Of a stretch of 64,000 bases of DNA, positions 1 to 64,000 are shown one piece after another. Source of the stretch: Candidatus Nitrospira nitrosa (lineage in GTDB: Bacteria > Nitrospirota > Nitrospiria > Nitrospirales > Nitrospiraceae); NCBI RefSeq assembly GCF_001458735.1, contig NZ_CZQA01000012.1, positions 1-64,000 of the forward strand, given 5' to 3'. A program made the translations under genes and the position numbers. A model generated the notes under the pieces. The model had not been told where the DNA came from and searched no databases. It was given only the letters and a program-made list of their open reading frames with translations. Position 1 is the first letter of the stretch, and every line of letters starts with the position of its first letter.

Positions 1-22
1 GACCCGAATGGTACTTACTTAA
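1..22. repeat. IS4 element left terminal inverted repeat
   Basis: Pairs with 1498-1519: 21 of 22 positions are complementary, with the mismatch at the twelfth base (T here, C in the reverse complement of the right copy). Confidence 0.85.
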
Positions 23-116
23 CGACTCCGTGGCGGATGCGAGGTACCAAACGGCTGCCTCGAGTGATACGGTAGGGTTGCTACCCCACCATCTTTCACC
101 CGAGGAGCGAAGCTGA

Positions 117-1505
117 ATGTATCCGAAGCGTAGCTTGTGCACACAGCAACAACAGCGGATTCGTCGTCACGTCCACCACAGCGATGCGTACACGTTCTTC
201 AACCTGCTGACCGGCCCAGCGTTGTTGAGCGACATCGAATCGCTGGTCCCGCCGCATCGGGACCGGGTGTTCCCACCCACCGAGACGTTGTCGATGTTTC
301 TGGCGCAGGCACTCAGTGCCGATCGCTCGTGCCAGAAAGCCGTGAACGACACGGCAGTCAAACGCGTAGCCAGAGGGCTGCCACCGTGCAGTACACATAC
401 CGGCGCGTACTGTCGTGCGCGACAACGCTTGCCGATGGAAATGCTTTCGAGCCTGGTGCGCCAGACAGGGCGACGGATCACCTCACAGGCTCCCGAGTTA
501 TGGCAGTGGCGGGGACGTCCGGTTCGGTTGGTCGATGGCACAACCGTGGTGATGCCGGACACACCAGCGAATCAGGCGACCTATCCACACTCGCGGAGTC
601 AGAAGCCCGGGCTGGGGTTCCCCTTGTGCCGGATCGTGGGCCTGCTGTGTCTTGAGAGCGGGGCGGTGCTCAATGCCGCGATTGGCCGCTATCAGGGGAA
701 GGGCGGCGATGAACAGACCCTGCTGCGCTCGATACTCGACACGTTGGAATGTGGGGACCTGCTGGTTGGTGATGCCTTTTACGCCACGTATTTTCTGCTG
801 TGCACGTTGCGTACGCTGGGCATTGATGCGGTCTTTGAGCAGTACGGAGCCCGCCAGCGCCGGACCGACTTTCGGTGTGGGCAACGGTTAGGCCCACGCG
901 ACCACCTGATCGTGCTCCGCAAGCCAACCAACAAACCTGACTGGATGAGTCAGGCTGACTATGATCAGGCGCCCGATACGCTGTTGGTACGGGAACTGCG
1001 CACTGGCGGGAAGACTCTGGTAACAACACTGCTCTGCCCTAAGGCCACGCACAAGGCCGCCCTGAAGGCATTGTTTCGAAGCCGATGGCACGTCGAACTG
1101 GATTTGCGCAGTATCAAGAGCACCTTGGGCATGGAGCAGTTAAGCTGTCAGACCCCCGCGATGGCCCTCAAGGAAATTTGGGTCCATCTCCTGGCTTACA
1201 ATCTCATTCGGCTGCTGATGGCTCAGGCGGCACTCCACGCCGACGCGCGACCGCGCCAGCTGAGTTTCAAACACACCCTCCAGCTCTGGATCGCCTGGGA
1301 GCAGCATAGCCACGGCCTCAACGGCGATCCAATGCACGATGGCCTGTTAGTCCTGATCGCTCAACAGCGGGTCGGCAACAGGCCTGGCCGCATCGAACCC
1401 CGAGCTATCAAGCGCCGACCAAAACCCTATCCGCTGCTCACCAAACCACGTGCGATCGCCAGAGAGGACATCCGCAAATATGGCCACCCTGAGAAGCTTA
1501 AGTAA
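117..1505 (+). CDS. IS4-family DDE transposase
   Basis: A 462-residue transposase that would cut and rejoin the ends of the surrounding element. The catalytic triad is visible: first Asp in LVDGTT near residue 138, second Asp in VGDAFY near residue 217, and Glu in WHVELDLRSIK near residue 325. The Glu lies in a YREK-like signature typical of IS4 transposases. An Arg/Lys-rich tail follows. A GAGGAG ribosome-binding site lies upstream of the ATG. The TAA stop at 1503-1505 falls within the right inverted repeat, a compact arrangement common in insertion sequences. The length is normal for the family and no frameshift is seen. Confidence 0.93.
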   Translation: MYPKRSLCTQQQQRIRRHVHHSDAYTFFNLLTGPALLSDIESLVPPHRDRVFPPTETLSMFLAQALSADRSCQKAVNDTAVKRVARGLPPCSTHTGAYCRARQRLPMEMLSSLVRQTGRRITSQAPELWQWRGRPVRLVDGTTVVMPDTPANQATYPHSRSQKPGLGFPLCRIVGLLCLESGAVLNAAIGRYQGKGGDEQTLLRSILDTLECGDLLVGDAFYATYFLLCTLRTLGIDAVFEQYGARQRRTDFRCGQRLGPRDHLIVLRKPTNKPDWMSQADYDQAPDTLLVRELRTGGKTLVTTLLCPKATHKAALKALFRSRWHVELDLRSIKSTLGMEQLSCQTPAMALKEIWVHLLAYNLIRLLMAQAALHADARPRQLSFKHTLQLWIAWEQHSHGLNGDPMHDGLLVLIAQQRVGNRPGRIEPRAIKRRPKPYPLLTKPRAIAREDIRKYGHPEKLK

Positions 1506-1519
1506 GTGCCATTCGGGTC
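1498..1519. repeat. IS4 element right terminal inverted repeat
   Basis: Reverse complement of 1-22 with one mismatch. It contains the transposase stop codon. Confidence 0.85.
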
Positions 1520-1603
1520 AGACCCCGTTTATTACAGGCGCTTGACGAATGCACGCACGATCGCGTGTACTGGGAAAACTGGCTCGCACAACCTGCTGCG
1601 TAG
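1520..1603 (+). pseudogene. possible 3' remnant of an ORF interrupted by the IS4 element
   Basis: Directly after the right inverted repeat one plus-strand frame stays open to a TAG at 1601-1603. It encodes about 27 residues including ALDECTHDRVYWENWLAQPAA (shown in part), which reads like the tail of a real protein rather than random sequence. No start codon or family can be assigned, and the 5' part would lie left of the window. The call is tentative. Confidence 0.22.
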
Positions 1604-1751
1604 GCCTCAACCGCCTGGCACCACGTATGACGGGCAAAGGCTGCCCAACAGACCGGAGCCACCTCATCCACCCTGCATGACTAGGCAGTGGCTAGCGTTG
1701 ATAAGAAATCAAACCAGTCAGGCGACCTTGGAAGGTCCAAAGCATCCAATG

Positions 1752-1853
1752 CTAGAAACCTGCGGTCATGAAGGCAAAAACAATAATGGCGACGACTGCA
1801 ACGGCAATTGTGATCAGGAGAAGAGGAGGGTTGTCGCCAAACATTCCAGGCAT
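1752..1853 (-). CDS. 33-residue single-span membrane protein
   Basis: This very small gene starts with ATG at 1853, preceded by a strong GGGAGG ribosome-binding site six bases upstream, and ends at TAG 1752-1754. The product begins MPGMFGDNPP. A hydrophobic helix of about 20 residues (LLLITIAVAVVAIIVFAFM) follows and the protein ends TAGF. It would be one transmembrane helix with a short periplasmic or cytoplasmic head. Such peptides often serve as small subunits of membrane complexes or stress-induced proteins, but there is no recognised family or informative neighbour. The call rests on the ribosome-binding site and the clean hydrophobic profile. Confidence 0.55.
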   Translation of the reverse strand: MPGMFGDNPPLLLITIAVAVVAIIVFAFMTAGF

Positions 1854-2036
1854 AATCGACCTCCCGGTTAAAGTTTGTTGGGCTCAGCATAGCCGAGTTG
1901 ATGTCGGTGGTCCACTGTGAGGATCCACGGCTGGCTGAAGCCTGTTATCAGCAGCGCCACCCGTCTCATCTATCGGTTCGGCGGGTGTTTCATGCGCTGA
2001 GAAGCGTTCTTCCCCGTAACGCCCAATCGAGCCGTT

Positions 2037-2190
2037 TCACGGCTCAGTGCGTTTGACCTGCCGCACCAGCAACCCTGTCCGTGTATCGATATCCACCAGC
2101 AGATTGTGACCTGACAAAGGGAGCAGGCGCCACTTAGGACGTGCAAAGCCAATTTCCCTGAAGACCCCGAGAGCCACTTCACATGATGCA
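2037..2190 (-). pseudogene. degenerate C-terminal copy of the neighbouring DUF4282 gene
   Basis: Read on the minus strand, this stretch ends in NLLVDIDTRTGLLVRQVKRTEP then TGA at 2037-2039. The intact gene at 3101-3520 ends in ELLVSIDTRTGLLVRQGKRIEP, so the last 22 residues agree at all but a few positions. DNA similarity continues about 40 bp past both stop codons (roughly 2000-2110 against 3060-3170). Upstream of the shared tail the frame stays open without resembling the DUF4282 helices, and there is no credible start. It is best read as the leftover of a partial duplication. Confidence 0.6.
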
Positions 2191-2195
2191 CTTAT

Positions 2196-2987
2196 TTGCA
2201 GACAAAACGAGAGGTCTGTTTTAGCATCCTTATCATCATGAACACACTTTTATCCGTTGGTGTTCTAGTTCTTACCCTCCTCACGCTACTCATTTTCTTG
2301 GCATCTTGTGTGATCACCCTTACTGATGGACAGGGCGCCCTGGTGTTCGTGTTTTCTATCCCCGCCATGTCGATATTGCTGTTCTGCGCATTGATGTTAA
2401 GTCGAAGAATAAAAGCATCCCCCCACTCAACGTGGCGCATGGACTATCTCCCCAAAATTGTTTCAGCGTTACTGATGGCATTCTTCATGTCCTTACTCGT
2501 ACCAGGCCTCCGAAAGCTCCCTGATACCTTCATGGACCTCGTTGGAACAACTTTTACGTATGCTACTGGAGCGACCCCTTACGCGTTTTTCAAGGAACGC
2601 GCGTCATTCCCAAACAAGCTTTCCGTACAGCTACAAAAGGAAAACCAAAAGGCAATTATCTTCTCTGATCTTGACGTGACCTTTGCATGGGATAGGGTCT
2701 GTATTTTTGGACCTTACACGAATAATGCAAAAGCTAGATCCGTACTACACATGAATTGGAATATCGAGGAGCGCAGTGAGATACATTTTTCAGATTCCGT
2801 CAATGCGCTCGTGTTTTTATATCAAGGACGCGTCAATCAAGTGGTCGACCTTAAGCGTGGCATTGCGGATTTCAAAGATCTTGATATTTGCCTGAGCCGA
2901 AACCAAGCCAATTTCGAACATAGAACCGACGCGAATGGACTTACAATACTCATGCTGGATAGATCAGATCCTTTCAACCACCAATAG
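2196..2987 (+). CDS. membrane-anchored protein of unknown function
   Basis: Up to 263 residues from a TTG codon; an in-frame ATG at 2238 (residue 15) is an alternative start, and neither has a strong ribosome-binding site. Three hydrophobic segments are visible at about residues 17-42, 49-68 and 85-103. A soluble C-terminal part of about 155 residues with charged and aromatic residues follows. No family is recognised. The gene lies between an intact DUF4282 gene and its degenerate partial copy, both on the opposite strand, so it may have arrived with, or been trapped by, the duplication. The absence of internal stops over 790 bp and the clear membrane profile support a real gene. Confidence 0.6.
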   Translation: MQTKREVCFSILIIMNTLLSVGVLVLTLLTLLIFLASCVITLTDGQGALVFVFSIPAMSILLFCALMLSRRIKASPHSTWRMDYLPKIVSALLMAFFMSLLVPGLRKLPDTFMDLVGTTFTYATGATPYAFFKERASFPNKLSVQLQKENQKAIIFSDLDVTFAWDRVCIFGPYTNNAKARSVLHMNWNIEERSEIHFSDSVNALVFLYQGRVNQVVDLKRGIADFKDLDICLSRNQANFEHRTDANGLTILMLDRSDPFNHQ

Positions 2988-3100
2988 AGCAAGGCCTGTG
3001 GTTGGACCAACAAGCACATCATTGCATTTCCCAAGACTTCAGGATTTGCAGCGCCTGCCTGCGAGAGAAGCTCTTCTGTATATTCCCCGATTGAGCTGTC

Positions 3101-3520
3101 TCAGGGTTCAATGCGTTTCCCCTGCCGCACCAGCAGCCCTGTCCGCGTATCAATGCTGACCAGCAGCTCATGAAGACTAAAGAGCAGAATGGCCCCTTCA
3201 CACATGATGCGCCAGACCAGATTGCCCATCACAAGGGCTGCAACCCCCCCAAGGCGAGTGAAAATCGGACCAGCCGCATACTCATCCAGCGCATCAGGCG
3301 ACAAGATCGACAACAGCCCGCCAGCGGTGATGAAGCACGCTCCAATAAAGTAGATGACTTTAATGAGCTGCGGCGTCACTAATTCTCGAAAGGCAAAATA
3401 CTCCGCGTAGAAGCTCATGTATTTCACCGATTTTGCTCGTGGTGCATTCAAGGCCTGCTCACACACGGAGCACTTCGTGGCCGAAGCATCGTTTTCCATA
3501 AAACATTGTGGACACTTCAT
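3101..3520 (-). CDS. zinc-ribbon DUF4282 membrane protein
   Basis: 139 residues starting at the ATG at 3520, preceded by GGAGGGAG; an upstream in-frame start at 3547 lacks such a site. The N-terminus is a small zinc ribbon with CPQC near residue 3 and CSVC near residue 17. It is followed by a DUF4282-like domain: FRELVTPQLIKVIY leads into two transmembrane helices, then a WRIMCEGAILLFSLHELL amphipathic segment. DUF4282 proteins are small bacterial membrane proteins of unknown role. A partial copy of its 3' end lies about 1 kb downstream at 2037-2190. Confidence 0.8.
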   Translation of the reverse strand: MKCPQCFMENDASATKCSVCEQALNAPRAKSVKYMSFYAEYFAFRELVTPQLIKVIYFIGACFITAGGLLSILSPDALDEYAAGPIFTRLGGVAALVMGNLVWRIMCEGAILLFSLHELLVSIDTRTGLLVRQGKRIEP

Positions 3521-3673
3521 AGATACTCCCTCCGGTCGGTGGTTCAAAGATAGACAACACTGCTTCGTGCAGCTTATCCAACTTCCGGCTCAGAGGCGAG
3601 AGCCCAATTCACAGCCGGGTCCTGGGCTGTGTGAGTCGTCAGAATCGATTCCGAAAGAAAACGAAGGAAGGTG

Positions 3674-3703
3674 TTTACCAACCCCATCGGAACACCGTAT
3701 ACT
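3674..3703 (+). promoter_or_regulatory. sigma-70-type promoter of tRNA-Ser(UGA)
   Basis: A -35-like TTTACC (3674-3679) and a -10-like TATACT (3698-3703) are separated by 18 bp and lie about 33 bp before the mature tRNA 5' end. Confidence 0.5.
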
Positions 3704-3736
3704 GCGCGATCTCATACCTGCCTAAAGCGCAAGGCC

Positions 3737-3826
3737 GGAGGGGTGACGGAGCGGCCGAACGTGCCGGTCTTGAAAACCGGAGATGGGGTAACTCATCCGC
3801 GAGTTCAAATCTCGCCCCCTCCGCCA
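3737..3826 (+). tRNA. tRNA-Ser, anticodon UGA
   Basis: Acceptor arms GGAGGGG (3737-3743) and CCCCTCC (3816-3822) pair, followed by discriminator G and an encoded CCA (3824-3826). The anticodon stem-loop at about 3764-3780 carries TGA in the loop CTTGAAA. A long variable arm precedes the T-arm GAGTTCAAATCTC, as expected of a class II serine tRNA. A tyrosine-integrase stub lies just downstream, so this tRNA may have served as an attachment site. Confidence 0.95.
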
Positions 3827-3869
3827 TATTTCAGCAGGCTGTGAACTTTCATCCAAACTACCTTCCCGC

Positions 3870-3990
3870 TCAACTCTCCCAAGTGTCGATATACCGGTTG
3901 AGCCGCTTCGCGGCCTTACGAAGATCATCCTCACGCGTGAGGTTATACCGGTCAAAGACTGATCGGGTCTTACGAACGAAGAATCTACGA
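3870..3990 (-). pseudogene. C-terminal fragment of a phage/island tyrosine integrase
   Basis: The minus strand ends in VRKTRSVFDRYNLTRED, then about 17 residues, with TGA at 3870-3872. The block KTRSVFDRYNL is the characteristic C-terminus of tyrosine recombinases, where the Tyr of DRY is the nucleophile. Only about 40 residues remain. Upstream the sequence (SGSRARRFFV) no longer matches the usual SGHKT motif, and the remaining catalytic domain is missing. Its position about 45 bp beyond the tRNA-Ser 3' end points to an island or prophage that integrated there and was later lost. Confidence 0.7.
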
Positions 3991-4008
3991 GCTCGACTCC
4001 CTGAGACC

Positions 4009-4179
4009 ATGCCCCCATTGCTGTCCGTGATGGCTCAGATCGAAGAAAAAGTCGTGAATCACATTCTCGAGGGCTTGAATCAGAACGGGATGGACTCCAA
4101 GCAGTCGGTGAAGTTGTTGGAGCACATCGGGCGGATTATTGAGATAGGCATGCAAATGACACGGGGAACGACATATTAA
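4009..4179 (+). CDS. 56-residue hypothetical protein
   Basis: A short ORF with ATG at 4009 or 4030 encodes a mainly helical, amphipathic peptide containing IEEKVVNHILEGL and KLLEHIGRIIEIGMQM. Neither start has a convincing ribosome-binding site, and the ORF abuts the integrase remnant, so it could be part of the same decayed island. The composition is more protein-like than neighbouring shadow frames. No family is recognised. Confidence 0.35.
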   Translation: MPPLLSVMAQIEEKVVNHILEGLNQNGMDSKQSVKLLEHIGRIIEIGMQMTRGTTY

Positions 4180-4243
4180 CTAGGACCGACAGTAGTCCTG
4201 GGTCTGCCTCGCCTAATAGAATACGCAACAGGAAGGATAACAG

Positions 4244-4591
4244 ATGGTTCAGTTGCTTATTATTGTTCTCTTGCTCGGGGGAATCTGGACACAAGAGGTA
4301 TCAGCGAACCCCGCCCATGGCCGTATACAGCAGATGACATCGGGAGACCGAAACACGCTCTTTGCCAAGTTTCTTCAAGGCAGTGGACAACGCTGCGACT
4401 CCGTGACACGAAGCTTCTTCCAGGGGGCAACGAAGTCGGATGATGCCGTTTGGAATGTGACCTGTCGTGACGGCCAGATGTTTGCCGTCCTGATCTATAA
4501 CGACGCCAAAGGGTCATCCAAGATCCTCAGCTGTGCAACGCTGAAGGCTATCAACGCAGGTGACTGTTTTAAAAAAGTTCTAAGAGAGTGA
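4244..4591 (+). CDS. small secreted protein of unknown function
   Basis: 115 residues with an AGGAAGG site upstream of the ATG. A hydrophobic N-terminus (about residues 1-20, ending near VSA-NP) looks like a Sec signal peptide. The mature part holds four cysteines (in QRCDSV, VTCRD, SCATL and GDCFK) that could form two disulfides in the periplasm. No known domain is recognised. The next ORF, a decayed thermonuclease, starts immediately after the stop, so the two may once have shared a transcript. Confidence 0.7.
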   Translation: MVQLLIIVLLLGGIWTQEVSANPAHGRIQQMTSGDRNTLFAKFLQGSGQRCDSVTRSFFQGATKSDDAVWNVTCRDGQMFAVLIYNDAKGSSKILSCATLKAINAGDCFKKVLRE

Positions 4592-4592
4592 C

Positions 4593-4850
4593 TTGGTACA
4601 CGGTAGAACCACGCTTGCTACCTCTGTTCTTCTGATTATGACGAGCGCGGCCTGTGCGGACTTCACAAGGCCGGTGATCTCAGCCCTCAATGCTGACATT
4701 GTTGTGGTCTTACATCATAAGAAAGCCGAACATATCCGCCTGCAGGGGATAGACTGCCTGGAAAAGGCCCAGGCGTTCGAGCAGCGGGCGAAGCAAGCAA
4801 CATCGAGCTTGAGTTTTTCAAAGACCGTCACAGTCGAAGCCTACTGTTAG
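4593..4850 (+). pseudogene. truncated, mutated thermonuclease (SNase-like) gene
   Basis: A TTG-started frame encodes a signal peptide and then the first half of a staphylococcal-nuclease fold, containing EHIRLQGIDCLEKAQAF, which aligns with the family block IRLxGIDxPExxQAF. The family's metal-binding DGDT is replaced by NADI. The frame stops after VTVEAYC at a TAG (4848-4850), where intact members continue with a DKYGR motif and a further 60 or more residues. The codons after the stop read DKHKRGRR, a decayed DKYGR. The gene therefore lacks both catalytic parts and is almost certainly inactive. Confidence 0.7.
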
Positions 4851-5042
4851 GACAAGCACAAGCGAGGGAGAAGGGAAACTGAATTGGAAGGATCCGATCG
4901 GGCTTGATGCCACGATTTTTGATCGAGGATACCGGGCAACCGGCTCCAGGAGCCATTAAACTCCTCTTTACAGACTTATCCACCAAGCGTAGCCTTATGA
5001 CCGTACGATCCAGCCCACACCTTGTGAGAAGAGAGGTGACCT

Positions 5043-5180
5043 ATGGCAGTCTCTCTCAACCCATTTCAAAGCTCACTCCAGTGGCTTCACAATCCTCTTG
5101 CGAGAGCAGCCGTGCTGTGTATTATGGGAGTCCTGTGTGTCCTTGCCTTCAGCTATTTCGCGACACGGCAATGGCTTTAA
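5043..5180 (+). CDS. 45-residue single-span membrane protein
   Basis: Begins with ATG at 5043 after an AGAGGTG ribosome-binding site and ends TAA 5178-5180. The product starts MAVSLNPFQSSLQWLHNP and has one hydrophobic helix (AAVLCIMGVLCVLAFSYFA). It ends in a short charged tail TRQWL. One transmembrane pass with a positive-inside C-terminus is expected. No family is recognised. The surrounding 700 bp otherwise hold only remnants. Confidence 0.5.
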   Translation: MAVSLNPFQSSLQWLHNPLARAAVLCIMGVLCVLAFSYFATRQWL

Positions 5181-5273
5181 CCACGCAGAGACGACCCATC
5201 GTTGAATCGAAACGCCTTCCGTGACCTGACGACAGGCAGGGTGCCACAGAAGCTGCCTTCCGGTGCGGATAGT

Positions 5274-5295
5274 GGGTAGCACCTACCCGTTTTGT
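5274..5295 (+). terminator. weak hairpin with T-rich tail
   Basis: GGGTA (5274-5278) pairs with TACCC (5284-5288) and is followed by GTTTTGT. It could end transcripts from the small gene at 5043-5180. The stem is short, so this is uncertain. The rest of 5181-5612 shows no other supported feature. Confidence 0.3.
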
Positions 5296-5612
5296 CCCGG
5301 TGCTGTAAATCTCAGAAGAGCCTAAACCCACGACCGGAGCTCTACTTCAGTTCTCATCAAAACTGTCTCATACGGATGCAGTGCCTTGTTGACAGTACCG
5401 GCCTCAGATCCTGAAGCACTCGTACCCGTCTTCCCTTTGCACTTCTTTGAACAGAGTGGGCTACCCATGGCCCACTGTCCCATCCCGCTGGATACCAGCC
5501 AAATCACAGCGACACCCCCGTTTGATGGGTCTTGCCACCTACGAGGGTAGTAGTCGCATTTCCGTTCTCGTATTACCGTGCAATGACCATCGAGACTTCT
5601 CAAGGAGGCGTA

Positions 5613-5978
5613 ATGATGATGCCCCAGGCAATGGTCTCAAAGATCGCAATCGACTGCATCCTGTCGGAAGGAAGCGAAGGGTTACAGGGCGAAGGATGTA
5701 TTTATGCACTCTCCTCCTCCCCTCCTTCGATCACAGGCCCTGAACAGTTGCACCCTGGTGACTATGTCAAATTACGCCTGTGGTTACCCAACGATGAGGG
5801 TTCAGCTATCCAGATAGACCTCGCCGAGGTCCAGTGGGTCAAACACCAGTGGGTCAAGCTCGACTTGCTCCTCACCTCGTCCAAAGATCAAGCCCGGCTC
5901 AGGCAGTTCATCGCACCGGCAAACCAGGCGCAACCGGTTCCCCACCGAATGTGGGAACAGATTGTGATTCGCGCATGA
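5613..5978 (+). CDS. PilZ-like domain protein
   Basis: About 121 residues. Three consecutive ATG codons (5613, 5616, 5619) follow an AAGGAGG site, which fixes the start far better than upstream in-frame codons. The fold pattern is that of a PilZ beta-barrel: IYALSSS...TGPEQLHPGDYVKLRLWLP, then IDLAEVQWV and KLDLLL, ending in a DQARLRQF helix. PilZ domains usually bind cyclic di-GMP through RxxxR and (D/N)xSxxG. Here the first motif is not seen and the second is degenerate, so it may be a non-binding paralogue. Cytoplasmic. Confidence 0.6.
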   Translation: MMMPQAMVSKIAIDCILSEGSEGLQGEGCIYALSSSPPSITGPEQLHPGDYVKLRLWLPNDEGSAIQIDLAEVQWVKHQWVKLDLLLTSSKDQARLRQFIAPANQAQPVPHRMWEQIVIRA

Positions 5979-6181
5979 AGGTCGAGCGATTGGTCGGAAA
6001 ACATGGATAGCGTGATGCGCCAGCATGGGAGGGCGTACAGAGCACGTGGGTGAAGGACGTTGTGTGCGGATGCCCACCCGCAGGCAACGACGGTTTCTTC
6101 TCCCTCCCGAAGAAACCTCCCTTCACTCATATTCCTATGAATGTTCCATACAAAGCCTCAGGGTGAGCAGGAGAACCACAC

Positions 6182-6382
6182 GTGGAAAAACAACCGAATT
6201 CTAGAGGAGCTATTCGACGGGAACTACGTGGGAAGGCCTGTCCTTTCTGCGGAGGGAGGACGTATCACCTGGTGCTTCGCACGACAGGCATTGCAGACCA
6301 GTCAGTCCTCTCTGCTCGATGCCGTCACTGTGGTCACCCCAAAAGTCTCGAGACGGACTTCAAGCACATCTTGTGGATCTGA
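6182..6382 (+). CDS. small zinc-ribbon protein
   Basis: 66 residues from a GTG at 6182 preceded by AGGAG at nine bases. Two cysteine pairs, CPFCGG near residue 20 and CRHCGH near residue 47, form a treble-clef or ribbon zinc site around a beta-hairpin (RTYHLVLRTT). No enzymatic domain is present. Such proteins often bind nucleic acid or act as small adaptors. It is transcribed in line with the next small gene 52 bp downstream. Confidence 0.65.
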   Translation: MEKQPNSRGAIRRELRGKACPFCGGRTYHLVLRTTGIADQSVLSARCRHCGHPKSLETDFKHILWI

Positions 6383-6434
6383 GCGCATGTCACCGCCGCC
6401 GGATAACATGATCGATCACCGAGGAGGGTACACA

Positions 6435-6698
6435 ATGGCAATTACCAGACTCAAAATGTATCTTGGCCGTACCGAACGGAAACGTAAAGCGCTTCACATG
6501 CTGATACTCAGCGGAGTGGTGCGGCCCAGCCACACTGAACTACGATATACAACGCTGCTCTCACAGGCTGAAGAGGAGAGTAATAGTTCCCAGAATAGCG
6601 CGCTTTCTCCTGCTCACGCATCGGACTATCTCCATCAATTTCTCCAATCACTACAGAGACGAATCACACAGCTGATCCCGCTAGAACCAACGCACTAG
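6435..6698 (+). CDS. 87-residue hypothetical protein
   Basis: The ATG at 6435 follows GGAGGG by six bases, so the longer frame extending upstream to 6141 is not needed. The N-terminus is basic (RLKMYLGRTERKRK). The rest is polar, Ser-rich and probably helical at the end (YLHQFLQSLQRRITQL). No signal peptide, membrane segment or known domain is seen. The good ribosome-binding site and position behind the zinc-ribbon gene support it as real. Confidence 0.5.
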   Translation: MAITRLKMYLGRTERKRKALHMLILSGVVRPSHTELRYTTLLSQAEEESNSSQNSALSPAHASDYLHQFLQSLQRRITQLIPLEPTH

Positions 6699-6889
6699 GA
6701 ACACAGCCTGTTCAAGCCTCGCCGTGTGGCAACCTCGAGAATGTGCTTGCGCACTTTAGCCAAGTCCGAATGCGAATCATCCCTTGTGCCTCTCCCTTGA
6801 GCTGAGGTAAGATGCCTCCGCGTCGGTGATGCTCCGCCCTGGCGATAATTTCCGCTGTGGATGCGGCCCGATCCCTACAGTTGTGACGT

Positions 6890-6982
6890 GGAGAGGTGGC
6901 CGAGTGGCCGAAGGCAGCGGTTTGCTAAACCGCCGTAGGGACAAAATCTCTACCGAGGGTTCAAATCCCTCCCTCTCCGCCA
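6890..6982 (+). tRNA. tRNA-Ser, anticodon GCU
   Basis: Acceptor arms GGAGAGG (6890-6896) and CCTCTCC (6972-6978) pair, followed by discriminator G and encoded CCA (6980-6982). The anticodon loop TTGCTAA carries GCT. A long variable arm marks it as a class II tRNA, and the T-arm contains GGTTCAAATCC. It is the second serine tRNA in 3.2 kb. Confidence 0.95.
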
Positions 6983-7132
6983 CTGTTGCTATCATGAATT
7001 TTCTCGGGTAATCCATCGCTTTTAGCCAAGCCCTCCGATCTCCACCCTGTGAAATATGTGTTGTAGGACCAAGATGCGTGTCGTATGCTTACAAGCTTCT
7101 TTGGCCTCTTATAAGAAAGGACCCGACACTCT

Positions 7133-7813
7133 ATGCGAACCCGTACACTGACTCTTGCGGCAGGGCTTTTCCTTCTTGCAGCCCCTTTATGGGCAGCATC
7201 GGACCCAGCCAACGATGACCAAAAAACCTTGTATGCCCTTGGCTTGGCTCTCAGCCAATCAATCGGGACATTCTCCCTGACCGAGGCTGAACTGGACATG
7301 GTCAAGAATGGGATGACCGATGGCGTGCTCAAGCGCTCGCCCAAAGTCGATCTCCAGACCTTCGGGCCAAAGATCCAGCAACTTCAGCAAGCCCGTCTGG
7401 CCCTCGTCGCCGAGGGTGAGAAAAAAGCTGGAGCCGCATTCACCGCCAAAGCAGCGACAGAAAAGGGCTCCATTAAGACTGAGTCCGGTATTGTGATCAC
7501 CCCGATCAAGCCCGGAACCGGCGCAACTCCGAAGGCAACCGATACCGTCAAGGTCCACTATCACGGCACCCTCACCGATGGGACCGTATTCGACAGTTCC
7601 ATCAAGCGTGGAGAGCCTGCCACGTTCCCCCTCGACAAAGTCATCAAGTGTTGGACAGAAGGGGTCCAACAGATTAAGGTCGGTGGCAAGAGTCGGCTGA
7701 TCTGTCCGTCTAGTCTGGCGTATGGTGATGCAAGCCCGCCTGGTTCACCCATCAAGCCAGGATCCACCTTAATATTTGAAGTGGAACTGCTCGAGATCGT
7801 GCCTGCAAAATAA
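7133..7813 (+). CDS. periplasmic FKBP-type peptidyl-prolyl isomerase
   Basis: 226 residues. A Sec signal peptide (about residues 1-22, ending LWAA) is followed by a helical FKBP_N dimerisation domain (about 28-110, starting KTLYALGLALSQSI). A C-terminal FKBP catalytic domain (about 135-224) contains VKVHYHGTLTDGTVFDSS, FPLDKVIKCWTEGVQ and the closing GSTLIFEVELLEI. This Mip/FkpA-like layout acts as a folding helper for envelope proteins by proline cis-trans isomerisation. The usual Trp of the pocket is present in KCWTEG. An AAAGGA site precedes the ATG. A strong hairpin follows the stop. Confidence 0.92.
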   Translation: MRTRTLTLAAGLFLLAAPLWAASDPANDDQKTLYALGLALSQSIGTFSLTEAELDMVKNGMTDGVLKRSPKVDLQTFGPKIQQLQQARLALVAEGEKKAGAAFTAKAATEKGSIKTESGIVITPIKPGTGATPKATDTVKVHYHGTLTDGTVFDSSIKRGEPATFPLDKVIKCWTEGVQQIKVGGKSRLICPSSLAYGDASPPGSPIKPGSTLIFEVELLEIVPAK

Positions 7814-7819
7814 CCGCGA

Positions 7820-7849
7820 GAGTGCCGCCTCCTCTGCGAGGCGGCACTC
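7820..7849 (+). terminator. hairpin terminator after the FKBP gene
   Basis: A perfect 12-bp stem GAGTGCCGCCTC / GAGGCGGCACTC (7820-7831 with 7838-7849) and a six-base loop begin seven bases after the FKBP stop. No clear T-run follows, so termination may be partly factor-dependent. Confidence 0.65.
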
Positions 7850-7918
7850 CATTCAGCTTTCTATCCACTGACCAATCGTGCAAACCAGCCCCGCTGAACA
7901 CCACCCCTCAAGACTGCC

Positions 7919-9235
7919 GTGAGTGACAGGGACTCTCTTCCTCGCACCGAATCGGCCTCCCCCTCACCAATGCGTTGGCTCATCCTCGGCTTACTCTTCT
8001 CCATCAGCGTCGTCACCTATATCGATCGGGTCAACATTTCCGTCACCGCTCGTCAGATGATGCCGGCTCTGGGACTGACCGACCAGGAAATGGGCTGGAT
8101 TTTCTCCGCGTTTGTCGTGGGGTACGCCCTCTTCCAAATTCCTGGGGGATGGTTAAGCGACCGCTGGGGAGTGCGCATCGTCCTCACTATCGCCCTCATC
8201 TGGTGGTCCTGTTTTACGGCCTGGACGGCCGTGGCTGCCACATCGTTCCTCGCTGGACCATTGGGAATCGTGAGCGCACTTGCCTTGATTCGCTTCTTCC
8301 TTGGGGTTGGAGAGGCAGCAGCCTTGCCGACCTTTAACCGAGCGGTCACGGACTGGCTTCCACGCCACGAACGAGGACTCGGTATCGGCATTGCCATTGG
8401 AGGAATCGGCGTCGGTGCGGCCATCACCCCTCCAATCACCGCTTGGATCATGGTCAACTATGGGTGGCAGACGGCATTTTATCTTTCAAGTGGTCTTGGT
8501 CTAGGTCTGGCCGTCATCTGGTGGCTGCTTGCGGCTGACCGCCCCACGAACCACCCCGGGTTCACTCCTTCCGTAGCCCCGATCGCCACGGCACCCACGC
8601 CGACTTCCCAGACTTTGATGCCCTGGGGTCGGCTCAGACACACCTCCACGGTCTGGTGGCTCATGCTGAGTTATGGATGCCTTGGCTATGTCGCGTACGT
8701 CTATATGTCCTGGTTCTATCTGTACCTCGTCAATGAACGAGGCTTCAGCATCTTACGCGGTGGACTCTTTGCCGCCGCTCCATTCCTGGCCATTCTCCTG
8801 TCATGCCCCCTTGGCGGATGGGTCACGGATCAACTGGCGGCCCGACATGGCGTCACGCGAGGGCGTCGGATGGTCGGCATGGCCGGGATGGGTCTAGCCG
8901 CTCTGTCCATTGCCATTGGCGCCCTGGTCGAATCACCCTACCTCGCCATTACCTGTCTCTCATTAGGAGCAGGATGGCTCTATTTCACCATAGGCGCCTA
9001 TTGGTCCTCCATCAGCGACTTGTCTCCTGCCCATGCCGGAAGCCTGTCCGGCTTGATGAACATGGGAGCCAATCTTGGTGGGGCAATCTCCCCAACCCTC
9101 ACGCCATGGATCGCGCAACAGTGGGGATGGCCTGCTTCGCTCGGCCTGGCAGCGTTCATGGCGCTGCTCGGTGGATTCATGTGGCTCCGTATCAATCCGG
9201 AAGAACGGCTCACGGAAGATGGTGTTGAGACCTAA
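7919..9235 (+). CDS. MFS transporter, ACS-like family
   Basis: 438 residues with about twelve transmembrane helices, from a GTG at 7919 (an in-frame ATG at 7970 is possible). The opening block YIDRVNISVTARQM and the first-loop signature GWLSDRWGVR match the anion:cation symporter branch of the major facilitator superfamily. That branch takes up organic acids such as hexonates, tartrate or phthalate using cation gradients. The substrate cannot be told from sequence. It lies alone between two peptidyl-prolyl isomerase genes. No regulator is adjacent. Confidence 0.85.
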   Translation: MSDRDSLPRTESASPSPMRWLILGLLFSISVVTYIDRVNISVTARQMMPALGLTDQEMGWIFSAFVVGYALFQIPGGWLSDRWGVRIVLTIALIWWSCFTAWTAVAATSFLAGPLGIVSALALIRFFLGVGEAAALPTFNRAVTDWLPRHERGLGIGIAIGGIGVGAAITPPITAWIMVNYGWQTAFYLSSGLGLGLAVIWWLLAADRPTNHPGFTPSVAPIATAPTPTSQTLMPWGRLRHTSTVWWLMLSYGCLGYVAYVYMSWFYLYLVNERGFSILRGGLFAAAPFLAILLSCPLGGWVTDQLAARHGVTRGRRMVGMAGMGLAALSIAIGALVESPYLAITCLSLGAGWLYFTIGAYWSSISDLSPAHAGSLSGLMNMGANLGGAISPTLTPWIAQQWGWPASLGLAAFMALLGGFMWLRINPEERLTEDGVET

Positions 9236-9324
9236 GTGCTCAGCCATCTCAGAGTTCAGCGTTTAGAACTCGGCACTGCAGTACTCCTTGTCACCAAGAG
9301 GATGCCCTTGTTACAGTCAGCACC

Positions 9325-9846
9325 ATGACGCTCCAATTTCAGAAAAAGGATCCTCGGATCACCATTACCACTCAGCTGGGGGAGATCAAGATCCGCCTGT
9401 ACCCTGATGCTGCACCTCGGCATGTCGAAAACATCATCAACCTGGTGAAGATGGGGTTCTACGACGGCACAGCATTCCATCGGGTGGTACCTGGATTTCT
9501 CATCCAAGGTGGCGATCCCTTGAGCAAGCAGCCGGATCGTATGCTCCATGGCACCGGTGGCCCCGGGTACTTTCTCTCTCCTGAACCGAACGATTATCCC
9601 CACAAGCGGGGCGCACTCTCCATGGCCAAGATGCCGCGTGAGAGCAACAGCACACGCGACTTCAACGATAACGGCTCACAATTTTTCATCTGTGTGGACG
9701 ACAACAGCGGATTGGACCGGCGCTATACGGTGTTTGGAGAGGTCTTTCGCGGGATCGACGTGGTCGACAAGATCGTCGCGGCGCCACGAGATCAATATGA
9801 CAATCCCCTCGATCCAATCAGAATGACCATGACCGTCAAAGAATAG
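9325..9846 (+). CDS. cyclophilin-type peptidyl-prolyl isomerase
   Basis: 173 residues forming one cyclophilin domain with FHRVVPGFLIQGGDP (catalytic Arg in FHRV), NSNGSQFFI-like NDNGSQFFICV, and a DxRYTVFGEV block (DRRYTVFGEVFRG). There is no signal peptide, so it is probably cytoplasmic and PpiB-like. It catalyses prolyl cis-trans isomerisation in nascent proteins. No strong ribosome-binding site is seen at the ATG. It is transcribed in line with the next gene 45 bp downstream. Confidence 0.9.
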   Translation: MTLQFQKKDPRITITTQLGEIKIRLYPDAAPRHVENIINLVKMGFYDGTAFHRVVPGFLIQGGDPLSKQPDRMLHGTGGPGYFLSPEPNDYPHKRGALSMAKMPRESNSTRDFNDNGSQFFICVDDNSGLDRRYTVFGEVFRGIDVVDKIVAAPRDQYDNPLDPIRMTMTVKE

Positions 9847-9891
9847 CCGGTCGACAGGAACAAACCCTCGTTCAACACCACCATCAATCCG

Positions 9892-10872
9892 GTGAACGCT
9901 CAAACCCTTCCAGCCTCAGATCCAGAATCCATTCGCCTGGCCGGCAACACCATCCGGCGAGGGGGGCTCGTGGCCTTTCCAACCGAAACGGTCTATGGAC
10001 TCGGCTGTGACGCGTTGAATCCTGATGCAGCGGCGAAAGTGTTTGAAGCCAAGCAACGGCCGCAATTCGATCCGCTCATCGTCCATATTGCCGATCGGAG
10101 GCAACTGGACAATGTGGTGAGAGCTCTTACAACAACAGCCCGGCAGCTCATCGATCAGTTTTGGCCGGGACCACTGACGTTGGTCTTGCCGAAACAGCCG
10201 ACCATTCCGGATCTGGTCACCGCTGGCCTGGATACCGTCGCCGTCAGAATGCCGAACCATCCGGTAGCACAGGCACTGATTCGAGAGGCAGGCACACCGA
10301 TTGCCGCACCGAGCGCCAATCTCTTTGGCTACGTCAGTCCTACAACGGCTCAACATGTGGCAGACGGGCTTGGACGTACGATCGATCTCATCCTCGACGG
10401 AGGACCTTGTCCCGTCGGCGTTGAGTCGACCATCGTCTCACTGATAGGCCCCCAGGCTGAATTGTTGCGACCTGGGAGTATCACGCTTGAACAACTCAGC
10501 GCCGCCATCGGCCCACTCAGCCGATCGTCTTCCGTGGTCGATCAGCCGACCGCCCCAGGACAACTGGCTCGCCATTACGCAACCCAAACTCCCGTCACAA
10601 TCCTGACCTCCGCCAAGACACGACCGACACCCACCAAAAACGAACGGGCTGGATTGTTGATCTTCTCGGAAGCCAATGCAACGGACGAGCGTTTTGCAGC
10701 GGTTGAGGCCCTCTCGGCAACCGGCGATCTTCGGGAAGCCGCACGCCATCTCTTTGCGGCTCTTCGGCGGCTGGACGCGCAAGGTTTGGATCGAATCTAT
10801 GTGGACCCTTGTCAGGAAGAAGGGCTGGGGGTAGCGATCATGGACCGCCTGCGCCGCTGCGCCGCCTTATGA
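9892..10872 (+). CDS. tsaC: threonylcarbamoyl-AMP synthase (Sua5/YwlC type)
   Basis: 326 residues from a GTG. The YrdC domain (about 10-200) makes threonylcarbamoyl-AMP from threonine, bicarbonate and ATP, the first step of the t6A37 modification of ANN-decoding tRNAs. Visible motifs are FPTETVYGLGCDA, KQRPQFDPLIVH, APSANLFGYVSPT and GVESTIVSL. A linker and a C-terminal Sua5 domain (about 230-326) make this the longer Sua5-type enzyme, not the short TsaC/YrdC form. It probably shares a transcript with the upstream cyclophilin gene. Confidence 0.93.
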   Translation: MNAQTLPASDPESIRLAGNTIRRGGLVAFPTETVYGLGCDALNPDAAAKVFEAKQRPQFDPLIVHIADRRQLDNVVRALTTTARQLIDQFWPGPLTLVLPKQPTIPDLVTAGLDTVAVRMPNHPVAQALIREAGTPIAAPSANLFGYVSPTTAQHVADGLGRTIDLILDGGPCPVGVESTIVSLIGPQAELLRPGSITLEQLSAAIGPLSRSSSVVDQPTAPGQLARHYATQTPVTILTSAKTRPTPTKNERAGLLIFSEANATDERFAAVEALSATGDLREAARHLFAALRRLDAQGLDRIYVDPCQEEGLGVAIMDRLRRCAAL

Positions 10873-10993
10873 GGCTCGCATCGTCCACCATGCCCTATAG
10901 ACTGATCCGCTAAAATAGACGACAGAACAATGAACAACTGTGTTGTGACTGTCTGTAAGGAACTCACACCTGGTGGGATAAAAACGGATAGTG

Positions 10994-11401
10994 CTAGAGG
11001 AACCGTACGCCCTTGACCGCTTTGGCGACAACGTACATCCGAATATTGTTACTTCGATCGTCCGCCGGAAAGAGGAAGAAGCCGGGCCGAGTTGAATCGT
11101 AGCCAGTCGTCGTGCCCACTAAAAGTTCGCCGTCCTGGAACGTGACCTCTACTTTTCTCCCGGACAAGGGCTTGCCTGGAACGAATGACTTACCCTCCTT
11201 GTAACTTCCATTTCCCACAAAGTCGCGCACGAAAAACACCGCCTTCAGCTCCTGCATGATCACGCGCGTGGGCGGGGCCGATGTCTTAGCTCCCTCTGCC
11301 TTCACGTGAAAATATTGGGCCCCGGGAGAGAAGTCTTGGGCATAGCCCTTCAACATTGATCCATTCTGATACCGCACAACGATCTTGGCTGGACCGGTCA
11401 T
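10994..11401 (-). CDS. conserved protein with duplicated beta-barrel-like unit
   Basis: 135 residues from the ATG at 11401, which has a GGGAGGG site; longer in-frame starts up to 11539 would overlap the upstream gene. Two similar beta-rich units are seen: KIVVRYQNGSMLKGYAQDF near residue 5 and KVEVTFQDGELLVGTTTGY near residue 85. Each is followed by an FF(V/L)F-type strand (AVFFVRDF, GFFLFPAD), ending in KGVRFL. The repeat suggests two small SH3- or PilZ-like barrels. No function is known to me. It follows the diiron MBL gene on the same strand, 113 bp downstream. Confidence 0.65.
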   Translation of the reverse strand: MTGPAKIVVRYQNGSMLKGYAQDFSPGAQYFHVKAEGAKTSAPPTRVIMQELKAVFFVRDFVGNGSYKEGKSFVPGKPLSGRKVEVTFQDGELLVGTTTGYDSTRPGFFLFPADDRSNNIRMYVVAKAVKGVRFL

Positions 11402-11514
11402 ACACCCTCCCTCATTCGCAAAGGCCTGACGTGCTGCTTTCGCAGTATCGCCGTGGCGGGCGTTATTCCCAAGAAAAATGTGATTCCTGAGGGGACTGAG
11501 CGGGTCTATCCGGA

Positions 11515-12240
11515 TTATGTCGTGAGGACCTCTCGCCACATCACGGCAAGATCGCGAAGTGCTGTACTTCCATCACCAACATAGACTGAGCCGTGCATCG
11601 TCGCGAGCCGTTTCGGCTGGAGTGCCGCCAGTCGGTTCAGCGTCACCTCCGTCAAGGAGCAATAGGGCACATAATTCGCCAACGGACCTCGCTGATACTC
11701 CAGCAGCGTCTCCCGACATCGGCCGATGACATCCGATTCCGTCATTGGTTCAACATCCCCATCTTGGTGAAAAAGGTCCGAGCAGAGGAGCGTCCGTTGG
11801 GTCTCCTCGAACAGCAGTCCCGCTTCCCAACAATGGGGTACATGCGGCGTGGCGAGAAAACGAAAGCGATATCGTCCGGTTTCGAGTACGTCACCATCAA
11901 CCATCCCTTTGGCGGGACGAAGCGCCAGACAGTCGTCGACGCTCACCATCTTGCCGACCACACTGCACAGAACTTCCGACTGCGGAGCCAGCTGCTGCCA
12001 CTCCGGCACTGTCGCGCATTCGTCAGACTCGAAATGGCTGAACCCGATCCAGCGCAAGGTCTGCGGATTAATAAGCGACGCCACGGCAGATTTGACCTCC
12101 TGAAAGAGTGCCCGCGGACCGGTGTGGAACAGCAGCGGCTGATCGTCGCGCACCAAAAACTGACTGAACTGAATATTGAACGGTTCAACGAACGTGGTAA
12201 GACGGAATAGGTCCGGAGCGATCTCAGTGATCTTGGCCAT
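11515..12240 (-). CDS. MBL-fold diiron oxygen-binding protein (ODP-like)
   Basis: 241 residues of metallo-beta-lactamase fold. The metal ligands follow the flavodiiron/ODP pattern, not the hydrolase one: HFESDE (H-x-E-x-D) near residue 89, His in TPHVPHCW, Asp in [10 protein letters not shown] and His in TMHGS near the C-terminus. ODP-type proteins carry two irons and bind or reduce oxygen; the flavodoxin partner domain of true flavodiiron proteins is absent. It is cytoplasmic. A GAGGAG site precedes the ATG. A role in oxygen sensing or detoxification would suit a microaerophile but is inferred. Confidence 0.8.
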
Positions 12241-12409
12241 GAAATCTCCTCAAGGATTTGGGGGGCCGATCATACGTAGGGCAGTGAAAGAGCAAGACGA
12301 CGATAGAAGGATTCTGATGATGTACTGAGGATGATTGCTACTGACGGCGATCATGCCAAAGCCACTTGTGAAATGATCCACGCACGTCAGAGTATCCCAC
12401 GCCATGTCA

Positions 12410-14023
12410 TCATTCGGTTTTCATCTCGCCATCCAGTAAGCGGAGAGCGTCCGTAAGGCCTTGCTGAGACCAGGAATTCTTCGGAAATCGCTTCAAATCT
12501 TCACGAAATACCTGCTCCGCTTCTACGGCGCGCCCCGCCTTGAGCAGAAGCATACCAAGCTCTTCTCTCACAGGTACCGTCCACTCGGGTGGCTCCCCGT
12601 AGACGAGCGCATCTTCTCGCCGCACGGCCTCCCGGAGATGAGTGATCGCGCCAGGCAAATCACCTTTCGCCGCGTCGATGTGGCCGGCAAGCACTTCAAC
12701 GGCAATATCCAGCACGAGGCCGGAGCTGTTGAATTCAAGCCGCAGAGGCCTCACCTGACGATCCTGAGCGATGGCGCGCAACTGCACCAACGTGGCATCG
12801 GCCGCCTTGAGGTGACCACGTGCCACCAACGCTCGCCCATGCGCGTACAGCCATATAGCACGGGCATGTAGCAGATCCTCAGCTGGCCCCTCCGCACTCA
12901 ACAGCTCGTCCCATCGACCGAAACGCACGCGCATCTGCAACTTGCGCGTCTGGTGATGCTGAAGAAAAGCCATTCCGGGCTCGTGTAACAATTCCTGGGG
13001 AACTAAGGCCGCAACCTTGTCTACCGCAGCGATGGCCTGCGCTTCTCGGCCGATCATGCTCACGGCAAACGCGAGAAAGTCGTAGTTATGTGGATAATAC
13101 CCAAGCACATAGATGCCGACCGCTGGGTTATGGTCTCGGAAGTAGGTTTCATCCGCATGCACGGCATGCTCGTTGGCCTTGATCGCATCCTCGTACCGGC
13201 CCACCCGAATGTAGATATGGCCCGGCATGTGCACCAGATGCCCCGCGCCAGGCATCAGGCCTGCGAGACGTTCGGCAGCCGCGAGTGCCCGTTCTGGTTG
13301 GACCGCCTCAACCGCATGGATGTAAAAATGGTTCGCACCCGGATGACCAGGTTCGGCAGCTAGGACTTGTTCGAGCCGTGACAAGAGCAATTCCGTATTG
13401 GGCCTAGGGTTACCCTCAGCCGTCCAATAGTTCCACGGGCTCAAGTCCATCAGTGACTCTGCATACAGCGTCTTGGCCTCGAAGTCATCCGTGAAACGCT
13501 GCACCACATCCGCCATCGCACGCGAATAGGCGGCATCCAATTCAGCCCGGTCTGTTGATGGCTCGGCTACGTACCGCATGGCAAGCGCTTGGATCATGGC
13601 TTGCTCTCGATCGCTCACCCCTGGTACACGCTGAACGGCTTGCTGAATCGCGGAATAAGCCAGACGACCGTTCGTAGCATCCATCGGCGCATTGATGTTG
13701 GGCCCATAGGCAAGCGCGATACCCCAGTAGCACATGGCACAGTCCGGATCGAGTCGCGTACCCTCTTGAAAGGACCGAATAGCCTCTTGATGGTTGAACG
13801 CGTAGTAGAGCCGTAATCCCTGATCGAAGTACCGCTGCGCAAGCGGCACCGTGGTGGTGATCGGATAGTGCAGCGTACCCAGGTTGTCATAGAGCGGCAC
13901 CTGAGCCGCCTCGCTTGTCTGAATCTGGGAACCAGGGTCCCCGTACGTGGCCTGCACTCCAGCCAAGCAAAATAGGAAAGTCACGATGAGAACGCTCAGG
14001 CAAACACCATCACCGTGTTTCAT
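12410..14023 (-). CDS. secreted TPR-repeat protein
   Basis: 537 residues when started at the ATG at 14023, which follows AGGTG and directly begins a signal peptide (MKHGDGVCLSVLIV, cleaved near residue 28); the frame extends upstream to 14152 without support. Tetratricopeptide-like helices begin with FDQGLRLYYAFNHQEAIRSF and CAMCYWGIALAYGPNI, recur through the centre (GRYEDAIKANEHAV) and end with a canonical pair near ELGMLLLKAGRAVEAE. TPR arrays mediate protein contacts. The DPDCAMCYWG block recurs in a family of envelope TPR proteins, but no catalytic domain is visible. Confidence 0.8.
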   Translation of the reverse strand: MKHGDGVCLSVLIVTFLFCLAGVQATYGDPGSQIQTSEAAQVPLYDNLGTLHYPITTTVPLAQRYFDQGLRLYYAFNHQEAIRSFQEGTRLDPDCAMCYWGIALAYGPNINAPMDATNGRLAYSAIQQAVQRVPGVSDREQAMIQALAMRYVAEPSTDRAELDAAYSRAMADVVQRFTDDFEAKTLYAESLMDLSPWNYWTAEGNPRPNTELLLSRLEQVLAAEPGHPGANHFYIHAVEAVQPERALAAAERLAGLMPGAGHLVHMPGHIYIRVGRYEDAIKANEHAVHADETYFRDHNPAVGIYVLGYYPHNYDFLAFAVSMIGREAQAIAAVDKVAALVPQELLHEPGMAFLQHHQTRKLQMRVRFGRWDELLSAEGPAEDLLHARAIWLYAHGRALVARGHLKAADATLVQLRAIAQDRQVRPLRLEFNSSGLVLDIAVEVLAGHIDAAKGDLPGAITHLREAVRREDALVYGEPPEWTVPVREELGMLLLKAGRAVEAEQVFREDLKRFPKNSWSQQGLTDALRLLDGEMKTE

Positions 14024-14227
14024 TGCAGCACCTAAAGTAGAGGAACTACAAAAATGGCTAAACCCATTTGTTTGCAACAGAAGCTGTATCGACTTGCGTC
14101 CTTGCTTATATCCAGATTGGTTGCTTGTTCGCATGTTGGTGCGAGAGAGCATAGTACACGGTTTAATGCTCGGGTCAGACCAGGCGGTTGTCGACGTGGC
14201 AAGTTAGTTCAAGCACATTGTTAAGCG

Positions 14228-14575
14228 CTATCTTCTATGACGAAGGCCATACGCATTGTATCTCCCTGCATATTTTATCGCTTGAGAGGTGAGATCTTCA
14301 TGCTCTTTAGTCAGGACCACATCGGAGGTTCCCCTAAAATTCTTTTCTCTCGCTTCGCAATATTTGCGATCTTTCTCAGGCACACCCGGAAAGTATTTTG
14401 CGAAGCCGTTAATGCTGAAGCACGCTATCTGGTCTTGAGCGATATCCCGCTCGGCATCGGCCTCGGGGGCAGCAACATTCAAGCCAACCAATTCATTTCG
14501 AAGGGTCGCCACTGGATCATCAGCCATCGCAGTTGACACTGCAATAACTAAAGCCAATAGCTGGATGTGCTTCAT
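14228..14575 (-). CDS. small secreted hypothetical protein
   Basis: 115 residues from the ATG at 14575 (a TTG four codons upstream is the only alternative). A signal peptide covers about residues 1-18 (HIQLLALVIAVSTAMA). The mature part has two cysteines (IACFSING, KYCEAREK) and is charged. No domain is recognised. About 200 bp on either side show no other gene. Confidence 0.5.
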   Translation of the reverse strand: MKHIQLLALVIAVSTAMADDPVATLRNELVGLNVAAPEADAERDIAQDQIACFSINGFAKYFPGVPEKDRKYCEAREKNFRGTSDVVLTKEHEDLTSQAIKYAGRYNAYGLRHRR

Positions 14576-14810
14576 ATTGCCCAACAACGTTTAGGAAGAC
14601 CTTCGTATAGAATCAGACCTTCTAGTTCCCATCCGTTTAATACGCTTCTGTGCTTCGCGAACGATACTCCATATCCGTTATCGGTCCAATCAGCGGCATC
14701 CTGTCAGCTATTGAGCACAAGTTTGTCTGAGGACCGGCGTACATCCTTCATTGTATAGAGTCACATTCATTCTAGGAGTCGGTACCGTCTCCACGCATTC
14801 CAACGCTCTG

Positions 14811-15584
14811 TCATCTTCCATACCCTGCCCGTGCGATTAGCTCCTTTAGCCCATTCAAATCCAACCACCCTGGCACTAGTTCCTTCCCCACGATGAAGCC
14901 TGGCGTCCCTGAGATGCCGAGTTCGCGGGCAAGAGCCCGGTTCTTCGCAATGACAGACTGCCATTTGGGATCGGCCATGTCGGCTTCCAACCGCTTCGCG
15001 TCAAGACCGACCTTCGCCGCGATCTTTAGAATCGATTCCTTCGTCATGTCAGCGTGCGACTCGAGCAGCGCTTCATGAAAGGCCTGGTGCTTCCCTTGCG
15101 CATATGAGGCGAGTGCAGCCTTCGCCGCAAGCTCAGACGGTTCACCCAGAATGGGGAAATCTTTATAGACGACCCGCACTCGAGGATCGACTTTCTGCAA
15201 TTCCGTGACGGCGGATGCCGCCTTCTTACAGAACCCACAACGATAGTCATAGAACTCCACCACGGTGATCTCGCCTTTTGGGTTGCCGCTGACCGGTGAC
15301 AGAGGATCGTGCAGCAACTCATCCTGCTTCGTTTTGAGGGCTACTTTTTGACGTTCCTTCTGTTCCGCTTCTCGTTTGGCTTCCATCGCCTGCAGCGATT
15401 GCTCGATCACTTCAGGATGGGCACGAATGTAGCGCTCAATCGCAGCATCAGCGACATCCGGAGCAGAAGTTGGTACACCCTTGGTATCCTTCGCCGTTGC
15501 AGAACAACCAGCGGCGAACAGGGCCAAGCCTGCAAGGATGGTCAGCGAGAGAAAAAACTCATTCTGGATGTTTGGACCACGCAT
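14811..15584 (-). CDS. DsbA-family thiol:disulfide lipoprotein
   Basis: 257 residues. The N-terminus has a lipobox (LFAAGC, Cys near residue 27), predicting a lipoprotein facing the periplasm. A helical segment (IERYIRAHPEVIEQSLQ) resembles the N-terminal extension of ScsC-type proteins. The thioredoxin-like DsbA domain follows with active site CGFC near residue 116 and the cis-proline loop GTPGF near residue 226. Such proteins oxidise or isomerise disulfides in exported proteins; the neighbouring Cys-containing secreted proteins are possible clients (inferred). An AGGAG site precedes the ATG. Confidence 0.88.
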   Translation of the reverse strand: MRGPNIQNEFFLSLTILAGLALFAAGCSATAKDTKGVPTSAPDVADAAIERYIRAHPEVIEQSLQAMEAKREAEQKERQKVALKTKQDELLHDPLSPVSGNPKGEITVVEFYDYRCGFCKKAASAVTELQKVDPRVRVVYKDFPILGEPSELAAKAALASYAQGKHQAFHEALLESHADMTKESILKIAAKVGLDAKRLEADMADPKWQSVIAKNRALARELGISGTPGFIVGKELVPGWLDLNGLKELIARAGYGR

Positions 15585-15652
15585 AGAATTTGACTCCTGA
15601 TCTAAGGATGATCAAAAAGAAAGGCCGCTGAGAATAGTGGGGAATGAGTTCT

Positions 15653-15886
15653 CTACAGCGTCCGGGCACAAAGCACTTCATCTTGGCGAAGTGCTTCGAG
15701 TGCAGTAGCAGGAACAGTCGTCACGGTAAGCGTACTTCCAAGGGCAGTAAAGACTTCGATCGAGTAGCCTTCGGTCCCATCCGGCGCCACGTGATGCTCA
15801 ACAAGCTTGACGATATCACCCCGACGGAGCTTATGCACCGGTAGGTCGCAAGCCAAAGCTGCATCTGTATAAAGATCAAATCTCAC
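15653..15886 (-). CDS. DUF4926 protein
   Basis: 77 residues containing the DUF4926 pattern: ACDLPVHKLRRGDIVKLVEHH, GYSIEVF, TVTTVPATALEAL and a final DEVLCART. This small beta-barrel family has no established function but is often found beside DUF6883 genes. Here its ATG overlaps the TGA of the upstream DUF6883 gene (ATGA), so the two are translationally coupled. Confidence 0.8.
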   Translation of the reverse strand: MRFDLYTDAALACDLPVHKLRRGDIVKLVEHHVAPDGTEGYSIEVFTALGSTLTVTTVPATALEALRQDEVLCARTL

Positions 15887-16218
15887 AATGCCCTCCGACT
15901 ATCAGGAATCAGTGTAATAAACTTTGTTATTCCCGACAAGTGTTCTGTCATCCAAATTGTTCGAACAGAGAGAATATTCCCATTAGGGCCCGTCAATGCA
16001 CCCCTGATTTCATAGTACTGCCCGAACTGGTTCCTCTCAAGAAGCGCTACATCTAACGGCAAAATCTGCTCGCGTAAGTCACGTAAGTGATGAACGGCGT
16101 TATTCAATTCATAGCCCGCTTGGCGTAAAAACGACGACTTGTCCCATCGAAGTTGTGGCACCAAGAGATAGCGTACGAGCTTCTCCACCGAAATGACTGT
16201 TTCAGCCGGTAACTTCAT
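15883..16218 (-). CDS. DUF6883 protein
   Basis: 111 residues matching the DUF6883 layout: VEKLVRYLLVPQLRWDKSSFLRQAGY, a central helix HHLRDLREQIL, then YYEIRGALTGPNGNILSVRTIW and a closing KFITLIPD. The family is uncharacterised. Paired with DUF4926 it has the size, overlap and mobility typical of toxin-antitoxin modules, but this role is only inferred. It starts 21 bases after the stop of the TPM gene and may be read from that operon. Confidence 0.75.
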   Translation of the reverse strand: MKLPAETVISVEKLVRYLLVPQLRWDKSSFLRQAGYELNNAVHHLRDLREQILPLDVALLERNQFGQYYEIRGALTGPNGNILSVRTIWMTEHLSGITKFITLIPDSRRAL

Positions 16219-16239
16219 GGCAACAGGCGAACAAAGTCC

Positions 16240-16995
16240 TCACCGCCAACTTTCCCCGCTCGTCCCGCCGCCGAAGCCGCCCCAGTTGCCACCGAATCCA
16301 CCTTGGCCGGTTCCCCAATACTCGCCCTGCTGAATCCGCCGATAGGGATGCCGCAGATCAGGACGGCTGAGCCACCAGAAGAACCCCACGATGGCGCCAG
16401 TGGTCCCAAGAGTAATCCAGATCCCAAGTCCTTTGATGCGGCGTCGTGACGGAGTTTCAAGCCTCACTTCTTGCGCCGGTGTCGCCAGAGCCACCGCAGT
16501 GCGATACAGCCCCTCACCGAAATGGCCCCGTTCGATCGCAGGCTGAAGATACTGACGACTCACTTCATGCCGAATTTCCGGAGTGACCGCCGGTAACATT
16601 TGGCGCCCCAAGGTCATCGCCGCCTGGCGCTCCTGCACCGCCACCAACACCATCAGCCCATGCTCCTGCTGTGTCGAGCCGATTTGCCACTTTGCGTACA
16701 GGGCATCCGCATATTCCTTCGCAGAGGGATACGGCTTAATGCTGGGCACCGTCACGATCACCATCTCGACGCCGCTCTTCTTTTCAAGGTCGGTGCAGAC
16801 GGATCGGATACGGTCTTTCCACTCCCGTTCAACGACTTGCGCGTGATCGCTGACGTAACCAATCGGGTCCGGAAGCGGTACCCGCTCTTTAGGCCGATCA
16901 TAGAGAGCGGCATGTGCGAGAGGTGCCATGAGTCCGATAAGCGGGCCCAACCAGACAATCCCAAACCACGTTTTTCTCGAGAGTGTCCCGGTCAC
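16240..16995 (-). CDS. TPM-domain membrane protein (YgcG-like)
   Basis: 251 residues from a GTG that overlaps the upstream stop. A signal or anchor helix at about 8-30 is followed by a TPM domain (about 42-175) with GYVSDHAQVV, VEMVIVTVPSIKPYPSAKEYA and HGLMVLVAVQERQAAMTLGR. A transmembrane helix near 190-210 (LGIWITLGTTGAIVGFFWW) and a Gly-rich tail (GGFGGNWGGFGGG) close the protein. TPM proteins face the periplasm or lumen; some have phosphatase activity. Their role in this family is unclear. Confidence 0.82.
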   Translation of the reverse strand: MTGTLSRKTWFGIVWLGPLIGLMAPLAHAALYDRPKERVPLPDPIGYVSDHAQVVEREWKDRIRSVCTDLEKKSGVEMVIVTVPSIKPYPSAKEYADALYAKWQIGSTQQEHGLMVLVAVQERQAAMTLGRQMLPAVTPEIRHEVSRQYLQPAIERGHFGEGLYRTAVALATPAQEVRLETPSRRRIKGLGIWITLGTTGAIVGFFWWLSRPDLRHPYRRIQQGEYWGTGQGGFGGNWGGFGGGTSGESWR

Positions 16996-17744
16996 GTGAT
17001 CCGTGCCTCTGCGGCTGTGACAAGTCTGGTCAGGCCATCAAGGTACCGATCCATGAGTCGCGGAGTTTCCTTCTGCCCTGGAGAAATTTCCCCACGCTTG
17101 AGGAGCAACGCATCACGAAGCCCCGTAAGGTCGATCGAAAGAGCAGCCTCAATGTCGTTGAGCAGCGGCTCTCCATGAGCAAGCACCGGTCGCCCAAGCA
17201 CCCGCTGCACGCCGCGCAGGGCCGGAAGGAGTGCGGTAAGCGAGAGTGCCAAGAGAATGGTGATGGCCTCTTCGGTGCTTCGGCCTTCCACCAAGCGCTG
17301 CCGGAGCCGAAGCAGATTTCCACGCAAGGCCTGAAGCACTTCAGCGGGCAAGTAACGAGCATCGATCTTGAGCCCCACGAAGGGATCTTGCCCCCACAGC
17401 AACCGCCGGCAATCATGGATGTCTTGGTACTCCAGCGGGAAGGCCATGGAGGCGGATTGAATATCGTCGACCGTTAGGAACAAGGGCACGACCACATGAT
17501 CCTTACTCCAACGCTTGTGCAGACTGTCATACTTTTTTAACGTGGCAAGGTCGTAGGACGACATGACCAAAACGAGATTGAAATTAGAGCGGCCAGGTAA
17601 AAACTCCCCTCGCACCGCGCTGCCGTAGAGGATGATGCCTTCCAGTTCAGATCCATAAACCTTGGTGACATCCTTCACATAGGTCCGCAAGAGCTTTTGC
17701 GTCTCTTCCGGCAATCCATCGATGGTCCAATCAACCGACTGCAT
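16992..17744 (-). CDS. degenerate nucleotidyltransferase-fold protein
   Basis: 250 residues. The N-terminal part has the polymerase-beta-like nucleotidyltransferase core: GIILYGSAVRGEFLPGR followed by SNFNLVLV. In active members that stretch is SDxDL, so both metal-binding aspartates are replaced by asparagines here. A helical C-terminal part (about 120-245) resembles a substrate or HEPN-like bundle. The fold is probably kept for binding rather than catalysis. The stop overlaps the TPM gene start by four bases and the start lies four bases after the FAD gene stop, so it is a middle gene of a tight operon. Confidence 0.72.
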   Translation of the reverse strand: MQSVDWTIDGLPEETQKLLRTYVKDVTKVYGSELEGIILYGSAVRGEFLPGRSNFNLVLVMSSYDLATLKKYDSLHKRWSKDHVVVPLFLTVDDIQSASMAFPLEYQDIHDCRRLLWGQDPFVGLKIDARYLPAEVLQALRGNLLRLRQRLVEGRSTEEAITILLALSLTALLPALRGVQRVLGRPVLAHGEPLLNDIEAALSIDLTGLRDALLLKRGEISPGQKETPRLMDRYLDGLTRLVTAAEARIT

Positions 17745-17748
17745 ATCC

Positions 17749-19020
17749 TTACCGGACGCCTCCCACCGCCATGTCGCGACCAGAAGGGTCTGGAAGAAAT
17801 CCCGCCGCCATCAGGCGGTCCAGCATGCCGAACGGAGGATCCTTACGAAGCCCCGCTGTCGTCGACAAGACTCGATAGCGGAGGCGCGCATTGCGATCCA
17901 AGGTGCTGAAGACCCGGTCCCGAAGAAAACCAATGAGAGGATTGGCCGTGTTCCAAAAGAGCACCTGCTCGTCTGCCAGTTTTTGCAGCATCGCAACGTG
18001 AGGTCGTCGTGATTCTTCATAACGCTTGAGCGTGGCGGCTGAATAGTCGTCCGTCGCGAGACATTCCGGTAACAGATCGGCCAGCGTCATGGCATCCACC
18101 ATGGCCTGCATGCGTCCCTGAGACGCGTGCGGATTCATGGCATGCGCGGCATCGCCGACTAGCACTGCCCCATCAGCGACCCAGGTCGGAGTACGAACCC
18201 GCCCAGTCGGTAAAAAGGCCGTCTGCTTCCAATCGATCAAGGTCCGGAATATCGGCTCACTCGATGGATCGATCGCGATCCACGCGTTCTGCAGACTGGA
18301 GAGGCCTTGCGCTTTGACCTGGTCATACGAACCGGTCTTGATCATGTAGAACGCATAGACCTTGTCTCCAGCGGCAGGAAACAACCCAAGAATCGTTCGC
18401 TTGCCGACAAAATACTTCGCTTCATCCATGGGAATCGCCGCATCCAACAGCGCAATCAAGTACCCTTGCGGATAGAGGTAGAGATCAGCCGGGATCTGCA
18501 ACGCCTCGCGAACTTTCGAGAAGGCTCCATCGGCCCCCACCACCACCTTCGCCTTGATCGTCCGCTCCTGGTCTCCCTGCTTGGCAGTCAAACCAACCAC
18601 ACGCCCGTTTTCGCGAAGCAATCCGGTAAAGGTCGCTCGATACCGTAAGGAGACCGAGGGTTCTCGCTCGACTGCATCCACAATGGCATGGTGCGCGACA
18701 TTCGGCAGCGTCACCACCGCCTGATTATACGGCGGCGGCAAGTCGCGATAGTCTATGGTGCAGAGCCGTTGACCACCTACTCGGCAGAAATGAAACTGAT
18801 GCACCGTCCGCGTAGAGGATACCGGCAGCTTGTTCAGCAGTCCCAACCGATCGAGGACTTGTTGCCCGTTCGGCTGAAGAATTTCTCCGCGCAATCCCAG
18901 CGGTGGTCCCGGCGCCTGTTCCAGAACAATCGTCTTGATCCCCTTCTGCGCCAGCGCAAGAGCCAGCACGGCTCCACCGCCCCCGGCTCCCACAACCGCA
19001 ATGTCGGTTTCTTCGACCAT
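17749..19020 (-). CDS. FAD-dependent oxidoreductase of the PHBH/UbiH type
   Basis: 423 residues. The Rossmann motif VVGAGGGGAVLALALAQKG near residue 9 binds ADP of FAD, the DG motif is VVGADGAFSKVR near residue 163, and the GD motif is VLVGDAAHAMNPHASQGR near residue 285. This is the class A flavoprotein monooxygenase or reductase layout used for ring hydroxylation or prenyl-chain reduction. The substrate cannot be assigned. No ubiquinone or menaquinone gene is nearby; the operon partners are a PLD nuclease and a nucleotidyltransferase-like protein. Confidence 0.85.
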   Translation of the reverse strand: MVEETDIAVVGAGGGGAVLALALAQKGIKTIVLEQAPGPPLGLRGEILQPNGQQVLDRLGLLNKLPVSSTRTVHQFHFCRVGGQRLCTIDYRDLPPPYNQAVVTLPNVAHHAIVDAVEREPSVSLRYRATFTGLLRENGRVVGLTAKQGDQERTIKAKVVVGADGAFSKVREALQIPADLYLYPQGYLIALLDAAIPMDEAKYFVGKRTILGLFPAAGDKVYAFYMIKTGSYDQVKAQGLSSLQNAWIAIDPSSEPIFRTLIDWKQTAFLPTGRVRTPTWVADGAVLVGDAAHAMNPHASQGRMQAMVDAMTLADLLPECLATDDYSAATLKRYEESRRPHVAMLQKLADEQVLFWNTANPLIGFLRDRVFSTLDRNARLRYRVLSTTAGLRKDPPFGMLDRLMAAGFLPDPSGRDMAVGGVR

Positions 19021-19069
19021 AGTTCCTCAACGATGCAGGTACGGAGCCACCTTACCGCCAACGTTCATG

Positions 19070-19633
19070 CTATTTCCACTCCCGGAATCGGTCCTGGTCT
19101 TTCCACAAAGAAAGAAACTTTTCCCGGGCCTTCACGGTGATGGCATGGTCTCTGATAATGTCCAGGCGTTCGTCGTTGTACTGATTGCCACTGGTCGTCT
19201 GATTCATCGACCCGCTCGTATTGACCTCATCATCGACCACGACCTGCTTCAGATGCATGAGGCTGTCGTGTTGATTGATCTTGATTGGGATCCCGGCCTC
19301 ACGCAACGCTGAGAGGGCCACTCGTTGCTTCGGATCGTTGAGACGTTCTCTGTCCGTCAAGATCCGAACGTCGACACCCCGTCTGGTGGCCTCGGCCAAT
19401 GCCTTCACCGAGAGCGGCGACGTGAACCCATAGCTCGCGACATAGATATAGTGTTTGGCACGATCATACTCTCGGACAAGATGTTCAAGTGGCCTATCCT
19501 CGGGGCCATACCAGACCTCTACTGTTGCGGCTGAAACCGTTCTCCCTGGCCCAAACAGAACTGCGGCCAGTAGCCCGACGGTGACCAACCGGCAGCACCA
19601 CGTGAATACAGGGAACGGTGACGGCCGGATCAT
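19070..19633 (-). CDS. secreted phospholipase D-superfamily nuclease
   Basis: 187 residues with a signal peptide (about 1-35). One HKD motif is present (HLKQVVVDD near residue 127, followed by SGSMNQT), as in Nuc-type endonucleases that dimerise to form the active site. The preceding ASYGFTSPLSVKAL block is typical. It would cleave phosphodiester bonds of nucleic acid in the periplasm or outside; a lipid substrate is less likely at this size. Its start overlaps the stop of the upstream small gene (ATGA), indicating coupling. Confidence 0.85.
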   Translation of the reverse strand: MIRPSPFPVFTWCCRLVTVGLLAAVLFGPGRTVSAATVEVWYGPEDRPLEHLVREYDRAKHYIYVASYGFTSPLSVKALAEATRRGVDVRILTDRERLNDPKQRVALSALREAGIPIKINQHDSLMHLKQVVVDDEVNTSGSMNQTTSGNQYNDERLDIIRDHAITVKAREKFLSLWKDQDRFREWK

Positions 19634-20007
19634 TCCATCTCAAAGAGATCGCGAAAGTGATCGTCTGCTGACTCCCAGGCCTGTGGGGCTTGAACCTGAA
19701 GCCACTGGCGAAGAAACTGTTTTTGGTCCGGCGTGAGCAATTGTTTGATCTGATGGGAGCGCCCTTGAAGCGGTTGCAAAAGACTGATGTGTTTCTTCAC
19801 ATCCAGCATCGCGGTTCGCACATAGAGGCTCGTATAGGCCGACGGCTGCTCCTCGGTCCCATCACCCTGAACCCACACAGAGAGGAACTTGTCCAGAACC
19901 AGGCCGGCGCTGTCCAGGGCTGGTTCCGTATCATGGAACAGCTCGTTCTCAGACTCGGCGAGCGGTGTTGACTCTGCGGCGCGAAATAGAAAATTTTTTT
20001 TCCACAT
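19630..20007 (-). CDS. 125-residue hypothetical protein
   Basis: Starts best at the ATG at 20007 (AGGA about ten bases upstream); the frame reaches 20058. The protein begins MWKKNFLFRAAES, is acidic and polar, and its second half (DVKKHISLLQPLQGRSHQIKQ then LTPDQKQFLRQWL) looks helical. No signal or membrane segment is clear. It is the first gene of a tight minus-strand run (PLD nuclease, FAD enzyme, nucleotidyltransferase-like, TPM). The IS481 element lies 177 bp upstream and may have altered its promoter. Confidence 0.6.
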   Translation of the reverse strand: MWKKNFLFRAAESTPLAESENELFHDTEPALDSAGLVLDKFLSVWVQGDGTEEQPSAYTSLYVRTAMLDVKKHISLLQPLQGRSHQIKQLLTPDQKQFLRQWLQVQAPQAWESADDHFRDLFEME

Positions 20008-20177
20008 CCCCGTATTCCTGCAAGCGGCATAGTGGCGATGAGGCGGATCTAAAGTCAAGCAATCTGCTCAGGATGATCGCTTGTTTCTCACTGGCCAAAG
20101 GGAGGAGATGGCTTCCTGCGTAGACGGATGAATCCTTTTGCTGGTTCCGGTCTCTCATCCGCGTGACGCAGCCCGCA

Positions 20178-21077
20178 CTATTCTCCGTAAATATCCGACA
20201 GTCCGTCAGGTCCTTCACGGCTTGGCGATAACGGCGGTCGCATCGGGGTGAATCCAAGATGCGGCCGATGATAGTGATACCGGTCCAGAAATGCACGCAC
20301 CTCGCCCTGGAGTGTGGGCAGTTCTTCTACTCGATAGGAGATCCACCCCAAGCATTCCTTGCGCAGGGTTCGATTGAAGCTCTCAATATACGCCTGCTCG
20401 TTCTTCTTATAGGGACGGGCGATGCGATGTCGTGTACAATACTGGAGCACCTGTTGGGCAAACACGCCTTTGAACTCTGAGCCCCCATCGGTCTGGATGA
20501 TCTGCACAGGCCCGGTAAAGCGGCGAGTCATGGCTGTGCGCAAAAACATGGCCCCATCCTCGCTTGTTAGTCCGGTCCGCAGAACGACATCCGCTTCCTT
20601 CGTATAGATGTCCACCCCGGTAAAGGCGAAGACCTCGCCAAAAACCACGGTATCCATCTGAATGACCGCGCGGGGAGCCGTGGCAATCGGCACAACGCCG
20701 CGTGGCTGATTGGTCCGGCCCCGAGGCCGTAAGACGTATCGTTCAGCCAAGATTTCATAGATCTTGGGAACAGAGAGATGGATATGCTGTTCATGAGCCA
20801 GAAAGTACTGAATCTTCTGCCCACAGCAGTCGTATTCACGGGCGCGAATCGCCCAGACAAGGCGTTTGACCGCTCCCGGGACCTGTCGTGCCGGACGTGG
20901 CCCCGTCTTGGCCGCAGCATAGCGATCCAGAAAGACAGAGAGTCCTTCGATTCGAACTGCCTTCAGCCAGAGTCCTATGGTTTCTCGATGGCGCTCAAGT
21001 TGGCCCGCGATCGCGGAAACGGAGAGCCCTTGAGTCGCCAGTTCCGCTGCAAGAATGATCCGAGTTCTTGTGTCCAT
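20178..21077 (-). CDS. IS481-family transposase
   Basis: 299 residues. The N-terminal half is helix-turn-helix DNA-binding (GLSVSAIAGQLERHRETIGLWL). The integrase core has catalytic Asp in QMDTVVFGEVFAFTGVDIY, Asp in IQTDGGSEF and Glu in NEQAYIESFNRT. It moves the surrounding element. The last codons run through the terminal inverted repeat (LSDIYG), and the final Glu codon and TAG stop (20178-20180) lie just beyond the 20-bp repeat. Either the element tip extends to the stop or the host supplies it. Confidence 0.93.
   Translation of the reverse strand: MDTRTRIILAAELATQGLSVSAIAGQLERHRETIGLWLKAVRIEGLSVFLDRYAAAKTGPRPARQVPGAVKRLVWAIRAREYDCCGQKIQYFLAHEQHIHLSVPKIYEILAERYVLRPRGRTNQPRGVVPIATAPRAVIQMDTVVFGEVFAFTGVDIYTKEADVVLRTGLTSEDGAMFLRTAMTRRFTGPVQIIQTDGGSEFKGVFAQQVLQYCTRHRIARPYKKNEQAYIESFNRTLRKECLGWISYRVEELPTLQGEVRAFLDRYHYHRPHLGFTPMRPPLSPSREGPDGLSDIYGE
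20185..20204. repeat. IS481 terminal inverted repeat (transposase 3' side)
   Basis: Exact reverse complement of 21094-21113. It encodes the near-final transposase residues. Confidence 0.9.
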
Positions 21078-21093
21078 GTCCAGAGTCTACTCT

Positions 21094-21113
21094 GGACTGT
21101 CGGATATTTACGG
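21094..21113. repeat. IS481 terminal inverted repeat (transposase 5' side)
   Basis: Exact reverse complement of 20185-20204, 16 bp upstream of the transposase start. Confidence 0.9.
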
Positions 21114-21196
21114 CAACAATGCGCAGCCTTGACAATCAGCGCCTGCCTTTGTTATTTTCGAAATTCTTTAATCTCTAAGCCAACTTGGGAGAATCC

Positions 21197-21397
21197 GTGC
21201 AGGTCAAAATCAATGGAAAGCCTGAAGAGGTCACGGGCGGAACCGTCCTCGATTTACTCAAGACCAAGAACATCGAACCGCAGATGGTCGCCGTTGAAGT
21301 GAACGACAAAGTGCTGGACCGTGACCATCTGGCCACGACCCACCTCAATGAAGGGGATCATGTTGAGTTCCTCTTCTACATGGGAGGCGGTCGGTGA
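21197..21397 (+). CDS. ThiS/MoaD-like sulfur carrier with extended C-terminus
   Basis: 66 residues from the GTG at 21197, five bases after GGGAG; a TTG at 21185 is in frame but lies on that site. The ubiquitin-like beta-grasp fold is clear (VQVKINGKPEEV, TVLDLLKTKNIEP, VAVEVNDKVL, HLNEGDHVEFLFYMGGG). Sulfur carriers normally end in Gly-Gly, which is adenylated and thiocarboxylated. This one ends GGGR, so the last Arg would have to be removed first, perhaps by the JAMM protease at 25999-26508. It overlaps the cysteine-synthase start by four bases (GTGA). Confidence 0.88.
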   Translation: MQVKINGKPEEVTGGTVLDLLKTKNIEPQMVAVEVNDKVLDRDHLATTHLNEGDHVEFLFYMGGGR

Positions 21398-22323
21398 GCA
21401 CGACCTTACACCACGATATCACCGAACTGATCGGCAAGACTCCGCTCGTGCGACTGAACCGTCTCTCGAAAGAGGGTTCCGCCACGATCTACGGGAAAGT
21501 CGAATTTTTTAATCCCGGGGGTAGCGTCAAGGACCGGATCTGCCTCAACATGATCAATGAGGCGGAGCGGCAAGGGAAACTCAAGCCTGGCGGAACCATC
21601 GTGGAACCGACCAGCGGGAACACGGGGATCGGACTGGCCCTTGTCGCAGCAGTGCGCGGGTACAAGTTGATCCTTGTCATGCCGGAAAGCATGAGCATGG
21701 AGCGGGCTAGCTTATTGTCGTCGTATGGCGCACAGCTTGTCCTAACACCGGCCTGGGAGGGTATGAAGGGATCTATCAAGGAAGCGGAAAGCATCTTGGC
21801 ACAAAATCCCTCGTACTTCATGCCGGATCAATTCTCGAACCCAGCCAACCCGGCGATGCATAAGATGACGACAGCTGTGGAGATTTGGGACGCACTCGGA
21901 GGAAAGATCGACGCCTTCGTCGCCGCAGTCGGCACCGGTGGGACTATTACCGGATGCGGAGAATTCTTGAAAGAAAAGAACCCACAGGTCAAAGTCATTG
22001 CCGTGGAACCGGCGACGTCACCAGTGTTGTCCGGCGGCGATCCAGGACCGCATAAGATTCAAGGGATCGGAGCCGGCTTTGTGCCCAAGGTCCTCAATCG
22101 AAAGATTCTCGACCGCGTGGTCACCGTCACGGATGACGAGGCCTATCAGACCGCCAAACAGCTCTCGAAGAAAGAAGGCCTGCTGGTGGGCATCTCGGCC
22201 GGGGCTAATGTATGCGCGGCACAGAAGATCGCCGAGGAACTGGGACCCGGGAAAAACGTCGTCACTATCCTCTGCGACACCGGCGAGCGATATATCAGTA
22301 TCGAAAAGTATTTTAATATATAA
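21394..22323 (+). CDS. cysK: cysteine synthase (PLP-dependent)
   Basis: 309 residues of fold-type II PLP enzyme. The PLP lysine is in PGGSVKDRICLNM near residue 45, the phosphate-binding loop is PTSGNTGIGLA, and the second Gly-rich loop is GTGGTITGCGEF. It replaces the acetyl or phosphate group of activated serine with sulfide to give cysteine. Translational coupling to a sulfur carrier and the presence of E1 and JAMM genes suggest a CysM-like enzyme that takes sulfur from a protein thiocarboxylate, as in the mycobacterial CysO-CysM-Mec pathway. Whether it is CysK- or CysM-like cannot be settled by eye. Confidence 0.9.
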   Translation: MSTTLHHDITELIGKTPLVRLNRLSKEGSATIYGKVEFFNPGGSVKDRICLNMINEAERQGKLKPGGTIVEPTSGNTGIGLALVAAVRGYKLILVMPESMSMERASLLSSYGAQLVLTPAWEGMKGSIKEAESILAQNPSYFMPDQFSNPANPAMHKMTTAVEIWDALGGKIDAFVAAVGTGGTITGCGEFLKEKNPQVKVIAVEPATSPVLSGGDPGPHKIQGIGAGFVPKVLNRKILDRVVTVTDDEAYQTAKQLSKKEGLLVGISAGANVCAAQKIAEELGPGKNVVTILCDTGERYISIEKYFNI

Positions 22324-22337
22324 GAACGCTGATTAAG

Positions 22338-23156
22338 ATGGAATTTACTGACGAGCAAATAAACCGTTACAGCCGGCACATTCTCCTGCCCGAGGTCGGG
22401 GGGAAGGGGCAGAAAAAGATTGCCAAGTCGCGCATTCTGCTCGTCGGTGCCGGAGGTCTGGGCTCACCGGCTGCGTTGTATTTGGCTGCCGCCGGCGTTG
22501 GGACGATCGGACTGATCGACAGCGATGTGGTGGATCTCACCAACCTGCAGCGTCAGGTGCTGCACTATACTCCCGACGTGGGACGTCCCAAGGTGCTCTC
22601 CGGTAAGGAAAAGATCCAGGCATTGAATCCTGATGTGTCCGTCTCAATGTACGAAGAGCGCCTCACCGCCGGGAACGCGATCAAAATCTTTACCGATTAT
22701 GACGTCGTCATCGACGGCGTGGATAATTTTCCGGCCAAATTTCTGATCAACGATGCCTGTTTTTTCGCGAACAAACCGCTCGTTCATGGCGGTATTCTCC
22801 GATTCGACGGACGTGTCACGACAATCATCCCGAAGAAGTCGGCCTGCTATCGCTGCGTGTTCAAAGCGCCTCCGCCGCCGGGCCTTGTCGCCTCCTGCCA
22901 GGAAGCCGGCGTGATTGGCGTCTTGGCCGGCATTATCGGAACGATCCAGGCCACGGAAGCCTTGAAACTGGTCCTTGGCATTGGACAGCCATTGACCGAC
23001 CGTATGCTGGACTTCGATGCCAAGAAAACACAGTTCCGAGAAATTAAAGTTCGCCGCAATCCGAATTGTGCTCTTTGCGGAGAACATCCGACGATTACCG
23101 AGCTGTTTGACGATGGGGATCCCTATGCGGGATGTGCCGTGCGTCCCTCTGCATAG
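22338..23156 (+). CDS. MoeB/ThiF-family E1-like activating enzyme, first copy
   Basis: 272 residues. The ATP-binding GAGGLGSPAALYLAAAGVG near residue 36, the conserved Arg in NLQRQVLHY and the Asp in DGVDNF define the adenylating core. Two zinc pairs follow, CYRC near residue 169 and CALC near residue 244. A conserved Cys lies in ASCQEAGV. It adenylates the C-terminal glycine of a sulfur carrier using ATP. It starts 14 bases after the cysteine-synthase stop and probably serves the carrier at 21197-21397. No rhodanese domain is attached. Confidence 0.9.
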   Translation: MEFTDEQINRYSRHILLPEVGGKGQKKIAKSRILLVGAGGLGSPAALYLAAAGVGTIGLIDSDVVDLTNLQRQVLHYTPDVGRPKVLSGKEKIQALNPDVSVSMYEERLTAGNAIKIFTDYDVVIDGVDNFPAKFLINDACFFANKPLVHGGILRFDGRVTTIIPKKSACYRCVFKAPPPPGLVASCQEAGVIGVLAGIIGTIQATEALKLVLGIGQPLTDRMLDFDAKKTQFREIKVRRNPNCALCGEHPTITELFDDGDPYAGCAVRPSA

Positions 23157-23178
23157 GATTTGAGAAGGTGGTACCACG

Positions 23179-24429
23179 ATGAGCAAGATGAAAGCGCTAG
23201 TGTGCCGCGAATGCGGGAAGGAATATCCGACCAAGGCGATCCACGTCTGTGAAATGTGCTTCGGTCCGCTGGAAGTGAAGTACAACTATGACGAGATCAA
23301 GCAGGCGATTTCGCGCAAGAAGATCGAGGATGGACCGGACAGCATGTGGCGCTACCTCGACCTGCTACCGGTAGAAGGCACCAACTTCGTGGGTCCGCAT
23401 GCGGGATTTACCCCATTGGTCCGCGCAAAAAACCTCGGTGCGTATCTCGGCATCGATGAACTCTACATTAAAAACGATACCGTCAATCATCCGACGCTCT
23501 CGTTCAAAGATCGGGTCGTTGCCGTGGCTCTCACCAGGGCGCGTGAGCTCGGCTTTGAAACCGTGGCCTGTGCCTCGACCGGTAACCTAGCCAACTCGGT
23601 GTCGGCCCACGCAGCCTCCGCGAATCTGCATTGCTATGTATTCATCCCAGGCGACCTGGAGGCAGCCAAGGTCCTCGGCAACCTCATCTATAAGCCGCAT
23701 GTCGTTGAAGTGGAAGGGAACTATGATGACGTCAACCGGCTGTGCAGTGAGATCGCGGGCGAACATGGCTGGGCCTTTGTAAATATCAACATCCGTCCCT
23801 ACTACGCCGAAGGCTCCAAGACCCTGGCCTTTGAGACAGTCGAACAATTGGGATGGAAGACACCAGATCAAGTCGTCATTCCCATGGCTTCAGGTTCATT
23901 GCTGACGAAAATCTGGAAGGGCCTGCATGAAATGAAGTATGTGGGGTTGATCGACGACGTACGCACCAAGATCAACGGCGCCCAGGCCGAAGGTTGTTCA
24001 CCGATCTCGACGGCTTTTAAGGCTGGTCGTGACTTCTTCAAGCCGGTCAAGCCGAAGACGATCGCCAAATCGCTCGCGATCGGCAATCCGGCGGATGGCT
24101 ACTACGCGCTCAAGGCTACGGCTGAGAGTAAAGGGGCCATGGACATGGTGACGGATGAAGAAGTCGTGGAAGGCATCCAGCTGTTGGCCCAGACCGAGGG
24201 CATCTTCGCAGAAACAGCCGGTGGGGTCACGATCGGCGTACTCAAGAAGCTGGTCAAGCAAGGGCTCATCAAGAAAAATGAGGTGACGGTCGCCTATATT
24301 ACGGGCAATGGGCTCAAGACGCAGGAAGCGGTGATTGATGCCGTTGGTCGGCCGACCCGTATTCAACCCAGTCTCGTCGCCTTTGAGAAAAACTTCAAAC
24401 TCGGGAAAAATGGTGGTGGTGAGTCATGA
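23179..24429 (+). CDS. thrC: threonine synthase-like PLP enzyme
   Basis: 416 residues. An N-terminal zinc ribbon (CREC near residue 9, CEMC near residue 27) precedes a PLP fold-type II domain with lysine in [12 protein letters not shown] near residue 110, the loop [13 protein letters not shown] and MASGSLL. The classical reaction converts O-phosphohomoserine to threonine. Its overlap with a sulfur carrier (ATGA) and its place among E1, NIL and JAMM genes raise the possibility that it makes homocysteine from O-phosphohomoserine and a thiocarboxylate, but that is inference. AAGGTGG precedes the ATG. Confidence 0.88.
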
Positions 24430-24698
24430 TTAAAGTCCGTATCCCAACTCCGCTGAGACCGTTGACCAAGAACCAGGGAGAGGTCGACGTCGCCGCCGGA
24501 TCGATCACTGATCTGGTCAATACGCTGGAAGCCTCCTATCCCGGCATTAAGTCCCGCCTCTGCGACGAGAGCGGTGAGCTGCGCCGATTCGTCAACATCT
24601 ACGTCAATGAAGAAGACATCCGTTTTCTCAAGGGCAAAGATACCGCTCTGAAAACCGGCGACGAAGTCTCGATCGTCCCGGCAATCGCGGGAGGGTAA
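24426..24698 (+). CDS. MoaD/ThiS-family sulfur carrier ending in Gly-Gly
   Basis: 90 residues, overlapping the thrC-like stop by four bases. The beta-grasp fold is visible: [44 protein letters not shown], and the closing [12 protein letters not shown]. It ends in a canonical Gly-Gly and needs no trimming, unlike the carrier at the front of the operon. Adenylation and thiocarboxylation by one of the two MoeB-like proteins would load sulfur. The [13 protein letters not shown] block is shared with the MoaD-like carriers of cysteine and homocysteine pathways. Confidence 0.9.
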
Positions 24699-24700
24699 TC

Positions 24701-24940
24701 ATGGCGCACTTGCGATTCCATATTCGCTTTCCTGAAGAGGGCATTCGACAGCCGATCATCTATCAGATTGGCCGTGAGTACAACGTCGTGACCGACGTCC
24801 GACGGGCCGATGTGCGCGACACGACAGGCTGGGCGGATGTCGAGTTTTCAGGTGACACCGCAGAGATCGAGCGCGCACTCGAAGGCCTGCGTAAAAAAGG
24901 CTGCAGCGTCGATCCGATTGAATTGAATGTCGTCGAATAA
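24701..24940 (+). CDS. NIL-domain protein
   Basis: 79 residues making one NIL domain (LRFHIRFPEEGIRQPIIYQIGREYNVVTDVRRADVR cut here in description; then GWADVEFSGD and IERALEGLRKKGCSVDPIE). NIL domains are ACT-like and occur on methionine ABC transporters and beside homocysteine-forming sulfurtransferases, where they are linked to sulfur amino acids. A lone NIL gene directly after a carrier (two bases) supports a methionine or homocysteine branch. It may bind an amino acid or a protein partner. Confidence 0.88.
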   Translation: MAHLRFHIRFPEEGIRQPIIYQIGREYNVVTDVRRADVRDTTGWADVEFSGDTAEIERALEGLRKKGCSVDPIELNVVE

Positions 24941-25008
24941 CAGATGGCAAAATGTGAGAAGCACGAAGTAAAAGATAACGTTCGGACGTCAATAGCACCT
25001 TTTACAAA

Positions 25009-25818
25009 ATGACCATGGAACTCTCCGAATCAGAAATTCAACGCTACAGCCGGCACATTATTCTTCAAGATGTGGGTGGCAAGGGCCAACTCAAGCTCAA
25101 GCGAGCGAAGGTCCTCTTGATTGGTGCAGGTGGTCTGGGGTCTCCAGCTGGTCTATATCTCGCTGCGGCTGGTATCGGAACCATCGGTCTCGTCGACGGA
25201 GATGTCGTCGATCTTTCGAATCTTCAGCGGCAAATCATGCACTCAACGGCCACGCTCGGAAAACCGAAAGTTGAGTCCGGCAAGCAGACGCTCTCGGCCA
25301 TCAATCCGGAAATTACCGTTAACGCGTATCACCAATTAGTCGATGCCGACAATATTATCCCGCTCATCTCGCAATACGATATCGTGCTCGATGGCTCGGA
25401 TAATTTCACCACCCGCTTTCTGGTGAATGACGCCTGTTTCTTCGCCAAAAAGACCCTGATCTCCGCCAGCATGTTCCGGTTCGAGGGGCAACTCACGGCA
25501 ATCAAGCCACACCAAGGCTATCCGTGCTACCGCTGCCTTTATCCAGAACCTCCACCAGCCGGACTCGTACCAAATTGTCAGGAGGCCGGCGTACTTGGTG
25601 TCCTAGCCGGCACGATGGGAATCTTGCAAGCGTCCGAAGCGATCAAGGAGATCCTTGGCATCGGCGAAACGATCGCGGATAAGCTGGTGATCTACGACGC
25701 GCTCGAGATGAAGTTCCGCAAGGTCGGTCGACCCAAAGATCCGGCCTGTCCACTGTGCGGCCCCAATCCGAAGATCAAGGACTTGAGTCTCGACTACACC
25801 GTCAGCTGCACCATCTAG
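25009..25818 (+). CDS. moeB: MoeB/ThiF-family E1-like activating enzyme, second copy
   Basis: 269 residues, clearly paralogous to the protein at 22338-23156 (shared IQRYSRHI, GAGGLGSPAGLYLAAAGIG, NLQRQIMHS, DGSDNF, CYRC, CPLC). It would adenylate the Gly-Gly carrier at 24426-24698 and possibly MoaD proper. The first two ATG codons (25009 and 25015) are both possible starts, without a strong ribosome-binding site. The stop codon touches a palindromic interspersed repeat that may terminate or stabilise the transcript. Confidence 0.9.
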   Translation: MTMELSESEIQRYSRHIILQDVGGKGQLKLKRAKVLLIGAGGLGSPAGLYLAAAGIGTIGLVDGDVVDLSNLQRQIMHSTATLGKPKVESGKQTLSAINPEITVNAYHQLVDADNIIPLISQYDIVLDGSDNFTTRFLVNDACFFAKKTLISASMFRFEGQLTAIKPHQGYPCYRCLYPEPPPAGLVPNCQEAGVLGVLAGTMGILQASEAIKEILGIGETIADKLVIYDALEMKFRKVGRPKDPACPLCGPNPKIKDLSLDYTVSCTI

Positions 25819-25943
25819 CAAGATGCTGAAAACGTCTGCCAGCTTCGTTCTCGCATCGCTCGGACCCTCAACGTACCTCCGAATGTACGCCTCGGACTCT
25901 CGCTCACTGCGGCCTCGCTGGACAACCATTTTGAGCATCTTGC
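25819..25943 (-). repeat. interspersed palindromic repeat, copy 1
   Basis: About 125 bp whose ends are inverted repeats (GATGCTGAAAA at the left, TTTTGAGCATC at the right) around a conserved core including GGCCGCAGTGAG on the minus strand. It matches copies at 27596-27717 and 35782-35893. It begins at the base after the stop codon of the second MoeB gene. No ORF is credible in it. Confidence 0.8.
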
Positions 25944-25998
25944 AAATCCACCCAATATTGAGCCCTTTGCATCTTGGCTCATTCAGAGTCAATTAACC

Positions 25999-26508
25999 AT
26001 GGCAGACCTCGTCATTCCCAAGTCAATCCGCGAAGACATCATCGCGCATGCGAAAGAACTGACTCCCTACGAATGTTGTGGACTCCTGGCTGGAAATAAC
26101 GGCGTGGTCAGCCATCTCTATCGCATCAAAAACATCGTGGCAATGGAAGGCGCACAGAACCTCTCGTCGTTCGATTCAGCTAAGGCAGCGCACCTCGAGC
26201 GGCTCTCTCCGGAAGAACGAGCAGAGATTGCCTTCGTCATGGACATGCAGGACTTCTCGTCGGCGAAGAAAGATATGCGGAACAACGGACTCGATCTCCA
26301 AGTGGTCTATCACTCCCACCCACATGACCCGGCCCGTCCCTCGATCACCGACATCAAAATCGCCACCGACTATGAAGAGATTTGGCCTAAGATCAATCTC
26401 CCGCTGCCGGCTTATCTCATCGTCTCGCTCATGAATACGGAACCAGATACGAAGACCTATTGGATCAAGTCCGGTCACGTCACCCCTGCCGATATCCTCA
26501 TCCGCTAG
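25999..26508 (+). CDS. JAMM/MPN metalloprotease (Mec/HcyD-like)
   Basis: 169 residues of the Mov34/MPN fold. The JAMM zinc site is complete: Glu in PYECCGLL near residue 21, HSHPHDPARPSITDI near residue 104 (H-x-H-x7-S-x2-D). Members of this group split amino acids from sulfur-carrier C-termini: mycobacterial Mec releases cysteine from CysO, and the Wolinella HcyD and Pseudomonas QbsD types trim carriers to expose Gly-Gly. Both jobs suit this operon, since one carrier ends GGGR. It lies 56 bp beyond the repeat that follows moeB and could be read from the same transcript. Confidence 0.9.
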   Translation: MADLVIPKSIREDIIAHAKELTPYECCGLLAGNNGVVSHLYRIKNIVAMEGAQNLSSFDSAKAAHLERLSPEERAEIAFVMDMQDFSSAKKDMRNNGLDLQVVYHSHPHDPARPSITDIKIATDYEEIWPKINLPLPAYLIVSLMNTEPDTKTYWIKSGHVTPADILIR

Positions 26509-26583
26509 ACCGACTTTTCTGGTTCACATTCCACTTCGAAATATACTAATGTTCCTCAAGCATCTAGACGAGGAGCCTCGCTC

Positions 26584-26913
26584 ATGAAGCCATTAAACTT
26601 CAGCCTCTCGCTGTTCTTACTGCCCATAGCGGTTGTACCTGCCTTTGCCGAGGACCGTAGCTTTTACAGCCCGGTGATCTACATCGATAAGGAAAAGAGT
26701 CAGATCCTTATCTCAACCAGTGCCACGGTGTTTTATATTGAAGTCCCGGATGCCGCGAAACCGCATATGGACAAGCTTCCCATTTCCAGTCTCGTAGATT
26801 TTGTCGTTGAGATGCGAGGCGAGGACAAACCGCCGTTGATTAAAACCTGGAAAGTGAAATCAGGTGAGTCGACCTGTATATACTTTAATGGGAAGGAATG
26901 TAAAGAGCGATAG
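26584..26913 (+). CDS. small periplasmic protein of unknown function
   Basis: 109 residues with an evident signal peptide (about 1-22, ending AFA-ED) and GAGGAG upstream of the ATG. The mature part is beta-rich (VIYIDKEKSQILISTSATVFYIEV) and holds two cysteines near the end (STCIYF, KECKER). No family is recognised; the pattern suggests a small beta-sandwich. It lies 75 bp after the JAMM gene and could be cotranscribed, but nothing in it relates to sulfur. Confidence 0.65.
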   Translation: MKPLNFSLSLFLLPIAVVPAFAEDRSFYSPVIYIDKEKSQILISTSATVFYIEVPDAAKPHMDKLPISSLVDFVVEMRGEDKPPLIKTWKVKSGESTCIYFNGKECKER

Positions 26914-27010
26914 TTTTCTCCGATTCATTTCATCGCTTCACCTCTCACCATTCGATAAACTCATGGACCTGGGTTCTATCGAAAGGCGAACCACGCTTCA
27001 CCAGCATCCA

Positions 27011-27220
27011 TCACTCCCCGCTGCCAGCCATATCATCAATGAGAGGACGGTTGATATCGGTGCACCCGCAACAGATGGTATCGAAGAGCGTGTCCGCGTC
27101 TGCGACAAAATTCTTTTCGTCCGTGAGTTTATCCGCAATGACCTGGGCATAGCAGATGTCGCAGAGCATCATCAAGCCGCGTGACACTCCGACGGTTTTT
27201 CGTCCTGTACTTGTAGCCAT
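27011..27220 (-). CDS. small Cys-rich zinc-binding protein
   Basis: 69 residues from the ATG at 27220; the Met pair at residues 17-18 is a second possible start. CDIC near residue 20 and CCGC near residue 51 form a probable zinc site around DTLFD. It follows the zinc-ribbon gene at 27226-27420 with a five-base gap, so the two form a small operon. The function is unknown; an adaptor or nucleic-acid-binding role is possible. Confidence 0.5.
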   Translation of the reverse strand: MATSTGRKTVGVSRGLMMLCDICYAQVIADKLTDEKNFVADADTLFDTICCGCTDINRPLIDDMAGSGE

Positions 27221-27225
27221 GAGGT

Positions 27226-27420
27226 CTATACCGATCCTTTCTGAAGAGCCATAAAGAAATCTTCGGCTTCGAGGTCAATGCCGCATTGCTGACATTCATG
27301 CGGGCGATCTTCGGGAGGCACTTCTAACGGCGTTCGATCGATGCGCCCTCGGCAGACATGGTAAAACCGCCCACGAGCATGCTCGTCATCCAGCGGATCA
27401 CTCTCGTATACCAGCACCAT
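27226..27420 (-). CDS. small zinc-ribbon protein
   Basis: 64 residues from the ATG at 27420, which follows GGGGAAG by four bases; the frame extends to 27495 without support. Ligand candidates are YHVC near residue 22 and CQQCGI near residue 43, with acidic stretches (ESDPLDDEHARG, LEAEDF). A single zinc ribbon with a short helix is expected. It is the first gene of a two-gene unit with the Cys-rich protein at 27011-27220. Confidence 0.55.
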   Translation of the reverse strand: MVLVYESDPLDDEHARGRFYHVCRGRIDRTPLEVPPEDRPHECQQCGIDLEAEDFFMALQKGSV

Positions 27421-27595
27421 AAATCTTCCCCATTCCCTTGTTCTTCTTCGGAAGTATAACGACTCTTGATTTCTGGCCGCAACCACAGAGGTCACGACCA
27501 GTTCACACCCGCGCGTACTCCGACCAAGCAGACGCTATCCTCAACGGGTTCTTATACGAGACGCTGGAAGATCTTGACACCCCAGAGAAGCCTCA

Positions 27596-27717
27596 CAGGA
27601 TGCTCAAAAAGACCGTCCAACAAGGCCGCAGCGAGCAAAAGGCCTAGGCATACGCGGTTGGTATGTGAGGCCTTGAGCGAAGGGAGAACGATGCCGGCGG
27701 ACTTTTTCAGCATCCGG
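27596..27717 (+). repeat. interspersed palindromic repeat, copy 2
   Basis: About 122 bp starting CAGGATGCTCAAAAAG and ending CTTTTTCAGCATCC, the two ends being inverted repeats of about 25 bp with a few mismatches. The core GGCCGCAGCGAG matches copies 1 and 3. Its right end touches the stop codon (27718-27720) of the minus-strand ABC exporter gene, in the same orientation to the gene as the other copies. Confidence 0.8.
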
Positions 27718-29442
27718 TCACACTTGGAACTGGGCTTCATAAAGACCTGCATACACCCCGCCTCGGGTCAGCAATTCTTCATGCCGACCATCTTCAACTA
27801 ACTGACCATGGTCGAGCACGAGAATCCTATCCACATCGTGTAATGTCGATAAACGATGGGCAATGATGAAGGTGGTGCGTCCGGCGGTCAGTTCGTTTAA
27901 GGCCTCCCGGATCTTGACCTCCGTCTCTGTATCAATATTGGATGTCGCCTCATCGAAAATAACAATGGGCGGATCTTTGAGCAAGACCCGGGCGATCGAC
28001 ACTCGCTGTTTTTGTCCAACGGAGAGTTTCACCCCCCGTTCCCCGATCCAGGTCTCATAGCCTTCCGGCAACGCAGCGATAAACTCGTGCGCCCGAGCGG
28101 CTCGTGCCGCCATCTCCAGTCGATTCTGATCTGCTTGGAGATCGCCGTAGAGCAGGTTGTCCCGAACGGTGCCGTTGAACAAGAATGGTTCCTGTTGGAC
28201 AAACCCAATCTGCTGTCGCAAATACGCAATCGGTAGATCGCGGACATCCGTCCCATCGATACAGACCGCCCCCTCTGTGACGTCATAGAACCGCATCAAC
28301 AACTTCACAAGCGTGCTCTTCCCTGCTCCGCTCATTCCAACCAAGGCCACACGCTCTCCCGCTGGAACCTTGACTGAGAATCCTTTAAGGACCGGCACAT
28401 CCGACCGATAGTGGAACCGCACGTGCTCGAATCGCACGTCGCCCTGTGCACGATGACCTGGAGCGAGTACGCCTGGACGATCGGCCACGTCGGGAACCGT
28501 ATCCAACACATCGAACACCCGCTCGCTCGCGGCCAAGGCATGCTGCAACATGTGATTGACGGAGTGGATCTGATTAATGGGCACATAGAACATCGCCAAA
28601 TACGATAGAAACAGTACCAACTCGCCGAGCGTCAATCGCCCGTCCATCACTTCACCGGCCCCATACCAGAGGATCAAGACCGTCCCGAAGGCCCCAACCA
28701 AGATCATGGCAGGCGAATAGATCGACCACAGCACCATGGCCTGAAGATTCTTGTCGCTATAGGTTTGGCTGAGTCGGTCGAAGCGAGCCTGCTCATGACC
28801 GTGACGCCCGAATCCCATCGTTTCCCGGATCCCAGACAAGGCATCTTGCAGGTAGCCGTTCAGCTCTGCCGCGCTCTGACGAGTCTCCCGGTAGTAGCCA
28901 TGCACTTTGGAGGTGAACCAACTGGCCGACAGAGCGAGCAGCGGGATTGGGAGGAGCGCGAGTGCCGCCAGTTTCCAATTCAGTATGAACAAGAGTCCCG
29001 TGATGCCGACCAGGGTCAACGAGGCCGTCATCATCCCCTCAAGTCCATCGATAAAGATCCGCTCGACATGTTCGGTATCATTCGTTACGCGGGACATAAT
29101 TTCGCCCGTCGAGCGATTCTCAAAATAGGTGATCGACAGGCGTTGCAGTGCGGCGAAGATATGACGGCGAAGATCGTGCACCACCGTCTGCTCAAGTTGA
29201 TTATTGAGCCGGATGCGCAACGAAGCAAAGAGGTTCTTGAGCAGATAAGCACCGACCAGAAGCCCGATCACCCCCGGCAATAACGAGGCCTGCTTTGCCT
29301 GAATCACATCGTCGATGATGATCTTGATGACCCAGGGCGGCACCAACTCCATCGCCGTCGCACCGGCGGCACAAAGCAAAGTCAGAACGGCAAGCGTACG
29401 ATGGGGTCGAAGATATTGCAGGACACGAAGAAGGACTTTCAC
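27718..29442 (-). CDS. ABC exporter half-transporter (MsbA-like)
   Basis: 574 residues. Six transmembrane helices (about 15-310) are followed by a nucleotide-binding domain with Walker A GMSGAGKST near residue 366, signature LSVGQKQRVSIAR near 475, Walker B IVIFDEATSNID near 495 and the switch His in IIAHRLS. As a homodimer it would use ATP to export a lipid, glycolipid or peptide across the inner membrane. MsbA-type lipid A flipping is possible, but no lipopolysaccharide gene is adjacent. Peptide deformylase lies 22 bases upstream on the same strand. Confidence 0.9.
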   Translation of the reverse strand: MKVLLRVLQYLRPHRTLAVLTLLCAAGATAMELVPPWVIKIIIDDVIQAKQASLLPGVIGLLVGAYLLKNLFASLRIRLNNQLEQTVVHDLRRHIFAALQRLSITYFENRSTGEIMSRVTNDTEHVERIFIDGLEGMMTASLTLVGITGLLFILNWKLAALALLPIPLLALSASWFTSKVHGYYRETRQSAAELNGYLQDALSGIRETMGFGRHGHEQARFDRLSQTYSDKNLQAMVLWSIYSPAMILVGAFGTVLILWYGAGEVMDGRLTLGELVLFLSYLAMFYVPINQIHSVNHMLQHALAASERVFDVLDTVPDVADRPGVLAPGHRAQGDVRFEHVRFHYRSDVPVLKGFSVKVPAGERVALVGMSGAGKSTLVKLLMRFYDVTEGAVCIDGTDVRDLPIAYLRQQIGFVQQEPFLFNGTVRDNLLYGDLQADQNRLEMAARAARAHEFIAALPEGYETWIGERGVKLSVGQKQRVSIARVLLKDPPIVIFDEATSNIDTETEVKIREALNELTAGRTTFIIAHRLSTLHDVDRILVLDHGQLVEDGRHEELLTRGGVYAGLYEAQFQV

Positions 29443-29464
29443 AAATGGTTCAACAAGGCAGGTC

Positions 29465-29989
29465 TCAAATTACGTTCGTGGGTTCTTTCTGCCAGTACTG
29501 AGAAAATTCTTCGAGTTGCGTGAGAGTGGACATATCGGCCATCCGGTCGAGAAAGACTTTACCAATCAGGTGGTCAAGCTCGTGTTGGATACAAACCGCG
29601 TACAGGTCCGTCGCCTCAAAATCCAAGGGCTTGCCCTTCCGGTCCAACGCCTTGACTCGCACCAGTGAAGGTCTGGTGACTTTCCCCCTCAACCCATCGA
29701 CACTCAAACACCCTTCCCAGTTTTCGACCTGTTCTGGTCCATAATAGACGATCGACGGATTGATGAGGACCGTTTCGGGGAAGCCGCCTTCCCCTTTGCA
29801 ACCCATGACAACCAATTGAATAGACCGTGAGACTTGCGGTGCCGCCAACCCGATCCCGGGCTCATCATACATCGCCTCAAACATGTCATCGATCAAGCGC
29901 TGGATTTCAGACGACTTGATCTCTCGTGGATCAATTGGTGCCGAAATTTTCCGGAGGATCGGATTTCCGAGCTTCGCAATCTTCAGCAT
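29465..29989 (-). CDS. def: peptide deformylase
   Basis: 174 residues from the ATG at 29989, which follows AGGA; an ATG seven codons upstream lacks a site. Three family motifs are intact: GIGLAAPQV, EGCLSVDG (metal Cys) and QHELDHLIGKVF (HExxH with two metal His and the catalytic Glu). It removes the formyl group from nascent N-terminal methionine, acting at the ribosome exit. It lies between a HEAT-repeat gene and the ABC exporter, all on the minus strand. Confidence 0.95.
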   Translation of the reverse strand: MLKIAKLGNPILRKISAPIDPREIKSSEIQRLIDDMFEAMYDEPGIGLAAPQVSRSIQLVVMGCKGEGGFPETVLINPSIVYYGPEQVENWEGCLSVDGLRGKVTRPSLVRVKALDRKGKPLDFEATDLYAVCIQHELDHLIGKVFLDRMADMSTLTQLEEFSQYWQKEPTNVI

Positions 29990-30069
29990 GGTTCCTGTCT
30001 TCAATTTCATAACGTATGCGATATTCGTAACATAGCCGTCTTCGCGCTCGCAACCTCCTCAGCGTCCCG

Positions 30070-30864
30070 TCACAGACGCCGTTTTGGTCGGCGAGGTTCC
30101 GGAATCTCAAAGGTCTCTTTGTTGATATCCCACCACTCGACCCATTCGCTCGACCAGGCCGCACGATCCTGTTTATTCGAGGTATCCCAATCGTGAAATT
30201 CAGTTTCATGGCGAGTCAAAATCCAGAGCGATTGCAGCGCTGACAGCGCCACAAACCGTTCCTCATCGCCGACCATGGAAATCAGGATCGGGATGACAGC
30301 CTTTTGACGGATATACCGCGCTTCGAACGCGGCTGCCTTTCTTACTGATGAATTGGGATCCTTGGCCATGACGTCGAGGGCTTCGGAGGCTTTGGCCGCA
30401 TCCAGACGAACGGCCACCCGTAACGCATGTTCCCGCACGCGTGACAGTTCGCTTGGCTCCTTCGCGGTCTCGATGAGAGCGGGCACGCCCGCCACTCCCT
30501 TCATCATCAACAGCGTTTCAATTGCGTTGTACCGGATTCTAGGGCTGGGCATGGTCAAGGCCTTGATCAACACCGGAACCGACGATTCACCCAAATGCAC
30601 GAATTCTCCCATCGCCCAGAACTCTTGTTTCCCTTCCAACAACGGCAGCAAGGCCTCGGCTCGCTTAAGCTCTTCCGGGCCGAGTGGTGTCGTATTGGGA
30701 GGAATCGAAACATCCGGCACATCTGGGTTGGCTGGTGGCCCCTCATAGGGAACCTGAACGCTCCAAGCTCTACCCGGCTCCTCCCCTGCGTACAGAGGGT
30801 CTGCCCCACCCATCACAGCGAGCAACCCAATCACGCCCAGCCGAAACACATGCGATTGGTTCAC
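30070..30864 (-). CDS. secreted HEAT-repeat protein
   Basis: 264 residues from a GTG at 30864 (AGGAG ten bases upstream), which directly begins a signal peptide ending YAGEE; a TTG ten codons earlier is less likely. Helical HEAT/PBS-type repeats run from about 95 to 225: VPVLIKALTMPSPRIRYNAIE, GVPALIETAKEP, DVMAKDPNSSVRKAAAFEA, VIPILISMVGDEERFVALSAL. They form a right-handed solenoid for protein contacts. A Trp-rich tail (AAWSSEWVEWWDINKETF) follows. Its location is probably periplasmic. Partners are unknown. Confidence 0.78.
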   Translation of the reverse strand: MNQSHVFRLGVIGLLAVMGGADPLYAGEEPGRAWSVQVPYEGPPANPDVPDVSIPPNTTPLGPEELKRAEALLPLLEGKQEFWAMGEFVHLGESSVPVLIKALTMPSPRIRYNAIETLLMMKGVAGVPALIETAKEPSELSRVREHALRVAVRLDAAKASEALDVMAKDPNSSVRKAAAFEARYIRQKAVIPILISMVGDEERFVALSALQSLWILTRHETEFHDWDTSNKQDRAAWSSEWVEWWDINKETFEIPEPRRPKRRL

Positions 30865-31042
30865 GATAGTGAGACTCCTCTTTCGCTGGTTCAATGCATC
30901 CCCTTTTCATGCATCGAGATGTTCATCGATATGCCCAGGACGTGTGGCTAACGGGGCTCGTGTCGGCGGCGAGTTTTGGACCGGAGCGTATTGGGGTCAC
31001 TCAACCCAACTGTCGGTGTGAGAGCAGCGATCTGCGGCGACC

Positions 31043-31327
31043 TTATGAACTGAGTGCTCGAAGATGCTTCCGCACCCGGACCTTCTCATGATGCTTTCGA
31101 AGCAACTGCCGGCGAACCACATCCTGGTTCTCAGCCACGATCCGAACCAGTCGATCCATATCTTCCGCATGGTCACGCACCAGTTCAGACAACTTCTGGA
31201 TCTGCTCCTCTAATTTCTCCAGTCGCCAGGCCATGTTCTCGAGTGAGTCGGAGGTTCTCTCCTCCAGCTTCGTGACTCGCCTTGAATCGACTCGCGGCAA
31301 AGCCGCGACTACGACATCTCGCTTCAT
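31043..31327 (-). CDS. short coiled-coil protein
   Basis: 94 residues from the ATG at 31327, which follows AGGAGTGAGC; the frame extends to 31369 without support. Heptad-like stretches occupy residues about 20-75 (KLEERTSDSLENMAWRLEKL, IQKLSELVRDHAEDMDRLV), followed by a basic tail (RKHHEKVRVRKHLRAL). No membrane segment is present. It probably oligomerises. It is divergent from glgC, with 138 bp between the start codons. Confidence 0.6.
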   Translation of the reverse strand: MKRDVVVAALPRVDSRRVTKLEERTSDSLENMAWRLEKLEEQIQKLSELVRDHAEDMDRLVRIVAENQDVVRRQLLRKHHEKVRVRKHLRALSS

Positions 31328-31465
31328 GCTCACTCCTTTATTCATGGCCGATCGAACCGCATGGCTCAATCCGGCGTTCTGGTGGCTAGTATTATCCGCA
31401 TAGCACGGGAAGTCAACGATTCCCTTTTCTTTCTATTTCAAGACGGTCCTGCTAGAATCCGCATA

Positions 31466-32704
31466 ATGAAGAATATTTTCACCATGGTCTTAGCCGGTGG
31501 AAAAGGAGAGCGGCTCAATCCCCTCACGGCGCAACGGGCCAAACCTGCGGTGCCATTCGGCGGGAAATACCGCATCATCGACTTTACACTCAGTAACTGT
31601 TTGAACTCAGGGCTTCGCAAGATCGCCGTCCTCATCCAATATAAATCCCATTCGCTAGACCGTCATATTCGAGCAGGCTGGAACATTCTCAGCGCCGACC
31701 TCGACGAATACATCGCCTCGGTTCCTCCCCAGCAGCGCATCAGCGAAGATTGGTACCGCGGCACAGCCGACGCGGTCTATCAGAACATGTTCTTGATCGA
31801 TGATGAACACCCCGAGTTCCTGCTGATTCTCGCGGGTGACCACATCTACAAGATGAACTACGCGGAGATGTATCACTGGCTCATCGCCACGAGCGCGGAT
31901 GCGGTCGTGGGAGCCATCGACATCCCCATCCAAGAAGCCTCTCGCTTCGGCGTCATCGCCGTGAACGAAGATTACCGGATTACCCGATTCGATGAAAAAC
32001 CGGCGCATCCCATTTCGCTGCCCAACGATCCGGACCATGCCTTTGCCTCGATGGGTATCTATCTCTTCCGCACCAAAGTGATCCGCGAATACCTACTCGC
32101 CGATGCGAAAGAAGGCAGCGCCCACGACTTCGGGAAAAACATCATCCCGAAAATGATCGCGGAGAAACGGGTGTATGCCTTCAAATTTCAAGACGCGAAC
32201 AAGAAAGCGGTCAAGTATTGGCGTGATATCGGAACGCTTGATGCCTACTGGGAAGCGAATATGGATTTGGTCTCCGTGGACCCCCAGTTCAATTTCTACG
32301 ACGCCGAGTGGCCGATCCGAACCTATCAGGGACAGTTTCCTCCGGCTAAGTTCGTCTTCGCCCAGGATTTTCAGGGAGGCCGCATGGGTGTCGCGCTTGA
32401 CTCGATCGTGTGCGGCGGCTGCATCATCTCGGGCGGGAGGGTCCAGAATTCCGTCCTCTCCCCGAACGTGCACGTGCACGACCATGCCGATATCCGTGAC
32501 TCCGTCGTCATGGAAAACGTCACCATCGGAGCACAGAGTCGTATCAGACGCGCGATCATCGACAAGGATGTGACGATCCCTCCTCAGACAGAGATCGGGT
32601 ACAACCGAGAGGCCGACGCGCAGCGGTTTACCGTCACGGAGTCTGGCCTCGTGGTCATCTCAAAAGGAATGAAGCTGCATGCCTCCGTCGATCCATCCGG
32701 TTGA
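31466..32704 (+). CDS. glgC: glucose-1-phosphate adenylyltransferase
   Basis: 412 residues from the ATG at 31466, chosen because the conserved N-terminus (MVLAGGKGERLNPLT) starts there; the longer upstream frame has no homologous look. The nucleotidyltransferase domain (about 5-270) shows GGKGERL, AKPAVPFGGKYRIIDF, GTADAVYQN and LAGDHIYKM. A left-handed beta-helix C-terminus (SVVMENVTIGAQSRIRRAIID) follows. It makes ADP-glucose from ATP and glucose-1-phosphate, the first step of bacterial glycogen synthesis. Its 3' end overlaps the next gene by 26 bases. Confidence 0.95.
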   Translation: MKNIFTMVLAGGKGERLNPLTAQRAKPAVPFGGKYRIIDFTLSNCLNSGLRKIAVLIQYKSHSLDRHIRAGWNILSADLDEYIASVPPQQRISEDWYRGTADAVYQNMFLIDDEHPEFLLILAGDHIYKMNYAEMYHWLIATSADAVVGAIDIPIQEASRFGVIAVNEDYRITRFDEKPAHPISLPNDPDHAFASMGIYLFRTKVIREYLLADAKEGSAHDFGKNIIPKMIAEKRVYAFKFQDANKKAVKYWRDIGTLDAYWEANMDLVSVDPQFNFYDAEWPIRTYQGQFPPAKFVFAQDFQGGRMGVALDSIVCGGCIISGGRVQNSVLSPNVHVHDHADIRDSVVMENVTIGAQSRIRRAIIDKDVTIPPQTEIGYNREADAQRFTVTESGLVVISKGMKLHASVDPSG

Positions 32705-34538
32705 TCTGATCTCTGCACTCCGTCAGAAACATCTCACGCCTGCGATCGTCTTTCTCACCTCACGGCGAGCCTGTGACGAAGCCATGGAAGCCTTTGACCA
32801 CGCGAACTGTGTCTTGCCGACGACACGCCAAGAGGCAATTGCGAAGGCACTCGAGCAGGTCATGGCTCATCACCCCAGCATTGCCGAGCACCCACTGATT
32901 CCCATCGTCCAACGAATCGGCGTGGCCGCCCATCATGCCGGGCATCTGCCGACCTGGAAAATCGCCATCGAAGAATTGATGCGACAAGGGCATCTCGATG
33001 CGGTCTTTGCCACGACGACCTTAGCCGCCGGCGTCGATTTTCCCGCACGTACGGTCGTGATCACGCAGTCCAGCATCCGCAAATCCCGCGACTTCACCGA
33101 CTTGACGGCCGGCGAGGTGCAGCAGATTGCGGGACGAGCCGGACGCCGAGGAAAGGATCACGTCGGATTTGCCGTGATTACCCCTTCGCCGTATATCGAT
33201 CTGTCGGTGCTGACCAAAGGGCTGACCGGACAGCCGGAAGCCATCGACAGCCAGTTTACAATCAGCTATCCGATGGTCTTGAATCTCTTAAAAGCCCATC
33301 CTCATGAACACATCCAAGGCATCCTAGCCAAGAGTTTTGCTCAGTTTCAGTTGAATCAGCGAGCCGAAGTCCTCGAGCAGAAGCTCGACGCCCTCCACAT
33401 CAAGATGGAACCATTCGGCCCTCGCGTCTGTACGGACTGGATCACCCAATGGCACACCTTCGATCATGCGCGAAGACACCGTCACACGCGCCATCCGACC
33501 TATCGCGCTGAACCACCGGAAATTTCAGCACGACTACCGTTTCTCACGCCGGGGCGGGTCGTTGGGTTCAGTAGAGGACGAGGAATCGTGCTTCGCCAAT
33601 ATCAGAGCAAAGGCCAGAGGAATTCGATGCTCACCGTGTTGAGGCCGGAAAGCGCCGTCACGGAATGTCCGGTCACCAGCGTGAAAGAAGTCTACGACCG
33701 CACATACGACTGTCCGGAAACATCAGCCTATCCCTGGTGTTCGACCGACACGTTCGATCGACTCAGTCATCAGCTGGACGAACTGCCGCTCCGTTTACCC
33801 CTGCTCCCCATTCTAGTATCCAGCCATAACGAGCCTCTTCCCGACGCCATCGTCCAATCGTTAGAAGACTTCTCTTGTCCGACCTGTCCATCGCGATCCG
33901 CTTGCCAAAAGGACTTTCTCACCGCATCACGCCTCCGGCAGGAACAACAGCGGCATACCAAATCCATTCAGGCCTTGCGTACCAGTTTATGGCATCGATT
34001 CCAAGAGCGCGTCGAAGTCTTGCAGAAATTCGGCTACCTCACTCTGGCGACCCAACTGACGGCTGAGGGGGAATGGGCACGACTGATCCGCATCGACCAT
34101 TCGTTGCTCATCACCGAACTGATCCGCGCGGAGGCCTTCACCGGCGCAGATCCGTCCCTCCTCGCCGGTATTCTGGCCAGTCTAGCCCATGATGACGATC
34201 GCCCCGGTGCCTTTCCTCGCATCAGTCCAGGACTGAGTTCCTTGCTCGGGCAAGTGCGCAAACTCGCGGAGAGCTTATCGCCCTACGAAGATCCTCCGCT
34301 CCTCCGCGCGGATGTGGCCGCCCTCGTGGAGCGTTGGGTCGCCGACCAGACCCTCACCTGGATCGGACTCTGTCGATTGACCACCATGGCTGAAGGCGAT
34401 ATCTATCGACTGCTGGCCAGAACCTTGGAGTATCTCTCGCAGGTGCAAACCCTCAAGGGAACCCACCCCGGCCTCGCCGAATCCGCGTCCCAAGCGATTA
34501 CGGCGATTCGACGCGGTGTGTTGGAGGAACTCCCATGA
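32679..34538 (+). CDS. C-terminal half of a split Ski2-like SF2 helicase
   Basis: 619 residues from an ATG preceded by AAGGA, inside the end of glgC. It holds only the second RecA lobe and accessory region of an SF2 helicase: motif IV (PAIVFLTSRRACDEA) at the N-terminus, motif V (TTLAAGVDFPA) near residue 112 and motif VI (QQIAGRAGRRG) near residue 150. About 450 further residues follow, including a cysteine cluster CPTCPSRSAC near residue 405. No Walker A or DExH box is present. The missing lobe is encoded by the next gene downstream, so the two halves are in reversed order. Together they would form one ATP-driven RNA or DNA helicase. Confidence 0.85.
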   Translation: MPPSIHPVDLISALRQKHLTPAIVFLTSRRACDEAMEAFDHANCVLPTTRQEAIAKALEQVMAHHPSIAEHPLIPIVQRIGVAAHHAGHLPTWKIAIEELMRQGHLDAVFATTTLAAGVDFPARTVVITQSSIRKSRDFTDLTAGEVQQIAGRAGRRGKDHVGFAVITPSPYIDLSVLTKGLTGQPEAIDSQFTISYPMVLNLLKAHPHEHIQGILAKSFAQFQLNQRAEVLEQKLDALHIKMEPFGPRVCTDWITQWHTFDHARRHRHTRHPTYRAEPPEISARLPFLTPGRVVGFSRGRGIVLRQYQSKGQRNSMLTVLRPESAVTECPVTSVKEVYDRTYDCPETSAYPWCSTDTFDRLSHQLDELPLRLPLLPILVSSHNEPLPDAIVQSLEDFSCPTCPSRSACQKDFLTASRLRQEQQRHTKSIQALRTSLWHRFQERVEVLQKFGYLTLATQLTAEGEWARLIRIDHSLLITELIRAEAFTGADPSLLAGILASLAHDDDRPGAFPRISPGLSSLLGQVRKLAESLSPYEDPPLLRADVAALVERWVADQTLTWIGLCRLTTMAEGDIYRLLARTLEYLSQVQTLKGTHPGLAESASQAITAIRRGVLEELP

Positions 34539-34623
34539 ACCCTGTAGGACTAAGGACCGAGGCTTCAGGACTGAGTGTGGCTGAAACTCTGCCCTCAGCA
34601 CCCAGTCCTCAGCACTTCAAAAC

Positions 34624-35679
34624 ATGACCACCGACGAACTCGAACAGCTCTTAGCTCAACAACCCGTGGCAGTACTGCATCGCTTGGCCCGTGGACGTGT
34701 GCAGCGCCACTTTCGCGCCGGGAAACGCCGCCTGATCGAGCTGCTGCTCCAACATTCGAGCCAAAATCGTGCCGGCTTTGAGTCCGATCTGCTGACGCTG
34801 ATTGGAGAACGTCAGGCCGGATCCATATCCGGATCACCACGTCGCCACGAGGCTCCCTCGATCGCTCACAAGAAAGCCGCGATCAGGTCCTCGGACTCAG
34901 AGCCGTCGGAGCCCCCTATCTCGCTCACCGAATGGCTGCAAGGTATTGGCGTGCCAACGCCACAACCCTTCGTCCAGGATCCCTGGCAGGTGGAAGCCTT
35001 GGCTGCGGTGAGTGAAACCGATGTTGTCATTAGCGTCCCGACCGGAAGTGGAAAGACCTATGTGGCCGTAGAAGCGGCACGACGGGCCATGGAGACCAAT
35101 CGCAGCGTCATCTACACCTCCCCACTCAAAGCCTTGTCGAACACCAAGTACGCGGAGTTTTCGAAGATCTTTGGACCAGATAAGGTCGGTATTCTCACCG
35201 GGGATCGCCAAGAAAACGGGCAGGCCCCGTTACTCGTCATGACCACGGAGATTCTCCGCAATCTGCTCTACGATGCCGCGAGTGGTGAGATCGATGTCAG
35301 ATTGGATACGCTCGGCTTGGTCATCCTGGACGAATCACAGTACCTGGCTGATCCCGAACGCGGTGTTGTGTGGGAAGAAACGATTATCTTCTGTCCCTCC
35401 CAGGCCAGACTCTTGTTACTCTCGGCCTCTATAGGCAATCCACAAGATATCGCCGATTGGCTCACGTCGATTCGCGTAACCCCCTGTCGACTGGTGCGGC
35501 ATAGCAAACGCACCGTCCCTCTGAGAGCCGGCTATCTGCACCCCAATGGGAAACTCACTCCCTTGTTTCGCACGCTGGGTATTCCACAGGGACATCCCGG
35601 CCACCTCCATCCCGAAGCGAAACACCTCTTTATAGAATACGAAGAGGAGACCTTGCCCTCCGGACGATCGAGACGGTAG
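34624..35679 (+). CDS. N-terminal half of a split Ski2-like SF2 helicase
   Basis: 351 residues. The N-terminus is helical and unassigned (about 1-95). The first RecA lobe has a Q-like region (PQPFVQDPWQVEAL), motif I VPTGSGKTYVAVEA near residue 138, Ia YTSPLKALSN, Ib TTEILRNLLYD, motif II LVILDESQYLAD (DESQ instead of DExH) near residue 236, and motif III LLLLSASIGNPQDI. The protein ends in a linker (IEYEEETLPSGRSRR) just where the other half begins at motif IV. Alone it could bind ATP but not complete the hydrolysis site, which needs motif VI from the partner at 32679-34538. Confidence 0.85.
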   Translation: MTTDELEQLLAQQPVAVLHRLARGRVQRHFRAGKRRLIELLLQHSSQNRAGFESDLLTLIGERQAGSISGSPRRHEAPSIAHKKAAIRSSDSEPSEPPISLTEWLQGIGVPTPQPFVQDPWQVEALAAVSETDVVISVPTGSGKTYVAVEAARRAMETNRSVIYTSPLKALSNTKYAEFSKIFGPDKVGILTGDRQENGQAPLLVMTTEILRNLLYDAASGEIDVRLDTLGLVILDESQYLADPERGVVWEETIIFCPSQARLLLLSASIGNPQDIADWLTSIRVTPCRLVRHSKRTVPLRAGYLHPNGKLTPLFRTLGIPQGHPGHLHPEAKHLFIEYEEETLPSGRSRR

Positions 35680-35781
35680 TCGCTCCAGGACGCCCGACAC
35701 CTAGCAGGCTACGGAAAAACTCGTTTCGACCTCTGTCGCTGTCACAGATATCGAGGGGTGAGATGACTCTGAACAGCCCAG
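35680..35781 (+). other. intergenic stretch with a second repeat-like end
   Basis: Between the helicase stop and repeat copy 3 lies a sequence beginning TAGCAGGCTACGGAAAAACTCG (in part), which resembles the terminal sequence of the repeat family but diverges inside. It may be a remnant of a related element nested beside copy 3. No gene is supported. Confidence 0.3.
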
Positions 35782-35893
35782 CAGGATGCGCAATAAGGCT
35801 GTCCGGTAAGGCTGCAGAGAATCGTACTCCGTGCCGTACGTTGAGCCTCTAAGCGATGCGAGAACGCCGCTGGTGAACTTTTTCAGTATCCTG
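35782..35893 (+). repeat. interspersed palindromic repeat, copy 3
   Basis: About 112 bp starting CAGGATGCGCAATAAGG and ending CTTTTTCAGTATCCTG, with the same core and inverted ends as copies 1 and 2 (GCGAGAACGCCGCTGG near the right end). It touches the TAA stop (35894-35896) of the minus-strand outer-membrane gene, again in the same orientation relative to that gene. Confidence 0.75.
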
Positions 35894-36928
35894 TTAGAAC
35901 GAGGCGGTCAACCCAGCCGTCAGACCATGTCGGAGGGATTGAAACTCCGTCAGCGGAAAGGACGCAGAGCGACCATCGGCGAGATGACTTTCCCATGTGC
36001 CATCGATCAAGCGATTCCACCAGACCCGGTAGCCGACCTGAGCTGCAAGCCACCGCGTGAGGTGCACCCGTAGGCCAATGTCAGCATCTGCCCCGAACCC
36101 GATGCCGCGCATGGTAAAACTGGGGGCACTCAACTCACCACCCGCCACCCTCAAATGATGGGTATCTTCATTAGTAAAGAGGTTGATGGGTTTCAGCACG
36201 ATCGACCCATAGAGGCTCAACCATCGTAGCAGGTGATACTCGCTTGTCGCACCGACTCGAAGCGAGTACCACGAGCTACTGTTGGAAATGACCAGCACAT
36301 TCTGATTAAGGCCAGGATCGCCTGGAACACATAACGGGTCTAATCCAGGGGTGCCCCCATCCAAATCGGTTGAGGCCCCTGCCGCCGAACAATGGATCTG
36401 CCGAACTCCATAGGCGTTGTGCTTCTGACGCCAGTATTGAAAGCCAAGAAAGCCATCCAGATGACCACGACTATTGGTAAAGGTTATCAAGGCTCCGCCC
36501 AGATCGGCATTTACAAACCAGAGTCCCGATCCACTGATGTCGCTATGGGTTCGCAAAGAGGGGTTTCCTCCGTCGGCTGCGAGAAAATCATCGTCGGTTA
36601 GCCGACCGCCTCCGATATGAGCCCCTCCAACCTGGAGTCGTCCGAAGAAATGAGGTCTGAGATAGACCTTGGCAGTCAGCTCTACAATATTCGTGGAATG
36701 ATCGGCATAGGTCAGCCTCGAGGTCGGGTTACCCAATAGTCCCTGCGACGAAGCATTGTGGCTCCACCGAGTGTCTCCCACGCTGATCCAGGTCCCGAGC
36801 GTGAGATCCACTCGCTTCTGGAAAGCTAGAGGTGACTCTTGGGCAAATCCGTAAGTCACCATGCTACAAGGCCCTGAAAGAAGAACTGTCAGCGCGATCA
36901 ACAACTTGGTAGATGCAAATCTGTTCAC
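35894..36928 (-). CDS. predicted outer-membrane beta-barrel protein
   Basis: 344 residues from a GTG. A signal peptide covers about 1-29 (LLIALTVLLSGPCSMVTYGFA). The rest alternates hydrophobic and polar residues in many short strands with aromatic girdles (GFLGFQYWRQ, SWYSLRVGATSEYHLL, WLAAQVGYRVWWNRLID). It ends in Phe (LTAGLTASF), the usual C-terminal signal for outer-membrane insertion by the BAM complex. The pattern suggests a barrel of about 10-12 strands. No specific porin family is recognised. The stop codon abuts repeat copy 3. Confidence 0.72.
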   Translation of the reverse strand: MNRFASTKLLIALTVLLSGPCSMVTYGFAQESPLAFQKRVDLTLGTWISVGDTRWSHNASSQGLLGNPTSRLTYADHSTNIVELTAKVYLRPHFFGRLQVGGAHIGGGRLTDDDFLAADGGNPSLRTHSDISGSGLWFVNADLGGALITFTNSRGHLDGFLGFQYWRQKHNAYGVRQIHCSAAGASTDLDGGTPGLDPLCVPGDPGLNQNVLVISNSSSWYSLRVGATSEYHLLRWLSLYGSIVLKPINLFTNEDTHHLRVAGGELSAPSFTMRGIGFGADADIGLRVHLTRWLAAQVGYRVWWNRLIDGTWESHLADGRSASFPLTEFQSLRHGLTAGLTASF

Positions 36929-37169
36929 TATCCCGCCCCTCCCTGCTCAATGAAACTAAAGTCTTCGTCTGCGTGGTTGGGAATCGCTCCGAGAAATCAT
37001 ACCTGAGACATGCCCATCTGAATAGATATTTAGGCCTTGTACAGCACGGGTGAGGGAAATCAAGGACTGTGCATACGGCTGGTAGAGAGATCATCCGGAT
37101 ACAGCGAGACATGATCACAGGCACAAAGTCACCGTAAGAGAGATCCGAGAAAGGAGTAGTTCACAAAAC

Positions 37170-37207
37170 AAGACGGCCATCCCGATAGTCATCGGGATGG
37201 CCGTCTT
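37170..37207 (-). terminator. strong intrinsic terminator of the PEP-CTERM gene
   Basis: A perfect 17-bp stem AAGACGGCCATCCCGAT / ATCGGGATGGCCGTCTT with a four-base loop lies 37 bp after the PEP-CTERM stop. On the minus strand it is followed by TTGTTTTGTG. The rest of 36929-37243 holds nothing else supported. Confidence 0.85.
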
Positions 37208-37243
37208 GACGAAGAGCTGAGCTGTATGGAGAATGCCGACGAG

Positions 37244-37927
37244 CTACGCGCTCTTACGCATCTTCCGACCCCACAGCCCAAGACCCAAGAGTCCTGAACC
37301 CAGTAGAAGCATAGACGCAGGCTCCGGCACCGTCGAAATCTCCGCATCGAACGAACTCGTCACGTTATTTCCAGACAGGTGAGTAATCGTCACCACTTGT
37401 GTCACAGAAAATGGGCCGACTCCACCACCAAGACCACCTCTCGTATCTGCAAACGCCCCAGGCCCCAAAAGCCCAGAACTCGTCAACGGCGTGGTTGTTG
37501 CGAATGCATTATTCCCGGCATCCCAGTAAGTCTGATATTGAACCCGGTTCGATGCAGTCCCACCTATTGCAGCCAGGAAACTAAACGCGGGCGGAGTGGT
37601 AAAACCCGTCTCGGTTAGCATGAGTTGCATGGTCCCACCACCACCGTCAGAGACATTGACGCTATTCAAATCCAGACGTGGTTGAGTTGAACTCCCAATG
37701 TTAATTCCTGTGGCGACATTAATGCGCCAGTTACTCACGGAACCAATGAATGTGATCGCATCAAGGGCCCCATTGGCATCTCCTGCGCCATTGTCGGTGA
37801 GATCAATTTCAACAGCCCCTCCTCCAGCATTCAGCGAGAGCCTCAAAGCTGAAGCTGGTTGAGGAACAACCATGCTTCCCGCCAATAGAACAAACATTGC
37901 GGCATATACCATTCGCTTCATATACAT
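37244..37927 (-). CDS. PEP-CTERM sorting-domain protein
   Basis: 227 residues. The N-terminus is a signal peptide (MVYAAMFVLLAGSMVV, ending ASA). The mature domain is Gly/Thr/Asn-rich, beta-type, without cysteines. The C-terminus has the exosortase signal: VPEPASMLLLGSGLLGLG followed by WGRKMRKS. The exosortase at 46705-48357 should cut at this motif and move the protein to the surface or matrix. GGGGG precedes the first ATG (37927); the second Met (37921) is also possible. A sigma-54-type promoter lies about 97 bp upstream. Confidence 0.92.
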   Translation of the reverse strand: MYMKRMVYAAMFVLLAGSMVVPQPASALRLSLNAGGGAVEIDLTDNGAGDANGALDAITFIGSVSNWRINVATGINIGSSTQPRLDLNSVNVSDGGGGTMQLMLTETGFTTPPAFSFLAAIGGTASNRVQYQTYWDAGNNAFATTTPLTSSGLLGPGAFADTRGGLGGGVGPFSVTQVVTITHLSGNNVTSSFDAEISTVPEPASMLLLGSGLLGLGLWGRKMRKSA

Positions 37928-38023
37928 TCACCCCCTTCTCAATTATTGAATGACTACGTTGTGAACTTCATGATCGCTCTTCGATAAGGCCATGAAGTCC
38001 TCAATATAGTCAGATTCGGTGAG

Positions 38024-38038
38024 CAATATACTTGCCAT
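38024..38038 (-). promoter_or_regulatory. sigma-54 promoter of the PEP-CTERM gene
   Basis: On the minus strand the sequence is TGGCAAG-TATA-TTGC. It matches the -24/-12 consensus TGGCACG-N4-TTGC at all but one position with exact spacing. It lies 97 bp before the start at 37927, leaving room for a leader. The rest of the AT-rich gap 37928-38624 shows no supported gene. Confidence 0.75.
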
Positions 38039-38624
38039 GCCATTTAAGATGTTGAAAATGCTAGATAGTTAAAAATACAGCTACCAGATCCATGACTCAT
38101 TTCGTCAGATAATTTTACACCCCCACCAGGAGAAACCTGAAATATGACGATATTCTGTTAGTACGAATGTTATAGATAGGCTTTTCACTTCAATTAGTTA
38201 TAGTTTGTTCACGATAGAGAATCGCGCCAGTTCGTACTGTAAAATATTTTTACACTCACATGTTTCCTGGTTTAACCCTGTCTTCTGGCTAGATATAGAG
38301 CCATCTGGTAACGCTCCTGTTCAGAACGCTACTCGATCCGTTCCTCAGAACCATTCCTCAGATTGCCCCGTTTGAAACCTCGCTACGCACTAGACAGCAT
38401 GACAGATCGCTCTATCCTGGGAAGTCGTCATCTCACTCTTTCCATGGATCCGGTCGCAACCCTGCATCATCGGTCTCACCAACGTACGTCGACTCGAACG
38501 ACTCCACATCGCCCCCCACTGGACTGATCTTTCTCTACGCTTGGCAGCTATGAATTTGTGCAAGGGCTGTCGTAAGATAGTCCCTGCTTGGATGGCTCGC
38601 ACCTCCTGACCAGAAAGGTTATCC

Positions 38625-40916
38625 ATGTCTTTTCGTTCCATGATGATCATCCGGAATCTTCTGTTCGCTCTCATCATAGTTGGCCATCTCGGGTGTGATT
38701 CGAAGACACCGGGGGAGAAGACGGCCAAACATCGCGAACGAGCAGAAACCTATATGAAGAATGGCCAATATCCAGAAGCGATCATCGAATATCAAAACGT
38801 GATCCAGTCAGAGCCTAATAGCTCTGACACACATTACCGATTAGCCCTGGCCTACCTGAAACACGGTACGATTCCCAGCCTCCAGGCCGCCTTCTCTGAG
38901 CTCACGAGAACAGTGGCCTTGGACAAGGCGAATCAGGATGCCCAACTCAAGCTCGGTGAACTCTACCTGCTGGCGCAGGATTCAGGCAAAGCCCGTGAAC
39001 GTGCTGAGATCGTGTTGGCGTCCGCTCCTCAACACCTCGATGGACTGATCCTCCATGGACGGAGCTTGATCAATGAAAAACAGTATAAGGACGGTATTGC
39101 TGAGCTCAAGAAAGCGCTCGAGCAAGACCCTAAGAATATCCAGGTCTATATTGACCTGGCCCGAGTCCATTTCCTCCTGAACGATAAGCCGGCAGCGGAG
39201 GCCACGCTCCGCCAAGCCTTGTCCGTCGATCCTCACGCGCTTCCGGCGCTCCTGGCGTTGGCCGACTATTACGATGTCGTGGGACAATCAGCGCGGGCTG
39301 AGACGCACTACCAGCAAGCTATGGAAGCCGACCCCGAGAATGAGGCGGTCTACCTTCACTTGGCAAGCCACTATCAACGTCACGCCAAGCCGGTTGACGC
39401 AGAAGCCACTCTGCAGAAGTTGGTGGCGCGTAAGCCCCAAGCGGACACTCCGCTCATCCATCTCGGGGACTATTTCACCGCCCTGGGGCAACCAGAGAAA
39501 GCCCTCGTCAACTACCGGCGGGCCACAGAAGTCGTCCCGTCGTCGTCCACCGCGCGAGATAAGTTGATCGGCCACTATCTGGATACAGGAAAGATCGCGG
39601 AGGCCGAGCCGCTCGTGAACGCTCTCCGGGACAAAGACAAACACGACCTTATGGGTCGGTTCTTTGATGCGCGGCTGAAGCTTGCCCATGCAAAACCCGA
39701 TGAAGCTCTCACGCTGCTCCAGGCTGTTCTGAAGGACAGTCCTCAATTTGCCGGAGCTCACCATTTTCTCGGGATGGCCTATCTGCAAAAGCAGCAACTC
39801 GCCCAAGCCAAAGCCGCGATTGCTGATGCCGTGAAGTTCAACCCCCAGTTGAGCGACGCCCGAACGGCACTGGCACAGATTCATCTGGCGGAAGGGTCTC
39901 TCGACTTGGCGCTTGAGCAGGCACAAGCAGCCATTCAGATCAACCCTCGTAATGTGCAGGCTGCCATCGTCGCTGGCACCGCCTACCTCCGGAAAGGCGA
40001 TCTGACGAAAAGCCGGAAGGTGTTTGAAGCCATCGCGCAAGCCGCTCCTAAAGAACCGATCGGCCCCTACAACCTCGGCTTGGTCGCCCAAGCGGAAAAG
40101 AATACGACGAAGGCCCTGGCCTATTTTGAAGAGGCCCTGGCCAAGCGCGCGACGGCCATCGAGCCGATTCTCCAAATCGTCGCCATCAAGAGCGCCCAGG
40201 GCAAGACGCAAGAGGCACGGGATCGAGTGATCAAGCAGTTGGAGACCGTGCCGAACAGTCCCTTGCTCCATAATCTGCTCGGACGACTCTGGCTGAATGC
40301 CAAGGATCCGGCCCAGGCAGAGCAATCATTCAAGACCGCGATTGAAATCGACGGTTCAGCGCTGGCTCCATATTTGAACTTGGCGCAACTCTACTACCAA
40401 ACCGGGAAGGTCGATCAATCGATCATAGAGTATGAAACCATCCTCGCCAAGACCCCCAACGCCCCCGCCGCGCTGATGATGTTGGGTATCATCCATGAAG
40501 GCCGCAAAGAGTACGACAAGGCCAAAGAACGATACGACCAGATCCTCAAACTCAATCCCCGCTTCGCGCCGGCCGCCAATAACCTAGCCTGGTTGATCGC
40601 TGAGCAGGGGGGTAATCTTGACGTGGCTCTCTCTCATGCCCAGACCGCCCGAGAGCAGAGACCGGAAGACCCCAATATTGCCGATACGTTGGGATGGATT
40701 TACTATAAGAAAAACGCCTCACTCCTCGCTGTGAGCCTGCTGAAGGAGGCCGCAGATAAATTACCCAATGAGCCGCTCGTGCACTACCACCTCGGAATGG
40801 CACAAGCCAGGAGCGGTGAGGCTGCGGCAGCCAAACAGGCGCTGCAGACCGCATTGAAGCTCAACCAGCATTTTACCGGAGCTGAGGACGCGAAGAAGAC
40901 TCTTTCAGGGCTGTAA
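38625..40916 (+). CDS. prsT: PrsT-like TPR lipoprotein of the PEP-CTERM system
   Basis: 763 residues. A lipoprotein signal (FALIIVGHLGC, Cys near residue 24) is followed by about twenty tetratricopeptide repeats along the whole length. Examples are AETYMKNGQYPEAIIEYQNVI, VYIDLARVHFLLNDKPAAEATL and APYLNLAQLYYQTGKVDQSI. Length, lipobox and location beside prsK, prsR and exosortase match the PrsT family of XrtA-type systems, thought to act in exopolysaccharide and PEP-CTERM protein export. AAGG precedes the ATG. Transcribed toward, and ending 10 bp from, the M48 protease gene. Confidence 0.88.
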   Translation: MSFRSMMIIRNLLFALIIVGHLGCDSKTPGEKTAKHRERAETYMKNGQYPEAIIEYQNVIQSEPNSSDTHYRLALAYLKHGTIPSLQAAFSELTRTVALDKANQDAQLKLGELYLLAQDSGKARERAEIVLASAPQHLDGLILHGRSLINEKQYKDGIAELKKALEQDPKNIQVYIDLARVHFLLNDKPAAEATLRQALSVDPHALPALLALADYYDVVGQSARAETHYQQAMEADPENEAVYLHLASHYQRHAKPVDAEATLQKLVARKPQADTPLIHLGDYFTALGQPEKALVNYRRATEVVPSSSTARDKLIGHYLDTGKIAEAEPLVNALRDKDKHDLMGRFFDARLKLAHAKPDEALTLLQAVLKDSPQFAGAHHFLGMAYLQKQQLAQAKAAIADAVKFNPQLSDARTALAQIHLAEGSLDLALEQAQAAIQINPRNVQAAIVAGTAYLRKGDLTKSRKVFEAIAQAAPKEPIGPYNLGLVAQAEKNTTKALAYFEEALAKRATAIEPILQIVAIKSAQGKTQEARDRVIKQLETVPNSPLLHNLLGRLWLNAKDPAQAEQSFKTAIEIDGSALAPYLNLAQLYYQTGKVDQSIIEYETILAKTPNAPAALMMLGIIHEGRKEYDKAKERYDQILKLNPRFAPAANNLAWLIAEQGGNLDVALSHAQTAREQRPEDPNIADTLGWIYYKKNASLLAVSLLKEAADKLPNEPLVHYHLGMAQARSGEAAAAKQALQTALKLNQHFTGAEDAKKTLSGL

Positions 40917-40926
40917 CGGAACGTGA

Positions 40927-41913
40927 TCAGTCAAGCGGGGCAAACTGAAACTGCAACGATTCACCACGTTGACGTTTATGTTGGATTTCCTTGAAGGTTT
41001 GCTGAAATGCAGCCAGGCGTTCCACAGTGGTGGGATGAGTACGACTTATCGCATGCCCAGACGTGGATTGTGCCCGTTCGAGCTGCCGTAGCCGTTCCCA
41101 TACCCGTCGAACCGCATCCAGATCATAGCCTGCCCGGGCCATGAGATACGCCCCGACATGATCGGCCTGTGCTTCGAGCATGCGAGCCTCTGGTTGAGGC
41201 GTATCTGGTGTCGCAGGCCCGACTGCCGCGCGGAGAAAAGCGTTCAGCATCACCCTCAGCTGAGCATTCTGGGCATGATTGAGGATGTTGTGCGCAACCT
41301 CATGCGCGAGAATCCAGGCCAATTCATCATCCCTGACGAATGATTGCATCGCTCCCGTCGTCACCGCAATGACCCGGCCATTAGACACCCCGTTGATGAG
41401 GTTGCTTTCAATCAGTCCCAACGAGAATTTGCAGACCGGAAGCGCCCGCATCGTCACGGTTCGACGCGCAGCCCCACGTTGGACTTCAAGCTGCAACGGT
41501 TGAATGCGGGCCGCCGTCAGTCGAGACACCAGCTGCATAATCGTGTGCGCGTCGTGCGCTTCGACATTCGCCGTATTGACTTCAATGATATGATCCCCCA
41601 GAACAAGCCCAGCCTGGGCCGCTGGCAGGCGCGGATGCACATAGGAGACGATCGGACCTGTCACGCCTCGACTTGTGGTCCCCCCCTTTCTCGGATGGTT
41701 CTCAAGGAAGAACCCATACGTCGCCTCTTGTTCGAACGGACACCAACCGACGGCTGCAGCTAGGAGGAGCAAGCCGACATCATGCAGACGGCGTTGCAGT
41801 ACTTCCAGATCATTTGGAGGTGGGGTTTTTCGAACATCGTAGAGGCTTGAACAGGCGCCCAGGACACAGAGCGCGAGAAGCAGGAGCCCGATGGCTAGTT
41901 TTCTTGGAAGCAT
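40927..41913 (-). CDS. M48 metalloprotease lipoprotein with PDZ domain
   Basis: 328 residues from the ATG at 41913 (GGAG upstream). The frame continues to 42021, but that would enter the preceding gene's terminator. The N-terminus has a lipobox (ALCVLGAC). A PDZ-like domain (about 70-160: GPIVSYVHPRLPAAQAGLVLGDHIIEVN) precedes the M48 catalytic region with HEVAHN near residue 203, a downstream Glu in EAQADH and the HPTTVERLA block. It would be a zinc protease on the periplasmic face, perhaps for outer-membrane quality control. Confidence 0.87.
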   Translation of the reverse strand: MLPRKLAIGLLLLALCVLGACSSLYDVRKTPPPNDLEVLQRRLHDVGLLLLAAAVGWCPFEQEATYGFFLENHPRKGGTTSRGVTGPIVSYVHPRLPAAQAGLVLGDHIIEVNTANVEAHDAHTIMQLVSRLTAARIQPLQLEVQRGAARRTVTMRALPVCKFSLGLIESNLINGVSNGRVIAVTTGAMQSFVRDDELAWILAHEVAHNILNHAQNAQLRVMLNAFLRAAVGPATPDTPQPEARMLEAQADHVGAYLMARAGYDLDAVRRVWERLRQLERAQSTSGHAISRTHPTTVERLAAFQQTFKEIQHKRQRGESLQFQFAPLD

Positions 41914-42010
41914 CATGCTCCGAGAGGTTCGGTCCAGCTGCATATGATCCGAAGAGAACACCTGCGTGAGGGAACAATCCATTGATCGTGATGCACAGGA
42001 GAGCATAACG

Positions 42011-42055
42011 GGAAAAAACAAAGGGCCGGCCCTCTGGTTGAGGACCGACCCTCTT
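42011..42055 (-). terminator. intrinsic terminator of the second PEP-CTERM gene
   Basis: On the minus strand AAGAGGGTCGGTCCTC pairs, with G-U wobbles, to GAGGGCCGGCCCTT and is followed by TGTTTTTTCC. It lies about 32 bp after the stop of the gene at 42087-42689. Confidence 0.8.
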
Positions 42056-42086
42056 CACGGTTGTTCTTACTTGTGAACGCTACCGA

Positions 42087-42689
42087 TTAGGACTTGCCAG
42101 AACTCCGTCTCCACAAGCCAAGGGCGACTAACCCTGAACCGAGCAACAGCATGGATGCCGGCTCGGGAACCGGATCATTTCCAATCCCAGGACTCTCTCG
42201 AGTATAGAGGCTAAAATGAGAAACATCCTTAGGATTGCCATTTTGAGCAAAGATACCGATATAAGGTGAGGTCCAGGAATAGGTCCCATTCGCATCTGCC
42301 TCATACAGATATCCCACAAGAGTACTACCCTGGCCACCTTTAATGATGACTAACGCATCCAGGTCCGCTGCCAAACCAGTAATGCTAAAGGTTCCGCTCT
42401 GCCCGCTCTGAGTGCCTGATAATAGTGAGGAGTTTCCCACCGACCCATTGAGAGTCCAGTCACTTGACCCAAAAAAACCTTGGTTATTTACCAAATTCTG
42501 TGAGTCGTTACCTGGACCTGTAAAAGGGGTCACATACTGGCAGCCATCGCTCCCAGAAAAGTTATCGGCCATGTCGGCGGTGCAAGCGACAAGAGTAGCT
42601 TGAGCTCCACCGACCCAACTCACTCCTGCCATCAAAACGGCTAAGGAGCACACCATTGATTTAATAATCGATAGTTTCACTCTGAACAC
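42087..42689 (-). CDS. PEP-CTERM sorting-domain protein
   Basis: 200 residues from a GTG preceded by AAAGGAAAG. A signal peptide (SMVCSLAVLMAGVSWVGGAQA) leads to a beta-rich domain with a likely disulfide (VACTADMA, DGCQYV). The C-terminus carries VPEPASMLLLGSGLVALG followed by WRRSSGKS. It is a substrate of the exosortase encoded 4 kb upstream on the same strand. It has its own sigma-54 promoter and terminator, so it is a single-gene unit controlled separately from the prsK-prsR genes. Confidence 0.92.
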   Translation of the reverse strand: MFRVKLSIIKSMVCSLAVLMAGVSWVGGAQATLVACTADMADNFSGSDGCQYVTPFTGPGNDSQNLVNNQGFFGSSDWTLNGSVGNSSLLSGTQSGQSGTFSITGLAADLDALVIIKGGQGSTLVGYLYEADANGTYSWTSPYIGIFAQNGNPKDVSHFSLYTRESPGIGNDPVPEPASMLLLGSGLVALGLWRRSSGKS

Positions 42690-42778
42690 CTTTCCTTTCC
42701 CCTGGTTATTCTGTGATCGACGACGCGTGTCGTCGATTATCTTCTATCTGCTTCAAACATGGACATATCTGAGTCTAA

Positions 42779-42793
42779 GCATGTGCCGTGCCA
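42779..42793 (-). promoter_or_regulatory. sigma-54 promoter of the second PEP-CTERM gene
   Basis: The minus strand reads TGGCACG-GCAC-ATGC: the -24 element is perfect and the -12 element has one change (ATGC for TTGC), with correct spacing. It lies about 90 bp before the GTG start at 42689. The rest of the AT-rich gap 42690-43042 shows no other feature. Confidence 0.78.
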
Positions 42794-43042
42794 AATTATT
42801 GACGATTGCAAACTATATCTTTCATACCACGATTCACACTCTATCGAAGGCGATAGCGAAGCTAACTGTTAAGTTTCTTTACACTCTAAAATAGATAACC
42901 ATGCGCCATATTCATTAATAATTCATTAATTCAAAATCTTACGAGCACTGAACGGCTTGTAATAATTTTTAACACTGTAAACCGATCTAACAACGTCTTG
43001 ACAGGCTATTTGGATTCATCGCGAAGTCGTGTTCAGGTGAGA

Positions 43043-44431
43043 TTAAGCGTTTTCCGTTTGGCCTTCGGCCTTTGTCTTCTTCAACCCATAGCGGTCCAAC
43101 AATTGATAGAGAGTGGGACGACTGATCCCCAACTCAGCAGCCGTCTTGGATACATTCCCCTCATGCTTATCCAACGCTAACCGAACCAGATCCTTCTCGT
43201 GCCGCTGACGAGAGGTTTTTAAGCTCAACGCTTCATCGCCTCCCATAGCCGGGCCACAGAGTCCAAGATTTCCAGGGGTGATATAAGCCCCCTCAGCCAT
43301 CAAAACCGCCCGATTCATTCGATTTTCCAATTCCCGCACATTCCCGGGCCACCCATACGCCTGTAAGGTCACGATCGCCTCAGGAGAAAACCCCTTCAGC
43401 GGTTTGCGTTGCTCCGTTGCAAATCGCATCATGAATCGGCGTGCGAGCAGAGCAATGTCGGCACCGCGTTCATTCAGCTGAGGCACCGCAATTTCGATCA
43501 CGCAAAGGCGATAGAACAGGTCTTCCCGAAACCGCCCCTCCTCAATGGCCTTGTGAAGGTCAGCATTGGTAGCCGCAAGGATCCGGACGTCGACGGAAAT
43601 CGCATCCTTCCCACCAAGCCGCTGTACTTTATGATCCTGCAAAAACCGCAAGAGCTTGACCTGTAAGCCAAGGGGAATATCACCGATCTCATCCAAAAAG
43701 AGCGTGCCACCATCCGCATACTCAATTCGCCCTTTCTTTTGTTGAGCCGCTCCGGTAAAGGCTCCCTTTTCATAGCCGAACAGCTCGCTCTCCAGGAGGT
43801 TGTCGGGGATGGCGCCGCAGTTGATAGCCACAAAAGGCTGTTCGCGACGCGTACTCTGGCGATGAATCGCCTGTGCCACCAGCTCTTTGCCGGTGCCACT
43901 GTCCCCCATGATCAACACGGGCATGGCGGTTGGGCCAACCTGACGAATCGATTGAAAGACCTCCTGCATCGGCTCACTCACCCCCACTATCCCTTCAAAC
44001 TCTTCCCCTTCCACCGACGCATAATGCGCGCGGCGGTCTTGCTCCACACCATAGCGATACAGCGCCCGCTGCAGCACCACCCGTAAGACATCAAGTTGAA
44101 TCGGCTTCTCAATGAAATCATACGCACCGCTTTCAATGGCCGTCACAGCATTCGCACGATCACTGTTACCGGTCACGACAATGATCTTGGCTAATGGATT
44201 CAGGTTCAGAACTTCACGCAAAATGGCCAATCCTTCCGAGGCCCCATCCACATCCGGAGGCAGACCAAGATCCAAGAGGACCACCGGCGGCATCGCCGAT
44301 CGGATCTGCGTCACCGCGGTTGCGCGGTCCTCTGCCTGAAGCACCTGGTAGTCGGACATCAGCGCCCATTTCATCTGGTCACGAATATCAGAATCGTCAT
44401 CGACAACTAAAATGGTGGAGAGTGTGCTCAT
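43043..44431 (-). CDS. prsR: PrsR-type sigma-54 response regulator
   Basis: 462 residues from the ATG at 44431, where the receiver domain begins (LVVDDDSDIRDQ; phospho-Asp in LLDLGLP; Lys in IEKPI). An AAA+ sigma-54 activator domain has Walker A GDSGTGKE near residue 175, the sigma-54 contact loop GAFTGA near 225 and Walker B LFLDEIGD. A Fis-type helix-turn-helix ends the protein (NVSKTAAELGISRPTLYQLL). It is the partner of the PrsK kinase encoded 25 bp upstream, and should activate the sigma-54 promoters found before the two PEP-CTERM genes and a beta-helix gene. Confidence 0.93.
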   Translation of the reverse strand: MSTLSTILVVDDDSDIRDQMKWALMSDYQVLQAEDRATAVTQIRSAMPPVVLLDLGLPPDVDGASEGLAILREVLNLNPLAKIIVVTGNSDRANAVTAIESGAYDFIEKPIQLDVLRVVLQRALYRYGVEQDRRAHYASVEGEEFEGIVGVSEPMQEVFQSIRQVGPTAMPVLIMGDSGTGKELVAQAIHRQSTRREQPFVAINCGAIPDNLLESELFGYEKGAFTGAAQQKKGRIEYADGGTLFLDEIGDIPLGLQVKLLRFLQDHKVQRLGGKDAISVDVRILAATNADLHKAIEEGRFREDLFYRLCVIEIAVPQLNERGADIALLARRFMMRFATEQRKPLKGFSPEAIVTLQAYGWPGNVRELENRMNRAVLMAEGAYITPGNLGLCGPAMGGDEALSLKTSRQRHEKDLVRLALDKHEGNVSKTAAELGISRPTLYQLLDRYGLKKTKAEGQTENA

Positions 44432-44456
44432 AGCAGTATGCGGCTCCATCTGAATA

Positions 44457-46556
44457 TTATGACGAAACAACCGATTGCCCTCGAGTATTGGAGGACTGTG
44501 CCATGGACAGGGATGGGAGAGGAAGTTCGATTCGCACGGTAGTTCCCTGTCCCACAGCACTCCGAATCTGAATCATGCCGCCATAGCCCTCGACGATTCG
44601 CCGACAGTGATACAACCCGATCCCAAGACCGCCTGGCCGACTCGATTGCACCGGACGAAACATTGATCGCAGTCTCTCCGGTGCAATACCACATCCGGTG
44701 TCTTCGACCGTCAGCACAACAGCCCTCTTGAGGTGCATGAGCGCGATTCGAATCTCTCCCTCTTCACCGACGGCTTGCTTGGCATTCAACAGGACGTTGA
44801 GCAACACTTGTTGGATCTCTTCTCGGACGATCATGATCGGTGGAACTGCTTCCACCGTGATCCGCCAGCACTGCCTCCTCTCCCTCAAGGAAGCGACGAT
44901 GTCTTCAATCATCGGGAGCATATCCACCGGCTCCGGTGCGGCGATGGTAGGTGCCTGGAATGCTTTGAGTGAGAGCTTCGACATCAGTGCTGTCATTTTC
45001 TTCGCGGTATCACTCACGGTCTTCATGGCGGACACCTGAAACGCAGGATCCTGACCATGCAGATCGGCGTTCTGTGCGACCAAGGACAGACGAGCCGCTA
45101 GATTCTTCAAGTCATGCAGACAGAACGCAGAAAACCGATGCAGCGCTTCCAGCTCAGCCGAACCCTGGCGCTCCTCCGCCAACCGTGCATGGGCCAACAA
45201 CACCCCGGCATGATGTGCCATGGCCCTCAATAAATCATGATCATCCTGCCCATACGGTACCCCAGCCACATCCCCGCTCAGGGCAATAAAACCGATTAGT
45301 TCTGACTCAGAGCGAATCGGCACACACAAGACCGCACCGGTCGCCTTTACGAACGGATCTTGCGGCAACAATTCGACCATGTCCACAGCCAACGGCCTAT
45401 CTGTCTCTGCCAGAGAGCGAATCAAACAATGAAAGACTTCTAGCGGTTCAGGTGGAGACTCGGTGTTCGTAGACCGCACTTGATGAAATCGTCCTTCCGC
45501 CTCAATGTTGTGCCAGAGTGAAATTCGACCTGCAGAAAATGTGCGGCTCAGCAGCCCCAGCAGCCCATCCCAAATCGCATCTACGGAATCTCTGCCCCGA
45601 AACACTTCCGTGACTTCCAGCCACTGCGCCCGGTAATCATACTTCGACCGGTAAAAATTGCGCGTCACAGTGGTCCGCAACGCTGTCCTGGTACTGCGAG
45701 ACAGCACCAATATCGCCAATGCTATCAAGGCCAACAACACAAAGAGCACGCTCAAGGCGACTCCGAACGATACCCCCATGGAGCGGACAACTTGACTGAC
45801 GACACCAACGCCAAACAAGTACAGTCCTACCACGAGAAATGTCAGTGACCCGGACAGCACTTTCGGCGAGATATAGATCCGTTCCGTAAACGACTGAAAC
45901 CTCGCTCGCATGAATCCATAGGCCATGAGGCCTAGCACCATAAGAATCGCAAGCCCATGTGTGGCAGCATCAAGCCGCTGTCCCTGCGGAAAGACTGTTT
46001 GGCTCAATGCAAAAATCCGGAATCCGGCCAACGCAACCAACCCAACCAGCACAAACTTCAGTTGATAGAGGAAGGGGTCTTTCAACGTGCGTAGAAGCCC
46101 TTCGATGTAGGCAATGCTCACGACATACATGATGATGAGGAACAGGTAGGTGATATTTCCACTCAGCCCCACTTCATTCCCGAGCCTGTCCCTGGATGCA
46201 TCGACATCCAACATCGCCACGACAACCCATATGCCCAAACCAACAGACGCAGCAGTTGAGAGGTATTGCAGCCAACGAGTGCGAGTTACATCTTCGTCCA
46301 GCCCCAGGTCGAACGCGGTCGCCGCATGAAACAACATCACCACCAGTAGCAGTTCACTGAGAAAACACAGGACAGACCCGAGTCCCGGCACTGCCTCAGG
46401 AACGCTCACCAGCCACTCGCCGACACAGACACCTGCTGTACCCAACAACACGCCGGCAACGCTCCGATGAAAGCGGCTTGCCCACCCCTTGAGAACAGTG
46501 GTGAGAGTCAACGCCAAACAGGTCGCAACCGCGAGCAGGACGATGATGTCAATCAT
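44457..46556 (-). CDS. prsK: PrsK-type membrane histidine kinase
   Basis: 699 residues. About eight to nine transmembrane helices fill residues 1-300. A GAF-type sensor domain (about 330-465: AVLCVPIRSESELIGFIAL) is followed by a kinase core with phospho-acceptor HDLKNLAARL near residue 481. The ATPase domain has an N-box VLLNAKQAV, G1 DTGCGIAP and G2 GGLGIGLYHCRRIVEGYGG. It matches the kinase of the XrtA PEP-CTERM system. The signal is unknown. It is cotranscribed with prsR downstream and probably with the exosortase 148 bp upstream. Confidence 0.93.
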   Translation of the reverse strand: MIDIIVLLAVATCLALTLTTVLKGWASRFHRSVAGVLLGTAGVCVGEWLVSVPEAVPGLGSVLCFLSELLLVVMLFHAATAFDLGLDEDVTRTRWLQYLSTAASVGLGIWVVVAMLDVDASRDRLGNEVGLSGNITYLFLIIMYVVSIAYIEGLLRTLKDPFLYQLKFVLVGLVALAGFRIFALSQTVFPQGQRLDAATHGLAILMVLGLMAYGFMRARFQSFTERIYISPKVLSGSLTFLVVGLYLFGVGVVSQVVRSMGVSFGVALSVLFVLLALIALAILVLSRSTRTALRTTVTRNFYRSKYDYRAQWLEVTEVFRGRDSVDAIWDGLLGLLSRTFSAGRISLWHNIEAEGRFHQVRSTNTESPPEPLEVFHCLIRSLAETDRPLAVDMVELLPQDPFVKATGAVLCVPIRSESELIGFIALSGDVAGVPYGQDDHDLLRAMAHHAGVLLAHARLAEERQGSAELEALHRFSAFCLHDLKNLAARLSLVAQNADLHGQDPAFQVSAMKTVSDTAKKMTALMSKLSLKAFQAPTIAAPEPVDMLPMIEDIVASLRERRQCWRITVEAVPPIMIVREEIQQVLLNVLLNAKQAVGEEGEIRIALMHLKRAVVLTVEDTGCGIAPERLRSMFRPVQSSRPGGLGIGLYHCRRIVEGYGGMIQIRSAVGQGTTVRIELPLPSLSMAQSSNTRGQSVVSS

Positions 46557-46704
46557 TGTGAAACCCGAAGACCCTGTAGCCTATGAAACGGCAGCGTAAC
46601 ACCAGTGAAAGGAGGACACCTTTTATACGTATCGATACTGAACTGACAGAGTGAACGGCAGCGGATCGTGCGGAACCTCGGTGGTCGTACGCCATGAGAG
46701 TGCT

Positions 46705-48357
46705 TCAGCTTGCTGGCATGAAATCAACGATCAACGACCATGAGTCTTGAAGGAACATGCGCGCCTGCGCTTGTGCCGCTTCCACCGTCGTCGTCACAGG
46801 CACTGAAATCCGAACCAATGCGCCATCTGATCGATGTTTGGTTGCGGCATCCCAAATCAAATACGCTTTGGCCCAATACTCACTGGCAATCACCCGCCCA
46901 CGATCATGATACCAATACACAATCACCTGCTTATCAAGCCCTTTCTGTATCGTCACCTCGTTCACCGTGATGGAACGATCATTCACCGGAACCACCATCT
47001 CCGTAGACTCGACAAATTGCCATCCGGCCCCGGGAAGACAGTTCTTCGGTGAGTGATACGTAGCACCGGTTCGTTGTGACTCATAATAACCCACATAGAG
47101 CCACACCGGCCCGTTCGACGATGAGCGATCAGCGATTGCCCGGACGACAGGTCCTGGCGTGCGCGCCGTTGATGAAATCGGTCGTGCTTCAGGTGCCATG
47201 GGAGAACTCGGGACATACACCCGCATGATGTATTCAGAGAGTCGGAGCACCTTCAGGACCTCTTCCTCTAAACCCAGTTCTGTTCCAACCCAACGCTCGG
47301 CAATGGTGAGTGGGAAGTTCTGAAGGGACTGTTTTGTGGGAATGCGTTCTCCTTGGGATAGTGACTGCACAGCAAGGAGCGCACAGCACAGGAAGCCCAT
47401 CGCAATCCCGATCGGTTTCTTCTGCAGTGCAAACGGCTGTGGGCGTGGAACAGTGGGCATATCATGGTGGCCTGCGCCAACCTGATCTCGGCCTAACTTC
47501 GAGAGTACGAAACCTCCCAGGAGGAGAAACACAAACGCCACCAGAAAGATCAACCAGCCCTCAAAGGTATGGTAAAACCCTTGAGCCGCTTCAGGGCCCC
47601 AGTAGTGGGCCAAGACCCCTGTGCCACTCACTCGCACCGCATTCGCCGCAATCGCGATGGGAACAGAGAGCATCACCAAGACCCACCGTTTCCACAGCAG
47701 GGCCTGGGAAAAGTATGCAAACACTGTCCCTAAGGCTACTAAAGCCTGCAGAGAACGAATTCCGCTGCAGGCCTCAGCCACTTCAAGCCGCGTGCTCGCC
47801 AACACGATGACATTTCCCTCCCGCAACACGGGAATACCGAACGTATCGAGACAGTATGTGGCCGTCTTGGCCGCAAACAACTGCAGCGGGAAGGCGATTG
47901 CATTGATCACGATGGCAGGAAGCGGGATCATGAACAGCAAAAACCCGATTGGAAACGCGAGAACTTTGAGCGCTTCACGCCCGAGAATCAGAAGCACTCC
48001 GCCAGCAAGGACAATCAGCAGCGACACCCGCTGCATATACAACTCGGCTCCGACAAGGCCGACCAGCAACATACACAGTCCAAGCCCGATCAGAGGTACA
48101 CCGAGACGATCGAGTTGAGGCGGGCAGGCAAGAATATGCTGACGTCGTTCCCAAATAAAGTAGGCCACAATGAATGGAATCAAGAATCCATGAGAATAGT
48201 CCGGGTCATCATTCCACTGCACGACCATGTGATAAAGAACAGGATAGTAGAGTATCGCCAGCAATCCCACGAGGCCGACCAGCAAACTTCCGGTCACCAT
48301 GGCATTGGACCCGATGGGCTCTCTCATCGGTCGAGAGAGATGATCTGCTTCTTTCAT
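46705..48357 (-). CDS. xrtA: exosortase fused to an EpsI domain (XrtA-type)
   Basis: 550 residues. The first 300 form a multi-helix membrane exosortase with catalytic Cys in EACSGIRSL near residue 197, Arg in AANAVRVSG near 240 and His in FYHTFEGW near 262. It cuts PEP-CTERM proteins and transfers them to the cell surface. The C-terminal part (about 330-548) is an EpsI domain (TYHSPKNCLPGAGW, VIVYWYHDRGR). These are separate genes in many XrtA loci; here they are one protein. Neighbouring prsK, prsR and prsT support the XrtA class, though XrtD-type enzymes are also fusions. Confidence 0.88.
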   Translation of the reverse strand: MKEADHLSRPMREPIGSNAMVTGSLLVGLVGLLAILYYPVLYHMVVQWNDDPDYSHGFLIPFIVAYFIWERRQHILACPPQLDRLGVPLIGLGLCMLLVGLVGAELYMQRVSLLIVLAGGVLLILGREALKVLAFPIGFLLFMIPLPAIVINAIAFPLQLFAAKTATYCLDTFGIPVLREGNVIVLASTRLEVAEACSGIRSLQALVALGTVFAYFSQALLWKRWVLVMLSVPIAIAANAVRVSGTGVLAHYWGPEAAQGFYHTFEGWLIFLVAFVFLLLGGFVLSKLGRDQVGAGHHDMPTVPRPQPFALQKKPIGIAMGFLCCALLAVQSLSQGERIPTKQSLQNFPLTIAERWVGTELGLEEEVLKVLRLSEYIMRVYVPSSPMAPEARPISSTARTPGPVVRAIADRSSSNGPVWLYVGYYESQRTGATYHSPKNCLPGAGWQFVESTEMVVPVNDRSITVNEVTIQKGLDKQVIVYWYHDRGRVIASEYWAKAYLIWDAATKHRSDGALVRISVPVTTTVEAAQAQARMFLQDSWSLIVDFMPAS

Positions 48358-48384
48358 GGTGCCATCCTTCCGCGATCAAGCATC

Positions 48385-49560
48385 CTACCGCCCCCGGCTC
48401 TTAGAGAGCGTGGAACTGTTCAACCCGTCGACCAATTCTGAGATGTACTGAACCTTAGAAACCCACGTTTCATCGGCTACGGCATCCAGAAAGACCCGGG
48501 AGTCCAACCCCTGACGAATTCCGACCGCCTCGTCCAATGCGGCAGTAAACTCCGTTGCCGTCGAGCCAAACCTCACCACATGCTGGTACGCTCTCGCCTC
48601 TCGCAAGGGCGTGGAGACGACCGGGAGCCCGGCGGCCAAATATTCACGCAGCTTGATAGGATTCACATTGTCGGTTAGCCGATTAATCCTGAACGGCATG
48701 ATGCCGACCGTAAACCCCTTTGCAAATGCCGGTAATGTGTCATACGACCGAACACCCAAGAGGTGCACATTGGGTACCTGCTCGAGCACACTGCAATCGA
48801 CGCCGCTCTTTCCGATCAGCACAAAAGACCACTGCGGTCGCTTCGCCGCAACCTCTGCGATCAGTTCGAGATCGATCCACTCATGAATCAGTCCCCAAAA
48901 CCCGATCACAGGATGCGGCAGTGTTGCCACCTCTCTCGGAACAGCGGTATCAGCAGAAGTGGCTTTCCCAAAATGCTCGCTATCAACCCCATGTGAGACC
49001 AGGTAGGTCTGCGGGTGAAGGGCCCGCTTACTCTCGTAGAGCGTCTCTGCTGATGTAATGACAAGATCGCTCTGTCGAATCACCTCAGCTTCCATGTCTG
49101 CCATCAGCTTCGCATTGAGGAAGCTGAAGGCAGACCACTCGTCCACACAATAATAAATAACTTTTTGAGGTCGTAAGTGGGCAATCACCGAAGCCATCGT
49201 CGGCATAAACGTCCAGACTTGAAAGTCGCTCATCCCTAAGCGGGTGGCCTGATATCGTATATACCGAGCGAGAAACCACGCATTAAATGTCGGAACTCCC
49301 TTGATGTCGTGAAAGGGAATCACCAGAGGAGTCACGACATGTAAATTGGGCATGACACTCACAGGCCCTTGCAGGAACTTCTTGAGCTTTTGCAGCATTC
49401 TCGATGCATCTCCCGCAGATGCCCCTGGCCGCCGCAATCCGATAGAATTCACCCACAGCACACGATTGCTTCTCGCAAGAATCTTCATAACCTGATGTTT
49501 GCTGGTCGGATCCGCATCCCAATCATTCGCAAAACAGATAATATTCTGCCCATGCATCAT
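48385..49560 (-). CDS. glycosyltransferase, GT-B fold (GT4-like)
   Basis: 391 residues from the ATG at 49560, which overlaps the asparagine-synthase stop (ATGA) and has GGAG upstream. The N-terminal domain contains VIYYCVDEWSAF. The C-terminal donor domain has FVLIGKSG, NVHLLGVRSYDTLP and the retaining-enzyme block IKLREYLAAGLPVVST. It would transfer a sugar from a nucleotide donor to a growing surface polysaccharide. It sits between the exosortase and amidotransferase genes, as usual in XrtA-linked exopolysaccharide loci. Confidence 0.88.
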   Translation of the reverse strand: MMHGQNIICFANDWDADPTSKHQVMKILARSNRVLWVNSIGLRRPGASAGDASRMLQKLKKFLQGPVSVMPNLHVVTPLVIPFHDIKGVPTFNAWFLARYIRYQATRLGMSDFQVWTFMPTMASVIAHLRPQKVIYYCVDEWSAFSFLNAKLMADMEAEVIRQSDLVITSAETLYESKRALHPQTYLVSHGVDSEHFGKATSADTAVPREVATLPHPVIGFWGLIHEWIDLELIAEVAAKRPQWSFVLIGKSGVDCSVLEQVPNVHLLGVRSYDTLPAFAKGFTVGIMPFRINRLTDNVNPIKLREYLAAGLPVVSTPLREARAYQHVVRFGSTATEFTAALDEAVGIRQGLDSRVFLDAVADETWVSKVQYISELVDGLNSSTLSKSRGR

Positions 49561-51431
49561 GTCCGTACTCCAAATCGTTGAAACCAATACTCCAAGACCA
49601 ACAACCCCCAGAGTTCATTCGAGAAATCAACGCCACCTGCCTTATGCCGCTGCAAAAGAGCGGCTATTTCGGCTCTGTGAAGATAGTCAACGATGCGGCT
49701 ATTCCGTCCCAGCAATACATCATGCGCCACGTCATATAACCCTCCTCGAAACCAATCAGCCACAGGAACAGGAAACCCCCTCTTCGGACGATGCACAATT
49801 TCACGCGGCAGATACGGCTCGACAACTTGCTTCAGCAAATATTTGGTTATTCGGCCTTTGATCTTATAATCGGTGGGAAGCCCTGCGGCAAATTCCACGA
49901 GCCGGTGATCAAGAAACGGCACCCGCAACTCGACGGATGCAGCCATCGTCATCTTATCTGCCTTAATTAACAGATCATCCGGCAGCCACGTCTTCGAATC
50001 GATGTAGAGCATTTGATTGAGTGGATCGCAATTCCGCACACGGGCGAAACATGATGAGAGCGTGTGGGAGAGATAGTTGTACCCTCCCTCAGAGACTCCC
50101 CACTCTGGTCTGATCAACGTATGCCGCATACCTTCGAGAAAATGCCCGGAGACGCCACGATAGGCCTGCGAAAGTGGTTTCCCAAAGAGGCGACAATACC
50201 GAGATAGTTTCCCCCCTCCACCGACAGTCTCTCCAAGCCGACTGAGCAAAGTGGATACAGACGCAGGCATTAACGCTCGCGTCCGTGCCATGGTGAGCAT
50301 CTTGTGATAGATCGAGTACCCTCCAAAAATCTCGTCGGCCCCTTCTCCTGATTCAAGAACTGTGGCACGCGGCTTGGCATACCGCGCCAAGAAATACAAT
50401 GGGATACAGGCAGCATCTCCCACAGGCTCATCAAGGTGCCACACGAGCTGAGGGATCCATTCGGCAAAGTCTTGAGCCGATAGGCGCAACTCATGATGCT
50501 CAGATCCCGTAGCCCGACTGACGAGCCCGGCATAGTCGAATTCATTCACATCTGCAGCCTGCTCATACCCAACGGTAAATGTCCGAACCGGATCCTTCAG
50601 GATGCGATGCAGCACAGCCACAACAGTACTGGAATCAATCCCGCCGCTAAGAAATACGCCATACGGCACTTCACTCATCAAATGATCTTGACAGACTTCG
50701 AAGAGTAGTTTTTCCAACTCCGCTTTGAGCTGAGACTCATCTCGAGGTTCCGGATGGAAAGTAAGATCCCAATATTGTCGGACCGTCCACATCCCCTCTT
50801 CCACCACCAGGGTATGTCCCGGCAATAGTTTAAAGATCCCCCGAAATAGCGTCTTCTCTCCCGGCACATACCGTAAACTCAGGTACGCATCGAGTGCGTC
50901 GTAATCGACCTGACGCTCGATCTCCTCAATGGTGAGCAGCGCCTTGATCTCCGAAGCAAACACCAGCTGATTGCCAACGATGGCATAGTAGAGTGGCTTA
51001 ATCCCGAGTCTGTCTCTGGACAATACCAATCGCTTCCGCACTCGATCCCAAATGGCAAAGGCAAACATGCCCGTCAGCTGAGACTCAAACTCGTCTCCAA
51101 ATTCTTCATAGGCATGCAGGATGGATTCCGTATCGGAATGTGTCCGATACCGATGGCCGGCGACCTCCAATCGACTCCGTAATTGAGCGTGATTGTAAAT
51201 CTCTCCGTTGAAGACGATTGCGAGGCGATCGTCTTCGTTAAACATGGGTTGATGCCCCTGACTGACATCAATAATGCTCAACCGTCGATGCGCCAACCCC
51301 ACGGGTCCGTCAATAAAAAACCCCTCATCATCAGGCCCCCGATGCACAAGGGTATTCGCCATCGCGTGAAGCTGCTCCTGTCGAACAGTCCCCGCTCTGT
51401 TTAGATGTACAATTCCCGCGATTCCACACAT
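49557..51431 (-). CDS. asnB: asparagine synthase-type amidotransferase, XrtA-associated
   Basis: 624 residues. The N-terminal class II glutaminase starts MCGIAG, with Cys2 as nucleophile, and shows RGPDDEG and AIVFNGEIYNH. The synthetase domain (about 225-600) has the PP-loop FLSGGIDSSTVV near residue 264 and LESGEGADEIFGGYS. It uses glutamine, ATP and a carboxylate to make an amide. In exosortase-linked loci such proteins are thought to amidate sugar acids in the exopolysaccharide, not to make free asparagine. It starts four bases after the C5-epimerase-like gene. Confidence 0.92.
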   Translation of the reverse strand: MCGIAGIVHLNRAGTVRQEQLHAMANTLVHRGPDDEGFFIDGPVGLAHRRLSIIDVSQGHQPMFNEDDRLAIVFNGEIYNHAQLRSRLEVAGHRYRTHSDTESILHAYEEFGDEFESQLTGMFAFAIWDRVRKRLVLSRDRLGIKPLYYAIVGNQLVFASEIKALLTIEEIERQVDYDALDAYLSLRYVPGEKTLFRGIFKLLPGHTLVVEEGMWTVRQYWDLTFHPEPRDESQLKAELEKLLFEVCQDHLMSEVPYGVFLSGGIDSSTVVAVLHRILKDPVRTFTVGYEQAADVNEFDYAGLVSRATGSEHHELRLSAQDFAEWIPQLVWHLDEPVGDAACIPLYFLARYAKPRATVLESGEGADEIFGGYSIYHKMLTMARTRALMPASVSTLLSRLGETVGGGGKLSRYCRLFGKPLSQAYRGVSGHFLEGMRHTLIRPEWGVSEGGYNYLSHTLSSCFARVRNCDPLNQMLYIDSKTWLPDDLLIKADKMTMAASVELRVPFLDHRLVEFAAGLPTDYKIKGRITKYLLKQVVEPYLPREIVHRPKRGFPVPVADWFRGGLYDVAHDVLLGRNSRIVDYLHRAEIAALLQRHKAGGVDFSNELWGLLVLEYWFQRFGVRT

Positions 51432-51434
51432 GGA

Positions 51435-52430
51435 CTAGTTCCTCGGAAGGCGAAGCCGCGCCAGATTCTTGGTGAGCAGAAAAGCACTATAAATTTCGGC
51501 CTGGTCGAGCCAGGATCGTTTCGGTGGAAACCATCGGTGCGCACGGACCACCAGCTCCTCATCACCTACCAGCGTCCCAACCAACTCGAGCAAACACGCA
51601 TTCAATTGATGATAATGAGGCGGACAAAGATACCCATGCGTCCCATACCAGCTCCACTTCCCGCGATAGTCCCACATACCAAGGGCCTCGCGCAGACCGC
51701 ACACACCATCCGCAAAGAGACCATGAATCTGTGGCGCGCCCGTTTCGACCGCCAAATCGTACAGCCCCAACAAGCTGAATAAGAACCCATCTAAGACCCG
51801 AGGAAGTGGATACACTGGATACTCCTCGTACAGCGCGCCGCGCCCCATCACAGTACGTACTCCTCCATCTTCAATCGAGAGGGAAAATACTTTTGTGGCC
51901 TTGAGACACAGGTCGATCAACTCGGAATCCTTCTTCAAGCGATAGGCCCGCACAAGCGCGCTGATCACGACGCTTTGATACATCGCGGAGATCCAGGGGG
52001 ACTTCAGTCGCGCGGCTCCTTCTTGCCAATCAAAGGCACAGGGCCAGACAACCGCCTCATCCTGTCGTCGCAGGGCATGCAATCGCAGCCACTCGATTTG
52101 CACCCAGAAATCCTTTAACGCGTCCGAGTCCCCGGTGGCATGAAAGACCCCTAGCCGATGCAACCCCCACCACGCAATAAACAGAGGATTGTATTGTGGA
52201 CCCTGCGCTCGATACACTTTCTGCACCACGCCTTGCGCATCGAAGCGCATATCATCTAAAAAGAGAACATCGCTGACAATGTAGTACTCCAGTGCCCCTG
52301 CACACGCCGCGTGCACGCGCGCCTGTAACGGAAACGAGAAGGTGAATCCGACCGCTTCGCGCTTCAGCGCGCGTAACGCATGCTGAAGTTGAGACACTGT
52401 CCGTTTCCCACTCATCGTGTTACCTAACAT
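51435..52430 (-). CDS. D-glucuronyl C5-epimerase-like protein
   Basis: 331 residues resembling the (alpha/alpha)-barrel C-terminal domain of glucuronyl C5-epimerases: YNPLFIAWWGLHRLG, WPCAFDWQEGAARLKSPWISAMYQSVVIS (in parts), ALYEEYP and WYGTHGYLCPPHYHQLN. Epimerases of this group convert glucuronate to iduronate in polymers. No signal peptide is seen, so it may act on lipid-linked precursors in the cytoplasm. Next to the amidotransferase it suggests a uronic-acid-containing exopolysaccharide. Starts at 52430 (GGAG upstream) and 52415 (AGGT upstream) are both plausible. Confidence 0.8.
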   Translation of the reverse strand: MLGNTMSGKRTVSQLQHALRALKREAVGFTFSFPLQARVHAACAGALEYYIVSDVLFLDDMRFDAQGVVQKVYRAQGPQYNPLFIAWWGLHRLGVFHATGDSDALKDFWVQIEWLRLHALRRQDEAVVWPCAFDWQEGAARLKSPWISAMYQSVVISALVRAYRLKKDSELIDLCLKATKVFSLSIEDGGVRTVMGRGALYEEYPVYPLPRVLDGFLFSLLGLYDLAVETGAPQIHGLFADGVCGLREALGMWDYRGKWSWYGTHGYLCPPHYHQLNACLLELVGTLVGDEELVVRAHRWFPPKRSWLDQAEIYSAFLLTKNLARLRLPRN

Positions 52431-52625
52431 GTTCTCCGCATTGCCAGGTGCACAAATAGATCATGGCGACGGATGCCATGCAGTGCGTAATCATCGTCTT
52501 AACGCCTTGGATAAATGTGAACGACGTTGTTGCGTCTCACGTTCACAACAAGCTACGGTGCTCACACCACTTTCGTGATTTGGAGCAGTTGGGGGTGGTT
52601 TTTCTCAACTGCAGAACTAGTCGGG

Positions 52626-52640
52626 TGGCACGCCTATTGC
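52626..52640 (+). promoter_or_regulatory. sigma-54 promoter of a beta-helix protein gene
   Basis: TGGCACG-CCTA-TTGC matches the -24/-12 consensus perfectly with correct spacing. It lies 120 bp before the ATG at 52760. The remainder of 52431-52759 separates two divergent genes; no promoter for the minus-strand operon was recognised. Confidence 0.82.
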
Positions 52641-52759
52641 CTGCCTTGAAGGAAAGTCTGTGCCACCGGAAGCATCAACGGATGCTCCCTTGACAAGATT
52701 GATACAGCGCTTCGATTAGGAGAATTCATCCCACTGGGCAGATAACCTGGAGATTTACG

Positions 52760-54427
52760 ATGATCCATCTCACGCGATTCAATCACCATGCGATTTCAGC
52801 TGGACTGTGCCTCTCAATGGGGTGGCCAGTCCTGGCCTTCAGCGAGACGCTTCCTCAGCTGCCGGTGATCCCGGATATTAGTTGCGGGACTTCGTCCGGC
52901 AAGACCACAGTGGTTCCTAGTGGAGGCAAACTACAAGCCGCAATCGATGCGGCCTCTCCTGGAGATAGAATCCTGCTTGAAGCCGGTGCGACATTCGTCG
53001 GTCCTATTACCCTAAAAGTGAAACCGGGCACCGGCTGCATCACCATCCGCACCTCCGCTCCAGACTCTGCCCTGCCGCCGACTGGCGAGCGTATCTCTCC
53101 GGCGTATGCCAACGTGATGGCGAAAATTGTGTCACCAGGATTGAATCAGCACGCAATTAAAACCGAATATGGTGCGCATCACTATCGACTGCTGGGTCTC
53201 GAAGTCACAAAGCAGAACAACGACGCATTCGTCTCCCAGCTGATTGAGCTGGGTGACGGGCTAATGACCGAGCTCTCACAAGTCCCACACCACATTGAGC
53301 TGGACAGAATGTACGTCCACGGGTTGCCGACATCGGCGCTCAAGTTTTGCATACTGCTCAACAGCGCTTCCTCCACAGTCAAGAACTCGTACATCGCCGA
53401 TTGCAAGGAACGTGGTTTCGACTCCCAAGCCATTGGAGGGTGGACCGGCCCTGGCCCGTTTGTGATTCTCAACAACTATCTGGAGGGAGCGGGAGAAAAT
53501 GTCATGTTCGGTGGAGCGGACCCACGCATTCCGAATCTCGTTCCATCGGACATCGAGATCCGCAAGAACCTCTTCACGAAGCCGTTACGGTGGAAAATTG
53601 GAGACGCATCCTATGCGGGAATCCCATGGCAAATCAAGAATCTGTTTGAACTGAAGAATGCTCGACGGGTTTTGATTGATGGGAATATCTTCGAATATAG
53701 CTGGGTACACGCTCAGGTTGGCTACGGCATTATGATCACCGTTCGCAACCAGAGTAACCGAGCACCCTGGTCCGTAACTGAGGACATCACCTTCACAAAC
53801 AATATTGTGAAGCATACGGCTAATGGCTTTGCCCTCTCTGGCCTTGACAGCAACTATGCCAGTCAACCCACGAAGCGCGTGTTGATTAAAAATAATCTCT
53901 TCCTGGATATCGGCAATCCACAATGGGGTGGCGGCGGTCGGTTGTTTCAGATTTCCAACGGTCCCTCGGATGTCACGATCGAACACAATACCGGATTTCA
54001 GACAGGCCAAATACTGTACGCGGCGGGGAGTATACCGGGTCTAAACTTTATCTTCCGCGACAACATCGCGCCTCACAACGCCTACGGAGTGTTCGGTGAC
54101 GGAGCAGGCGTCGGTCTAGCCACGCTGAACAAGTACTTCCCAGAGTTCAAGTTCAGCACGAATGTCCTGATCTCGAATCCATTTCCCAAGAATTATCCGT
54201 CGGACAATTTCAACTCGGCGGGAGTTACTGCCGTCGGATTTACAAACGTTGCGACCGGCAACTACAGCCTCAACCCGACCAGCCCTTATTCCCAAAAAGG
54301 TACCGATAATACCGACATCGGCATTAATTGGTCACAACTGCAAGCGGCACTCCGTGTAGAGACAGGCAACATCTCATCTCACTCCGATAGCCATTTAGCC
54401 GCCCCAGCTCTAACCATCGGTCCCTAG
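52760..54427 (+). CDS. secreted right-handed parallel beta-helix protein
   Basis: 555 residues with a signal peptide (GLCLSMGWPVLAFS). The body follows the Pec-lyase/NosD-type beta-helix rhythm: LQAAIDAASPGDRILLEAGATFVGPI, ITIRTSAPDS, HIELDRMYVHG, FVILNNYLEG, RVLIDGNIFEYS, DVTIEHNTGFQ. Such folds bind or cleave acidic polysaccharides; catalytic residues cannot be assigned by eye. It lacks a PEP-CTERM tail. Its perfect sigma-54 promoter places it with the PEP-CTERM genes under probable PrsR control. A paralogue lies convergently at 54562-56301. Confidence 0.85.
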   Translation: MIHLTRFNHHAISAGLCLSMGWPVLAFSETLPQLPVIPDISCGTSSGKTTVVPSGGKLQAAIDAASPGDRILLEAGATFVGPITLKVKPGTGCITIRTSAPDSALPPTGERISPAYANVMAKIVSPGLNQHAIKTEYGAHHYRLLGLEVTKQNNDAFVSQLIELGDGLMTELSQVPHHIELDRMYVHGLPTSALKFCILLNSASSTVKNSYIADCKERGFDSQAIGGWTGPGPFVILNNYLEGAGENVMFGGADPRIPNLVPSDIEIRKNLFTKPLRWKIGDASYAGIPWQIKNLFELKNARRVLIDGNIFEYSWVHAQVGYGIMITVRNQSNRAPWSVTEDITFTNNIVKHTANGFALSGLDSNYASQPTKRVLIKNNLFLDIGNPQWGGGGRLFQISNGPSDVTIEHNTGFQTGQILYAAGSIPGLNFIFRDNIAPHNAYGVFGDGAGVGLATLNKYFPEFKFSTNVLISNPFPKNYPSDNFNSAGVTAVGFTNVATGNYSLNPTSPYSQKGTDNTDIGINWSQLQAALRVETGNISSHSDSHLAAPALTIGP

Positions 54428-54494
54428 TCGGAAATGAGAACGAACCATGGAACATCACCCAACCTGCCTTACGCACACATACTTCACGACTACA

Positions 54495-54518
54495 CCCTCG
54501 GCGTGCAAATGCCGAGGG
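54495..54518. terminator. bidirectional hairpin between convergent beta-helix genes
   Basis: CCCTCGGC (54495-54502) pairs with GCCGAGGG (54511-54518) around an eight-base loop, midway between the stop codons of the two convergent genes. No strong T-run is present on either side. Confidence 0.55.
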
Positions 54519-54561
54519 GGCGACAGGGTCGTTGCGTCATCGCCGAGCCGTGTTGCACATG

Positions 54562-56301
54562 CTACGGCCACAAGCCATGAGCCGCGACATATTCAACGTA
54601 GTCGACACCAAGATCCTTCCCGTCTGATCCCGCAAGCCTAAATGGGCTGGCACTTGTTAGCCGATAAATCCCCGATGCGTAATTTTCATATCCGAGGGCT
54701 GACTCACTCGCAGGGAATGCGTTCTCTGCACTCCACCCAGGAAGAATTCCCGTCGTACAGCCGGCGGGAGTTGGCCATGGGCCAGCGATCGCATTATGGG
54801 TCCATAGAAATCCTGGAGCATATGTGGCGAGTGCGGTAGTGGAACAACCTCCGACGGATCCAAACAACGGATACTTTCGAGCAGGGAGAATATTATCCTG
54901 AAATACAAGCCTGGCTGAGGTGGATGGCGAGCCGCCCTGCAGCTCTAATCCTTTTCCATCAAGGTTGGCCGCATTGAACTTTGCAACCGTATTGTGAGTG
55001 ATCGTGACATCGCTAGGGCCATTGCCAACGGCAAAAACAATACCGCCCCCTGAATACCCTCCAAGCCCTTCCAAGATGTTATTCCGAATTGTGAACCGGC
55101 TTCCTGAACGAGTTGCATACGTATAGGGCCCACCAGGATCACGGCCGGAAATAGCAACACCGTTTGAAGCAGCTTTCACCTTATTATTCCGAATCGTGAC
55201 GTCTTGGACGATCGTCCATGGAGCACAACCCGGGGAACCAGCTGGACCACACTTTGCACCGACTCCCGAACCTTGCCTCGGAGTGAGCATGAACGCAAAA
55301 CCCGCCTGCGCATCAGGCCACACACCTTCAAACGTATTGCCCTCGATCAACACCCGTTGAGCATGTTTGAGCTCAAGCAGATTCTTGATGCTCAAGAGTG
55401 CAAATTCTGCATTCTTCCAACGGAGCGGCTTGGCAATCGTATTCTTGACAATCGTGATATCGGACGGTGTGAGATTCGGCACAAGCGGATCTGCCCCTCC
55501 GATAAGAATGTTGATCGAAGATCCTTCGATGTAATTGTCTTCGATCCGTAATGGGCCTGCAGCTCCCCAACTCGCTATGGCGTTTGCCTCAGAGTAGTTG
55601 TGCTTGATATCCGAGATCCATGAGTCAATGACCGCCTGATGTCGCCCCTGCAGGATCACGCCAAACCGAACATCTTGCCCGGCAAGTGATGGGCCATGAA
55701 CATACACGCGATCAAAAACAATATGGTGGGGCTGGTCGTCCACAGTTGTTTCAAATCGCCCGCAATGAATAAGGGCGCCGGAAGAATGGCCAGTAGCACT
55801 GTTACCTGGATTGCGGAACTCCAAGCCGATAAGGCGATAGTTGTGTGCATCCGGCTCACAGGTCATCCCATACGTTCCAGTTCGTTCAAGCTTCGGGAGT
55901 TTTGGCGCATCACTGGCAGTCAGACGTTCGCCTGGCGGAGCGAACTGACTATCCGGTGTACTGGTTCGAATAACGATCCAGCCAGACCCCGCCTTATTGC
56001 GTAGAATAAAGCCCTTATCATCTGGAGGTGACTGATAGATTTCACCGGCTTTCAACTGTATGGTCGTACCTGGTAGCGCCGCGTCAATGGCCATCTGTAG
56101 TTGCGAATTCTTATAGGTACAGCCGGAGCTACAGACCGTGATGAGAGCCGGTGCGGCGGGCATCGTCACATCAACAGTTGACTGGGGGAGCACTGCGACT
56201 GCCGCAAGGGATTCATTGGTGGGCAATCTTGTAGCGATACAAGCGACGATCAACGAAGCGGCGACCAGATTGATGAATCGAATCTTCCTCCCGATAATCA
56301 T
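54562..56301 (-). CDS. secreted right-handed parallel beta-helix protein, paralogue
   Basis: 579 residues from the ATG at 56301, eight bases after AGGAG. A signal or anchor segment (INLVAASLIVACIA) precedes beta-helix coils. Shared blocks with the gene at 52760-54427 include IGGADPLVPNLTPSDI, KPLRWKN and GNGPSDVTITHNT, so the two are paralogues of about 25-35% apparent identity. Four cysteines near the N-terminus (VCSSGCTY, MTCEPD, HCGRF) may form disulfides. The IS110 element begins just in front of the ribosome-binding site, so the native promoter has been displaced about 1.7 kb away and expression may depend on the element. Confidence 0.83.
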   Translation of the reverse strand: MIIGRKIRFINLVAASLIVACIATRLPTNESLAAVAVLPQSTVDVTMPAAPALITVCSSGCTYKNSQLQMAIDAALPGTTIQLKAGEIYQSPPDDKGFILRNKAGSGWIVIRTSTPDSQFAPPGERLTASDAPKLPKLERTGTYGMTCEPDAHNYRLIGLEFRNPGNSATGHSSGALIHCGRFETTVDDQPHHIVFDRVYVHGPSLAGQDVRFGVILQGRHQAVIDSWISDIKHNYSEANAIASWGAAGPLRIEDNYIEGSSINILIGGADPLVPNLTPSDITIVKNTIAKPLRWKNAEFALLSIKNLLELKHAQRVLIEGNTFEGVWPDAQAGFAFMLTPRQGSGVGAKCGPAGSPGCAPWTIVQDVTIRNNKVKAASNGVAISGRDPGGPYTYATRSGSRFTIRNNILEGLGGYSGGGIVFAVGNGPSDVTITHNTVAKFNAANLDGKGLELQGGSPSTSARLVFQDNILPARKYPLFGSVGGCSTTALATYAPGFLWTHNAIAGPWPTPAGCTTGILPGWSAENAFPASESALGYENYASGIYRLTSASPFRLAGSDGKDLGVDYVEYVAAHGLWP

Positions 56302-56304
56302 CTC

Positions 56305-56314
56305 GAAGGCTCCT
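56305..56314. repeat. 10-bp direct repeat at left side of the IS110 element
   Basis: GAAGGCTCCT occurs here and again at 58038-58047, bracketing the IS110 element. The copy here contains the ribosome-binding site of the adjacent beta-helix gene. It could be a target duplication or shared recombination sequence. Confidence 0.4.
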
Positions 56315-56377
56315 CTCTTGAAGAGTAGAGTCGTTGCTAACGCGACGGGCTCATCCACTTTAACCGAGGAGGTTGCG

Positions 56378-57394
56378 ATGATGTGTTATGCGGGCATTGA
56401 TCTCCATGCCACGAATAGTGTGCTGGTCGTGATTGATGAAGCGGATCGAGTGCTGTATCAGAAACGCCTCCGCAATGACCTGGCCGTGATCTTCACGGCC
56501 TTAACACCGTATCAGACCACGCTGCAGGGCGTGGTCGTTGAGTCCACCTATAATTGGTACTGGTTAGTCGACGGGCTCATGGAAGCAGGGTACCGGGTCC
56601 ACCTCGCTCATGCACCAGCCCTGCCGCAGTATAGTGGGCTCAAGCATGTTGACGATCAACACGATGCGCAGTGGTTAGCCCATTTACTCCGGCTAGGTTT
56701 GCTCCCTACCGGGTACATTTACCCCAAAGCGGAACGGGCCGTGCGGGACTTGTTGCGGAAGCGCAGTCAGTTGGTTCGGCACAAGACCATGGTCGTGCTG
56801 AGCCTACAAAGCCTGCTGACACGACTGACTGGCAATCGGCTCTCCCTCCCTCGGCTTCGACAGCTCACCCCAGAGGGCATTCAGGCACTTGTGCCATTTC
56901 CCGAACATGTGCAATCGGTCAGCAGTTCGTTGGCTGTGCTGCAATGTCTGGAGCACGAGATTCACACGATTGAGGGCACGGTTCGGGAAGCGGGGCGGAC
57001 TCAGCCGGGCTATGTGCTCTTACAGACCGTCCCCGGAATCGGGCCGATCTTGGCGGGCACCATTCTCCTGGAAGCCGGTGACCTGCGGCGGTTTGCGACC
57101 GTGGGACACTTCGCCTCCTACTGTCGCTGTGTCGGCAGCGAACATGTGAGTAACGGCAAACGCAAAGGGGCTGGCAACACGAAGAACGGCAACAAGTATT
57201 TAAGCTGGGCGTTCATCGAGGCGGCGCACTTCGCCATTCGCTATGAGGCCGTGATTCGCACGTATTATCAGCGCAAGCAGGCACGGACGCATCCCCTTGT
57301 GGCGCTGAAGGCCGTGGCCCATAAATTGGCGCGGGCCTGCTATCACATGCTCCGTGCGCAGGTGCCATTCGATCTGTCCCGCGCTTTTGGCTAG
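56378..57394 (+). CDS. IS110-family transposase (DEDD recombinase)
   Basis: 338 residues from the ATG at 56378 after GAGGAGG. The RuvC-like N-terminal domain shows the first Asp in YAGIDLHATN, the Glu in VVVESTYNWYW and the Asp pair in HVDDQHDAQWLA. The C-terminal transposase domain has TVPGIGPILAGTILLEAGDL and the GAGNTKNGNKYLSWAFIEAAHF block with the catalytic-Ser region. IS110 recombinases insert without classical cut-and-paste and are guided by a bridge RNA from a non-coding end of the element. Intact and full length. Confidence 0.93.
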   Translation: MMCYAGIDLHATNSVLVVIDEADRVLYQKRLRNDLAVIFTALTPYQTTLQGVVVESTYNWYWLVDGLMEAGYRVHLAHAPALPQYSGLKHVDDQHDAQWLAHLLRLGLLPTGYIYPKAERAVRDLLRKRSQLVRHKTMVVLSLQSLLTRLTGNRLSLPRLRQLTPEGIQALVPFPEHVQSVSSSLAVLQCLEHEIHTIEGTVREAGRTQPGYVLLQTVPGIGPILAGTILLEAGDLRRFATVGHFASYCRCVGSEHVSNGKRKGAGNTKNGNKYLSWAFIEAAHFAIRYEAVIRTYYQRKQARTHPLVALKAVAHKLARACYHMLRAQVPFDLSRAFG

Positions 57395-58037
57395 GCGCGG
57401 CAGAGCTGGGGGGAGCTGGGAGCTCGCAAAGGGGTTGAGGCCACACCTCGCACTCCCGATTAGCCCCGGTCTTCCCCCTTCAACTCCCTCGCCACTGGCG
57501 TGGGGACTGAGACGCCTCGACCGTGAGCCATGATGGGGTTGGCGCCAGCCCGCTGGTAGCCAGACGTCCTGTGCGTAGGTATGCTGGACACGGCCGGGAA
57601 CCGACGGTTGTCTGGGGCACGAGGTGCCAGGGGCTGGAGTGGATCCCCGACGGGGCTCGCTCCCACGCCTTGATCCTGATGGGTGACTGGTGCGGCTCAA
57701 ATCCGAGCTGACACTGCTGACGACGACAACCGGGATGCGACGGAGTCACGCGACCACCATGGCGAGGGAAGACGTCGTCGGAGACCTCGCCCCGTTTGTA
57801 GGATACGGAGGGCATGATCGGCTGTGCCCTCTTGACCGGAGCCTTCGAGATGGGCGACCCCTTTTGCGATCCTTTTGTGTCGACAGACATGCATACGTTC
57901 CTCCCAGACAATCCATGCAGGGACCAAACCCGCTTGGATTGACCTGAGAGCAAAGCTCATGCCTCACACCCACCGTCAAGTCTTTGTCCGTTGTCCTACT
58001 ATTTCGCACTCATTACTATTAACCTTCGTCACAACCT
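57395..58037 (+). other. non-coding right end of the IS110 element, candidate bridge RNA
   Basis: About 640 bp after the transposase stop carry only overlapping shadow ORFs on both strands. The first 550 bp are GC-rich with many short self-complementary stretches (for example CCCCGACGGGG near 57645). In IS1111-type members the bridge RNA, which pairs with target and donor DNA, is made from this end. No promoter or exact RNA limits can be given. Confidence 0.4.
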
Positions 58038-58167
58038 GAAGGCTCCTGTATGCATGCTGGCTGTATTTACCTACAGGGGACATCGCGACTACCTTACATT
58101 GCATTCCTGATTCTAAATCAACTAAAACACCGATAGTAAAAGCCTGTGCATATTAAGTAATCTGGCA

Positions 58168-58749
58168 ATGCCTTCGATACATACCACGAACATGAAGACC
58201 TCAAACCGACAGGAAACCCTTCTCCGTCTACTCGCTGAAGACATCCGAGCAAAAGCACGTTGGTGCTACGACAGCACCGCCTGGCGATCGATCCTCAAAA
58301 CTCTGCTGACGGACGGAACAGCGGCAATGATGTGGTATCGTCTCATGCAATGGTCTCGGCGATGGCAACTGACCCCGCTTGAACTACTTTTCAACAAACT
58401 GAATGTGATCTGTTGCAATTGCATTATCGGTCGTGGAGCAGAGTTTGGCCCAGGTCTGGTATTCATCCACTCGACCGGGATCGTGATCAATGGTCAGGTA
58501 CGCGGAGGGTCCCATATCTATCTTGAACATCAGGTAACGATAGGCGCGCAACGAAGGGCGAGCCCCATCCTCGGAGATCGTATCTTCATCGGAGCTGGAG
58601 CGAAAATCGTGGGGGCGGTGACCATTGGAAACGATGTCAACATCGGGGCCAATGCCGTAGTACTGAGCGATATCCCCAATGGAGCCACGGCAGTCGGCAT
58701 ACCGGCAAAGGTCGTTCGGATCAGAAGCGTCCCGTCCTCATCTTCCTAA
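58168..58749 (+). CDS. serine acetyltransferase-like hexapeptide transferase
   Basis: 193 residues. A helical N-terminus (about 10-75) is followed by left-handed beta-helix hexapeptides with the CysE-type catalytic region FIHSTGIVINGQVRGG, then VTIGAQRR, GDRIFIGAGAKIVGAVTIGNDVNIGANAVV and AVGIPAKVVR. CysE makes O-acetylserine, but forms this short in glycan loci often acetylate sugars. Its position beside glycosyltransferases favours a polysaccharide role; supplying O-acetylserine to the sulfur operon 37 kb away is possible. Starts at 58168 and 58192 are both in frame. Confidence 0.82.
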   Translation: MPSIHTTNMKTSNRQETLLRLLAEDIRAKARWCYDSTAWRSILKTLLTDGTAAMMWYRLMQWSRRWQLTPLELLFNKLNVICCNCIIGRGAEFGPGLVFIHSTGIVINGQVRGGSHIYLEHQVTIGAQRRASPILGDRIFIGAGAKIVGAVTIGNDVNIGANAVVLSDIPNGATAVGIPAKVVRIRSVPSSSS

Positions 58750-58797
58750 CGAGCAAACACCATCGCTTCATACCCTTCTTCTTTATACCTTAGTATT

Positions 58798-59976
58798 TTA
58801 GCGAATGGTACGCTGCCACGTTCCTTGTTGTTGTCCTGTGACCCAACACCAGAACCCTACCGCAAGAGCTATATTCATAGCGACAAACATCGTAACCAAT
58901 CGAACGACTCGATTACCCAATGTTCCTTTCGCAAGTCGATGCCCAAGGTAGGCGGCCACATAAAAGACGGTCTGAGCCAACAGCAACCACTGGTACATGG
59001 ACTGATCCGATAGCCAGATGTTGCTCATAAGCGCAAGGAGGAGAAATGCCGGACAGAACCAACGAAGTATTTTGTGTGAAAAGAAAACAAAGCTGATCCA
59101 GCCTTGTGTCGGAAACAACAGCGGCCATAATCGAGAGAGGCTTTGGAAATTCCCGGCTCCGATGCGGCATCGCCGACGGAATTCGCCTTCAATATCCGGC
59201 GCCGTTTCCTCAGTTGCGATGGCCTCTGTGTCATAAATAGTGCGGTGCTTGAAGCGTAGCTTTGAGAACAGAGGAATCACAAAATCGTCCACGATCGTGT
59301 CACCGGGAATCGGTACAAACACGGTGCGACGCATGGCATAGATCGCGCCGTTTGCACCGAGCAGAGCACCCAACCGCCCCTCACAATCCTTCAACAGGTT
59401 TTCATATCGCCAGTAGAGTCCATCCACATTTTTCCCTGTCGCAGCATCCTGCAAACGCAGTTGCCCGCATACTGCTCCGACAGTAGGATCTTGAAACCAC
59501 CGTATGAGATTCAGGACTGCTTGGGAATGAAACATCGTGTTCGCATCTGAAAACACGACTATATCCGACTGTAATTGCTGCACGACTGAATTGAGGACCG
59601 TTGCTTTCCCCCTTCGTTCCCGATACTCAAGCAGTCGCACACGTCCAGGATACGTTTCGGCGTACTGCCGGGCCAGTGCACAGGTTCGATCAGTACTCCC
59701 ATCTGAAGCGATAACGGTTTCCAGTTTGTCCGGCGGATAATCGATCGACAGAACGTTTTCGAGACGTTCTCGAATAACAGCCTCCTCATTTAACGCTGAA
59801 ATGAGGATGGTGACCGTCGGCAGGTGTTGACGAAGCCGATATGGAGGAGGCACAGGACGATGACCGAACAGCCGCGAACAGATGAAGATGACGACAGGAA
59901 ACCCAATGTATGCGAAGAACAATCCTATAAAAGATCCCCATAGAATAAGTCTTGCAGCGATTTCCATGTCCATCAC
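58798..59976 (-). CDS. membrane glycosyltransferase, family 2
   Basis: 392 residues. One N-terminal membrane helix (about 8-35), a GT-A domain (VTILISALNEEAVIRERLENVL; DGSTDRT; DANTMF; donor/acceptor block DDFVIPLFSKL and the RRRCRIGAGNFQSL region), then three to four C-terminal helices. This processive-type layout is typical of enzymes that build and move exopolysaccharide chains. The Q/RxxRW-like motif appears as RRRCR. Its ATG overlaps the upstream acetyltransferase stop (ATGA). Confidence 0.88.
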   Translation of the reverse strand: MMDMEIAARLILWGSFIGLFFAYIGFPVVIFICSRLFGHRPVPPPYRLRQHLPTVTILISALNEEAVIRERLENVLSIDYPPDKLETVIASDGSTDRTCALARQYAETYPGRVRLLEYRERRGKATVLNSVVQQLQSDIVVFSDANTMFHSQAVLNLIRWFQDPTVGAVCGQLRLQDAATGKNVDGLYWRYENLLKDCEGRLGALLGANGAIYAMRRTVFVPIPGDTIVDDFVIPLFSKLRFKHRTIYDTEAIATEETAPDIEGEFRRRCRIGAGNFQSLSRLWPLLFPTQGWISFVFFSHKILRWFCPAFLLLALMSNIWLSDQSMYQWLLLAQTVFYVAAYLGHRLAKGTLGNRVVRLVTMFVAMNIALAVGFWCWVTGQQQGTWQRTIR

Positions 59977-60446
59977 TCAGCCTGCATTACCGACAGCATC
60001 TCTACGGGACGCTTCTCAGGATCTCGAACCTGAAGCCTAATGATTTTCGCAGGTACGCCGGCAACCACCGCATCATCAGGAACGGATTGCAGCACCACGG
60101 CATTGGCCCCAATAACAGCTCGGTTCCCAATACGGACATCACCCAACACTTTCGCACCAGTTCCAATAAAGACATCATCACCGATCACCGGAACACCGAC
60201 GATCCCCGAACGCCCACCCAGGGTCACACAAGGCCCGATCATTACATTTTTCCCAACACGCACTCGTTCATGAAGAACCACTGCGATGCCACCATAGCCT
60301 AATTCTGTCCCTATCCCGATCTCACAACGACTTGGTACAACACAACGGCATAACACGACAACAAGTTTATCAACGATGCGTGGAACAAATGGAATGCCTA
60401 ATTGCCGCGATCGACGGCCAATTCGATACAACGTAATCGCGTTCAT
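59973..60446 (-). CDS. serine acetyltransferase-like hexapeptide transferase, short
   Basis: 157 residues, almost entirely left-handed beta-helix: CEIGIGTELGYGGIAVVLHERVRVGKNVMIG (in parts), PCVTLGGRSG, GDDVFIGTGAKVLGDVRIGNRAVIGANAVV and VAGVPAKIIR. The N-terminal part of true CysE is missing, so an acetyltransferase acting on sugars of the surface polysaccharide is likely. The gene is coupled to the downstream glycosyltransferase. The 274 bp upstream (60447-60720) hold no supported feature. Confidence 0.83.
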   Translation of the reverse strand: MNAITLYRIGRRSRQLGIPFVPRIVDKLVVVLCRCVVPSRCEIGIGTELGYGGIAVVLHERVRVGKNVMIGPCVTLGGRSGIVGVPVIGDDVFIGTGAKVLGDVRIGNRAVIGANAVVLQSVPDDAVVAGVPAKIIRLQVRDPEKRPVEMLSVMQAE

Positions 60447-60720
60447 GAATACCCCACCTCTTACACAAGATCTTAGGTAAGCACTGATTTCCTAGCCGGT
60501 CTGGCAAACACCGACCTGTAAACTACACATACAGTGGGGCAAGCGATGTACAGCGAGTGATACGGTACCGGCTTGCATGGCAACCATAGAGCAGGACAGA
60601 TTGTCCGCTCCACGGGGAAGGAAGGGTCCAGAAACTCTCACTGTTAGACTTCTGTCGGCAGCAGCACCTCGATGAAGTCAACGAAAGCATTCACGACTAA
60701 TATGCTACCGCCAAAGCTCC

Positions 60721-61617
60721 TCATTCCTTCTTCTCCGCAATGAGGTAAACGATATCGCTCGGAAGAATCGATAAGATCGGAAGCAACAGTATCACTCCTA
60801 GGCAAACGGCGAGATTGCGGACGACGTTCCCACCGCCTGTGTATGCAATTCTGCTGTACAAACCGGAGGCGTCAACCGTCGAAAGCCTCCCGGTCTTTCT
60901 GACGACCAGATCATGCGAGCGAAGAAGTCGAGTCAGGTTTGCACTATTGAAATAGTGCACGTGAGGTGAAGGCAACTCCTTCTGCCACAATCGCTCAAAG
61001 AAACTGGTCAAAGACAGCTTACACAGCAACTTGGAGACTTGATAAAACACTCCTTTGCTATTCGGGAGATTAATCACCAGAAGGCCTTTATCTGACAAAT
61101 GCCGATGACAAGCAGAGAGTACCCCCTTCACATCCGGAATATGCTCAAGCACATCATTGAACACGATCACATCAAAGACCTCGTCGGTCTTCAAAACATC
61201 CGGAAAGTACCCTAACCTGACGTTCAACCCCTTCATGCAAGTCCCAGCATAAATGTTCTGATCCGGTTCTATTCCGTAGACGTCAAAAAACGATTGCGCT
61301 CCCTCGAGAAACCACCCGTGGGCACAACCTATTTCAAGCAATGCGCCCTTCCCCTTCAAGAACCGAATTTCATTGATCAGTTTGTCAAAATTTCTGATGC
61401 GTAGTTTCATCAATCCGGACTTTCTGGAGATTTCATCGATATGAGCATGGGCGGATTCCAGATTGATGTTTGGGATCAGAGCTGCTGATTCATAGGCACA
61501 GGTGTCACATGCTTCGTGCCACGATGTGAGTCCTCGAGAAAGACTTCGCCTACAGATTGGGCACACTCTATTTTCCATTTGTGATTGCGCCGGAATGCAC
61601 GACTCTCGGGTTGTCAT
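60721..61617 (-). CDS. SAM-dependent methyltransferase with zinc-ribbon N-terminus
   Basis: 298 residues. CPIC near residue 19 and CDTC near residue 36 form an N-terminal zinc site. A class I methyltransferase domain follows: SAM-binding LLEIGCAHGWFLEGA near residue 95, then VIVFNDVLEHIPDVKGVL and GLLVINLPNSKGVFY. A C-terminal hydrophobic segment (NLAVCLGVILLLPILSIL) may anchor it to the membrane. In this context it could methylate a sugar or the polysaccharide chain. It starts eight bases after the neighbouring glycosyltransferase stop. Confidence 0.88.
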   Translation of the reverse strand: MTTRESCIPAQSQMENRVCPICRRSLSRGLTSWHEACDTCAYESAALIPNINLESAHAHIDEISRKSGLMKLRIRNFDKLINEIRFLKGKGALLEIGCAHGWFLEGAQSFFDVYGIEPDQNIYAGTCMKGLNVRLGYFPDVLKTDEVFDVIVFNDVLEHIPDVKGVLSACHRHLSDKGLLVINLPNSKGVFYQVSKLLCKLSLTSFFERLWQKELPSPHVHYFNSANLTRLLRSHDLVVRKTGRLSTVDASGLYSRIAYTGGGNVVRNLAVCLGVILLLPILSILPSDIVYLIAEKKE

Positions 61618-61625
61618 TTTGTGTA

Positions 61626-62561
61626 CTACTTAGGAGACTCAGCAATTTCGAGAAGGATGGCCTGAAGCATGAGCTGAAAGCCCAACAGAAACGGCAATAC
61701 ACTGAGCATGACGGTACCAGTAGTCGCAACCTGGCCCGTCAAAAACGATTTCGCCCACGTGTAAGCACCAAACACCCCTCCCCAGACCAACATGGGGATC
61801 CCAGACACCCAAAAAAGCGCGATAGGGGAAAAGTCTCTAAGGATATGCTTCTGATACACGCGGTACCAAAATCGACCAAAGAGATAGCGTGGAAACGTGA
61901 GACATATCTCGGACATTCGCATCGAAGACTGCTCATCCCCATATCGAGCAGGAATTGATACATCCTTAATGCGGGCTCCGAGAATGTTGAGATGCACGAG
62001 CATGTCGTTCTCAAAGAAATACCGTTTTGCTAAATGGTCAAGGTCCATCTGTTGCAAGGTATCTGCATGAATTGCCAAATACCCGTTCTGCGGGTCGAAC
62101 ACATGCCAATACCCGGAAGCCAGCTTCGTTAGGAACGTCAGCCCATAGTTTCCAATCAACCGTAATGCCGGCATCGCTTCCAACGCGCGATTGTTCAGGA
62201 AGCGATTCCCTTTGGCATAGCTATATTGCTGCTCAATAATAGGATCCAACAGCAACGGGAGATACGTTGGATCCATCTGCCCATCACCATCCATTTTCAC
62301 AACGATATCGACATCCTCCCGTAAGGCTCTCGTGAAGCCGCTGACCATCGCGCCGCCGACCCCCTGATTCACCGAGTGTCGCACCACCACCGTTCGAGCG
62401 TCCTCCAGCATTTCCAACAACTGGGTGGTTCCGTCTGTTCCACAATCATCAACCAGCACCACTCGATCGACAAACTGCGGCAATGTCTTCACTACATCTT
62501 CAATGTGATGAACCACGTTATACGCAGGAATCACCAGGCCGATACGACGATTCTTATACAT
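61626..62561 (-). CDS. glycosyltransferase family 2 with C-terminal membrane helices
   Basis: 311 residues. The GT-A domain has IGLVIPAYNVVHHIEDVVKTL, LVDDCGTDGTTQLLEML and VKMDGDGQMDPTYL (metal-binding DxD-type). Two hydrophobic helices lie near the C-terminus (about 230-250, GIPMLVWGGVFGAY; and about 265-300). This resembles dolichol- or polyprenyl-phosphate sugar synthases, which load a lipid carrier for membrane glycosyltransferases. The GT-C-like enzyme encoded nine bases upstream could use such a donor. Confidence 0.88.
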   Translation of the reverse strand: MYKNRRIGLVIPAYNVVHHIEDVVKTLPQFVDRVVLVDDCGTDGTTQLLEMLEDARTVVVRHSVNQGVGGAMVSGFTRALREDVDIVVKMDGDGQMDPTYLPLLLDPIIEQQYSYAKGNRFLNNRALEAMPALRLIGNYGLTFLTKLASGYWHVFDPQNGYLAIHADTLQQMDLDHLAKRYFFENDMLVHLNILGARIKDVSIPARYGDEQSSMRMSEICLTFPRYLFGRFWYRVYQKHILRDFSPIALFWVSGIPMLVWGGVFGAYTWAKSFLTGQVATTGTVMLSVLPFLLGFQLMLQAILLEIAESPK

Positions 62562-62570
62562 TGGTATCCT

Positions 62571-64000
62571 TTAATTCGGCGCCGTACTTTTTGGGGTAGG
62601 ATCTCGCTCATCCACCCTCTCAGACGACGATACTCGGCGGTAAATAAGGATGCTGTAGGAGCTGTGCTCACGCAGCCAGGTATATCCACGAATGGCCTGC
62701 GCTCCTGGTACATACCCGCCAAACACCGGGACCTTGGTGATTTCCTTAAGAACCTCATAGCGGCCACTGGAGACCAACTCCTCCATAAACCGCAAGTCCT
62801 CCGGTGTCGGGGGAGGATAGGGAAACCAATCGGTATCTTGGTACCCTCTTCCCTGACGGGACAACTCAAGATGCTGGCGAACAACCTCGTACACGAGCCT
62901 GGGAAGCAAAATGTAATCAGGATCTTCGTTGTACCGCACCAGTCGGTACCCCTCCAGCTGCTGGTCATCTGGTAAATACGGAGAGATATGGTCCACAATG
63001 ACGGAAGAACGGAGACCGACCATTGCACCGCGTGGCACGCTGGTCTGCACCCATGAGGCCGCTTGTTGGGGAATGTCCTGACCTGGACGAAAAAATTCCG
63101 CCCATGCGAGCGAATAGACGCTTGTAAAAAGGTAAATCCCTGCAAAAATCCAGGGTGCCATCCACTGGCTCTTATATTGCCGAGCCACAGTCCACAACCA
63201 CTCAAAGGCAAAACCTGCCGCCACGCAGAGAATCGGTGTCAATTCCAGAATATACCGGTTCACCTTCACTGAACTTCTCTCCAACATGACCCATAAAGGG
63301 AGAGCCGCGAGGAGTAACAACAGCAACTTCTTGTCACGGCGAACTACGGCTAACATCACCCCACAGAGCGCCAACACATACCCGGGCAATCCAAAGTTCT
63401 CAGGAAGGTAGGCGAGAAGATATGACGGAGCCGGTTTAGCCGCCGGAAACATCCCTCCGTCGGTGGAGGCATAGGCCTTGAGCGTCCATACGGCATACTT
63501 GGCAAAATTATTGAGATTGGCTGCCACCGGAAGAACGAAGGTCACGACTATGGCCAGACCTGCAGCACTCATTGGGATAAGCCATATCGCATGGCGATTA
63601 AACTGATGTATGGCCCATTTCCATGGATGACAACCTTGGAGGATCGGCACCACCAGCAAACAGCTGGCACAGACTGCCACAGCCGCGCCCCCCAGCAACC
63701 CGAGATGCAACAGCTTGATTATCGATGGAAGATGGTAGCTGAACGGATGGTCGTGCGGATGCCCATCGTAGATCCGCTGAGCGAGCGTCAACACAGACTC
63801 CTGTGCCACCAGTCCGATAACCAGCGTCATCCCGGCAAGCACCACTACTCCGACCAGCGTCGCGATCCAGATTGTTTTGATCGTCTGCCGCTCCGCATAC
63901 GCTCCGAGGTCGATCTTGAACTCCGGTGTCCGATTCGCGACTAATCCCACAAAGAGTAAGAGGAAAAGAAAGGCTGGAAAGTACTTCGTCGCGACAGCAA
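62571..64000 (-). CDS. GT39-like membrane glycosyltransferase, 5' end beyond window
   Basis: The minus-strand frame is open to the right edge (reading ATKYFPAFLFLLLF before the GTG at 63950), so the gene is partial and at least 476 residues are visible. Around eight or more transmembrane helices are present. The large periplasmic C-terminal part includes VNRYILELTPILCVAAGFAFEWLW and LAWAEFFRPGQDIP. The layout is that of ArnT/PMT-type GT-C enzymes that use lipid-linked sugars; the catalytic first loop lies outside the window. It is probably supplied by the family 2 enzyme just downstream. Confidence 0.78.
   Translation of the reverse strand, partial: AVATKYFPAFLFLLLFVGLVANRTPEFKIDLGAYAERQTIKTIWIATLVGVVVLAGMTLVIGLVAQESVLTLAQRIYDGHPHDHPFSYHLPSIIKLLHLGLLGGAAVAVCASCLLVVPILQGCHPWKWAIHQFNRHAIWLIPMSAAGLAIVVTFVLPVAANLNNFAKYAVWTLKAYASTDGGMFPAAKPAPSYLLAYLPENFGLPGYVLALCGVMLAVVRRDKKLLLLLLAALPLWVMLERSSVKVNRYILELTPILCVAAGFAFEWLWTVARQYKSQWMAPWIFAGIYLFTSVYSLAWAEFFRPGQDIPQQAASWVQTSVPRGAMVGLRSSVIVDHISPYLPDDQQLEGYRLVRYNEDPDYILLPRLVYEVVRQHLELSRQGRGYQDTDWFPYPPPTPEDLRFMEELVSSGRYEVLKEITKVPVFGGYVPGAQAIRGYTWLREHSSYSILIYRRVSSSERVDERDPTPKSTAPN

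What the first reader, a model, noticed from the sequence alone, without database searches (positions are those of the whole stretch)
56305..58047. IS110 element with a long non-coding end inserted at the ribosome-binding site of a matrix gene
The element is bracketed by a 10-bp repeat (56305-56314 and 58038-58047). The left copy contains the AGGAG of the beta-helix gene, so joining the right flank to the left would restore an uninterrupted leader. The 640-bp end after the transposase lacks genes, and its first 550 bp are GC-rich and structured, as expected of a bridge-RNA region. Perfect repair of the ribosome-binding site would leave the gene translatable but under a new promoter.
Basis: partly seen in the sequence, partly recalled or inferred. 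Interest (0 to 1): 0.55.

Follow-up and report, generated by a model that had tools for sequence, protein, structure and literature searches.

The report
RNA-guided IS1111 element in Nitrospira gene
A mobile DNA element that carries its own guide RNA has jumped into the first codons of a beta-helix protein gene in a Nitrospira genome, where the element's own left end now offers a new ribosome-binding site and start codon; comparing relatives shows how its guide RNA matches both the target site and the newly made junction.

Summary
The element is real, but its ends were misplaced. Copies in the same genome and an IS-free relative put it at 56292-57854 (1,563 bp). The 10-bp 'bracket' is no target duplication: its left copy is the element's subterminal inverted repeat, its right copy is old host DNA.

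It is an IS1111-group element: DEDD transposase, 15-bp subterminal repeats, and a 3' RNA region with strong pair covariation. Guides RTG 57428-57435 and LTG 57451-57458 match the flanks; across 34 elements guides follow their own flanks (0 of 20,000 shuffles for each half). The preferred target, AAAGACTCCCGACCCCTTT, is a dispersed Nitrospira repeat.

Here the element cut the beta-helix gene near codon 13.

Most novel: in the second RNA loop, two bases after the core match the target (48 of 50 elements; about 7 changes on a tree). They resemble IS621 'handshake guides' but sit on the opposite guides, so I predict that IS1111 exchanges the opposite strand first.

The parts
56292..57854 (+). Whole IS1111-group element, 1,563 bp (the ends can slide within the shared CGA: 56292-56294 / 57855-57857)
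   Evidence: 7 of 7 copies with both flanks have 1,563 bp between the same ends; gapless empty site in L140
56299..56313 (+). Left subterminal inverted repeat CATCTCGAAGGCTCC
   Evidence: 15 of 15 complementary to 57838-57852; same repeat in close relatives
57838..57852 (+). Right subterminal inverted repeat GGAGCCTTCGAGATG
56292..56293 (+). Core dinucleotide CG at the left junction (assignment inferred)
   Evidence: CG is shared by both junctions; inferred
57855..57856 (+). Core dinucleotide CG at the right junction (assignment inferred)
   Evidence: as for the left junction
56378..57394 (+). DEDD (IS110-family) transposase, 338 aa
   Evidence: Pfam PF01548 and PF02371; NCBIfam NF033542 'IS110 family RNA-guided transposase' over its cut-off; PDB relative IS621 8wt6; D8, E55, D93, D96 invariant in 15 of 15 relatives aligned
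57407..57477 (+). RNA domain 1: target-binding loop (closing stem 57407-57424 / 57462-57477)
   Evidence: RNAalifold and pair counts on 15 sequences: helix 1 has 8 of 14 pairs with two-sided changes
57428..57435 (+). Right target guide RTG AAAGGGGT, antisense to the right target (ACCCCTTT)
   Evidence: 221 of 272 matches over 34 elements, 0 of 20,000 shuffles
57451..57458 (+). Left target guide LTG CACTCC plus core CG, same sense as the left target (CTCCCG)
   Evidence: 176 of 238 matches over 34 elements, 0 of 20,000 shuffles
57459..57460 (+). Putative handshake guide AT of the target loop, equal to the first LE bases after the core
   Evidence: follows LE class (GATNATC or GAAAATC) in 34 of 34 elements, but with only a few lineage changes, so weak
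57511..57741 (+). RNA domain 2: multi-branched, putative donor-binding domain
57606..57612 (+). Candidate right donor guide GGTTGTC, antisense to LE GATAATC (two G-T wobbles)
   Evidence: by inspection; also paired inside the consensus fold; inconclusive
57678..57685 (+). Left donor guide GATGGG plus core TG, same sense as the right end GATGGG-CG
57686..57687 (+). Handshake guide AC of the donor loop, equal to target bases 57857-57858
   Evidence: 48 of 50 elements match at both bases, 0 of 100,000 shuffles
57832..57837 (+). TTGACC: -35 half of the promoter predicted at the circle junction; -10 half GATAAT at 56293-56298; 18-bp spacer
   Evidence: spacer 17 or 18 in 31 of 35 elements, 15 in 4
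56299..56314 (-). Outward SD plus start codon AGGAG-N8-ATG supplied by the element's left end
   Evidence: sequence; in-frame fusion MIIG-RKIRF
54562..56301 (-). Beta-helix-like protein gene as now read from the element's ATG (579 aa)
   Evidence: 90% identical ortholog in L140
57855..57894 (-). Severed native 5' end of that gene: native ATG 57892-57894 and the first codons; native SD GGGAGG at 57900-57905

Best explanation
This is an active-looking IS1111-group insertion sequence. Its transposase (shown by homology) works as a complex with an RNA made from the 3' non-coding end (RNA structure shown by covariation, transcript inferred). [quoted passage not shown] this is shown by guide-flank covariation. 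A second RNA domain holds a sense guide equal to the element's right end, GATGGG-TG, followed by two bases that equal the target's first two bases beyond the core. I read these as a handshake guide, which pairs with the incoming target strand after strand exchange (inferred by analogy with IS621). Joining the two ends in a circle makes a TTGACC-18-GATAAT promoter (sequence shown, activity inferred). The Nitrospira element prefers a dispersed repeat, AAAGACTCCCGACCCCTTT. The beta-helix gene happened to hold the core of that target, CTCCCGACCCCTTT, near codon 13, so the element entered it there. The gene lost its native start but kept an open frame, because the left end carries an outward AGGAG-N8-ATG in frame.
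For: Ends and copies. Empty site without a gap. Family. Guides follow flanks over 34 of 35 distinct elements (one dropped for lack of a right flank). RNA structure on 15 sequences: 94.9% of cells paired, 26 of 73 pairs with two-sided change, 0 of 500 shuffles reach either. Target repeat at up to 1 mismatch in 59 of 79 genus genomes, reversed control 0 of 79. Handshake bases 48 of 50; target origin of these bases shown by an empty site in a Caballeronia plasmid (295 of 303, no gap) and by uninterrupted repeats. In-frame start.
Against: No transcript or transposition data. The window's RNA alone does not fold better than shuffles (z -1.04, 13 of 100 as good). Within the close clade alone the RTG test is weak (765 of 20,000 shuffles as good). 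Copy L019 sits at a site with 5 of 14 mismatches to the guide core, so the rule is loose. The right donor guide is not supported by covariation. The handshake evidence rests on about 7 lineage changes, and the independent-pairs sign test had too few pairs (3) to decide.
Confidence: 0.88

Rival explanations
1. SeekRNA only: a processed RNA of 70-100 nt around loop 1 does all the guiding, as reported for ISEc11; domain 2 is not a donor-binding loop and is conserved for other reasons, such as processing or transposase binding.
For: Siddiquee 2024 (PMC11187229, sections read) states that the 70-100 nt RNA was sufficient for transposition of ISEc11; loop 1 here (57407-57477) has that size.
Against: Domain 2 has its own compensatory pairs, carries a copy of the right end, and its two bases after the core follow the target in 48 of 50 elements.
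Confidence: 0.25
2. The two covarying bases of domain 2 pair with the 3' end of the RTG inside the RNA (GAC with GTC), not with target DNA; they follow the target only because the RTG does.
For: The same bases are complementary to the RTG end, and in L068 the RNA follows the RTG rather than the actual flank.
Against: The consensus fold does not form that pairing; IS621 has a tested handshake segment 3' of the core of the 3' guide (PMC11208158, passages read).
Confidence: 0.25
3. The insertion simply inactivates the beta-helix gene; the in-frame ATG is a one-in-three accident with no expression.
For: Only 1 of 45 left ends gives an outward frame of 100 aa or more; no outward promoter stands out.
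Against: SD spacing, frame and a signal-peptide-like start are all preserved, and the frame downstream is uninterrupted; a recent insertion would show that anyway.
Confidence: 0.5
4. One reading: element 56315-58037 flanked by a 10-bp target duplication at the gene's ribosome-binding site.
For: The repeat exists.
Against: Other copies, the empty site, and the native right copy in L140.
Confidence: 0.01

Closest known systems
IS1111-group elements with seekRNA (ISEc11, ISPa11, ISKpn4; Siddiquee 2024, PMC11187229)
   Same: Downstream non-coding region, subterminal inverted repeats, top-strand complement (RTG) before bottom-strand match (LTG), no target duplication, junction promoter; ISPa11 also targets a dispersed repeat (REP)
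   Different: Different target; the conserved RNA here spans about 335 nt in two domains, whereas the reported RNAs are 70-100 nt with a 145-170 nt long form
IS621 and its bridge RNA (IS110 group; Durrant 2024 PMC11208160, Hiraizumi 2024 PMC11208158)
   Same: DEDD recombinase, target and donor loops, core dinucleotide inside the guides, two-base handshake guides 3' of the core
   Different: RNA at the other end of the element; guide order reversed; handshake bases sit on LTG/LDG here and beside RTG/RDG in IS621
RAYT / REP repeats (Y1_Tnp, PF01797)
   Same: The target repeat flanks some RAYT-like genes (9 of 78 sites within 1.5 kb, about 0.3% expected)
   Different: Most target sites are solitary; a REP-type hairpin was not tested

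Membership tests
IS1111 group | DEDD transposase of about 330-350 aa related over its length | tested here: met
   338 aa; PF01548 and PF02371, NF033542; D8, E55, D93, D96 invariant in 15 rows; naming these as the DEDD residues is by position and recall
IS1111 group | Subterminal inverted repeats with short asymmetric extensions | tested here: met
   15-bp perfect repeat; outside it 6-7 bp left and 2-3 bp right, depending on how the shared CGA is assigned
IS1111 group | Long non-coding region downstream of tnp | tested here: met
   57395-57854, 460 nt
IS1111 group | No target duplication | tested here: met
   gapless empty site
IS1111 group | RNA with RTG before LTG matching the target | tested here: met
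IS1111 group | Active circle-junction promoter | tested here: inconclusive
   TTGACC-18-GATAAT by sequence; no activity measured
Bridge RNA system | Donor-binding loop with guides to both element ends | tested here: inconclusive
   right-end guide GATGGGTG clear; left-end guide only a candidate
Bridge RNA system | Transcribed RNA bound by the recombinase | not testable with these tools
   no expression data
Handshake guides | Bases beside the core match the non-cognate DNA | tested here: met
   donor loop 48 of 50; target loop follows LE in 34 of 34 but with few lineage changes. That they act in strand exchange was not tested
   right copy pre-exists in L140

The most novel reading that the evidence does not exclude
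IS1111-group RNAs are true two-loop bridge RNAs with handshake guides, but on LTG and LDG instead of beside RTG and RDG. The reaction would be the mirror image of IS621: the bottom strand (relative to the element) is exchanged first, each loop ending up paired with the new junction it creates. This would reconcile the reversed guide order reported for seekRNAs with the bridge RNA mechanism.
Probability: 0.5. Interest if true: 0.65.

Novelty: new member of a known kind. Interest (0 to 1): 0.45.

Why it matters
It places the ends, guides and target of a multicopy RNA-guided element in Nitrospira and corrects a tempting misreading (an element's own SD-ATG taken for a gene's). The wider value is a sequence-level test of how IS1111 elements exchange strands. 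The two bases after the core of the second loop follow the target through four dinucleotide types, which makes the open question of whether IS1111 uses a donor loop and handshake pairing directly testable. If right, programming an IS1111 recombinase would need these two bases changed together with the target guides.

Tried and rejected
Insertion at the gene's own RBS: rejected; the RBS is the element's. Rfam: no hit in 56000-58400 and only two tRNAs in the window. Single-sequence folding as evidence for structure: not significant. A general habit of making gene fusions: rejected, 1 of 45 left ends. Right donor guide by covariation: inconclusive. An RNAalifold run on loop 1 of all 35 elements together found almost no structure, I think because the two large clades do not align well there; the covariation claim rests on 15 sequences of the close clade (A1). 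An element-derived origin of the two handshake bases: rejected for L199 and L198 by empty sites, and the bases match the element's own left end in 0 of 50. Counts of core mismatches were off by one position; the corrected ones are. A script pattern for the target-loop handshake picked false sites in a few rows, so I use the aligned rows for that. A search for papers on outward start codons of IS110 elements with six terms found none, which is too narrow to conclude from.

Rows dropped: 35 distinct RNAs became 34 (L085, no right flank). In one search, 104 records became 59 distinct; L085 lacked a right flank; 8 had no motif read (L058, L079, L102, L116, L129, L181, L201, L205); 50 were scored; 2 mismatched (L068, L119). 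Two more (L061, L132) were left out of the tree for short reading frames.

Full report
WHAT IS THERE. The window belongs to contig C12 of a 4.42 Mb genome. Same-genus genomes carry loci that match named Nitrospira records, so I call the host Nitrospira; this rests on those names. The genome holds 12 transposase copies, 10 identical in protein and 2 at 99%. The DNA search lists 12 near-complete element copies plus one left-end fragment at a contig edge. Over the first 1,535 bp, 8 of the 10 copies compared in the element's orientation (the window's own included) show no difference and the other two show 2 and 3 (L016 and L017 were compared on the wrong strand there and are not counted).

THE ENDS. 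The copies share CGATAATCATCTCGAAGGCTCC on the left in 13 of 13 left ends, and GGAGCCTTCGAGATGGG on the right in 11 of 12 right ends; L024 diverges just before its contig end. Seven copies have both flanks, and all seven are 1,563 bp long. Joining window DNA up to 56291 with DNA from 57855 gives an 808-bp sequence that aligns to a relative (L140, genome G031, no transposase match) over 807 bp with 743 identities and no gap. So the element is 56292-57854, with CGA at both junctions.

WHAT IT IS. The 338-aa protein matches DEDD_Tnp_IS110 and Transposase_20, the NCBIfam model for IS110 RNA-guided transposases over its cut-off, and IS621 among solved structures. It has a 15-bp subterminal inverted repeat, and its long non-coding region lies downstream of the gene. 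These are IS1111-group features according to Siddiquee et al. 2024 (PMC11187229; outline, the first two parts of the text and four further sections read) and Durrant et al. 2024 (PMC11208160; passages read).

THE RNA. Aligning the non-coding region of 15 relatives (A1) gives a consensus of 73 pairs, 26 of them with two-sided changes. 94.9% of cells pair, against 85.2% in shuffles and 34.7 to 48.2% when the structure is slid. Domain 1 is a long stem around an internal loop; domain 2 is multi-branched. The window sequence folded alone is not remarkable.

TARGET GUIDES. I read an RTG (8 nt) and an LTG (7 nt) from aligned positions of 35 distinct RNAs, one dropped. Own flanks match in 176 of 238 LTG positions (shuffled mean 104.3) and 221 of 272 RTG positions (shuffled mean 168.6); no shuffle of 20,000 reached either. 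Sliding the guide by one position drops LTG matches from 176 to at most 70 and RTG matches from 221 to at most 164. Shuffles ignore relatedness; the LTG test also holds inside the close clade (0 of 20,000), while the RTG test there is weak (765 of 20,000), because those targets nearly all read CCCC.

THE TARGET. AAAGACTCCCGACCCCTTT with at most one mismatch occurs in 59 of 79 genus genomes; the reversed control occurs in none. In 12 genomes checked, 9 of 78 sites lie within 1.5 kb of a Y1_Tnp gene, about 0.3% expected; one pair flanks such a gene in L156. In the window's genome only one free perfect and two one-mismatch copies of the core CTCCCGACCCCTTT remain. Of the 7 two-flank copies, 2 occupy perfect cores, 2 one-mismatch, 2 two-mismatch and 1 (L019) a five-mismatch core. 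L019 lies in the C-terminal part of a sigma-54 response regulator.

THE GENE. In the joined sequence the beta-helix gene reads MHVCRHKRIAKGVGRKIRFINL..., against MHACRRKEIAKWVGRKIRFINL... in L140, with GGGAGG upstream in both. The element separates the first codons from the rest. Reading out of its left end gives AGGAG-N8-ATG and MIIGRKIRFINL..., in frame. Of 45 left ends examined, this is the only one with an outward frame of 100 aa or more; the next longest is 95. Whether the protein is made is unknown.

THE SECOND LOOP. Domain 2 holds GATGGGTG-XY. GATGGG repeats the element's right end. XY equals the two target bases that follow the right-junction core: AC, TC, TT or TG. I noticed this in a first table; I then fetched further elements and scored all by one rule. 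Set tabulated before: 31 of 32. Further set: 17 of 18. Together 48 of 50, shuffled mean 23.3, 0 of 100,000. The further set includes some loci fetched before the rule was made but not tabulated then. On a transposase tree of 48 of these, the RNA bases need 7 changes and the target bases 9; the pairwise sign test had only 3 usable pairs and cannot decide. XY is target DNA: for L199 the IS-free site in a Caballeronia plasmid reads ATT-GTCGACGATCTG without a gap (295 of 303), and for L198 uninterrupted AAAGTTGTGTCTATCG repeats exist. Hiraizumi et al. 2024 (PMC11208158; passages read) call such bases handshake guides in IS621, where they extend the RTG and RDG. Here they extend LTG and LDG. In both cases they lie 3' of the core in the 3' guide of the loop, so IS1111 looks like IS621 seen from the other strand; from that I infer that the other strand is exchanged first. 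In the held library only PMC11208158 holds both 'IS1111' and 'handshake'; the IS1111 passage of it shown to me is a reference title. Papers outside the library may already describe this.

VERDICT. An ordinary class of element, corrected in its ends, with a well-supported guide-target reading, one unusual gene capture, and a mechanistic lead on IS1111 strand exchange.

Noticed in passing
L058 around the second-loop guide (columns 335-370): A ~32-nt palindrome-rich insertion splits the otherwise conserved GATGGGTGAC guide, perhaps a dead or altered copy.
   Followed up: no
L131, right end: The right end, including the TTGAC and inverted repeat, is present twice in tandem about 64 bp apart, as if a second insertion left only its right end.
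   Followed up: no
window 56270-56298: Host TTGATG 17 bp before the element's GATAAT makes a chance promoter-like site toward the transposase (1.1 such sites expected by chance in the region).
   Followed up: partly
window 52760-54427 and 54562-56301: Two related beta-helix-like genes (about 42% identical) face each other; neither matches NCBIfam and the second has no Pfam match. Neighbours are acetyltransferase and glycosyltransferase genes.
   Followed up: partly
79 Nitrospira genomes: AAAGACTCCCGACCCCTTT is a widespread repeat, often in inverted pairs a few hundred bp apart; its nature is not settled.
   Followed up: partly
L019: Another copy of the element truncates the C-terminus of a sigma-54 response regulator.
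   Followed up: partly
L151, beside the target motif at 1501: The target repeat lies next to what looks like the right end of a further IS1111-like element.
   Followed up: no
window 56378-57394: The transposase also matches the TIGR-Tas endonuclease model below its cut-off.
   Followed up: no
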